NCBI GenBank assembly: GCA_016124255.1
Contig: WGOB01000084.1
Location: forward strand, 1 to 35,423
Origin: Alphaproteobacteria bacterium
GTDB taxonomy: Bacteria > Pseudomonadota > Alphaproteobacteria > Caulobacterales > Aquidulcibacteraceae
Length of the DNA stretch: 35,423 nucleotides
Direction of reading: 5' to 3'
Below are positions 1 to 35,423 of this stretch, piece by piece. A program made the translations under genes and the position numbers. The notes beneath the pieces were generated by a model, which ran no database searches, had not been told where the DNA came from, and saw nothing but the letters and a program-made list of their open reading frames with translations. Numbering within the stretch: position 1 is the stretch's first letter; the number at the start of each line of letters is the position of its first letter.

Positions 1-166
1 CGCGCTCATAAAGCTTCTTCTGCCAGCGGACCTGCGCCTCTTTGTCGAGATAGCCGTTCTTGGATTGGCCCATCATCGCCTTCAGGTCGGCGTCGTAATT
101 GTCCTTGATCCAGGCGCGGACTTCATCGCGGAACTGCAGGTCTTCAGGCGTGAAAGCGAGATCCAT
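1..166 (-). CDS. Acyl-CoA dehydrogenase, N-terminal fragment (runs off the window)
   Basis: Only the first 55 codons are present; the gene continues beyond position 1. The translation begins MDLAFTPEDLQFRDEVRAW and continues with a charged helix. This is the standard N-terminal helical start of the acyl-CoA dehydrogenase family (FAD-dependent alpha,beta-desaturation of acyl-CoA thioesters). It closely resembles the start of the complete paralogue at 8134-9330 (MNLEFTPEELAFRDEVRAF). The ATG at 164-166 follows a purine-rich GAGGA a suitable distance upstream. It is the last gene of the long minus-strand run. Substrate cannot be told; the FAD-binding and catalytic parts lie outside the window. 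Confidence 0.88.
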   Translation of the reverse strand, partial: MDLAFTPEDLQFRDEVRAWIKDNYDADLKAMMGQSKNGYLDKEAQVRWQKKLYER

Positions 167-246
167 GGCGGGGCGTCCTCCGCGCGCCATGATAGGCGGC
201 GCCGCGCCCCGCGCAACGGCGCCGCGAGGGAAGCCGGCTCACCCGA

Positions 247-729
247 TCAGCTGCCGCTCGGCCAGCAGGCGTTGGCGACGAGCGCGAACTTTTCCAGCGC
301 ATCGGCGGCGTAGGCGTGCGTGGCGCCGCCCGCGCTCATCGAGACGGCGTCGCGGCTCAGATGCGCGTAGGAGCCCAGATTGGGCGGGCGCCGCGGCAGC
401 CGCACGCTGAGCGCGCCGCCGTCATATTCCGCTGGCACGTCGATCGTTTCCTGGCCGATGGTGAAGCGCGCGCGCGTATCCCCGCGCCCCCCGCCGAGGC
501 GATAATCCGTGACCATCATATCGCCCGCCGGCGTCTGGCAGGTGACGCGCGCGGTGACCGACCCGTCGGAATCGCGCTGCTCTGCAGTCGATAGCCCGGA
601 GACGGAATCGTAATTGAACGTCCACGATCCGGTGGAGCGCGCCGAAGACGGCGCCGACGGCGCAGAGGCGCACGACGCGACGAAGACCGCCGACAGCGCT
701 GCCGCGGCGAAAAAATGGGAACGGCCCAT
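247..729 (-). CDS. Small putative lipoprotein, unknown function
   Basis: 160 residues, unrecognised family. The N-terminus MGRSHFFAAAALSAVFVASC is a signal sequence ending in a lipobox-like VASC, so Cys20 is a likely lipidation site and the mature protein would sit in the envelope. The mature part is polar, with a beta-rich look (SWTFNYDSVSG, VTARVTCQTPAGDMMVTDYR) and one further Cys pair candidate (Cys89 region and the C-terminal ACWPSGS). I chose the internal ATG at 727-729 because GGAGGGA precedes it and the signal peptide starts there; the same frame stays open upstream without coding character. It follows the lipoprotein at 758-1288 by 28 bases, so the two are probably co-transcribed. 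Confidence 0.72.
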   Translation of the reverse strand: MGRSHFFAAAALSAVFVASCASAPSAPSSARSTGSWTFNYDSVSGLSTAEQRDSDGSVTARVTCQTPAGDMMVTDYRLGGGRGDTRARFTIGQETIDVPAEYDGGALSVRLPRRPPNLGSYAHLSRDAVSMSAGGATHAYAADALEKFALVANACWPSGS

Positions 730-757
730 GGTTTGTCCCTCCGACTGAGAAGAATGG

Positions 758-1288
758 TCAGCGCGCGCGGCGCTGGAAGAAATGAACGGTCTCGCCCGCG
801 CCGGCTTCCGCCGGCATCTGCAATTGCAGGCCCGCGTTCGACGCCGACCACGCAGTCGGCGCTTCGCCCGTGCGCCCGCACGTGAAGATAAGACCCGCAG
901 GCTCTTCGCGAAGACGCGCGCTGAAGCGTTCGGGATCTGCGTCCGCCGACCCGCGTGCGGTGACGAAATCCAGCGTCTGCCCTGCCTCGCTGTCGGCGAC
1001 GCGCACGCTGCGCCAGGTTTCTTCCGTCCACTCGCGGGCGCCGTTGCGCTGCTCCACGCGCGCGAGGTCATAGACGCCCGGCGTGATCGGCCCGCCGAGC
1101 AAACCCTCGTCCGCCGCCGCCGCAACCGATGGTCCAGGCGTCACCGACACCGCCGGATTGATCGCGACATCGTTGCACGCCGTCTCTGCGGACGGCGGCT
1201 CCGGCGCGGTTCCCCCGCTCTGGTTCTGCGCGCGATCGCACGCGGCGACAACCACGAGAAGCGCTGCGCACAAGACCGGTCTCAGCAT
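758..1288 (-). CDS. Putative lipoprotein, unknown function
   Basis: 176 residues. MLRPVLCAALLVVVAAC is a short hydrophobic signal peptide with a lipobox (VAAC, Cys17), followed by a disordered Ser/Gly/Pro linker typical of lipoproteins. The mature domain has Cys residues at its start (ETACNDVAINP) and near the end (FTCGRTGE), which could form a disulfide. No family recognised. The start ATG lies one base beyond the stop of the enoyl-CoA hydratase gene, with GGGAGA, part of that gene's last codons, acting as ribosome binding site. It is therefore probably translationally linked to the hydratase. A second lipoprotein follows. Confidence 0.75.
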   Translation of the reverse strand: MLRPVLCAALLVVVAACDRAQNQSGGTAPEPPSAETACNDVAINPAVSVTPGPSVAAAADEGLLGGPITPGVYDLARVEQRNGAREWTEETWRSVRVADSEAGQTLDFVTARGSADADPERFSARLREEPAGLIFTCGRTGEAPTAWSASNAGLQLQMPAEAGAGETVHFFQRRAR

Positions 1289-1289
1289 C

Positions 1290-2090
1290 CTATTCTCCCG
1301 TGAACTGCGCGGGCCGCTTCTCGATCAGCGCCGCCACGCCCTCCGCATGATCGCGGGTGTGATGCATCAGCGCCTGCCCCGCAGCGGAGAGTTCGAGCAG
1401 CGTGTCGTACGTCGTGTTCTGTCCCTGCCGCAGCAGCGTCTTTGCAAGACGCAGGGCTTGGGGCGGTTGTGCGGCGATTTTGAGGGCAAGCGCGTGCGTT
1501 TCCGCAGCCAGCTCATCAGCGCTCACAACCCGGGATGCCAGGCCCCAGCGTTCCGCCGTCTGCGCGTCGACGACGTCGCCCGTGAACAGAAGTTCAGACG
1601 CCCGGCTCATGCCGATCGTGCGCGGCAGAAGCCACGCGCCGCCGTCGCCGGGAATGAGCCCGAGCTTCAGGAAGGTGACGCCGAATTTGGCGGTCTCCGA
1701 CGCGATGCGGATGTCGGCCATGCAGGCCACATCGCAGCCGAGACCGATCGCGGGCCCGTTCACCGCCGCGATCAGCGGCACTTCCAGGAAATAAAGCGAC
1801 CGCACGATCCGATGGATGTTGCCGCGATAGGATTCGCGCAGTTCCGCCGGCGATCCGCCGAAGGCCCCGCCGCGCTCCTGCATCGCCTTGACGTTGCCCC
1901 CGGCTGAGAAGGCGCGCCCAGCGCCGGTGAGGATCGCACAACGGACGCCGATGTCGGCGTTGATCGCGCCGCACGCCGCTTCAAAGGCCGCCCCGTCTCC
2001 GGGGCTGCCCAGGGCGTTCATCGCGTCGGGTCGGTTGATGGTGAGCGTGACGATGGGGCCGTCGCGCGTGACGGTGAGAAGGTCGGCCAT
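1290..2090 (-). CDS. Enoyl-CoA hydratase/isomerase (crotonase family)
   Basis: 266 residues, the usual crotonase length. Visible family signatures: oxyanion-hole segment GAGRAFSAGGNVKAM near residue 60, the central AAVNGPAIGLGCDVACMADIRIA block near 110, and LGLIPGDGGAWLLPR near 140. The position occupied by the second catalytic Glu of classical hydratases is Asp/Gly-like here (PGDGG), so exact chemistry (hydratase, isomerase or other acyl-CoA reaction) is uncertain. The C-terminal helical tail is complete. It lies among three acyl-CoA dehydrogenase genes, which fits a role in beta-oxidation-like acyl-CoA breakdown. Its stop is one base from the start of the downstream lipoprotein gene. Confidence 0.92.
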   Translation of the reverse strand: MADLLTVTRDGPIVTLTINRPDAMNALGSPGDGAAFEAACGAINADIGVRCAILTGAGRAFSAGGNVKAMQERGGAFGGSPAELRESYRGNIHRIVRSLYFLEVPLIAAVNGPAIGLGCDVACMADIRIASETAKFGVTFLKLGLIPGDGGAWLLPRTIGMSRASELLFTGDVVDAQTAERWGLASRVVSADELAAETHALALKIAAQPPQALRLAKTLLRQGQNTTYDTLLELSAAGQALMHHTRDHAEGVAALIEKRPAQFTGE

Positions 2091-2117
2091 GCGCGCGTTG
2101 GTAAGCGGGGCGCCCGG

Positions 2118-2603
2118 CTAGAGCAAGGGCGCTTCCCCGCGCTCCAGGCCCAGGAGATAACGCTTGCGGTCAAGCCCGCCGCCGAACCCGGTGAGCGAAC
2201 CGTCCGCGCCGATCACGCGATGGCACGGCACGATGATCGGGATCGGGTTCTGCCCGTTCGCGGCGCCCACCGCGCGCATGGCTTTGGGCATGCCGATGGC
2301 CTTGGCGATGTAGCCGTAGGAAACGGTCGCGCCATAGGGGATGCGCGTGAGCGCGGTCCAGACCGCGCGCTGGAAATCCGTGCCTTCCGCCGGGCCGAAG
2401 GTCACGTCGAAGGTTTTGCGCTTGCCGGCGAAATACTGATCGAGCTCGCGCCGCGTCTGATCCAGGATCGGATCGCGCATACCGGACGCGCGTGGACGAG
2501 ACGCGTCGCGCTTGTCCTGCTCGAACCAGACCGAGATTAGCTTTTCACCGTCGCTCTTGAGTGTAAGCGGTCCAACCGGCGAGTCGTGCATGATGACGTT
2601 CAT
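2118..2603 (-). CDS. ogt: Methylated-DNA-[protein]-cysteine S-methyltransferase
   Basis: 161 residues from the ATG at 2601-2603. This suicide repair protein takes methyl groups from O6-methylguanine/O4-methylthymine onto its own cysteine. The active-site motif PCHRVIG is present with Cys127, preceded by the helix-turn-helix part (YGATVSYGYIAKAIG, then AMRAVGAANGQNP) and the N-terminal ribonuclease-like domain. An ATG 13 codons upstream exists, but the chosen ATG overlaps the stop of the restored alkA frame (TGATG). This is a classic coupled arrangement and gives the normal protein length. Because alkA carries a frameshift, translating ribosomes now stop about 100 bases earlier, so coupling is probably lost. 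Confidence 0.93.
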   Translation of the reverse strand: MNVIMHDSPVGPLTLKSDGEKLISVWFEQDKRDASRPRASGMRDPILDQTRRELDQYFAGKRKTFDVTFGPAEGTDFQRAVWTALTRIPYGATVSYGYIAKAIGMPKAMRAVGAANGQNPIPIIVPCHRVIGADGSLTGFGGGLDRKRYLLGLERGEAPLL

Positions 2604-4049
2604 CACGTGAGCCTTTCCTTCGATGTCGCGGGGCGCCGCCAAAGGCGCGCGGCAGCGTAGGCGCGCCAGGGGCGCCAGGTTTCGTGCGCCCGCGCGAGAT
2701 CGCCCTCATAGGCCGCGCGCAATGCGCTGTCGCCGAGCGGAAACGCGTCGGGATCGCCAAGGCCGCGCAGGGCGACGTATTTCAACCGTCCACGGACCAA
2801 TGCCCGAAAGCGCGGCGAGCCCCTCACGCCCGACGCTGACTGCGCCGCGCGCCAGCTTAAGCTCGCCGTCCGCCGCGGCGCGTGCGAGGCGCAGCAGCGT
2901 TTCGGCGCGCGCGCCGGGCATCCCGAGCGACGCGATCGCGTCCTTGCCAGCGTCGGCGATGCGGGCGGCGCTGGGAAACAGCCTGTCGAGGCCGGGAACG
3001 TCCGTTTCAATGGGCGCGCCGAGCCTTTCGACAAGGCGCGAGACGATGGTGGTCGCCGCCTTCACCGTCACCTGCTGGCCGATGACAGCGCGCACGGCGA
3101 GTTCGAACGGATCGATGCCGCCGGGCAGACGCACGATCGGGTCGCGAGCGATGTCGGCCGCGAAATCGCGCGCCAGAAACGCGTTGATCGCGTCGAGATC
3201 GGCGTCGAGATCGAGCGCGCCGCGGACGTTGGCGATGAGCTGGCGGAACGCCGGCATGAGGCCGTCCGACAGCGTCAGCTTCGGCGCAGCGCCGGCAAGA
3301 TCGAGCGTCAGCCAGCCGGCATGGGCGCCGGCCTGAAGCGTGCGCGTCCAGCAATGCGGCGCCGTCTGCGCTTCCACACGGGCGACGCGGCGCAGCTGAA
3401 AATGGGCGAGCGGGGCTGCGCCGTCGAACGCGCCGCGCGGCGCGAGCGTGAATCTCAAGCCGCCGCCGCCGCGCAATTTCTCCGGCGCGGCGCCGCGGCC
3501 GCGCACGCGCGACGGCGCCATGCCGTAGCGTTCGAGAAAGAGCGCATTGAAGCGCCGCAGGCTCTGGAAGCCGGAGGCGAACGCGACCTGCGTCATCGAA
3601 AGGTCTGTCTCTTTGAGAAGCCGCTTCGCGGTGAGCAGCCGGTGCGTCTGTGCGATCTCGACGGGGGCTGCGCCAAACGTCTTCAGCATGACCCGGCGCA
3701 GGTGCCGGTCGGTGACGCCCAGATCGCCGGCGAGATCTTCCAGGCCCTGCTCTTCGAGCGCGCCGGCCTCGATGCGCTTGACCGCGTCGTGCGCGAGGCG
3801 CTCGGCGGCGTCGATCGGCGCGGCGCCGGGCGCAAGCTCGGGCCGGCAGAGCAGGCAGGGGCGGAAGCCCGCCTTCTCGGCCGCAGCGGCGGAGAGGTGG
3901 AACGTGCGGTTTTCGCGCTTCGGCGTCCGCGCCGGGCAGACGCAGCGGCAATAGATGCCCGTCGAGGTGACGCCGATGAAGAAGAGGCCGTCATAGCGGC
4001 GGTCCTTGGCCTCAACCGCGCCGTGGCAGGTGGTCTCGTCGAGCAGCAT
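2603..4049 (-). pseudogene. Ada-like / AlkA DNA-3-methyladenine glycosylase fusion, broken by a 1-nt frameshift
   Basis: Domain order: Ada-type zinc/methyl-acceptor domain (residues 1-75; Cys34 and Cys38 in CRCVC, Cys65 and Cys68 in PCLLC), AraC-type helix-turn-helix (about 80-180), AlkA N-terminal domain (about 195-290), HhH-GPD glycosylase (about 300 on). The frame is open through the hairpin motif LSGIGPWTVE (ending Glu423) and then goes out of register, stopping at 2706. The expected continuation, YVALRGLGDPDAFPLGD and a WRPWRAYAA tail, is in the next frame from 2779 down to a TGA at 2603-2605. One extra A in the AAA run at 2780-2782 explains this. The lost part holds the expected catalytic Asp (FPLGD, matching E. 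coli Asp238). Either a true recent inactivation or a sequencing error; the restored product would be 481 residues. Confidence 0.88.
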
Positions 4050-4104
4050 GGGGCGAATATGGGCCGCTTTCCCCGCCCCGTCTCGCCGGAATCGGACTCC
4101 TTAG

Positions 4105-4323
4105 GGCGCGCCGGAACCGCGACGGCGACCCCATCGTGGAGGCGCGCCGAACGGCGTGACCGGAGAACGACGGCGCGTCTTCTCCTCGCGGCGCTGCCGG
4201 CTTCCAGCCGGCATGCGGGCCGGAGGCCCGCGATCTGACCTCCCCGAAGTTGAACCGGACCAAGCCGGTCACTCCAAGCGGCGCGCCGCCACGATGGGGT
4301 CCCGGTCACGGTTCCGGCGCGCC
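4105..4323. repeat. 219-bp MITE-like element with 44-bp inverted terminal repeats and internal REP-type hairpins
   Basis: Positions 4105-4148 and the reverse complement of 4280-4323 match at 40 of 44 bases; each arm begins and ends in GGCGCGCC. Seven bases inside each arm the symmetry resumes with GTGACCGG / CCGGTCAC. The centre holds two tight hairpins: GCCGGCT-tcc-AGCCGGC (4196-4212) and GCGGGCC-gga-GGCCCGC (4215-4231). No coding frame of substance and no transposase is present, and I see no clear target-site duplication. It fills nearly all of the spacer between the acyl-CoA dehydrogenase (stop 4344) and the Ada-AlkA gene (start 4049), so it may affect transcription through this junction. 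Alternative: a large composite REP/BIME rather than a transposable element. Confidence 0.75.
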
Positions 4324-4343
4324 AAAAAGAAGGCGCGCCGTGA

Positions 4344-5480
4344 TCAAGCCGCGAGCGTCAGCTCGCTATAGCGCTTCAGGTGGTGATCGACGTTGCCGAA
4401 CTGGGCGTCGATCATGGTGACGCGCTTGAAGTAGTGGCCGACCTTCATTTCGTCGGTGACGCCCATGCCGCCGTGGATCTGCACCGCGGCCTGGCCGACG
4501 AAACGTCCGGCGCGGCCGATCTGCACCTTGGCCCCTGCGGCGGCGCGTGCGCGCTCGTCGGCGCTCTCGCCGATCTTGAGCGCCGCCATATAGGCCATTG
4601 ACACCGATTGCTCGGTGGCCATGAACATGTCGACCATGCGGTGCTGCAGCACCTGGAAGCTTGCGATCGGCACGCCGAATTGCTTGCGCTGCTTAGCGTA
4701 CTCCAGCGTCAGCGCATGCATCTGACGCATGCAGCCGACGGCCTCCGCCGCGAGCGCCGCGATGGCCTCGTCTGTCACCCGCTCGACCAGCGGCAGCGCT
4801 TCGTCGGCAGGCCCAATCAACGCGTCGGCGCCGACCGAGACGTTTTCGAAATACACTTCCGAGGCACGGAAGCCGTCGATGGTGGGATAGTCGCGCGTGG
4901 TGACGCCCTTGGCGCCCTTGGGCACGATGAACGCGGAGACGCCCTTGGCGTCGCGCTGACCGCCTGCGGTGCGCGCGGTGACGATGAGATGATCCGCCTG
5001 CGGGGCGCCGATGACGACGGCCTTCTGCCCGTTCAGGACGTAGCCCGCGCCGTCCTTCTTCGCCGTCGTGGTCAGATCGGCCAGATTGAATCGACCTTTC
5101 GGCTCGGCGTAGGCGAACGCGACGACACGCTCGCCGGCGCCGATGGCGGGCAGATGCTCGCCTTTCTGCGCGTCGGAGCCGCCATGCTTGAGGAAACCCG
5201 CGCCGATCACCGCGGTCTGCAGATAGGGCTCGACCACCAGCCCCTTGCCGAACTCCTCCATGACGACGAGCACATCGATCGGGCCGCCGCCAAGGCCGCC
5301 ATGCTCTTCTGGGATCGGCGCCATCAAGAGGCCCATCTCGGCGAACGTCGCCCAATTCTTCTTCCAAGCGTCGGCGCTCTTGAGCATCTCGCGGCGCTTG
5401 TCGAAGTCATAATCGGCCGCGACGAACTTCGCGATCGAGTCGCGCAGCATGTTTTGTTCGTCGGTGAAATTGAAATCCAT
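4344..5480 (-). CDS. Acyl-CoA dehydrogenase (short-type subunit)
   Basis: 378 residues from the ATG at 5478-5480, preceded by GGAGAG; the frame is open upstream but without coding character. The N-terminus MDFNFTDEQNMLRDSIAKF is the typical acyl-CoA dehydrogenase start. The FAD/substrate middle domain (VVAFAYAEPKGRFNLADL, then NGQKAVVIGAPQADHLIV) and the C-terminal helical domain (LEYAKQRKQFGVPIASFQVLQHRMVDM; VQIHGGMGVTDEMKVGHYFKR) are complete. Proteins of this kind often pair with a ~400-residue partner; such a partner lies at 8134-9330, separated by the Uma2/RT-TIR genes. FAD-dependent acyl-CoA desaturation, cytoplasmic; substrate unknown. Confidence 0.93.
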   Translation of the reverse strand: MDFNFTDEQNMLRDSIAKFVAADYDFDKRREMLKSADAWKKNWATFAEMGLLMAPIPEEHGGLGGGPIDVLVVMEEFGKGLVVEPYLQTAVIGAGFLKHGGSDAQKGEHLPAIGAGERVVAFAYAEPKGRFNLADLTTTAKKDGAGYVLNGQKAVVIGAPQADHLIVTARTAGGQRDAKGVSAFIVPKGAKGVTTRDYPTIDGFRASEVYFENVSVGADALIGPADEALPLVERVTDEAIAALAAEAVGCMRQMHALTLEYAKQRKQFGVPIASFQVLQHRMVDMFMATEQSVSMAYMAALKIGESADERARAAAGAKVQIGRAGRFVGQAAVQIHGGMGVTDEMKVGHYFKRVTMIDAQFGNVDHHLKRYSELTLAA

Positions 5481-5554
5481 CGGGCTCTCCTCGCGCCAGT
5501 CATAGGCAAGCGGGCGCCCGGCGCAAGATGACGTGAGGGGAAATCGCCCCGCGC

Positions 5555-7270
5555 TCAGCCGCGGCGGCCGAAAATCCATTCCAGGAACGAACGCTTCGGC
5601 TTTGGCGCGCGCGGCGGATACGGCGCAAAGAGCGGCGGCAGCGCGTTGGGTCCCGCCGGCACGGGTTGGTACGCCCCGGTCGCCGGCACGGCGGTGCGCG
5701 ACGCAGGCCGCGCCGCCCTGGGCTTGGGCGGCGGACGCGCCGCATCGAGAAGCCGCAGCGCGACCTTGTCGGGATCGCTCGCCCAGACGACGTGGTTCTT
5801 GCCCTTGAGCAGCGGGAACTTGGCGAGGTCCGGCTTGCCGACGATGAGCGGCACCACGCGCTTTTGTCCGTTCACCTCCATCGCGAGCGCGGTGTTGATT
5901 TCCAACACGGGCCAGTCCTTGGCCACGGAATTGGACGACACGATCGCCAAGACGGTGCGCGCTGAACCCAGCGCGGTGTTGATCTTCTTGGTGAAGTTTT
6001 CGCCCCAGCCGATATGCGGCTCATCGAGGAACGTCTTGAGGCCGAGCCGCTCGCAGGCTTCGTAGATCGGCCGCGCGATCAGCTCCTTGTCCTCGCTGGC
6101 GTGACTGATGAAGACTTCGAAATTCTCCGCGCCAAACACCATCTGCTTGATGAACTTGGACGGGTTGGGATCAAGATCGAGCACGCGCCCGCAAAGCTTG
6201 AGGAAGACCGGATCGGCGGGGCCGCGCACCATCTTGATGTAGGCGAGCTGGCCATAGACCACGTTGCGGAACGCCGCGCCCGGCGTGACCGGGCCGCGGC
6301 CCTTCTTCGGCTTGGCGCCTCTGTGCTTCAGGAAGTGCTCGCTGCCCGCAGCGTCGAGCCCGAACTTCTCCCACGCATGCAGCATCGCGCGGACCTTGCG
6401 GATGCGCGAGCGCTCGACATTGGCCGCGACGTTCACCGTGAGCCCGGTGACGTTCTGGCGGACGCTGCGGCTCTGCAGGCGCACTTTGCGCAGATTGATC
6501 GCAAAGCCCGCCGCCGCGATCGCGCGGTCCAGCGCCTCGCCGGGGCGCACGCCAAGACTTGCGCCCTCGGTCTGCACCTTCATCGCGACAGCCGGGGGAA
6601 AGACCCCCTGGTTGGTCGAAAAGGTGATGTCGTCGGCGTAGCGCGAATAACGGAGATTGTGATCCTTCGCCAGGCGCGTCAGGCGTCGGTCGAGGCTCGC
6701 GGCGATGAAATTCGAGAGCGCCGGCGATGTCGGCGCGCCTTGCGGCAGGCCGTTGCGCAGCGTGCAAATCTGCGCGAGCACGGTGGCCGCACCCGGCCCG
6801 CACAGAAACGGCGCCGCCATGAACAGCCCGCGGATGCGCCCGAAATTGATGCTCGGAAAAAAATCCTCCAGATCGATGTTGAGCACGAGGCGCTGGCCGG
6901 CATGGCCTTTTGCGTTCGAGAGCACGCCGCGCTCCTTGATGAAGCCGTGTGCGCTTGGGTGGGCCTCGTAGGCGCCCGCGAGGATCGGCGCGAGCTTCTT
7001 CTGCATCTGCCGCACAAGGCCCGTGGGCGCATCGATGCGGCGCATGCCGCCCGAACGTTTCGGAATTTCAAACGTGCGGTAGCGCTGATTTTCCGGCGCC
7101 GTGTAGAGCACCCACACCATCGTGCCGTGCGCGACGCCGAAATAGCGGGCGACATCGTAAGCGTTGCGCAGCGGAGCGCCGTCGATGGCGAGCGCGCCGA
7201 GCGGAGGCGGCGGGACCGGCGCGCCCGCTTGCGGCGGCTCGGGCGGCGCGTCGGAAGTGGAAGGAGGCAT
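5555..7270 (-). CDS. Retron-type reverse transcriptase fused to a C-terminal TIR domain
   Basis: 571 residues. Order: Pro-rich lead (1-25), short N-terminal domain, reverse transcriptase (about 60-300), linker, TIR domain (383 to about 480), Pro-rich stretch (512-558), basic/aromatic tail SFLEWIFGRRG. RT signatures: NAKGH (119-123, the retron NAxxH motif), NIDLEDFFPSI (131-141), GLPQGAPTSPALSN (174-187), catalytic RYADD (210-214) and the retron hallmark VTGL (274-277). TIR: FEVFISHASEDKE, and WPVLE with Glu457 in the place of the NAD-cleaving glutamate. RT-TIR retrons are a known antiphage class: the RT makes an RNA-linked msDNA and the effector domain is expected to kill or arrest infected cells, here by NAD+ depletion (inference). 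GAGGGACGGG precedes the ATG; the ncRNA candidate is immediately 5'. Uma2 is upstream. Confidence 0.93.
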   Translation of the reverse strand: MPPSTSDAPPEPPQAGAPVPPPPLGALAIDGAPLRNAYDVARYFGVAHGTMVWVLYTAPENQRYRTFEIPKRSGGMRRIDAPTGLVRQMQKKLAPILAGAYEAHPSAHGFIKERGVLSNAKGHAGQRLVLNIDLEDFFPSINFGRIRGLFMAAPFLCGPGAATVLAQICTLRNGLPQGAPTSPALSNFIAASLDRRLTRLAKDHNLRYSRYADDITFSTNQGVFPPAVAMKVQTEGASLGVRPGEALDRAIAAAGFAINLRKVRLQSRSVRQNVTGLTVNVAANVERSRIRKVRAMLHAWEKFGLDAAGSEHFLKHRGAKPKKGRGPVTPGAAFRNVVYGQLAYIKMVRGPADPVFLKLCGRVLDLDPNPSKFIKQMVFGAENFEVFISHASEDKELIARPIYEACERLGLKTFLDEPHIGWGENFTKKINTALGSARTVLAIVSSNSVAKDWPVLEINTALAMEVNGQKRVVPLIVGKPDLAKFPLLKGKNHVVWASDPDKVALRLLDAARPPPKPRAARPASRTAVPATGAYQPVPAGPNALPPLFAPYPPRAPKPKRSFLEWIFGRRG

Positions 7271-7280
7271 CCCGTCCCTC

Positions 7281-7375
7281 GTACCTTACTAGGAGTACGG
7301 GGCTTCAGCCCCGTACTCCTAAAGATCGACATTTGTTGTTCCGCCGCAGGATCGACAGCGGACGTAGAAGGACCG
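7281..7375 (-). ncRNA. Candidate retron msr-msd RNA
   Basis: Retron RNAs sit just 5' of their RT gene. Reading the minus strand through this 216-base gene-free spacer shows: GUCCUUCU (7366-7373), a possible small msr hairpin UCCGC...GCGGA, the A-rich ACAACAAAUG, and a perfect 13-bp hairpin AGGAGUACGGGGC-UGAA-GCCCCGUACUCCU (7291-7320; one more A-U pair at 7290/7321). AGUAAGGUAC (7281-7290) follows, ten bases before the RT start codon. GUCCUUCU can pair with AG-U-AAGG-U-AC if two U bulges are allowed, giving an a1/a2-like closing stem around the hairpin. Position and order fit msr-msd-RT. Against: the a1/a2 pairing is short and bulged, and the hairpin core GGGGCTGAAGCCCC is also a common REP-type sequence. 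Boundaries are guesses. Confidence 0.45.
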
Positions 7376-7486
7376 GATGCCTCTTGCGCGCGATATCAGC
7401 GCGGGCGGCGACGCGAAGTCAATCGGCGCCAGGGTGCGCGGCTCAACCCGCGCGCGGGCGTTTCCGCGCGGCCACAGCCGGCCCGC

Positions 7487-8095
7487 TCACACCATGTCGG
7501 CGACGGCGAGCATCAAGGCGGGCGCGAACAGCGGCGAGAGCGATGCGTCCGGCTTCACTTGCTCTGCAGGAGGATAATCGCCCGCGTTCGGATTGCGGAA
7601 CACGTGCACGATCGCGTGCTGCACGTCGACCACCCAATATTCGGGAATGCCCGCGGCGGCGTACTTTCCACGCTTCTCGCCGAGATCGTCGGGAAGCGAG
7701 GAATGCGCGACTTCTACCACCAGGACCACATCTTCGCCCGTTGGCCGCCGCTCGCGACTCAAGGGAAGGCGGGCGATCATCAAGTCCGGCTGGCGCAGGT
7801 CGCTGTCCCCGATCTGTAGACCGCCGCCGGGCGCCACGCGAAATTCCGCCCTGAGTCCAGCCTCGGCGAGGCCTAGAACCAGCAATTCGTTGATGCGAGA
7901 TTCCGCATCGATGTGCGGCGCTCCCGGAGGCGGCGTCATCATGATCCTCCCGTCCCAGAGTTCATGCTTGCCGGGCTCGTTGAGCAGGCCCGCTTCGGCC
8001 ATACGGTCGAACTCAGCGACGGTCAGTCGCTTTTCGCGCGCGGGAAAATCCGTCGCCTCCTGCCTCCTCAAAGTGGGACGCGCGTCGTCTGCCAT
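7487..8095 (-). CDS. Uma2 family protein (DUF820, putative PD-(D/E)xK endonuclease)
   Basis: 202 residues, typical Uma2 size. Family pattern visible: LTVAEFDRMAEAG and HELWDGRIMMTPPP at the N-terminus, DLRQPDLMIARLP (the PD of the PD-ExK core, near residue 103), VVLVVEVAHSSL (ExV strand, near 125), KRGKYAAAGIPEYWVVDV (Lys/Tyr helix and final strand). Uma2 proteins have a restriction-endonuclease-like fold and are widespread, often in multiple copies; their roles are mostly unproven. The gene starts 38 bases after the acyl-CoA dehydrogenase (8134-9330) stop and ends 216 bases before the RT-TIR start, same strand. It may be part of the same acquired cassette, but a functional link with the retron is only inference. 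Confidence 0.9.
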   Translation of the reverse strand: MADDARPTLRRQEATDFPAREKRLTVAEFDRMAEAGLLNEPGKHELWDGRIMMTPPPGAPHIDAESRINELLVLGLAEAGLRAEFRVAPGGGLQIGDSDLRQPDLMIARLPLSRERRPTGEDVVLVVEVAHSSLPDDLGEKRGKYAAAGIPEYWVVDVQHAIVHVFRNPNAGDYPPAEQVKPDASLSPLFAPALMLAVADMV

Positions 8096-8133
8096 GGCCT
8101 GGAGCTTACCTCATTGGGCGCGTCCAAGCCACC

Positions 8134-9330
8134 TCAGAGGCCGAGCACCATCTTGGCGATGATGTTGCGCTGGATCTCGTTGGAGCCGCCATAAATCGAT
8201 GTCTTGCGCATGTTGAAATAGTTCGGCGCGGCGTGGTGGGCGTAGTCGGGGCCGATCCCGAATTCGTTGCCCCCGTCCTGCGGAAAGCCGCGGAAATACG
8301 GCGCCGCGTAATGGTTCACGGCCTCCAAAGTGAGCTCGGTCAGGCGCTGCTGGATCTCGGTGCCCTTGATCTTGAGCAGCGAGGATTCCACGCCCGGTCC
8401 CTTGCCCGCCTGCTCGCTCGCGAGTGTGCGCAGCTCGGTGTACTCCAGCGCCGTCAGATCGATCTCGAGTTCCGCCACCTTGCGCTTGAACTCGCTGTCT
8501 TGCAGCAGCGGCTTGCCGTCGTCGCCGAGTTCGGTGTTGGCGATGGTTTTGAGGCGGTTGACCGCATTCTTGGAACGCGCGACGCCGGCGATGCCGGAGC
8601 GCTCGTGCACCAGCAGATATTTAGCGCAGGTCCAGCCCTTGTTCTCCTCGCCGACGAGGTTTTCGACCGGCACTTCGACATTGTCGAGGAAGACGTCGTT
8701 CACTTCGTGGCCGCCATCGAGCATAATGATCGGGCGCACCGTGACGCCGGGCGATCTCATGTCGATCAGCAGGAAGGAGATGCCTTCCTGCTTCTTCGCC
8801 GCCGGATCGGTCCGTACAAGGAAGAATCCCCAATCGGCGAATTGCGCCAGCGTCGTCCAGGTCTTTTGGCCGTTGACGATGTATTTGTCCCCTTGGCGCA
8901 CGGCGCTCGTGCGCAGGCCCGCGAGGTCGGAGCCCGCGCCCGGCTCGCTGTAGCCCTGGCACCACCAATCATCGCCGTTGTAGATGCGCGGGAGGAAGCG
9001 CTCCTTCTGCGCCTGCGTGCCGAACGCCATGATGACGGGCGCGACCATCGCGATCCCGAACGGCAGAATCGGCGTCGTCTCCGCACGCGCGCATTCCTCG
9101 TTCCAGATGTATTTCTGCGTCGGCGTCCAGCCGGGGCCGCCCCACTCCGTCGGCCAGGACGGCGCCACCCAGCCCTTCTCTGCAAGAATCTTGTGCCAGG
9201 CGAGGAAGTCCTCTTTCGCCATCTGGTCGCGCGACGTCTTCTCGCGGAGATAGGCGGGGAAGCTGTCGCGGATGAACGCGCGCACTTCGTCGCGGAAGGC
9301 GAGCTCCTCGGGGGTGAATTCCAGATTCAT
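8134..9330 (-). CDS. Acyl-CoA dehydrogenase (long-type subunit)
   Basis: 398 residues, full length. N-terminus MNLEFTPEELAFRDEVRAF; middle domain with WWCQGYSEPGAGSDLAGLRT (FAD/substrate motif, near residue 127) and NGQKTWTTLAQFADWGFFLVRTD; C-terminal domain ending NYFNMRKTSIYGGSNEIQRNIIAKMVLGL. The YGGSNEIQRN segment is the classic C-terminal FAD-contact motif. Catalyses FAD-dependent acyl-CoA oxidation, electrons passing to ETF. The ~400-residue type commonly works with a ~380-residue partner encoded next door; the likely partner here is at 4344-5480, on the far side of the Uma2/RT-TIR genes. The ATG is preceded by GAGGATGCGCC. Exact substrate unknown. Confidence 0.95.
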   Translation of the reverse strand: MNLEFTPEELAFRDEVRAFIRDSFPAYLREKTSRDQMAKEDFLAWHKILAEKGWVAPSWPTEWGGPGWTPTQKYIWNEECARAETTPILPFGIAMVAPVIMAFGTQAQKERFLPRIYNGDDWWCQGYSEPGAGSDLAGLRTSAVRQGDKYIVNGQKTWTTLAQFADWGFFLVRTDPAAKKQEGISFLLIDMRSPGVTVRPIIMLDGGHEVNDVFLDNVEVPVENLVGEENKGWTCAKYLLVHERSGIAGVARSKNAVNRLKTIANTELGDDGKPLLQDSEFKRKVAELEIDLTALEYTELRTLASEQAGKGPGVESSLLKIKGTEIQQRLTELTLEAVNHYAAPYFRGFPQDGGNEFGIGPDYAHHAAPNYFNMRKTSIYGGSNEIQRNIIAKMVLGL

Positions 9331-9388
9331 GGCGCATCCTCGGTCGCTGGCGAAGCGCTCAGGACCGTACCGGCGCCTCGAAGCGCGA

Positions 9389-9730
9389 CTATAGAATGGC
9401 GCGCTGGCGCATCAAGGCGCGGTCGGGGATGGCGTCGGCGGTCGCGCCGCTGCGGCGGCGCACGCAGGCTTCGCGGCCCATGCAGGCCATCGCGCGATCG
9501 GCTTCGGGCTCCTCGCGGGCGACGCGCTCTTCGCGGGGAGCGGCGCCCGGCCGCTCCGCCTCCAGGATCGGTTCGGGCGCGGCGCGGCGCGCGCTGGCGT
9601 GAACGGCGGAGGCCGGCGCGCCTGCGCCGTCGACGCCAAGCGGTTCTTCAAGCCCAGTGCGGGCCTGCGCGCCTGCGGCGGCGGCCGTCCAGACGGCCAT
9701 GGCCGTGATCGACACAGCGAGCCAGCGCAT
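9389..9730 (-). CDS. Small secreted protein of unknown function
   Basis: 113 residues from the ATG at 9728-9730, which has GGAGG six bases upstream; a GTG one codon earlier is the alternative start. Residues 1-24 (MRWLAVSITAMAVWTAAAAGAQA) form a signal peptide with an AQA cleavage site. The mature part is Ala/Arg/Glu-rich and low in complexity. It ends in a Cys-containing segment (MACMGREACVRRRSG) whose two cysteines could pair. No family recognised. The signal peptide and ribosome binding site argue for a real gene. The similar small secreted gene at 9815-10162 lies just upstream, 84 bases away, and may be in the same transcript. Confidence 0.6.
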   Translation of the reverse strand: MRWLAVSITAMAVWTAAAAGAQARTGLEEPLGVDGAGAPASAVHASARRAAPEPILEAERPGAAPREERVAREEPEADRAMACMGREACVRRRSGATADAIPDRALMRQRAIL

Positions 9731-9814
9731 CACATTCCTCCCTCTGCGCAGCGCCTCAGGCGCCGCTTGATTGCGCCGCGCAACCCCGAAGGATCAGCCG
9801 GCGCTTCGACACGG

Positions 9815-10162
9815 TCAAGCTGGACCGCCGTTCCCATTCCCGTGAGCCACGTCGCCGAAGCCGCACACGGCGTCGCGGGCGGGGCGCAGGCGGTCGCGGT
9901 CGCTGGTGCGGGCGAGCGCGGCGACTTCCCCGATTTCGGCGCGGGCGCGGGCGATCGCGCCGTCGGACTGGTCGTGCTGAGCGAACGCGAGCCGGCCGCG
10001 GACGGCGGCGGCGTCACGGCCATTGGAAACGGCCTGGTCCAGCGCCACGCATTGGACCGCGTTGACGAACTCGGTCTCGTTCATGCTCGGGGCGGTTGCG
10101 CTGAGCGCGAACGGCGCGGCAATGGCGGCGACGGCGAATGTGGCGATGGCGGCGAAACGCAT
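9815..10162 (-). CDS. Small secreted protein of unknown function
   Basis: 115 residues from the ATG at 10160-10162, with GAGGGAGAT upstream. MRFAAIATFAVAAIAAPFALSA is a signal peptide (cleavage near residue 22-24). The mature part includes NAVQCVALDQAVSNG and a C-terminal AVCGFGDVAHG, giving two Cys that could form a disulfide; most of the rest is predicted helical (Ala/Arg/Glu-rich). Not recognised as a known family. The frame extends far upstream in the track, but the signal peptide and ribosome binding site fix this start. The 197-base spacer upstream contains palindromes and AT-rich direct repeats shared with the divergent DUF1289 gene. Confidence 0.65.
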   Translation of the reverse strand: MRFAAIATFAVAAIAAPFALSATAPSMNETEFVNAVQCVALDQAVSNGRDAAAVRGRLAFAQHDQSDGAIARARAEIGEVAALARTSDRDRLRPARDAVCGFGDVAHGNGNGGPA

Positions 10163-10359
10163 ATCAATCTCCCTCGGATGCTGACCGTCCCTCTCGGGTC
10201 CGGTCGCCGCTCCTTGGGAGATGCACCGCCGGGCGGGGCTGGATGCATCTCCCTCGGAGCAGGACGATATCGATATACGATAACTCGCATCGTTTTTCAA
10301 TATGGCCTTATTGCTTTTCAATGCATCCTGGGGGCCTGGGTGCAGGTAAAGACAGCAGC
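10163..10359. promoter_or_regulatory. Divergent promoter region with palindromes and 21-bp-spaced repeats
   Basis: This 197-base spacer separates the secreted-protein gene (minus) from the DUF1289 gene (plus). It holds a 10-bp inverted repeat GGGAGATGCA/TGCATCTCCC (10216-10225, 10244-10253), a short palindrome TATCG-ATATA-CGATA (10268-10282), and two TTTTCAAT copies starting 21 bases apart (10294 and 10315). The stretch 10265-10322 is much richer in A/T than its surroundings, as promoters are. No convincing -35/-10 pair was identified. The palindrome resembles operators of small dimeric repressors in general shape only; no regulator gene adjoins it. Confidence 0.35.
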
Positions 10360-10551
10360 ATGTCCGCGCCGCCGACCGTTTCGACGCCTTGCATCCGCAT
10401 CTGCGCCGTGAGCGCGCGCCATGGGCTGTGCATCGGTTGCGGGCGGACATTGAAAGAAATCGGCGGCTGGGGCGCTTTGTCTGAGGCCGAGCGCCTCGAG
10501 ATCATGCGCGCCCTGCCCGGCCGCCTGGAGGCGGCTCAGGACGGCGGCTAA
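10360..10551 (+). CDS. DUF1289 domain-containing protein
   Basis: 63 residues. The Cys pattern CIRICAVSARHGLCIGCGRTLKEIGGW (four Cys from about residue 11 to 27) followed by LSEAERLEIMRALPGRL is diagnostic of DUF1289, a short, probably metal-binding cytoplasmic protein of unknown function. Such genes are common in proteobacteria, frequently near RNA-modification or housekeeping genes. The ATG at 10360 has only a weak AGGT-type ribosome binding site, but it gives the typical length. The TAA overlaps the convergent dusA stop by four bases (10548-10551), so there is no room for an intergenic terminator between them. Confidence 0.88.
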   Translation: MSAPPTVSTPCIRICAVSARHGLCIGCGRTLKEIGGWGALSEAERLEIMRALPGRLEAAQDGG

Positions 10552-11552
10552 CCGACCGTCGCCGGCGCGCGGGTCGCGGCGCCCATCTCGGCCAGGGCTG
10601 CATGGATGACCTCGAGCCCGGCGCCCCGCCGCGGCGCGTCTTCCGAGATCCGCCGCCGCCAAAGCCGCCCCCCCGGCAAGCCGTGAAAGAGCCCGAGCAT
10701 CGGCCGCGCCATCGCATGGAGCGGCGTCCCCGCAGCGAGGCCCCGCGCGAGGTAAGGCAGATGGCGTTCGACCGCCTCGATAAGGGAGGCGCTTGGGGCC
10801 GCTTCGCCGAAGACGAGTGGATCGACGTCCATCAGCACGGCGGGCCGCTGATAGGCGGCGCGTCCGAGCATCGCGCCGTCGAGGCCGGCGCCGTGATCGC
10901 GCGCGTCGGCGACGTCGCGCAGCCCCCCGTTGAGCACGATCGTCAAATCCGGCCGCGCGCGCTTCAGGCGATGCACGAGCGCGTAATCGAGCGGCGGGAT
11001 TTCGCGGTTCTCTTTCGGTGAAAGGCCCTCAAGCCACGCCTTGCGCGCATGCACGATGAACGTCGTGCAGCCGGCGTTCGCCACCGCCTCAACAAAGGCG
11101 AACAGCGATTGCTCCGGGTCCTGATCATCGACGCCGAGGCGGTGCTTGACGGTGACGGGGATATCTGGCGCAGCCCCCGCCATCGCGCTCCAGAGCGACG
11201 CAACGAGCGCCGGCTCGCGCATGAGGCACGCGCCGAAGCGGCCGGATTGAACACGGTCCGACGGGCAGCCGACATTGAGATTGATCTCGTCATAGCCCGC
11301 ACGCGCGCCGATCGCGGCGGCGCGCGCAAGGCGCTCGGGCTCGGCGCCGCCCAATTGCAGCGCGACCGGATGCTCGACCGGCGAAAAGCCGATCAGCCGG
11401 TCGCGGTCGCCGTGCAGCACCGCGTCGGCCGTGACCATTTCGGTGTAGAGCAGCGCCCGCCGCGTCAGCGCCCGATGAAACGCCCGGCAATGCCGATCCG
11501 TCCAATCCATCATGGGAGCGACGGCGAGCTTATGACTGACGTAATCGATCAT
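10548..11552 (-). CDS. dusA: tRNA-dihydrouridine(20/20a) synthase DusA
   Basis: 334 residues, usual DusA length. FMN-dependent reduction of uridines in the tRNA D-loop. Visible signatures: LAVAPMMDWTDRHCRAFHR (residues 9-27, DusA-specific N-terminus), ALQLGGAEPERLARAA (FMN/barrel strand), NLNVGCPSDRVQSGRFGACLM (91-111; Cys96 is the catalytic acid), VKHRLG, and HARKAWLEGLSPKENREIPPLDY, which separates DusA from DusB/C. ILNGGL and GAMLGRAAYQRP complete the phosphate-binding strands. No strong ribosome binding site precedes the ATG at 11552. The stop overlaps that of the convergent DUF1289 gene. Confidence 0.95.
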   Translation of the reverse strand: MIDYVSHKLAVAPMMDWTDRHCRAFHRALTRRALLYTEMVTADAVLHGDRDRLIGFSPVEHPVALQLGGAEPERLARAAAIGARAGYDEINLNVGCPSDRVQSGRFGACLMREPALVASLWSAMAGAAPDIPVTVKHRLGVDDQDPEQSLFAFVEAVANAGCTTFIVHARKAWLEGLSPKENREIPPLDYALVHRLKRARPDLTIVLNGGLRDVADARDHGAGLDGAMLGRAAYQRPAVLMDVDPLVFGEAAPSASLIEAVERHLPYLARGLAAGTPLHAMARPMLGLFHGLPGGRLWRRRISEDAPRRGAGLEVIHAALAEMGAATRAPATVG

Positions 11553-11665
11553 CTGACGTTTTCTGCGGAAGACCAGCTCTAGTGCAGATTGGGCCGGTTG
11601 AGAACGGGCGGGCGGCTGCGCTCCGCTACATAATGACCGATCCGACTGAAGGCGGGCTGACGACG

Positions 11666-12553
11666 CTATTCAACGAGGAGCCGCCGGTATTTGAGCGGCG
11701 ACAATCCAAGCTGTTGCGTGAACGCCGCCGTGAAGTGCGGCTGATTGGCGAACCCCAATTCGAGCGCGATCTCGGCAATCCCGCGCGTGGGATCCTCAAG
11801 CCAGCTCATGCCGCGCCGGATGCGGCGCTCCAGCAGGTAGGCGTGCGGCCGCCTGCCGAGAGCGCGTCGGAACGCCGTGCGAAATCTTTTCACCGGCATG
11901 GCGAGCGCATCGGCCATGTCTTTGACGCTGGCGTGCTCAGCGCCCAACGCGCTGATCCGCGCGTCCACGATCGCGATGTCGCGCGATGAGAGCGCCGGCG
12001 CCGCCGCGGACTTCTCCGGTATGCCGCTGAGCGCGCGCAAGCCTTCGATCAACGCGAGCGCCGCCGCCTCGATCGCATCGTCTGAAACCGCGCCCGGCAA
12101 TCCCGCCGCGCGCCACATGCCGAGAGCCAGGCGCGTGGCGGTCGGGCTGTGGGCGTAGCGATCATGGAGGCGGCCGAAATCCAGCGGCACGTCGCTGCCG
12201 AACGCCTCCGCCAGACGGGCGACGGGCAAGCCGATGACCAGCATCTGACTTGGGCCGTCGACCTGAAAGAGCCCTGTGGCGCGGTGCGGCGACACGCCGA
12301 TGTCGCCGGGCAGCCGCGCCGCGGTCTGATTCCACGCGCCGCCGCCCCACCGCCACCGCGCCTTTGAGGCGCCGCCCAGCACAAGCCCCACCAGCAATTC
12401 GTCGACCGCGGGGTCTTCGTCTTCGTGCGCGTCCTGGCGGACCTTGAGCAGACGGACCGGCAGCCGCCCGCCGAGCCGGGATTCATGACGAAAGCGCGAC
12501 ATTGCGCTTGCGGCGAAGAAATCGAGATAGCTTGCGTAGTTCGGCGAGATCAT
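11666..12553 (-). CDS. AraC family transcriptional regulator
   Basis: 295 residues from the ATG at 12551-12553 (MISPNYASYLDFFAAS). An in-frame extension upstream would run into the divergent gene's promoter, and a second ATG 17 codons downstream (MSRFRHESR) is also possible. The C-terminal ~100 residues are the AraC/XylS double helix-turn-helix: ASVKDMADALAMPVKRFRTAFRRALGRRPHAYLLERRIRRG, then IAEIALELGFANQPHFTAAFTQQLGLSPLKYRR. The N-terminal half is a probable effector-sensing domain of the cupin-like kind, not recognised more closely. It is divergent from the DUF4331/HupE cluster across 133 bases that contain two CGGCCGT boxes 21 bp apart. It is therefore the likely regulator of that cluster (inference). 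Confidence 0.92.
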   Translation of the reverse strand: MISPNYASYLDFFAASAMSRFRHESRLGGRLPVRLLKVRQDAHEDEDPAVDELLVGLVLGGASKARWRWGGGAWNQTAARLPGDIGVSPHRATGLFQVDGPSQMLVIGLPVARLAEAFGSDVPLDFGRLHDRYAHSPTATRLALGMWRAAGLPGAVSDDAIEAAALALIEGLRALSGIPEKSAAAPALSSRDIAIVDARISALGAEHASVKDMADALAMPVKRFRTAFRRALGRRPHAYLLERRIRRGMSWLEDPTRGIAEIALELGFANQPHFTAAFTQQLGLSPLKYRRLLVE

Positions 12554-12587
12554 GAGGCGGCGAGCATCGTGGACAGGCTCCTCGATG

Positions 12588-12615
12588 CGGCCGTTTTCTG
12601 AAAGATTTCGGCCGT
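12588..12615 (+). promoter_or_regulatory. Candidate AraC-type operator: two CGGCCGT boxes 21 bp apart
   Basis: CGGCCGT occurs at 12588-12594 and again at 12609-12615, in the 133-base spacer between the AraC-family gene and the divergent DUF4331 gene. Each copy is followed within a few bases by a TTTCT. A 21-bp repeat period (two helical turns) is the usual spacing of direct half-sites for AraC-family activators. CGGCCG is itself palindromic and the genome is GC-rich, so chance is possible. No -35/-10 assignment is made. Confidence 0.35.
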
Positions 12616-12686
12616 GCGGTTTCTCTACGCTGGTCGCGAGCGAGTGTCTGCACCCGTTCACGACAACCAACGGGGACCGCACACGC

Positions 12687-13793
12687 ATGGGCCATCACTT
12701 CGACTCGCCGGAATCGCGCGCCGACAGCCGGATCAACATCACCGACAATTACCTCTTCCACGCCCCGACCCCCGGCAACCTTATCGCCATCATGTGCGTG
12801 AGCCCGCTGGCGGGCCTGCCCTCGCCGTTCACGGGGACGCCGCAGGCGCGCACCTTCAGGCCGGGCTGCGCTTACGATTTCCGCTTCGACACTGACGGCG
12901 ATCTCAGGGTCGACTGCATCCTCCGTTTCATCTTCGACGGAGACGACGCGCCGCAAACCTGGCGCGCATTCTGGATCGAGGGCGACGAGGCCCGCGATCA
13001 TCACGGCAAGGGATCATTGATCGGCAGCGGGGTCGGTGAACAAACCGTCGCGCTGCCCAATGTCGGGCGCGCCTGGGTGGGCGACGCCGGCGATCCCTTC
13101 TGGCTCGACGCCGTCGCCGCCAAGACCTTCATCGATACACTGTTGGCCGGCGGCCCGTTCCAGCCTGATGCCTTCAGCACGGGATCGCCGACGACAGGCG
13201 CAACCAACGTCATCGCCATCGTCGTTGAGATCGCCGCCGATCGCCTGGCGCCGCACAAGCGCGGACTTTTTGGTGCAGGCAAGGCGCAACCAGGCGCGGG
13301 GCATATCGGCTTCTTCACCACCGTGTCCGCCGACGATCACGGTCATTGGACGCAGGTGCAACGCTGCGGCCGGCCCAACCTCGCGGCCACGTTCCTCGAT
13401 GACCCCAAGAATTCGCTGCTCTACAACACCAGCGATCCCGACGCCGACCTTGCGAATTTTGGCGCGCTCGTCGCCGACGCTACGGCGCAATTGGTGCGCC
13501 GCGCCGGAACCGCGCGCGATCCAGCAGGCTATGGCGCTCTGGTTGCGCGCACGTTGCTGCCAGACGTCATCCCGTTCGATGTTGATCACGCCGCAAGCTT
13601 CGGCTTCGCCGGCGTCAACGGACGCGGCCTCCGCGACGATTTCGGGGCGGTCGTCTATTCGGCGGTGTTCAATCACCCGATCCGCACCGCGCTCGCGCCG
13701 CTGGCCGATCTGCGCGATGATTGGCCTTATCTGCCGGCGCCGCGGCCGCTGCCTGCCGGGCCTGGCGTGGCTGTGCCGCCGCGCAACGCCTGA
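12687..13793 (+). CDS. DUF4331 family protein
   Basis: 368 residues from the ATG at 12687; the longer open frame upstream lacks coding character and runs into the AraC gene. The start MGHHFDSPESRADSRINITDNYLFHA matches the DUF4331 pattern of His/Asp-rich N-terminus followed by a D-x-x-D-x-Y/F segment. Family members have no established function. Also visible: FDTDGDLRVDCILRF (possible metal-binding Asp cluster), FWLDAVAAKTFIDTLLAGGPFQPDAF, and a C-terminal NHPIRTALAPLADLRDDWPYLP. Unlike many members it shows no signal peptide. It heads a plus-strand cluster with the HupE-like gene 21 bases downstream and divergent AraC control. A substrate cannot be assigned. Confidence 0.8.
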   Translation: MGHHFDSPESRADSRINITDNYLFHAPTPGNLIAIMCVSPLAGLPSPFTGTPQARTFRPGCAYDFRFDTDGDLRVDCILRFIFDGDDAPQTWRAFWIEGDEARDHHGKGSLIGSGVGEQTVALPNVGRAWVGDAGDPFWLDAVAAKTFIDTLLAGGPFQPDAFSTGSPTTGATNVIAIVVEIAADRLAPHKRGLFGAGKAQPGAGHIGFFTTVSADDHGHWTQVQRCGRPNLAATFLDDPKNSLLYNTSDPDADLANFGALVADATAQLVRRAGTARDPAGYGALVARTLLPDVIPFDVDHAASFGFAGVNGRGLRDDFGAVVYSAVFNHPIRTALAPLADLRDDWPYLPAPRPLPAGPGVAVPPRNA

Positions 13794-13814
13794 ACGCTCA
13801 CAGGGATGCATCAC

Positions 13815-14369
13815 ATGACGCAACAAACACATCGACGGCTTTGCGTGTCGCTTCTCCTCGCGGCGATCGCCTGCGCGGCGCCGGGCGACGCTCTGGCGCA
13901 CACCGGACACAGCGAGACAGCGAGTCTGTGGCGCGGCGCCATGCATCCCCTGACTGGCCTCGACCATATTCTGGCGATGGCGTTCATCGGCGCGGTTGCG
14001 GCGCTTTCGGGCGGACGCGCGCGCTGGGGCGTCCCGCTTGCCTTTCTCGCCATGATGCTCGCCGGCGCCGCAGCCGCCGGCGTGATGCATCCGCTGCCTT
14101 TTGTCGAAGCCGGCGTCACGGCCTCGGTGTTGATCGCGGGCGCCATGCTGTTCGCGCGCCTGCGCCCGCCCATGGCGATGACCACCGCGCTCATCGGGGC
14201 GTTCGGCGCGCTCCATGGATATGCGCATGGCGCGGAGATGGCGCCAAACATCGACAGCACACTCTATGCGATCGGCTTTCTCGCGACGAGCATGGCGCTC
14301 CTCGCAGCCGGTTTTGGCGCGGCCGTCCTTGTGCAGCGCGTCCGCCAGGCGGAAGGGGCGGCCTCTTGA
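13815..14369 (+). CDS. HupE/UreJ-like integral membrane protein
   Basis: 184 residues from the ATG at 13815, chosen because CAGGGATG places AGGG nine bases upstream; the ATG at 13806 has no spacing. After a signal-like start (RRLCVSLLLAAIACAAPGDALA) comes HTGHSETASLWRGAMHPLTGLDHILAMAFIGAVAAL, the typical HupE/UreJ histidine-rich segment (HPLTGLDHxLAM) at the first mature helix. Further helices carry GVMHPLPFVEAGVTASVLIAGAML and GAFGALHGYAHGAEMAP (second His cluster). About five to six membrane segments. HupE/UreJ proteins are nickel or cobalt permeases linked to hydrogenase/urease; neither enzyme is here, so the metal link is only by family. Its TGA overlaps the TTG start of the next gene. 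Confidence 0.9.
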   Translation: MTQQTHRRLCVSLLLAAIACAAPGDALAHTGHSETASLWRGAMHPLTGLDHILAMAFIGAVAALSGGRARWGVPLAFLAMMLAGAAAAGVMHPLPFVEAGVTASVLIAGAMLFARLRPPMAMTTALIGAFGALHGYAHGAEMAPNIDSTLYAIGFLATSMALLAAGFGAAVLVQRVRQAEGAAS

Positions 14370-15055
14370 GATTTCTCGCACTCCTGAAGCCCGCGCCCGG
14401 GACATCGCCGCAGGACTTTGCGCCGCTCATTGTCGACGAGGAGCGCGCGCTCTGGCCGATGTATCGCGATGGCGTCCTGCGCGAGATGCATTTCGACTCC
14501 GCCAAGCTCCTCGCGACGTTGGTCTTTGAGGTCGACGCCCAAACAGACGTCGAGGCGGCGCTGCACGCGTTGCCGATGGTGCGCGCTGGTCTTTTTCACG
14601 TTGAACTCGTTCGGCAGGGCGCATGGACGCCGCTTGAAGCCCTGTTCCGCGCGGACGCCGCCGAGGAAAGCGCAGCCGTCGCGGTCGTGCGCGGGATCTA
14701 TGACGCTGTGGCCCGCTCGGATTGGGATGGCGTCCTGGCCCGGCTTCACGCGGATGTGCTCTGCGAGCAATCGTCCGCCCTCCCGTTCGCGGGGGTGTGG
14801 CGCGGACATGACGGCTTCCAGAGGATGGGCGCCGCAATTTTTCGCGCGTGGCCAAACTTCACCGTCGAACCGTTGGCTTTCGCTCAAGCTGGCGACGTCG
14901 TGCTGGTGCTCACGCGGGTGAAAGGCGGCGACCCCGCCGCCGCTGCGGTCTTGGATCAGACCATGATCGAGTTCTGGAAGGTGGAGGGCGCGCAGGCGAC
15001 CGAATGCCGGCCCTTCTATTTCGACCCCGTCATCGCCGCGCAAAGCGCCGCCTGA
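14366..15055 (+). CDS. Two-domain protein: ABM/YCII-like N-terminal + SnoaL-like (NTF2 fold) C-terminal
   Basis: 229 residues from a TTG start at 14366 that overlaps the HupE stop (TTGA), with GGAAGGGG a few bases upstream. This start is the best choice because the open frame upstream is the shadow of hupE. Residues 1-95 (RFLALLKPAPGTSPQDFAPLIVDEERALWPMYRDGVLREMHF; VFEVDAQTDVEAALHALPMVRAGLFHVELV) resemble muconolactone-isomerase/YCII-type ferredoxin-like folds. Residues 105-222 (VVRGIYDAVARSDWDGVLARLHADVLCEQSS, VWRGHDGFQRMGAAIFRAWPNFTVEPLAF, DQTMIEFWKVEGAQATECRPFYFD) are a SnoaL-like polyketide-cyclase/ester-hydrolase fold. Activity unknown. It is translationally coupled to the HupE-like gene, so it belongs to that operon. 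Confidence 0.75.
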   Translation: MRFLALLKPAPGTSPQDFAPLIVDEERALWPMYRDGVLREMHFDSAKLLATLVFEVDAQTDVEAALHALPMVRAGLFHVELVRQGAWTPLEALFRADAAEESAAVAVVRGIYDAVARSDWDGVLARLHADVLCEQSSALPFAGVWRGHDGFQRMGAAIFRAWPNFTVEPLAFAQAGDVVLVLTRVKGGDPAAAAVLDQTMIEFWKVEGAQATECRPFYFDPVIAAQSAA

Positions 15056-15118
15056 GCCAGGCGGTGGGCGTTGGACGTTAAATGCCGTACGCTTCGGCAA
15101 GACCGTGTGGAGGCGACG

Positions 15119-15775
15119 ATGGCGGATGTGATCCTTCATGGATACCGATACAGCGTCTACAACCGCGCCGCCCGCTTGGCCTTGATCCTGAAGGGCGTTG
15201 CGTACGACCGGATCGAGGTGGACCCGTTCTCGGACATCTCCGACGCGTATCGGGCGCTTCACCCGTTCGGCAAGGTTCCTACACTCGTTCACGCAGGGTT
15301 TGCGCTCTTCGAAACAGGCGCGATCACGCGCTATGTCGATCGGATGTTCGATGGCCCGCGATTGCAGCCGGAGAGCGTCGCGGCGTTGGCCAGAATGGAC
15401 CAGGTGATCGCCGTCATCGACGCGTACGCCTATTGGCCGATGGTCCGCCAAGTGGCGTCGCATGCATACTTCCGCCCGCTGACGGGCGAGCCATCCGACG
15501 CCGACGAGATCGCCGCCGGCCTGAGCGCGTCGCGCAAGGCGTTAAGCTTCTTGGATCGCGTGGCGGCTGAAGGCCACGTTATGAATGGTCGCGAGGTGAC
15601 GCTGGCGGATTGTCACCTGGCGCCCATGATGGATTATTTCGTCAGAGCCGCGCCGGGCGCGGCCGCGCTCAAGGAGCACCCGTCTCTGCAGGCGTGGTGG
15701 GATCAGATCTCCGCGTTGGGCGCGCTCAAAGCCTGCGATCCATTCGGCGAAGCGGCTGAGACGCCAACGCCATGA
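15119..15775 (+). CDS. Glutathione S-transferase family protein
   Basis: 218 residues, usual GST length. Start ATG at 15119 preceded by GGAGGCGACG. N-terminal thioredoxin-like domain: ILHGYRYSVYNRAARLALILKGVAYDRIEVDPFSD, then PFGKVPTLVHAG (cis-Pro) and FETGAITRYVDRMF (the ET pair that contacts the glutathione gamma-glutamyl group). The C-terminal helical domain carries VTLADCHLAPMMDYF (N-capping box S/T-x-x-D), then LKEHPSLQAWWDQI. Catalytic residue likely Ser/Tyr near residue 10-13. It lies 63 bases after the two-domain SnoaL gene on the same strand, so it may end the AraC-linked cluster. Substrate unknown. Confidence 0.93.
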   Translation: MADVILHGYRYSVYNRAARLALILKGVAYDRIEVDPFSDISDAYRALHPFGKVPTLVHAGFALFETGAITRYVDRMFDGPRLQPESVAALARMDQVIAVIDAYAYWPMVRQVASHAYFRPLTGEPSDADEIAAGLSASRKALSFLDRVAAEGHVMNGREVTLADCHLAPMMDYFVRAAPGAAALKEHPSLQAWWDQISALGALKACDPFGEAAETPTP

Positions 15776-15797
15776 CGGCCGGCGCGACGCGAGAGCG

Positions 15798-17201
15798 TCA
15801 GCGCTGCGCCTCTGCATGCAGCACGGCCTGGAGCGTGGTGTCGCCGCCGCGGGCGTAATCGGCGTAGCGCAAGGGCGCATCGATGTCCGGATCGAGCGGG
15901 CCGGCGGCGACGCCCATCGCGGCGCTCAGCCAGTAGCAGCGCGCAAAGTTTCTGCAGCCGTTCTCCCAATCGTGATAGCCCGTGGCGATGCCGATCCGGA
16001 GTGCGGAATTCGGCAGTTGCAGCGCGCCGCCGCCCTCGGCCCAGAAGCGCTCGTCATCGCCGACATGGCGTCCAACGACGACGCCGCGATCGCCCGCGTC
16101 GTGCAGCGCGTAGGCCGCGGTGACGATCGCCGCGGAAAACGTGCCGCCGTCCGTCAGGATGTAGATGCGCCCCTCCGGCGCCACGAGATCGGTAATGTTG
16201 CGCGCAAAACCCATCGTGCGTGTGAGATCGCCGCCGCCATTTGAGCGCAGGTCGAGCACAAGAAAGCTGGCCGGCGCCGCGCGCAATCGCCGGCGCACAT
16301 CGCTCAGCCAATCCCGGAGCGGCGTCTCGGGATCATCGCCGATCTCGCGCAGGCGCAGATAGAACCCACCGTCCGGCAGCGGCGCAGACCAAAGAATCCT
16401 TTCGGGATTGCGCGCGTAATGCGCCCCCGAGATCGCATCGGCGTTCAGGAACCGCCATGCATGACCGCTCTCAGTCTCCTGCGCCGACGCCGTCGCCAAC
16501 GCGTGATCGCTGACCGCCATCGGCGCGGTGGCGATCTCCTCCACGTCGAGCACGACCGCGCGCGTGGTCATCGCCGCGTCGGCGAGCGTCAGCGTCACCC
16601 GCTCCGGTGCGGCGGCGAGGCCAACGGCATGCATGCCGGCCGGCGCCGCGAAGAAATACGGGCTCTCGAAGCGCTGGAAAGGCGCGTTGCCCCCGATATA
16701 GGGATCAAGGCGCGCCGCCAGATCCTCCGGGCGTGCGCCGTCATAGGCGAGCACGCGCAGGCCGATGAGGTCCGCATGCTCCTCGCGCGCGCGCACAATG
16801 TAGAGGCCGTCGTCGAACCAGAAGAATCGCACCGGCAGACTATTGAGCATCTCGACCAAGCGCCGCCGGCGGACATTCGTATGGCCATTCTGCGTGATCG
16901 CGACGGCGGCGGCGACGCCCATCGCAAACGCCGCGTCAGACATCGTGTCCGCATCGTCGGTCATCGCGGCGACATGCGCGCGAAACCGCGCCTCCTCCTC
17001 CGCTGAGAAGCTGTGATCGACGTCGGGCAGACGCAAAAGAAAGTCGAGGTCCTGACGCCGCGCATCGGCGGCGTCTTTCGGCGCGGGATAGTCCGCTTGC
17101 GGAACCGGACCGTAGAAGCGCCAGAAATAAGCGCCGACGCCGGCCGTCGGGAGCAGGACAAACACGACAACGAGGCCGGCGATGATCCAGAAGATCCGCA
17201 T
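15798..17201 (-). CDS. Membrane-anchored S41-type peptidase-like protein
   Basis: 467 residues from the ATG at 17199-17201, which has GAGGGGAACG in front; an ATG 11 codons upstream is the alternative. Residues 4-26 (FWIIAGLVVVFVLLPTAGVG) form a membrane anchor, so the rest is probably periplasmic. The tricorn/CtpA core is in the C-terminal half: FLVLDLRSNGGGDLTRT (313-329), YILTDGGTFSAAIVTAAYAL with the putative nucleophile Ser356, and an earlier TQNGHTN (103-109) in the place of the GHT histidine of tricorn-like S41 enzymes. No Lys is seen where CtpA enzymes have FGKGT, so a tricorn-like Ser/His mechanism is more likely, if active. No PDZ domain was recognised. Target unknown. Confidence 0.8.
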   Translation of the reverse strand: MRIFWIIAGLVVVFVLLPTAGVGAYFWRFYGPVPQADYPAPKDAADARRQDLDFLLRLPDVDHSFSAEEEARFRAHVAAMTDDADTMSDAAFAMGVAAAVAITQNGHTNVRRRRLVEMLNSLPVRFFWFDDGLYIVRAREEHADLIGLRVLAYDGARPEDLAARLDPYIGGNAPFQRFESPYFFAAPAGMHAVGLAAAPERVTLTLADAAMTTRAVVLDVEEIATAPMAVSDHALATASAQETESGHAWRFLNADAISGAHYARNPERILWSAPLPDGGFYLRLREIGDDPETPLRDWLSDVRRRLRAAPASFLVLDLRSNGGGDLTRTMGFARNITDLVAPEGRIYILTDGGTFSAAIVTAAYALHDAGDRGVVVGRHVGDDERFWAEGGGALQLPNSALRIGIATGYHDWENGCRNFARCYWLSAAMGVAAGPLDPDIDAPLRYADYARGGDTTLQAVLHAEAQR

Positions 17202-17282
17202 CGTTCCCCTCGGCTTGCAGATGCGACAACGCAACCGTGGCAGAGCGGCGGCGGCGCTGCAACCGTGCGCTGGTCGCGGAGT

Positions 17283-19016
17283 CTATTCCGCTGCGATCGC
17301 CATCGGCGCGGGCTGTGCGCCGCGGAGGAGACGGCCGGGCAGCGCGCCGGTGGGTTCGCCGTCGCGGTAGGTGATCGCGCCTGCGAGAATGGTGGCGCTG
17401 TAGCCGTCGGCCCGTTGGATGAGGCGGCGTCCGCCTGCCGGCAGGTCGTAGGCGACCTGCGGCGCATGCAGATGCAGCTTGTCATAATCGATGACGTTGA
17501 GATCAGCGCGCAGGCCGACAGCGATGCGCCCGCGATCGAAGAGACCAAGCGCCTCGGCCGTGTCGCGCGTCTGCATTCTAATCATACGGCCAAGATCGAT
17601 GCGCGGCCCCCGCGTACGGTCGCGCGTCATCAGCGTGAGGTTCGAGGTCGGGAACGAACCGTCGCAGATCATGCCGACATGGGCGCCGCCGTCGGATAGT
17701 CCCGGCACCGTGTGCGGATGCAGCAGCATTGCGTAAGCAGGATCGAGCGAGCCTTCCGCGTAATTGAGGAACGGCAGATAGAGCATGCCGCGGCCGCCAT
17801 CCGCGAGCATGTGGTCAAGCGCGACCTCTTCTGGAGAGACGCCGCGGCGCGCGGCCTCAGCGGCGACGCTCTGGTCCGGGACCGGCTCATAATCGGGTGT
17901 CGCCGCCATCAGGATGAGGCGCTCCCACGCATTCACGCGCCGGGCCCAGCCGGATTCGTTCGGCTCCTCCGCCAAGAGCCGCGCGCGCACCGAAGGATCG
18001 CGCAGCGCCGCGATACGCTCCGCAAACGGACGATCCGCCAGCGCCTGCCAGGTCGGGTAGAGCGAGAACGGGTTCATTGTCAGCTCGAACCCGAACAGCA
18101 GCCCGACGGGACGTCCGCACACCTGCGCCTTCATCTGAAGACCCGCACGATTGGCCTCTTCCAGCAGCGCGAGCTGCCGGCGCCACGCGGCGGGGTCAAG
18201 CGGGCTCTGAAGCAGCGAGAACGAGAGCGGCCGCCGGCTCGCCTCCACGATGCGGCGGAGCATCGCGAACTCGCCTTCGAGGTCGGTGAAGTCTGAGACC
18301 ACTTGCAGGACGCCGCGCGCAGCGTCGGCGAGACCCATGGCGATGCCGGTGAGTTCGTCTTCCGCTGCGGTCAGCGTCGGCGTCGGCTTGCCGTCGGATG
18401 TGCGGTGATTGAGCGTGCGCGAGGTGGAGAAGCCGAGCGCGCCGGCGTCCATCGCCTCGCGCGCGATGCGCCGCATGGCGGCGATGTCGTCGTGCGTTGC
18501 AGGTTCGCGCTCGGCGCCGCGCTCACCCATCACATAGACGCGCAGCGCCGCATGCGGGAGTTGCGCGCCGATATCGACATCGAAGCGGCGCTGCGACAGC
18601 GCATCGAGATAATCGGGATAGCTCTCCCAATTCCATTTGAGGCCCTCTGCGAGAACCGGAAACGGAATGTCCTCCACGCCTTCCATCAATCTGATCAGGC
18701 GCTCGTGATCCGCGCGCCGGCAGGGCGCGAATCCGACGCCGCAATTGCCCATCACCACGGTGGTGACGCCGTGCCACGACGACGGCTGCATGCGGCTGTC
18801 CCAGGTCGCCTGGCCGTCATAATGCGTGTGGATGTCGACGAAGCCGGGCGTGACGATCTGGCCTTTCGCGTCGATCTCTTCGCGCCCGCGCCCGGCGATG
18901 ACGCCGATCCCGGCGATGGCGCCGTCGGCGATGGCTATGTCCGCCTCGCGCCCCGCCCCGCCGTCGCCATCGAACACCAGGCCGTTGCGGATGACGATGT
19001 CGTACGCGCGCTCCAT
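17283..19016 (-). CDS. N-acyl-D-amino-acid deacylase-type amidohydrolase
   Basis: 577 residues, normal for the D-aminoacylase branch of the amidohydrolase superfamily. The N-terminal beta domain is followed by the metal motif TPGFVDIHTHYDGQATWD (His63, His65), MGNCGVGFAP, the central barrel (LGFSTSRTLNHRTSDG is the usual family loop), GLSDGGAHVGMICDGSFPT (the conserved Asp of strand 8), and the C-terminal beta part RIAVGLRADLNVIDYDKL. It hydrolyses N-acylated D-amino acids or related amides via one or two Zn ions; substrate specificity cannot be told here. Cytoplasmic, no signal peptide. No obvious operon partner: the S41 gene follows at a gap of 81 bases. Confidence 0.92.
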   Translation of the reverse strand: MERAYDIVIRNGLVFDGDGGAGREADIAIADGAIAGIGVIAGRGREEIDAKGQIVTPGFVDIHTHYDGQATWDSRMQPSSWHGVTTVVMGNCGVGFAPCRRADHERLIRLMEGVEDIPFPVLAEGLKWNWESYPDYLDALSQRRFDVDIGAQLPHAALRVYVMGERGAEREPATHDDIAAMRRIAREAMDAGALGFSTSRTLNHRTSDGKPTPTLTAAEDELTGIAMGLADAARGVLQVVSDFTDLEGEFAMLRRIVEASRRPLSFSLLQSPLDPAAWRRQLALLEEANRAGLQMKAQVCGRPVGLLFGFELTMNPFSLYPTWQALADRPFAERIAALRDPSVRARLLAEEPNESGWARRVNAWERLILMAATPDYEPVPDQSVAAEAARRGVSPEEVALDHMLADGGRGMLYLPFLNYAEGSLDPAYAMLLHPHTVPGLSDGGAHVGMICDGSFPTSNLTLMTRDRTRGPRIDLGRMIRMQTRDTAEALGLFDRGRIAVGLRADLNVIDYDKLHLHAPQVAYDLPAGGRRLIQRADGYSATILAGAITYRDGEPTGALPGRLLRGAQPAPMAIAAE

Positions 19017-19077
19017 GGCGTCTCCCCCGGCTTCGCTGGGCTCTCGGGCGCCAGCGTGAGCCGCGGGCCTGGACGCG

Positions 19078-19620
19078 TCAAGGCGACAGCGGGGCGGCCA
19101 TGGGCGGGCGCCGCCCCCCGCCCGGCGGCATGCGCGGCGGGCGGCGCATCCCTTCCGGCGCCGCCATCATCCGCGGCCGCTCGCGGATGAGTTCCGCACG
19201 AACGATCCGGCCGTCGCCGTCGGCGTCGTAGGCCTGCATCAACGCCCGGAGCGCAGCCTCAAACTCCGCCCGCGTGATCGAATTGTCGACGTTGGAATCG
19301 AATTCGAGCCGGCGCGGGACGTGCAGACCGCCGAGCGCCGCTTCGGCCCAGGCGTTGTACTCAAACGGCGAAAGCGCGCCGTCGCCGTCATCGTCGGCGC
19401 GGGCGAACTCGCGGACGGCGCCGGCGTCCAGCTCACCGCCGTCGATCTCAAGATCGCTGTCTGCGTCGAAGCTCGTCAGCAGGAGCGCGTTGGGCGCGGC
19501 CATTGCGCGTTCGGCCTCCGCGGCGCCAGGGGCGCGCGGCGGCCCCTGGGGACGCCCCGCGCAAGCGCCCACAACCAGGGCCGGGATCAGAACCAGCACA
19601 GCTCTTGCAGATGTATTCAT
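19078..19620 (-). CDS. Four-EF-hand calcium-binding lipoprotein
   Basis: 180 residues. Signal peptide with lipobox: MNTSARAVLVLIPALVVGAC (Cys20). Four canonical 12-residue EF-hand loops follow: DADSDLEIDGGE (52-63), DDDGDGALSPFE (76-87), DSNVDNSITRAE (108-119), DADGDGRIVRAE (132-143). Each has Asp at 1 and Glu at 12, so Ca2+ binding is very likely. The C-terminal 35 residues are a Pro/Arg/Met/Gly-rich tail. The mature protein sits in the envelope. It is transcribed divergently from a response regulator/kinase pair 138 bases away, with shared repeat boxes across its start codon. This suggests it is a target or a periplasmic partner of that system (inference). Confidence 0.93.
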   Translation of the reverse strand: MNTSARAVLVLIPALVVGACAGRPQGPPRAPGAAEAERAMAAPNALLLTSFDADSDLEIDGGELDAGAVREFARADDDGDGALSPFEYNAWAEAALGGLHVPRRLEFDSNVDNSITRAEFEAALRALMQAYDADGDGRIVRAELIRERPRMMAAPEGMRRPPRMPPGGGRRPPMAAPLSP

Positions 19621-19708
19621 GATGTCACCTCGCTCGCGACCTCTGGTGGCGGCGCGCGGCGCCAGGACTTTGTCGCATCTGCAAGAGAGTGTGTCAGACT
19701 ATGTCACC
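19602..19708. promoter_or_regulatory. Repeated boxes around the EF-hand / response regulator divergent start
   Basis: Two sequence pairs recur across the spacer. A perfect 12-bp inverted repeat, CTCTTGCAGATG at 19602-19613 and CATCTGCAAGAG at 19676-19687, brackets the EF-hand gene start (19620). A direct repeat ATGTCACC occurs at 19622-19629 and 19701-19708, 79 bases apart. Each 12-mer is followed within 8-13 bases by ATGTCACC. The OmpR-type regulator encoded at 19759 is an obvious candidate to bind them, but no consensus is known to me. One arm lies within the EF-hand coding sequence. Confidence 0.4.
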
Positions 19709-19758
19709 GCCGGTTTCGCCATTGGCTTTGGCGCGCGAATGCGCATCTAATACGCGCC

Positions 19759-20481
19759 ATGGCCGCTGAAACGCCGCATATTCTCGTCGTCGACGATCAC
19801 CGCGACATTCGCGATTCGCTTGTGCAATTCCTGGAGAAGAACGGGCGGCGCGCGAGCGCGGCGGAGAACGCGGAAGCCGCGCGGCGCATCCTGCGCGACG
19901 AAACCATCGATCTCGTCACGCTCGACATCATGATGCCCGGCGAAGACGGCCTGAGCCTCTGCCGTCACATCCGCGAGACAAGCGGCACCCCCATCATCCT
20001 CTTGACCGCGCGCGGCGAGGAAGTGGATCGCATCATCGGGCTTGAGCTTGGCGCGGACGATTACGTCATCAAGCCGTTCAGCCCGCGCGAATTGTTGGCG
20101 CGCATCGATGCGGTGCTCCGCCGCGTGAACGCAGCGCCGCGCAGCGGCGAAGCCGCCACCGGCGAGGCGCTCAAGTTCGATCGCTGGACGCTGCGCGTGC
20201 CCGAACGCGATCTCGTGGACGAGCATGGCGCGAGCCACGAATTGAGCACCGGAGAATTCCGCCTTCTGCTGACGTTCCTGCAGCATCCGCGCGCCGTGCT
20301 CTCGCGCGATCAATTGCTCGATCTCGCCTTCGACCGAGGCTCCGACGTGTTCGACCGCGCGGTGGACACGCAAGTCAGCCGCCTGCGGCGCAAGATCGAG
20401 ACCGATCCGCAGGATCCTAAACTGATCAAGACCGTATGGGGCGCGGGCTACGTGTTCGCCGCCTCGGTGACGAAGGGCTGA
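19759..20481 (+). CDS. OmpR/PhoB-family response regulator
   Basis: 240 residues. Receiver domain: acidic pair Asp12/Asp13 (VVDDHRD), phosphoacceptor Asp56 in TLDIMMPGEDG, Thr in LLTARG, and Lys105 in ADDYVIKPFSP. The C-terminal winged helix (about 140-238) contains ELSTGEFRLLLTFLQHPRAVLSRDQLLDLAF, DVFDRAVDTQVSRLRRKIETDP and TVWGAGYVF, all classic for OmpR/PhoB DNA-binding domains. ATG at 19759; the ribosome binding site is weak and the frame extends upstream without coding character. It is followed eight bases later by its cognate histidine kinase. Likely acts on its own divergent promoter region. Confidence 0.96.
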   Translation: MAAETPHILVVDDHRDIRDSLVQFLEKNGRRASAAENAEAARRILRDETIDLVTLDIMMPGEDGLSLCRHIRETSGTPIILLTARGEEVDRIIGLELGADDYVIKPFSPRELLARIDAVLRRVNAAPRSGEAATGEALKFDRWTLRVPERDLVDEHGASHELSTGEFRLLLTFLQHPRAVLSRDQLLDLAFDRGSDVFDRAVDTQVSRLRRKIETDPQDPKLIKTVWGAGYVFAASVTKG

Positions 20482-20489
20482 GGGCTGCG

Positions 20490-21938
20490 ATGTGGAATCC
20501 GCTGCGCACGCTATCCGGGCGGCTCATCCTCCTCACGGTGGCCGCCATCGGGCTCTCGCATACGCTCGCCTTCGTGCTCCTGGTGCAGGAACGCGGCGCC
20601 GCGGTGCGCCGCATCGTGGAGACGTCCACCGCGCAGCGCATCGCCGATCTCGCGCGCCAGGTGCGCGTCGATCCCCAGCCCCGCGCCGGCGCGCTCGACA
20701 TCGCCTTCGGGCCCAATCTTGAGTTCAATGTCGCATCGACGCCGATTGTGACGTCGAACGCCGCCGGCGGCATTCCCAACCGCGTCGCGCGCGCTGTGTC
20801 CCAGCAGCTCGACGGCGCGACGGTCCGCGCGCGGTTGCGCGCCCTTTCCGGCGCAGAGCGCGACGAGTGGATCGCGCGCGAGCGCGCGATGCGGCGGGTG
20901 TTCGCACGCGGCGAAGGCCGGCGCCGCGAAGGCCTCGCGATCGAACGCCTGCCGACGCCGGACGAGGCTGAGCCACGCCCGCCCAGGGGCGCCGGTCCAA
21001 GCGAAAGCCTGTTGCAGGTGGCCGTCCAGATGGGGCCCGCTTCCTGGCTGAACGTGCAAACGCGCATCATCCGCGGGCGCCCGCTCCCACGGTATGTGAT
21101 TTACACCGCATTCGGATCGATCCTGGCGATGAGCATCGGCGCGTTCTTCCTCGCGCGCCAGATCGGGCGCCCGCTGGCCGATCTCGCCGCCGCCGCCGAC
21201 AGGCTCGGCCGCGGCGACGCCAACGTGATGACGCCGGTGCGCGGGCCTGACGACGTGCGCCGCGCCTCGAACGCGTTCAACGGCATGGCCGAGCGTCTGC
21301 GCCGCCAGCTCTCGCGGCAGCGGCAGATGCTCTGGGCGCTGTCCCACGATCTGCGCACGCCGATGACGGCGCTGCGGCTGCGGGCCGAACTGATCGACGA
21401 TCCCGCTGCGCGCGAACGCATCCTCGCCCCGCTCGCCGACATGGAGACGCTGGCGGAACAGGCGCTGTCTCTGGCGCGCGCCGGCGCCAGCGACGAACCG
21501 CGCACATGCGTCGACATCGCCGACATGGCGCGGACGCTGACCGGTGAATTGCGCGAACTTGGCGTGTCGATCACGGCCGACGCGCCGGACGCGGTCCTGG
21601 TCTCCTGCCGGCCGAACGAGATCGCGCGCGCCATGCGCAATATCGCGGAGAACGCGTCCAAGCACGGCGGCGGGGGCGTCCTGCGCGTGCGCGCGGCGAA
21701 CAATGGCGGGGCGACCATCGAGGCGCTCGACGAGGGCCCGGGCGTGCCGGAGGCGCTGCTGGAGCGGCTGACGCAACCTTTCTTCCGCGCCGATGAGGCC
21801 CGCGCCGGCGGCGTCGGCCTCGGCCTCGCCATCGCCCAGGCGATCGCGGACGGCCATGGCGGAAGGCTGACGATCGAAAACCGCACGCCGCGCGGACTCG
21901 CCGTGCGCATCCAACTGCCTGCGGCGGACGGCGCCTAA
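20490..21938 (+). CDS. Membrane sensor histidine kinase
   Basis: 482 residues. Two membrane segments (about 9-32 and 202-222) enclose a periplasmic sensor of ~170 residues that is unusually Arg/Glu-rich (REWIARERAMRRVFARGEGRRREG-like region, 126-150). The rest is cytoplasmic: HAMP (223-275), HisKA with H-box ALSHDLRTPMTALRLR (phospho-acceptor His286), and HATPase with N-box AMRNIAENASKHG (381-393), G1 DEGPGVPE and G2 GVGLGLAIAQ. The combination with the upstream OmpR-type regulator (gap eight bases) makes a standard two-component pair of the EnvZ/OmpR type. The signal is unknown; the divergent Ca2+-binding lipoprotein is a hint of an envelope cue. Confidence 0.95.
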   Translation: MWNPLRTLSGRLILLTVAAIGLSHTLAFVLLVQERGAAVRRIVETSTAQRIADLARQVRVDPQPRAGALDIAFGPNLEFNVASTPIVTSNAAGGIPNRVARAVSQQLDGATVRARLRALSGAERDEWIARERAMRRVFARGEGRRREGLAIERLPTPDEAEPRPPRGAGPSESLLQVAVQMGPASWLNVQTRIIRGRPLPRYVIYTAFGSILAMSIGAFFLARQIGRPLADLAAAADRLGRGDANVMTPVRGPDDVRRASNAFNGMAERLRRQLSRQRQMLWALSHDLRTPMTALRLRAELIDDPAARERILAPLADMETLAEQALSLARAGASDEPRTCVDIADMARTLTGELRELGVSITADAPDAVLVSCRPNEIARAMRNIAENASKHGGGGVLRVRAANNGGATIEALDEGPGVPEALLERLTQPFFRADEARAGGVGLGLAIAQAIADGHGGRLTIENRTPRGLAVRIQLPAADGA

Positions 21939-21978
21939 AATGCGACTCACGCTTTGGGTCGACCTGAGGGTCGCATTT
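21938..21978 (+). terminator. Hairpin downstream of the histidine kinase
   Basis: AAATGCGAC (21938-21946) and GTCGCATTT (21970-21978) form a 9-bp inverted repeat enclosing GGTCGACC, itself a palindrome. It starts on the last base of the kinase stop codon and is followed by AACGCAC, so it lacks a strong U-tract. It probably terminates or protects the kinase transcript. A second small perfect palindrome, CTTTAGA-T-TCTAAAG, follows at 21993-22007. Confidence 0.5.
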
Positions 21979-22011
21979 AACGCACAAAGACGCTTTAGAT
22001 TCTAAAGTGTG

Positions 22012-22085
22012 TAAAGCAAGTTTGGACTTTAAATTCGATCCCGGCCCGCCACAAAGGTGCGTCGAATTTAAAGTCTATTGCTTTA
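22012..22085. repeat. AT-rich 22-bp interrupted palindrome between convergent genes
   Basis: TAAAGCAA (22012-22019) pairs with TTGCTTTA (22078-22085), and inside it GACTTTAAATTCGA (22025-22038) pairs perfectly with TCGAATTTAAAGTC (22062-22075), leaving a small internal loop and a 23-base apical loop. The outer arm includes the stop codon of the TIR gene. The block is strikingly AT-rich for this genome. The simplest reading is a bidirectional transcription terminator for the kinase (plus) and TIR (minus) genes. The length and composition could equally mark the edge of an acquired segment. Confidence 0.6.
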
Positions 22086-22925
22086 GCGCTTCTCCGCCGC
22101 CTCGATATCCGCGGCGATGGCGCAGGCCGGATCGCGGAGCACGTCGAACTGATCGCCTTTTGCTGCGCGCAGCGAAACGAAGTCGCGCCCCCCATAGGTC
22201 AGCATGCCGATCCGCTCCAGCCGCAGGATGTCGTACGCGGCGAAGAACTCGATCATCTCGTCGACCATTGTCTCGCGTGACGACGGCACGCGCAGGCCCA
22301 GATCGGGATCGAGCCCGTTCGGTTCGCCGACGGTGACGCGCGCGGTGTTCTCCGCCGCACCGATCGCGCCCTTGCGCGCAAGATACGCGAACTCCGCCCC
22401 CTGCCCGCGCAAACCTTCTCCCGTGTAGCGGTTGAGATTGTCCCAGAACATGTAGCCATCCTGGATGCGCTTGATGTCGGCGAAGAGCTCGTCATAGCGC
22501 ACCGGCGGCGTCGCCATGCCCGCCGCTTCGCAGGTCATCCGCACAAGCATGTTCCAATCGTGCACGCTGAGCAGATCGACGCCCTGCAGATCGAGCAGCG
22601 GGCGCTCGAGCAGGTCCTTGCGCATGCCCGAATGGCAGAGCGGCACGACCGGGCAATCGCGAATCCAGGCGGCGCCGGCTTCAAAATGGATCCAGGGCGA
22701 GTCAAGCGAGCGGGGGCTCGCCAGCACGATCAGCAGGCGCGCGCGCTTCAGGCCGTCCACGATGCGGTCGAGCCAGCGCTCGCCGAGCCCCAGCGTCTCG
22801 CCGTCAGACGACACGAACCAGTCGAGCCGCTGCTCAGTGACGCCGTCCAGATACGCGCGGACGGCCTCGGCCATCTCCGCCTCGACGGTGGCGTGCGACA
22901 CGAAGATGAGCGGCTTCTCGGCCAT
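22083..22925 (-). CDS. TIR domain protein (orphan, putative NADase-type)
   Basis: 280 residues. The N-terminal TIR domain (5 to about 125) shows LIFVSHATVEAEMAEAVRAYLDG, the BB-loop region WFVSSDGETLGLGERWLDRIVDGLKRARLLIVLASPRSLDSPWIHFEAGAAW, with Glu82 (W-I-H-F-E) in the position of the catalytic glutamate, and PVVPLCHSG. The C-terminal 140 residues (TPPVRYDELFADIKRIQDGYMFWDNL, then VDEMIEFFAAYDILRLERIGMLTYGG) are not recognised. Bacterial TIR proteins commonly cleave NAD+ in antiphage defence or act in signalling; the role here is inferred from the domain only. No sensor partner (Thoeris ThsA, CBASS, pAgo) adjoins it. GGAGGGAACCC precedes the ATG. Confidence 0.88.
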   Translation of the reverse strand: MAEKPLIFVSHATVEAEMAEAVRAYLDGVTEQRLDWFVSSDGETLGLGERWLDRIVDGLKRARLLIVLASPRSLDSPWIHFEAGAAWIRDCPVVPLCHSGMRKDLLERPLLDLQGVDLLSVHDWNMLVRMTCEAAGMATPPVRYDELFADIKRIQDGYMFWDNLNRYTGEGLRGQGAEFAYLARKGAIGAAENTARVTVGEPNGLDPDLGLRVPSSRETMVDEMIEFFAAYDILRLERIGMLTYGGRDFVSLRAAKGDQFDVLRDPACAIAADIEAAEKR

Positions 22926-23135
22926 TGGGTTCCCTCCATCGGCGCGTCTAGCGAAAAGCGCCCGCTCATTCAGCCCCCGGGGGGCCGGCGCCGGATGAAA
23001 AAGCCGTCAGGTCGCCGCAAGCGCCGGGACCTGTGGACAAATGGTGCGGGCGCGGAATAGCGAGAGCTTCTTCGCTATCGCGATGAACCGTTGGCCGGCG
23101 GACTACGATATTGGGCGCTCGTCGCGCACGGTCTT

Positions 23136-23171
23136 GGAAGCGCCGACTTGCGCCGCTCCAGCGGCGCTTCC
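23136..23171 (-). terminator. Hairpin downstream of the RsmB-like gene
   Basis: GGAAGCGCCG (23136-23145) and CGGCGCTTCC (23162-23171) form a perfect 10-bp stem; an alternative inner stem GCGCCGCT-cc-AGCGGCGC (23150-23167) is also possible. It lies 18 bases beyond the stop of the methyltransferase gene, as expected for a terminator, but the downstream side lacks a U-run. The remainder of the 263-base spacer (22926-23188) shows no gene I can support. Confidence 0.5.
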
Positions 23172-23188
23172 TTCTCCTCCTCGCCGGG

Positions 23189-24472
23189 CTACCCTGAAGA
23201 ACGCCGCAACGCCGCGACGAAGAAGCCGTCGCAGCCGGTTTGCAGCGGGCTGAATTGGATGGCGTGGCCGCGGCGACGGGCGGGGACTGCATCAAGGCCT
23301 TCAAGCTGCGCCGGCGCAAACGCCGGATGCGCCGCGAGAAACGCAGCGATAGCGTCTTCATTCTCTTCCGGCAGCACCGAGCACGTCACATAGACGAGGC
23401 GCCCGCCGGGCTTCACCAGCGGCGCAGCGAGCGAAAGCGCCTCCTGCTGCTCGCCCCGGCGCACAGCGAGCGCATTTTCACGCAAGCGCCATTTCGTATC
23501 CGGCGCGCGCCGCCATGTGCCTGAGCCGCTGCACGGCGCATCCACGAGCACGACGTCCATCCGTCCGTGCAAATCGGCAAGCGCATCGCGCGATCTGATC
23601 GGGGCGCGGATCTGGATGTTGTGCGCGCCGGCGCGGTCGGCGCGATCCTTCAGGGGCGCGAGGCGGCGGGCGTCGACGTCGAACGCGTAGATCTGGCCTT
23701 TGTTTTCCATCGCCGCGGCGAGCGCGAGCGTCTTGCCGCCGCCGCCCGCGCACACGTCCGCGACCTGCATCCCCGGCGCAGCGCCGCACAATAACGCCGC
23801 GAGCTGGCTGCCTTCGTCCTGCACCTCGAACCAGCCTTTGACGTGCGCCTGCTCGCTCGCCCAAGGAAAGCTCCGCCCGAGACGCCAGGGAATGCGCACG
23901 CCGCCGGGCGCGTAGGGCGTGAGCGATGGCGGCTCCGCGAGCCGGGTACTGTCGCTCAGCGCCGCGATCAGCTTCTCGCGCGTCGTCTTCAGCGCATTGG
24001 CGCGGAGATCGAGCGGCGCGGGCGCAGCCATCGCGGCGCCCTCCTCTGCGCGACCCTCGCCGAAGATGCGCGCGAGGCTCGGATCGAGCCACTCGGGATA
24101 ATCGCCGCGCACATGGGGCGGGGCGCCTTCAAGCGTCGCGCTTGTCAGGTGCGCGATCTCGACCGCGCTGGGCGCCAACGCGTGCGGATCGCCCTCGGCT
24201 TCGGCGGCGATCGCTTCAGCGCTTTCACCGAAGCCCCAGCGCTTTGCGCCCCAGATCAGGGCGCGCGGCGCGTCATCGCCCATGCGCCACGCGCTCGACG
24301 CCCGCCAGCGCAGCGCGCCGAAGACCAGGTCGCCGATGGCGCTGCGGTCCTTCGATCCCGCGAAACGATGCGAGAGCGCCCAATCCTTGATCGCGTCCGC
24401 GGCGGGGCGCTTGCGCGCCTCCATGTCCGCCAGGATTTCCATCGCCGCCGCTGCGCGCGCGCCAGGTCGCAT
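23189..24472 (-). CDS. RsmB/NOP2/Sun-type (cytosine-C5) RNA methyltransferase
   Basis: 427 residues. An N-terminal all-helical NusB-like segment (1-120) and a linker precede the Rossmann methyltransferase domain: motif I VADVCAGGGGKTLALAAAMENKGQ (238-261), FDVDARRLAPLKDRADRAG, then DVVLVDAPCSGSGTWRRAPDTKW with Cys314 of the DAPCSGSG motif, and YVTCSVLPEENEDAI with Cys364 of the TCS motif. In this family the TCS Cys is the nucleophile that attacks C6 of cytosine and the other Cys releases the product. It most likely methylates 16S rRNA (RsmB-like); tRNA is possible. A hairpin around the ribosome binding site directly precedes the ATG. Confidence 0.92.
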   Translation of the reverse strand: MRPGARAAAAMEILADMEARKRPAADAIKDWALSHRFAGSKDRSAIGDLVFGALRWRASSAWRMGDDAPRALIWGAKRWGFGESAEAIAAEAEGDPHALAPSAVEIAHLTSATLEGAPPHVRGDYPEWLDPSLARIFGEGRAEEGAAMAAPAPLDLRANALKTTREKLIAALSDSTRLAEPPSLTPYAPGGVRIPWRLGRSFPWASEQAHVKGWFEVQDEGSQLAALLCGAAPGMQVADVCAGGGGKTLALAAAMENKGQIYAFDVDARRLAPLKDRADRAGAHNIQIRAPIRSRDALADLHGRMDVVLVDAPCSGSGTWRRAPDTKWRLRENALAVRRGEQQEALSLAAPLVKPGGRLVYVTCSVLPEENEDAIAAFLAAHPAFAPAQLEGLDAVPARRRGHAIQFSPLQTGCDGFFVAALRRSSG

Positions 24473-24488
24473 CTGAGGCCTTCCTCAG
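24473..24488 (-). promoter_or_regulatory. Hairpin that includes the RsmB-like gene's Shine-Dalgarno
   Basis: On the minus strand the leader reads CTGAGG-AAGG-CCTCAG directly followed by the ATG at 24470-24472. The Shine-Dalgarno-like GAGGAAGG lies in the 5' arm and loop of this perfect 6-bp hairpin with a 4-base loop. Folding would partly hide the ribosome binding site. Such a short GC-rich helix right at a start codon is unusual and may lower or regulate translation. Alternative: the true start is ATG at codon 11 (MEILADMEARK). Confidence 0.4.
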
Positions 24489-24550
24489 AAGCCCGATAGG
24501 AGATTGCGTCCCCCGCGCCTAGCGCATTGGGCCGCGGCGTTTACGCGCCC

Positions 24551-25843
24551 TCACGGTCTCCCGGCGCGCGCCAACGCGGCGGCGTATCCGTCGATGCCGG
24601 TCTCGTCCGCGTCCATATTGAGATTGAAGCGCGGCGTGCCCAGCCGCTGCGCGAGCGTCGGCGGGGCGCCGCGATTTACCGCCCAAAGGAATGGCAGATT
24701 GGCGTTGCTCGTGATGGCGACGAACGGCGCGGCGAAAACGACGCCCATGCCGTTCCACCCAGCCTCGGAGAACCGCGCATGCTGCGCCGCGCGCGCGGCC
24801 ACCGCCCCGGCGCGACCCCAGCCGGTCACCATCTGGACGCTGCATCGCGACTGGCGCGTCTGCAGCGCCGCAGAAACCAGGAGCGCCGCGGATTCTTCCG
24901 AAGCGGGATCGGCGGCGTCGAGATTGACGGGGTCCGCCTCCGCGAAATCGACGGCGCCCTCGCCATTGCGGCTGACAACGGCGATGCAATGGCCCACCGA
25001 GGCGCGATAGAGCGTCAGCCGATACGGCGTCTGCCCGATCGGCTCGTTGGCCTCAGGCGCGAATGTGTTCCACGCCCGCGGCGCGCGCGGATTGGCGAAG
25101 GTGTTGCGGATGATGCCCAGCGACGCGCCGACCGGCCCCATCCCGACGGCGTGGTCGCCGCAATTGATGGCGCCGTCCTGGTTGGTGTCGCCCACGCTTG
25201 TAAGGAAGCCGCCGCTGCCGTCCGGACACACGAACTCCGTCCACAGATTGTTGTAGGGGTCGCGCACCCGGCGCTCGACGTAGCGCATGCGCGGCCGCTC
25301 GCTGGCGGTTGGCGGCGTCGACGCGGCGGACGAAGCGGCAGCGCGCTGCGTGCGCTCTCCCGACGCAGACGGAGTCGGCGCAGCGCCGCCAACCGTATCT
25401 GGCGCGCCTGCGGTCGGACAATTCTCCTCGCGCACGACAAACGCGACGCCGTTGCGCACACGCACCACATGGCGGACCGGACAGGCCCCCAGCGCCGCCA
25501 CGGTCGCAACCGTACGCAGCTCGATATATTCCCCGCCGCCGCGGCGCTGACGCACGACGGCGTTGTAATAGGCGATGCGCTCGTCGGAGACGTCGCGTCC
25601 ATCGACCGGCGCCTGCGGCAGAAGATAGAAATGCTGGCTGCTGAGATTGTTGGCGCGTAGATGCGCAACGACGAGATCCGGGCACCATCCGTCGCGCAGC
25701 CGCGCCCCTTCAACCGGCTCGCTGGGCGTGCACGGCCCCGCCGCGGGCGCGATCGCAAGCGCGTCTGCGCCCGGTTGCTGCGCAGGCGCGACGCCTACTC
25801 CGAAAGCGATAAATGCAAATCCAAGCAACGCCGATCTGAGCAT
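24551..25843 (-). CDS. Secreted hypothetical protein with one dockerin-like calcium loop
   Basis: 430 residues from the ATG at 25841-25843, which has AGGGGGATC in front; the ATG four codons earlier has no ribosome binding site. MLRSALLGFAFIAFGVGVAPAQQ is a signal peptide. Mature features: a Cys-containing N-terminal domain (PCTPSEPVEGARLRDGWCPDLVVAHLR; ACPVRHVVRVRNGVAFVVREENCP), a low-complexity Pro/Ser/Ala linker (about 155-185), then FVCPDGSGGFLTSVGDTNQDGAINCGDHAVG, whose D-T-N-Q-D-G-A-I-N-x-x-D is an EF-hand/dockerin-type loop, and a C-terminal domain with HCIAVVSRNG and RCSVQMVTGWG. Six or more Cys suggest disulfides in the periplasm. No family recognised. Confidence 0.7.
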   Translation of the reverse strand: MLRSALLGFAFIAFGVGVAPAQQPGADALAIAPAAGPCTPSEPVEGARLRDGWCPDLVVAHLRANNLSSQHFYLLPQAPVDGRDVSDERIAYYNAVVRQRRGGGEYIELRTVATVAALGACPVRHVVRVRNGVAFVVREENCPTAGAPDTVGGAAPTPSASGERTQRAAASSAASTPPTASERPRMRYVERRVRDPYNNLWTEFVCPDGSGGFLTSVGDTNQDGAINCGDHAVGMGPVGASLGIIRNTFANPRAPRAWNTFAPEANEPIGQTPYRLTLYRASVGHCIAVVSRNGEGAVDFAEADPVNLDAADPASEESAALLVSAALQTRQSRCSVQMVTGWGRAGAVAARAAQHARFSEAGWNGMGVVFAAPFVAITSNANLPFLWAVNRGAPPTLAQRLGTPRFNLNMDADETGIDGYAAALARAGRP

Positions 25844-25928
25844 GATCCCCCTCATGTACGCGCGACGTCAACGGCGTTCGCATAGCGAGTCAACCCGGAA
25901 TGCAGACATCAAACTGTCATGTCGGAAC

Positions 25929-27407
<1,479 letters not shown>

Positions 27408-27445
27408 CTATGCGGCTTTGGCAAGCGCTCCGGGTGACGTTTCAG

Positions 27446-27922
27446 CTACAGAAGCTGTTCGATGTCACGGGTGAGGCTTTCCGGTTTCGCGTTCGGCGGA
27501 TAGCGCTTGCGCACGCCCCCCTCGCGATCGACGAGAAATTTTGTGAAATTCCACTTGATCGATTTGGAGCCCAGGAGGCCCGGCTTCTCGGCCGTGAGAT
27601 AGCGGTAGAGCGGATGGGCGCCGGCGCCGTTGACGTCGATCTTGGCGAACATCGGGAACGTCACGTCGTAGGTGAGCGAGCAGAAATTCTTGATCTCCTC
27701 GGCGTCCCCCGGCTCCTGATGGCCGAATTGGTTGCAGGGAAAGCCCAGCACGTCAAAGCCGCGATCCGCATAGGCGCGATGCAGCGCCTCAAGGCCATTG
27801 TATTGAGGCGTGAAGCCGCATTGGCTGGCGGTGTTCACAATCAGGAGCACCTTGCCTCGGTAGGCGGAGAGCGACTCTTCCGCGCCGGCAAGCGTCAGCG
27901 CTCTAAAATCATAAAGCGTCAT
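27446..27922 (-). CDS. Glutathione peroxidase family protein
   Basis: 158 residues. Catalytic tetrad visible: Cys35 in NTASQCGFTPQ, Gln69 in GFPCNQFGHQEPG, Trp124 and Asn125 in WNFTKFLVD. It is a Cys enzyme, not a selenoprotein. The second Cys in NFCSLTYDVTFPMF (Cys81) could be the resolving Cys, as in thioredoxin-dependent peroxidases of this family. Removes hydroperoxides; cytoplasmic, no signal peptide. Its ATG overlaps the rlmE stop by four bases (27919-27922), so it is the last gene of the ppx-like - rlmE - gpx operon. Confidence 0.95.
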   Translation of the reverse strand: MTLYDFRALTLAGAEESLSAYRGKVLLIVNTASQCGFTPQYNGLEALHRAYADRGFDVLGFPCNQFGHQEPGDAEEIKNFCSLTYDVTFPMFAKIDVNGAGAHPLYRYLTAEKPGLLGSKSIKWNFTKFLVDREGGVRKRYPPNAKPESLTRDIEQLL

Positions 27923-28620
27923 GAACTGCCCCTGAAGCCGGTGGCGACGACGTAGATTTCCGCGCTCTCGGCGCGGCTGGCGGGGGGCTTGGCGTGGCGG
28001 ACCTGGGCGAACGACTGCTTCAGCCGCGTGAGCAGCGCCGGGTCAAGTCCGCCCTGGAAGGCTTTGGTGACGAACGTTCCCCCGGGCGCAAGCTGTGTGA
28101 GCGCATATTCGGCCGCCGCCTCGGCCAGCGCGCCGGTGCGGATTTGATCCGTACGCTGATGGCCTGTGGTGTTGGCCGCCATGTCGGAGAGGATGAGATC
28201 GGGGGCGCCGCCGAGCGCGGCTTCGATCGCGGCGGGCGCTTCCGGCGACAGGAAATCGAGCTCGAGAAAGACCGCGCCGGCAAGCGGCTCTATGGGCAAA
28301 AGATCGACCCCCACGACCGTGCTGGCGCCGCGCGCGAGCGCGACCTGCGCCCAGCCGCCGGGCGCCGCGCCAAGATCGAGCACACGTGCGCCCTTCCTGA
28401 TGAAGCCAAACCGATCGTCGAGTTCGATCAGCTTGAACGCCGCGCGGGCGCGCCAGCCTTCATCCTTGGCGCGATGAACGTAGGGATCGTTCAGCTGGCG
28501 CTCGATCCAGGCCCGCGATGACGGCGATTTGCGCTTGTCGCGGACGCGCTCGCTCAGCGGGCGCGCCGCGCGCTGATCGGCGCCGGGCCCGCGCCACCGC
28601 CGCTTCTCATCATCGCTCAC
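27919..28620 (-). CDS. rlmE: 23S rRNA (uridine2552-2'-O)-methyltransferase RlmE
   Basis: 233 residues. After a basic N-terminal extension (1-45) comes the FtsJ/RrmJ fold: SRAAFKL-like RARAAFKLIELDDRFGF with Lys63, motif I VLDLGAAPGGWAQVAL (80-95), VGVDLLPIEP, LILSDMAANTTGHQRTD with Asp146, GTFVTKAFQG with Lys186, and KPPASRAESAEIYVV with Glu221: the K-D-K-E catalytic tetrad is complete. Methylates U2552 in the A-loop of the large subunit. Overlaps the ppx-like gene upstream and gpx downstream by four bases each (ATGA-type), so translation is coupled across the operon. Confidence 0.97.
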   Translation of the reverse strand: MSDDEKRRWRGPGADQRAARPLSERVRDKRKSPSSRAWIERQLNDPYVHRAKDEGWRARAAFKLIELDDRFGFIRKGARVLDLGAAPGGWAQVALARGASTVVGVDLLPIEPLAGAVFLELDFLSPEAPAAIEAALGGAPDLILSDMAANTTGHQRTDQIRTGALAEAAAEYALTQLAPGGTFVTKAFQGGLDPALLTRLKQSFAQVRHAKPPASRAESAEIYVVATGFRGSS

Positions 28621-29672
28621 GCGCGGCCCGCCTGATGTGCGGCGATGAGGGTGATCAGCGCGCCTTCGCGCAAGCCGCGGTCAGCGACCCGGACGCGATC
28701 GCTCGGCCATCGATCGAGCACCGCTTCCAGGATGGCGCAGCCCGCCAGCACCAGATCCGCCCGCGCCGGGCCGATGCAAGGGTGCCGCGCGCGATCGCCC
28801 AGCGCCATTTCAAACAGGCGCCGCGTCGCGGCCGCGCACTCGTTCGCACCCAACCAGACGCCGTCGATCAGCGACCGGCGGTAGCGTTCAAGCTCCAGGT
28901 GCACGCCCGCCAGGCTGGTGACCGCGCCGGATGTGCCGATGATGTGCGCTTTGCGCATGCGCATCAGATGGGCGAGCGCCGCGGCGTCCGCAAACGCGGT
29001 GTCCATCGCGTCGGCGGCGTCTCGTTTCATGGAATCGAACCAACCGGGCCGCTGGACGCCGTCCGCGGCGTCCGGCGTCGGTTCCGGCCACCGCTCCGCC
29101 AGTGTCACCACGCCGATCGGCAGCGACGCCCACGCCCGGATCATCGTGGCGCCGGCGCCGGACGGCTCCACCCAGGAGAGCTCGGTCGAGCCGCCGCCGA
29201 TGTCGACGATCAGCGCGGCCTCCACCGCGGGGTCGATAAGGCTGGCGCAGCCCAGCACCGCCAGACGCGCTTCTTCCTCCGGCTCGATGATCGCGAACGC
29301 GAGGCCGAGCTCGCGCTCGACGCGGGCCAGGAACTCAAGGCCGTTGGCGGCGGCGCGGCACGCCTGGGTCGCCATGCAGCGCGAGGCGGTCACCGGTCTG
29401 GCCGCCAGCCGCTCTGCACACGCGCAAAGCGCGGCCATCGTGCGCTCCATGGCGGCGTCGCTGAGGCGCCCGGTGGCGGCCAGGCCCTCGCCGAGACGAA
29501 CGATCTGCGAATAGCCGCTCACCACCCGGAATCCCTCGCGGGCGGGCTCCGCGATCAGCAGGCGGCAATTGTTCGTCCCCAGATCAATGGCCGCGAACGC
29601 GGGCTGGCGCGGGCGGCGCCCGCCGCGCCAGGGATCGCCGCCGCCGCGCTTGGCAGACCGGCCATGCGCCAT
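28617..29672 (-). CDS. Ppx/GppA phosphatase family protein
   Basis: 351 residues from the ATG at 29670-29672, which has GAGGAG upstream; the frame is open for 29 more codons without coding character. ASKHA ATPase fold: FAAIDLGTNNCRLLIAEP (phosphate 1 loop), a conserved Glu in IIEPEEEARLA, DIGGGSTELSWVE (phosphate 2 loop), and IIGTSGAVTSLAGV. Length equals the catalytic core only; the C-terminal HD-like domain of E. coli Ppx/GppA is absent, as in most alphaproteobacteria. It hydrolyses polyphosphate or pppGpp; which cannot be told. First gene of an overlapping operon with rlmE and gpx, divergent from hspQ across 131 bases. Confidence 0.93.
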   Translation of the reverse strand: MAHGRSAKRGGGDPWRGGRRPRQPAFAAIDLGTNNCRLLIAEPAREGFRVVSGYSQIVRLGEGLAATGRLSDAAMERTMAALCACAERLAARPVTASRCMATQACRAAANGLEFLARVERELGLAFAIIEPEEEARLAVLGCASLIDPAVEAALIVDIGGGSTELSWVEPSGAGATMIRAWASLPIGVVTLAERWPEPTPDAADGVQRPGWFDSMKRDAADAMDTAFADAAALAHLMRMRKAHIIGTSGAVTSLAGVHLELERYRRSLIDGVWLGANECAAATRRLFEMALGDRARHPCIGPARADLVLAGCAILEAVLDRWPSDRVRVADRGLREGALITLIAAHQAGRA

Positions 29673-29803
29673 CGCCGCTCCTCGTTCCGTCCCGCGCCCG
29701 CCGCCCTCGTGAGGGGCGCCGCCTTGCGCGCGCTCGGGCCGGCCCCTACCTTGCTTCAAGCGAGAACCTAACGCGAGGGAGTAAGGAGTAGAAGGAGGAG
29801 AAG

Positions 29804-30127
29804 ATGCACTCAGCTAAATTCTCCATCGGCCAAGTGGTGCGGCACCGTTACTTCCCGTTTCGCGGCGTCATCTTTGATGTCGACGCGGAGTTCAACAACA
29901 CGGAAGAATGGTGGACCTCGATCCCGGAAGCGATCCGTCCGCGCAAGGATCAACCCTTTTACCATCTCCTCGCCGAGAACTCTGAGAGCCATTACGTGGC
30001 GTATGTCTCGGAGCAGAACCTGCTCATTGATGAGTCCGGCGAACCGATCGCACACCCGCAAGCCGCGCAATTGTTCGAGCTGACCGACGACGGGCGGTAT
30101 CGGATGCGGACGTCAACGCTGAACTGA
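29804..30127 (+). CDS. hspQ: Heat shock protein HspQ
   Basis: 107 residues. The sequence KFSIGQVVRHRYFPFRGVIFDVDAEFNNTEEWW, QPFYHLLAEN, YVAYVSEQNLLIDESGEPIAHPQ matches HspQ/YccV (hemimethylated-DNA-binding fold) along its length. In E. coli it is heat-induced and modulates Lon proteolysis. AAGGAGGAGAAG precedes the ATG, a very strong ribosome binding site, consistent with an abundant stress protein. The 131-base spacer upstream serves two divergent genes; I see CTTG-containing stretches there but no convincing RpoH promoter. Its stop is four bases from the convergent astB stop. Confidence 0.95.
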   Translation: MHSAKFSIGQVVRHRYFPFRGVIFDVDAEFNNTEEWWTSIPEAIRPRKDQPFYHLLAENSESHYVAYVSEQNLLIDESGEPIAHPQAAQLFELTDDGRYRMRTSTLN

Positions 30128-30131
30128 GCGT

Positions 30132-31466
30132 TCACCCGTCCCGCTGAAAGCCATAGAAATCGCCGCCGAGCGGCAGGATCGCGGTCAGCTCGTCAAGCGC
30201 GCGCTGCGTCTCTGCGACCAGCGCAGGATCGGCAAGATCCTCTGGCGCAAGCGTCTCGCGATAGGTGCGCGCGATCCAGTCTTCGAGCGCATCCGCCACC
30301 GTTTCGGTCAACAGGAAGCCCTGCGCCGCGGCCGCAAGGTCCGCTTGCGACAGCGCAACACGCAGACGCAGGCACGCGGGGCCTCCCCCGTTGCGCATGC
30401 TTTCACGCACTTCGACATAGGCGACGCCGCCAAGCGCGCCGGACTCGACGAGATCGCGCACGTGGCCCGCCGCCGCATTGTTCTCACGCACCTCCGTCGG
30501 CGCGATCAGGTACGGTCGCCCGCCCTGGGTGATGAGCTGTGAATTGAACAGGTACGACGTGACCGCGTCGCCGAGCGACACCGCGGACTCGCGCACTTCG
30601 ATGAAGATCGGATCGAACAGACCGTCAGCCTTACGCCGGATCTCATCAAGCGTCGCCGCCTTATCCTCGAACGCATGCTCGTGGAAGAAGAGCGCACGCT
30701 CATTGGCGACGGCCACGACGTCGTTGTGAAACGCGCCCGCATCGATCGCGCGCTTTGACTGGCGCACGAAGATGACGCGCGCCGGCGCCAGCTGGTGGCG
30801 CCGTGCGATCGCTTCGAACGCCTCGCGGGTCTGCCGGCCGGGAAAGCCGACGCCAGCCTGCTCGCCCGCGCTCCGTCCGTACACGAAGAGCTCTATCCCC
30901 GGCGCGCCGTGTTCGGCGCAGAGGCGCATGTGATTGGCCGCACCCTCGTCGGCGAACGCGGACTGGCCAAGCAGCGGGGGATGCAGGGCGAAACGCGCCG
31001 CATCGGGAAACACACGCGCCAGCGCGCGCGCCGTGCTCTCCGCTTCAAGCGCCCGATGCAGCATCGTGTTCAGGTTCGCGGTCGTGATGTGCGTGCGCGC
31101 ATCGGCGCAGTCGAACGCGGGGGAGACGGTCGCGGCGTTGGCCGCCCACATCGAAGACGCCGCGCTCGCGGCGCGCGCGAGATCGGGCGCGGTTCTCCAC
31201 GCCGCGTCCCAGATCGCCCGATCGTCGCCGGAAAAGCCCACGCTGCGCAGAAACGCGATGTTCGGCCGCTCCTGCGGCGGCAGCACGCCCTGCGGGACGC
31301 CGAGCGCCATCAACGCGCGCGCCTTGGCGATCCCCTGCAACGCGGCCGCGCGCGGCCGCGCGACCGCGTCCTTGTTGCGCGCCGACGCGAGATTGCCCCA
31401 CGAGAGGCCGGCGTAATTGTGCGTGGGCCCGACGATGCCGTCGAGATTGAGCTCAACGGCGCTCAC
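30132..31466 (-). CDS. astB: N-succinylarginine dihydrolase
   Basis: 444 residues from a GTG at 31464-31466. That GTG overlaps the astD stop (GTGA), and the start gives the family length; the frame upstream is astD in another register. Second step of the arginine succinyltransferase (AST) pathway: hydrolyses N2-succinylarginine to succinylornithine, CO2 and two ammonia. Guanidine-modifying-enzyme fold: LNLDGIVGPTHNYAGLSWGNLAS at the start, IDAGAFHNDVVAVAN (catalytic His), and ESMRNGGGPACLRLRVALS (catalytic Cys). No astC or M14-type astE is seen nearby. Last gene of the operon. Confidence 0.97.
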   Translation of the reverse strand: MSAVELNLDGIVGPTHNYAGLSWGNLASARNKDAVARPRAAALQGIAKARALMALGVPQGVLPPQERPNIAFLRSVGFSGDDRAIWDAAWRTAPDLARAASAASSMWAANAATVSPAFDCADARTHITTANLNTMLHRALEAESTARALARVFPDAARFALHPPLLGQSAFADEGAANHMRLCAEHGAPGIELFVYGRSAGEQAGVGFPGRQTREAFEAIARRHQLAPARVIFVRQSKRAIDAGAFHNDVVAVANERALFFHEHAFEDKAATLDEIRRKADGLFDPIFIEVRESAVSLGDAVTSYLFNSQLITQGGRPYLIAPTEVRENNAAAGHVRDLVESGALGGVAYVEVRESMRNGGGPACLRLRVALSQADLAAAAQGFLLTETVADALEDWIARTYRETLAPEDLADPALVAETQRALDELTAILPLGGDFYGFQRDG

Positions 31467-32926
31467 GCTGGAAAGCCCGGCGCGGTGAGCGGCGCCGGCG
31501 CCGTCGCAATCTGCGACGCCACCGGATAGGCGACGTAGTCGGCCGCATAATACGCGCTCGGGCGCAGATTGCCGGAGAGCCCCGGGCCGCCGAACGGCAT
31601 CGCGCTCGACGCGCCGGGCGTCGGCCGGTTCCAGTTGAGGACGCCGGCGCGCACCTCGATCCGCACCCGTTCCCAAAGCGCCGCATCGTCAGATATGAGT
31701 CCCGCGGAAAGCCCGAAGCGCGTTGCGTTCGCGCGCGCGATCGCATCATCGATTGTCCGCACCCGGAACACCTGCAGGAGCGGGCCGAACAATTCCTCGT
31801 CCGCAGCCTCCGCCCCCGTCATGTCGATGAGGCCGGGGCGGACGAATGCGCCCTCCCGCGCCAGCGGTTCGATCACCCGGCCGCCACGGGCGACGAGATC
31901 AGCGGCGAAAACCTCTGCGCGCCGCGCCGCGTCTTCGCGCACGAGCGGGCCCATGAACGGCTCAGGGGTCGCGTCCCACGGCCCAACGACGATGCGACGG
32001 GCGATCGCGACGAGCTCTGTGATGACCGCTTCGCCGAACGCGTCGTCCGGCACGATCAGCCGCCGCGCGCAGGTGCAGCGCTGGCCGCTCGAAGAATAGG
32101 CCGAATGCGCGGCGAGATTGGCGGCGATCCCCGGCGCTGCGCCTGGCCACACGATCAACGGATTGTTGCCGCCCATCTCCAGCGCCAAGAGCACGTCCGG
32201 CCGTCCCGCGAAGAGCTTGTGGATGTAGGCGCCGGTCGTCGCCGAACCGGTGAACAGGACGCCCGACAGCGCATCGTGCGCGAGGAGCGCAGCGCCCGTC
32301 TCGCGCCCGCCCTGCACTAGGTTGATCACGCCGGCAGGAAGCCCCGCCTCCTCCCACGCCGCGCACATCAGCGCCGCGACCCCGGGCGTCAATTCGCTCG
32401 GCTTGAAAACGACGACGTTGCCCGCCAGCAGCGCCGGCACGATGTGGCCGTTGGGCAGATGCCCCGGAAAGTTGAACGGTCCGAACACGGAGAGAACGCC
32501 GTGCGGGCGATGTGCGAGCTCGGCCGCGCCGAATGCAGCCGCTTCCGCGCGCGCGCCGGCACGCTCGGCTTGCGCGCGAATGGAGATCTCGATCTTGCCG
32601 ACCATCGCTGCGTGCTCGCCCTTGGCGTCCCACAGCGGCTTGCCGGTCTCGCGCGCAATCGTGCGCACGAACGCGTCGCCGTGCGCGGTGAGACGGGCGG
32701 CGAACGCGCGCGCGATCGCGATGCGCTCTTCGAGCGGCAGCCGCGCCCAGGCCGGGAAGGCCGCGCGCGCGGCCGTCATCGCAGCGTCGACGTCGTCTGC
32801 GTTTGCGGCAGCCCCGCGCCAGACCACGTCGCCGTGCGCAGGATCGCGGGACGCGAACGCGTCGCCGCCCCCCATGCGCCAGGCGCCGCCGATCCAGAGC
32901 TGCGGTTTGAGGTCGGTGTTCGTCAT
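31463..32926 (-). CDS. astD: Succinylglutamate-semialdehyde dehydrogenase
   Basis: 487 residues, family length. NAD-dependent oxidation of N-succinylglutamate semialdehyde, fourth step of the AST pathway. Aldehyde dehydrogenase motifs: GPFNFPGHLPNGHIVPALLAGN (149-170), VLFTGSATTGAYIHKLFAG (NAD site), LALEMGGNNPLIVW with Glu250, SSGQRCTCARRL with catalytic Cys284, and a C-terminal NWNRPTPGASSAMPFGGPGLSGN typical of AstD. Starts 3 bases after the astA stop and overlaps the astB GTG start by four bases; translation of the three genes is tightly coupled. Confidence 0.95.
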   Translation of the reverse strand: MTNTDLKPQLWIGGAWRMGGGDAFASRDPAHGDVVWRGAAANADDVDAAMTAARAAFPAWARLPLEERIAIARAFAARLTAHGDAFVRTIARETGKPLWDAKGEHAAMVGKIEISIRAQAERAGARAEAAAFGAAELAHRPHGVLSVFGPFNFPGHLPNGHIVPALLAGNVVVFKPSELTPGVAALMCAAWEEAGLPAGVINLVQGGRETGAALLAHDALSGVLFTGSATTGAYIHKLFAGRPDVLLALEMGGNNPLIVWPGAAPGIAANLAAHSAYSSSGQRCTCARRLIVPDDAFGEAVITELVAIARRIVVGPWDATPEPFMGPLVREDAARRAEVFAADLVARGGRVIEPLAREGAFVRPGLIDMTGAEAADEELFGPLLQVFRVRTIDDAIARANATRFGLSAGLISDDAALWERVRIEVRAGVLNWNRPTPGASSAMPFGGPGLSGNLRPSAYYAADYVAYPVASQIATAPAPLTAPGFPA

Positions 32927-32929
32927 GGC

Positions 32930-33973
32930 TCAGCCTTCCGCGCTCCAGACGAGCAGCGCGCCGCCGTCCCGAACGCCGATCGCGGACAGCGCACTGGGAT
33001 GAGCGTGCAATGCGCCGCCCTCGACGCGCCCGCCAAACCGTGCACACCGGAAACCGGCCACCTTGGCGTTGGCGGCGAGAACCGGCGCGGGGCTCTTCAT
33101 CCGTTCGTCCGCGTGCGCGCTGAGCCGCTTGGCCTCGCGCACGGTGCGGATCGTGTCGCGCGGCGCTGACACCAGTGGTCCCCCCTCGAAGATGTCGACG
33201 ACGTTGTCGAAACGGAAGCCCTCCCATTCGAGCAGGCGCCGCGCGCCGGCGCCGTCAGGGTGGGTTTCGCCGATCACCGCGCGCGCCGCGTCCGGCAGGA
33301 GATCAACATAGATGGGGTATTTCGGCATCAGATCGAGAATGAACTGATTGTCCGTGGTTGCGCTCAGCCGGTCCGCCTCGCGAAATTCCATGCGGAAGAA
33401 GTGGCGCCCAAGCGCGTCCCAGAACGGCGAGCGTCCGTCGGACGAGACCACGCCGCGCAATTCAGAGACGACGCGCTCGTTGAAACGCGCACGATCGGCG
33501 GCGATCAGCAGATAGCGCGATTGCGCAAGCGCGCGCCCGACGCCGCCGGCGCGATGCTCTTCGCGCAGGAACAGCGACCCGACTTCGCTGCAGCCGGTGA
33601 ATTCGTTGACCAGAATAAGCACGTCCATGTCGAACCGGCGGTCGGCGGCGTGCGAGGCCTGCGCGATGCGCAGCTGGCGAAAATTGAAGAACGGCGGATC
33701 CGAACCCACCGTCGCTTTGAGCGCGGCGGTGCCGACAAGTGCGCCGCTTGGGATATGTTCAAGCGCGAGCACGTAGCGCTCATCGCCCGGCGCAGCGATC
33801 GCTGCAGCGAAGCTGCGTTCCGACAGCGCAAGCCGCGCCGCAAGCGCTTCGTCCCCGATCATGAGCGACGTGAAGCCCGGCCCCGCCAGCGTGCGGAGCG
33901 CCGCGAACGCGGCCATGTCGTCGGCGCGCGCGGCGCGGATGACGTAATCTGGAACGAGCGGCGCCGCGCTCAT
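32930..33973 (-). CDS. astA: Arginine N-succinyltransferase
   Basis: 347 residues from the ATG at 33971-33973, which overlaps the stop of the M20 gene (ATGA); the longer open frame is not coding. GNAT-type fold that transfers succinyl from succinyl-CoA to the alpha-amino group of arginine, first step of the AST pathway. Family segments: IRAARADDMAAFAALRTLAGPGFTSL, NEFTGCSEVGSLFLREEHRAGGVGRALAQSRYLLIA, PFWDALGRHFFRMEFREADRLSATTDNQFILDLMPKYPIYVDLLP, ARRLLEWEGFRFDNVVDIFEGGPLV. The last of these is diagnostic of AstA. Confidence 0.95.
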   Translation of the reverse strand: MSAAPLVPDYVIRAARADDMAAFAALRTLAGPGFTSLMIGDEALAARLALSERSFAAAIAAPGDERYVLALEHIPSGALVGTAALKATVGSDPPFFNFRQLRIAQASHAADRRFDMDVLILVNEFTGCSEVGSLFLREEHRAGGVGRALAQSRYLLIAADRARFNERVVSELRGVVSSDGRSPFWDALGRHFFRMEFREADRLSATTDNQFILDLMPKYPIYVDLLPDAARAVIGETHPDGAGARRLLEWEGFRFDNVVDIFEGGPLVSAPRDTIRTVREAKRLSAHADERMKSPAPVLAANAKVAGFRCARFGGRVEGGALHAHPSALSAIGVRDGGALLVWSAEG

Positions 33974-35226
33974 GCGCGTAGCGCCCGCGCATCGAACCGG
34001 CCGGACGCGAAACCGTGCAGCAAGATGAGGCTCAGCTGCGCGCGCGCCGCAAATGAGTCCGCGAGCGCGAATTCTTCCTCGCTGTGCAGCGCCCCGCCGC
34101 ATGGCCCCAGCGTGTCGATCGTCGGGCAGCCGGCGGCGGTGAGGTTGTTCCCCTCGCAGACCCCGCCGGAGGGCCGAAAGGCGAGCGCCAGCCCGAGCGC
34201 TGCGCCCGCCTCGGCGACGTAGGCGACGAGCCGTTCCAACGGCGGTGCGAGCGGTTTCGGCGGACGGCTGAAACCCCCGTGCAAGCGCGCCGCGATCCCC
34301 TCCGCGCCGCTCAGAGCGCGCATCAGCGCATCGAGGCCGGCGCGCGCCCAGGCTTCCGCTTCGGCGTCCGGCGCACGGATGTTGAACCGCACCACGGCGC
34401 GATCGGGCACGATATTGGTGGGGCCGCCGCCGTCGATGGCGCCGACATTGACGGTCACGCCCTCATGCTGGCCGTTGAGCGCATGGAGGCGCAGCGCCGC
34501 GTCGGCGGCCGCGACGATAGCGCTTCGTCCATCGTCGAATGCGCGCCCGACATGCGCCGCGCGCCCGCGCAGGACGAGACTGAAATTGCCTGAGCCCTTG
34601 CGCGCGCTGACGAGCGCGCCGTCGGGCAGCGCGGGCTCATAGGTCATGCCGGCATGGGCGCGCGCGCCCAGCGCCGCCAGCAAGGGCGTCGATGCGGGCG
34701 AGCCGATCTCCTCATCGGGACTGAGCAGCACCTCGTAGCCCAGCGCTTGCGCCTCCGGCAGCGTCTCGAAAGCCGTCAGCGCGGCGAGCATCAGGTTCAG
34801 GCCGCCCTTCATGTCGGCGACGCCCGGACCGTGCAGGGCCCCGTCGGCGCGGCGCGCGGCTGTCTGGAACGGATGGTCGGCCGGGAACACGGTGTCGTAA
34901 TGGCCGGTGAGCGCGATCTGGATCGGCGCCGCCGGCCGCACGCGGATACGCAGCGCCTCTCCATGCTCTTGGGCGGCGATCTCGCCGGCGGCGGTCACCC
35001 GCTCAGTCGGCGCGAGCGGAATGCGCTCGACCGGGCCGGGCAGCGCCGCAAACGCATCGGCCAGGATGTCGGCCATGCGGGCGAGCCCGGCCAGGTGGCG
35101 CGAGCCGGAATTGACGTCTGACCACGCCATCGTCCGGGCGACGAGCGCGTCTACGCCCGCGCCGAGGTCGTCGAGGGCGCGCCGGGTCGGAGCGGCGAGA
35201 TCGGCGCTCCTGGCTGCAAAGGACAT
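33970..35226 (-). CDS. M20 family metallohydrolase, first gene of the ast operon
   Basis: 418 residues from the ATG at 35224-35226, with GAAGGGCGC upstream (an ATG 19 codons further up is the alternative). ArgE/DapE/CPG2-type di-zinc enzyme: ALTGHYDTVFP (metal His and Asp), GPGVADMKGGLNLML (bridging Asp), SPDEEIGSPAS (catalytic Glu and metal Glu), a dimerisation/lid domain (SARKGSGNFSLVLRGRAAHVGRAFDDGRSAI), and CGGALHSEEEFALADSF (last metal His). Leads the operon and overlaps astA by four bases. The pathway's last step, succinylglutamate to glutamate, normally needs AstE (an M14-type enzyme), which is not visible. This M20 enzyme could substitute (inference); a glutamate carboxypeptidase-like role is the alternative. 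Confidence 0.9.
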   Translation of the reverse strand: MSFAARSADLAAPTRRALDDLGAGVDALVARTMAWSDVNSGSRHLAGLARMADILADAFAALPGPVERIPLAPTERVTAAGEIAAQEHGEALRIRVRPAAPIQIALTGHYDTVFPADHPFQTAARRADGALHGPGVADMKGGLNLMLAALTAFETLPEAQALGYEVLLSPDEEIGSPASTPLLAALGARAHAGMTYEPALPDGALVSARKGSGNFSLVLRGRAAHVGRAFDDGRSAIVAAADAALRLHALNGQHEGVTVNVGAIDGGGPTNIVPDRAVVRFNIRAPDAEAEAWARAGLDALMRALSGAEGIAARLHGGFSRPPKPLAPPLERLVAYVAEAGAALGLALAFRPSGGVCEGNNLTAAGCPTIDTLGPCGGALHSEEEFALADSFAARAQLSLILLHGFASGRFDARALRA

Positions 35227-35303
35227 GCGCCCTTCTGCCAGTCCGTCCGGCGCCCGTCCAGCCGAGGCGCCCTGCGCGTGCATTCGGGCGCGCGCAAAGC
35301 GAA

Positions 35304-35368
35304 GCGGCCGGCCCTTTTGGGGCCGGCCGCGAAGGGTTTGCTTTGGCTGCCCCGGGCTTGGCCGGGGC
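35304..35368 (-). terminator. Strong double hairpin after the OmpA-type gene
   Basis: GCGGCCGGCCC (35304-35314) and GGGCCGGCCGC (35320-35330) make an 11-bp stem with a 5-base loop. In the minus-strand direction it is followed by TTCGCTTTG, a moderate U-content tail. A second hairpin, GCCCCGG/CCGGGGC (35349-35355, 35362-35368), sits next to the OmpA stop. Together they should end the OmpA transcript and insulate the ast operon, whose promoter must then lie in 35227-35303. Confidence 0.75.
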
Positions 35369-35374
35369 GAGGCC

Positions 35375-35423
35375 TTAGCGGAAGGTGATGGTCATCGCCG
35401 TGCGGCGGTTCAGCGGCTCGCGC
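35375..35423 (-). CDS. OmpA-family protein, C-terminal fragment
   Basis: Only the last 16 codons lie inside the window (…REPLNRRTAMTITFR, stop TAA at 35375-35377). The N-R-R-T segment followed by alternating hydrophobic residues is the usual end of the peptidoglycan-binding OmpA/MotB C-terminal domain (N-R-R-V/T-x-I). Nothing more can be said about the protein; its start is outside the window. A strong hairpin follows the stop. Confidence 0.7.
   Translation of the reverse strand, partial: REPLNRRTAMTITFR

What the first reader, a model, noticed from the sequence alone, without database searches (positions are those of the whole stretch)
7281..7375. Putative msr-msd RNA directly upstream of the RT
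The only sizeable spacer next to the RT carries, in the right order, a perfect 13-14-bp hairpin, an A-rich segment, a small stem and a bulged pairing (7366-7373 with 7281-7290) that could be a1/a2. The closing pair ends ten bases before the RT start codon. TGTCGATC also occurs twice in this segment. Against it: the hairpin core resembles common REP sequences.
Basis: inference. Interest (0 to 1): 0.58.

Follow-up and report, generated by a model that had tools for sequence, protein, structure and literature searches.

The report
Retron template RNA beside RT-TIR gene
The short stretch just before this bacterial reverse-transcriptase gene encodes a conserved folded RNA that very probably serves as the template and primer from which the enzyme makes the small DNA of a known kind of anti-phage system, a retron.

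Summary
The finding holds up. The gene (minus strand, 7270-5555) is an RT fused to a TIR domain, best PADLOC match RT-TIR_XII, E 2.8e-158. Directly upstream, minus strand 7380-7267, is a 114-nt RNA with the retron plan: a1, one msr stem-loop, linker, long hairpin, a2. The true pairing is 7380-7364 with 7284-7267, and a2 contains the RT start codon. REP is excluded: the 28-base hairpin core occurs once in the 3.34-Mb genome. Over 20 distinct RT-TIR loci, a1/a2 and the msr stem show 98.2% paired cells and 6 pairs with both-side changes, against 1.9 in shuffles (0/500). The hairpin is always there (10-15 bp) though its sequence is far more variable. In 60 related genomes a covariance model rings beside all 19 RT-TIR genes and elsewhere only weakly, twice. 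The msr loop recurs in 8 of 56 more distant RT loci. Best reading: msr-msd of a type XII retron, a new member of a known kind. The DNA product, branch G and TIR control are inferred.

The parts
7417..7422 (-). -35-like hexamer TTGACT of the presumed promoter; a weak -10-like TGATAT lies at 7398-7393 (spacer 18)
   Evidence: TTGAC[AT] found 37-42 nt upstream of a1 in 20 of 20 loci (no chance control was run). The consensus scan reports no sigma-70 site here (0 found).
7364..7380 (-). a1: 14 nt (7380-7367) plus UAC (7366-7364), pairs with a2
   Evidence: 97.6% of cells of the a1/a2 helix paired over 20 loci, 4 of 17 pairs with changes on both sides
7363..7363 (-). invariant G directly after a1: candidate branch (priming) guanosine
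   Evidence: invariant in 20 of 20 aligned loci; position analogous to rG15 of Retron-Eco2 (passages of PMC12405507); role inferred
7340..7362 (-). msr stem-loop, 8 bp, loop CGATCCT
   Evidence: 99.4% of cells paired, 2 of 8 pairs with changes on both sides; a stem-loop around GATCC also upstream of 8 of 56 more distant RT loci
7322..7339 (-). A-rich linker between msr stem-loop and hairpin; the cDNA presumably ends in it
   Evidence: aligned; role inferred by analogy
7290..7321 (-). msd hairpin, 14 bp with loop TGAA; sequence variable, structure kept
   Evidence: stem of 10-15 bp in 20 of 20 loci; median pairwise identity 0.56 against 0.88 for the rest of the RNA
7267..7284 (-). GUA (7284-7282), bulged C (7281), a2 (7280-7267); a2 also holds a GAGGG Shine-Dalgarno-like run and the RT start codon
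   Evidence: an ATG inside a2 is in frame with the RT in 18 of 20 loci
5555..7270 (-). RT-TIR fusion, 571 aa (RVT_1 69-278, TIR_2 386-497; YADD at 211, TIR glutamate motif WPVLE at 453-457)

Best explanation
The segment 7380-7267 (minus strand) is the msr-msd RNA of a type XII (RT-TIR) retron. Shown: an RNA-like structure conserved with compensatory changes, tied to RT-TIR genes, with the anatomy a1 - msr stem-loop - linker - hairpin - a2. Inferred: transcription starts a few bases before a1. a1/a2 close the RNA and place an invariant G (7363) as the 2'-OH primer. The RT copies the stretch from just 5' of a2 through the hairpin into the linker, giving a branched RNA-DNA molecule with one DNA hairpin, roughly 45-55 nt. 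The fused TIR domain (probably an NAD+-cleaving effector) is held inactive in that complex and becomes active when phage infection disturbs the DNA, stopping the infected cell.
For: Protein: RT-TIR_XII E 2.8e-158; YADD and the TIR glutamate motif kept in 15 of 15 close sequences, window included. RNA: z -8.0; 20 loci, 98.2% of cells paired against 95.7% shuffled and 34-56% when slid, 6 pairs with both-side changes against 1.9; RNAalifold on the 14-sequence alignment finds 11 of 33 pairs with compensatory changes. Association: model R1 rings in 21 of 60 family genomes, namely all 19 with an RT-TIR gene (two other strong profile hits are RT-protease, and RT-Toprim), plus one weak hit beside the RT-protease of G020 and one weak hit in G055, where one search finds no RT match; 6 of the 19 were not used to build the model (E 7.5e-19 to 3.0e-29). 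In 384 other genomes of the class it does not ring. Anatomy equals Retron-Eco2, an RT-Toprim fusion: a1/a2, G directly after a1, one msr stem-loop, one long msd hairpin. A GATCC stem-loop recurs upstream in 8 of 56 more distant loci, about 5-fold over background per kb. A -35-like motif sits 37-42 nt before a1 in 20 of 20. In L016 the RNA is kept although the RT frame opens only 214 nt after it.
Against: No expression or msDNA data. Rfam gives no retron match. 19 of the 20 loci come from one bacterial family, so sequence conservation is partly kinship, and the shuffles do not remove that. One covariation measure, further pair types, is no higher than in shuffles (303/500). In 6 of 20 loci the hairpin does not beat every one of 500 shuffles. 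At 108-124 nt the RNA is short for a retron (recalled yardstick). Forty-eight of 56 more distant loci lack the GATCC stem-loop as defined. Which G primes, where the DNA starts and ends, and the TIR control are all analogy.
Confidence: 0.94

Rival explanations
1. A cis-acting 5' leader that only controls translation of the RT-TIR mRNA (SD and ATG sit inside the a2 strand), without being a template for DNA synthesis.
For: SD-like run and in-frame start codon lie in a2 in 18 of 20 loci, so the closed structure should hide them.
Against: In L016 the whole RNA is kept although the RT frame opens 214 nt after it; there, though, an a2-like end is repeated just before the ATG. In L121 the ATG in a2 is out of frame; in-frame ATGs lie 36 and 72 nt after a2 and one inside the hairpin, so its start is unsettled. 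A GATCC stem-loop inside an inverted repeat also occurs upstream of RTs scored as RT-Toprim and RT-protease, and a solved RT-Toprim retron uses an RNA of this plan as template.
Confidence: 0.04
2. A dispersed repeat (REP-like) or transcription terminator that happens to lie here.
For: GC-rich perfect hairpin in an intergenic gap.
Against: Unique in the genome; 0 terminator-like sites; conserved flanking elements and association with the RT gene.
Confidence: 0.01
3. A non-retron RT-associated RNA, such as the template RNAs of DRT systems, copied by another priming mode.
For: RT plus adjacent structured RNA is also the plan of DRT2 (abstracts in the listing).
Against: The RT scores as retron type XII, and the 25 of 64 PADLOC hits shown are RT classes of retrons; the a1/a2-G-stem-loop-hairpin order is that of a solved retron.
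Confidence: 0.02

Closest known systems
Retron type XII / Retron-TIR (RT-TIR fusion; PADLOC RT-TIR_XII)
   Same: Same protein family over 34-506 of 571 aa. Retron-TIR is listed among the phage-defence retrons of Gao et al. 2020 in a passage of the commentary PMC7699616.
   Different: I could not read any published type XII RNA: Mestre 2020 is not held, Khan 2024 is not held, Millman 2020 and Gao 2020 were not looked up. Whether this RNA matches a published one is open.
Retron-Eco2 / Ec67 (RT-Toprim, type I-C)
   Same: RT is the nearest solved sequence (PDB 9lm3, E 1.6e-54). Same RNA plan: a1/a2, G directly after a1, one msr stem-loop, one long msd hairpin (passages of PMC12405507).
   Different: Toprim instead of TIR effector; msd of 67 nt against an estimated 45-55.
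RT-protease retrons (type XI)
   Same: RT domain; msr-like loop TTGATCCTGCG in a stem inside an inverted repeat (L029, L031); a weak R1 hit beside the RT-protease of G020.
   Different: Trypsin-like effector; longer RNA (138 and 151 nt as I bounded them in L029 and L031).

Membership tests
Retron (any type) | retron-clade reverse transcriptase with intact YXDD | tested here: met
Retron (any type) | structured msr-msd RNA next to the RT, closed by a1/a2 inverted repeats | tested here: met
Retron (any type) | branch guanosine after a1 | tested here: inconclusive
   G7363 is invariant in 20 of 20; branching itself not testable here
Retron (any type) | branched RNA-DNA product (msDNA) | not testable with these tools
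   needs msDNA extraction and sequencing
Retron type XII (RT-TIR) | RT fused to a C-terminal TIR domain, single gene | tested here: met
Retron type XII (RT-TIR) | RNA matches a published type XII msr-msd model, if one exists | not tested
   PADLOC has msr-msd models (passages of PMC9252829) but they are not among the tools; Rfam gave no retron match
Retron type XII (RT-TIR) | anti-phage activity dependent on msDNA | not testable with these tools
   a commentary lists Retron-TIR among defence retrons and says msDNA synthesis and structure were found to be needed for defence, without naming Retron-TIR in that sentence (passage of PMC7699616)
REP element | many dispersed copies in the genome | tested here: not met

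The most novel reading that the evidence does not exclude
Because both the Shine-Dalgarno-like run and the start codon of RT-TIR lie inside a2 (18 of 20 loci), one transcript can be either folded template RNA or translated mRNA, not both. Folding, RT binding and copying of the RNA would then set the dose of the TIR effector: a built-in switch in which disturbance of the retron RNA by a phage opens translation of its own effector.
Probability: 0.18. Interest if true: 0.6.

Novelty: new member of a known kind. Interest (0 to 1): 0.42.

Why it matters
It gives a compact, well-bounded template RNA with a 20-locus comparative set for a retron type whose effector is fused to the RT, and a hairpin bound in structure but free in sequence that could serve as a scaffold for making short DNA in cells. 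It also points to a msr loop shared by some RT-TIR, RT-Toprim and RT-protease retrons, and to a testable overlap between template RNA and start codon.

Tried and rejected
REP reading: rejected by genome-wide pattern counts. Terminator reading: no terminator-like site. Rfam on 6900-7700: four sub-threshold matches, all on the + strand, e.g. Yfr1 at 19.5 bits against a cut-off of 38. TGTCGATC repeat: 8 occurrences counting both strands, linker copy not conserved. The consensus promoter scan found nothing, although the -35-like motif is conserved. A first by-eye reading that L016 lacks the RNA was wrong: the model finds it 214 nt before the RT frame opens. The E. coli plasmid RT-TIR (L133) was looked at for an upstream RNA and not pursued: its RT is in two frames. 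Weak model hits with E 0.094-4.4 in L021, L023, L024, L026 and L031 were not followed as hits; the upstream regions of L024 and L031 were read. Literature searches for the RNA of RT-TIR retrons. No listing or passage that I saw describes it; passages only were read of PMC8867640, PMC9252829, PMC12948488, PMC12548924, PMC12405507, PMC7699616 and PMC8765062; Mestre 2020 and Khan 2024 are not held.

Full report
WHAT WAS CHECKED. The gene next to the finding runs on the minus strand, 7270-5555, 571 aa. Pfam gives RVT_1 (69-278) and TIR_2 (386-497). PADLOC's best match is RT-TIR_XII, E 2.8e-158, ahead of RT-Protease_XI (2.4e-114) and RT-Toprim_I-C (5.7e-103). YADD and a TIR glutamate motif (W...E; that this is the NADase glutamate is recalled) are kept in 15 of 15 close sequences, window included; of the two distant ones, L019 keeps both (as YSDD and WTNKE) and L018 keeps YADD but does not align at the glutamate.

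THE RNA. The minus strand 7380-7267 folds into a1/a2, an 8-bp stem-loop, a linker and a long hairpin, -64.0 kcal/mol, z -8.0. The real helix is 7380-7367 with 7280-7267, extended by UAC/GUA across one bulged C. a2 contains a GAGGG run and the ATG of the RT gene. The hairpin is not a repeat: the 28-mer is unique in the 3,341,538-base genome, and a 22-mer with up to 3 mismatches has only one other place.

RELATIVES. The search for related loci gave 70 loci. L004-L017 are the close RT-TIR genes. Of these 14, 13 showed the RNA by motif, and L016 was found by model. Alignment A2 scored on a1/a2 plus msr stem: 98.2% of 500 cells paired (shuffled 95.7, 0/500 as high); 6 pairs with both-side changes (shuffled mean 1.9, 0/500); 34-56% paired when slid. 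The number of further pair types was not above shuffles (303/500), a result that does not help. The shuffles do not remove relatedness. The hairpin forms 10-15 bp in 20 of 20 and beats all 500 mononucleotide shuffles in 14 of 20; the six that do not are L009, L015, L114, L116, L117 (10 bp each) and L109 (12 bp). Median pairwise identity is 0.56 for the hairpin and 0.88 for the rest, 190 pairs.

ASSOCIATION. The RT-TIR_XII profile matches 27 of 60 family genomes at E 0.001; it also catches other retron RTs (3 of 14 control genomes ring). I kept the 21 genomes at E 2.5e-88 or better. Of these G020 is an RT-protease and G021 an RT-Toprim with an inner stop, which leaves 19, one of them cut by a contig end (G051). 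Model R1 (built from 14 RNAs, 13 of them in these genomes) rings in 21 genomes: all 19, G020 weakly (E 0.0036, beside the RT-protease) and G055 weakly (E 0.0023; one search has no match in G055, and the 1.2 kb that I read beyond the hit shows no RT). The six genomes not used for the model (G022, G023, G030, G051, G052, G058) give E 5.2e-22, 7.5e-19, 8.6e-28, 3.0e-29, 1.3e-27 and 2.2e-28. In 385 genomes drawn from the class only the own genome rings (stricter filters and only 9 candidates scored per genome). In the same draw 9 genomes have a profile match at 1e-60 or better, the own one at 6.4e-158 and the other eight at 1.3e-103 or weaker; two of those eight (L125, L127) read as RT-Toprim from their sequence, six were not classified. 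L015, titled Hyphomicrobium, carries the same RNA. The distant RT-TIR of L019 (titled Maritimibacter) has a match at E 9.3e-4 directly upstream.

WIDER KINSHIP. Upstream of several more distant relatives an inverted repeat of 10-14 bp encloses a stem-loop with GATCC. A scan for a stem of at least 6 bp around GATCC within 400 nt upstream (less where the contig ends) finds it in 8 of 56 loci (0.36 per kb against 0.073 per kb in control sequence), all among the nearer relatives L018-L031. By PADLOC L018 is RT-TIR, L029 and L031 RT-protease; L022 and L024 score best as RT-Toprim; L025 scores best as RT-TIR with RT-Toprim close behind, and Pfam sees only the RT in L022, L024 and L025; L020 is a 364-aa RT without an effector; L027 was not classified. 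The other 48 loci lack the motif as defined, L019 among them (it has GAATCC).

PROMOTER AND START CODON. TTGAC[AT] lies 37-42 nt upstream of a1 in 20 of 20 loci; an ATG in a2 is in frame with the RT in 18 of 20. The exceptions: L016, where the RT frame opens 214 nt after the RNA, and L121, where the ATG in a2 is out of frame and opens 21 codons, with in-frame ATGs 36 and 72 nt after a2 and one inside the hairpin. The consensus scan finds no promoter, so the promoter rests on the -35-like motif.

MECHANISM. By analogy with Retron-Eco2 (passages of PMC12405507: a1/a2, branch G directly after a1, one msr stem-loop, one long msd hairpin, RNA-mediated assembly of the fusion protein), I expect G7363 to prime and the hairpin to become a DNA hairpin. 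A commentary on Gao et al. lists Retron-TIR among defence retrons and says that msDNA synthesis and structure are required for defence, without tying that sentence to Retron-TIR (passage of PMC7699616). TIR control by the RNA-DNA complex is inference.

NOVELTY. RT-TIR retrons are a known kind. I found no paper describing their RNA in the library searches listed under Tried and rejected, but the core classification papers are not held, and PADLOC ships msr-msd models that I could not run (passages of PMC9252829). So the safe claim is a new member of a known kind.

Searches were added. They changed the account of L016 and L121, confirmed G021 as RT-Toprim and showed that Pfam sees no effector in L022 and L025. 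None of this requires other odds.

Noticed in passing
window 4344-9330; L004-L007, L009-L014, L074-L076, L109, L114, L116, L117; L134-L146: The retron sits next to or between two acyl-CoA dehydrogenase genes at 15 of 20 loci (both flanks seen at 11, one at 4). Of 13 sites without it that I chose to read, mostly for their short gaps, 12 have the two genes 5-42 bases apart and one 197 (G056), G027 and G028 carrying the retron elsewhere. Other genomes have unread gaps of about 150-800 bases. A fixed chromosomal site, occupied or empty, seems likely.
   Followed up: partly
window 7487-8095 (-): A Uma2-family gene (Pfam E 3.2e-30) lies between the dehydrogenase gene and the retron here and in L004, L006 and L013.
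   Followed up: no
L016:2515-2836: Between the RNA and the RT ORF lies an extra stretch with another TTGACA and an a2-like end before the ATG; possibly a decayed second copy.
   Followed up: no
L123:1501-1606 (-): Weak model hit (E 0.0023) with an a1/a2-like closure and a TGATCCGGCGG loop but no RT gene seen: possible orphan msr-msd or chance.
   Followed up: no
L133 (E. coli plasmid NZ_CP019281.1): RT-TIR homologue annotated as two genes in different frames.
   Followed up: no
L018, L020, L022, L024, L025, L027, L029, L031 upstream of RT: A GATCC stem-loop upstream of RTs that PADLOC scores as RT-TIR, RT-Toprim or RT-protease, in records titled as several phyla (L027 not classified).
   Followed up: partly
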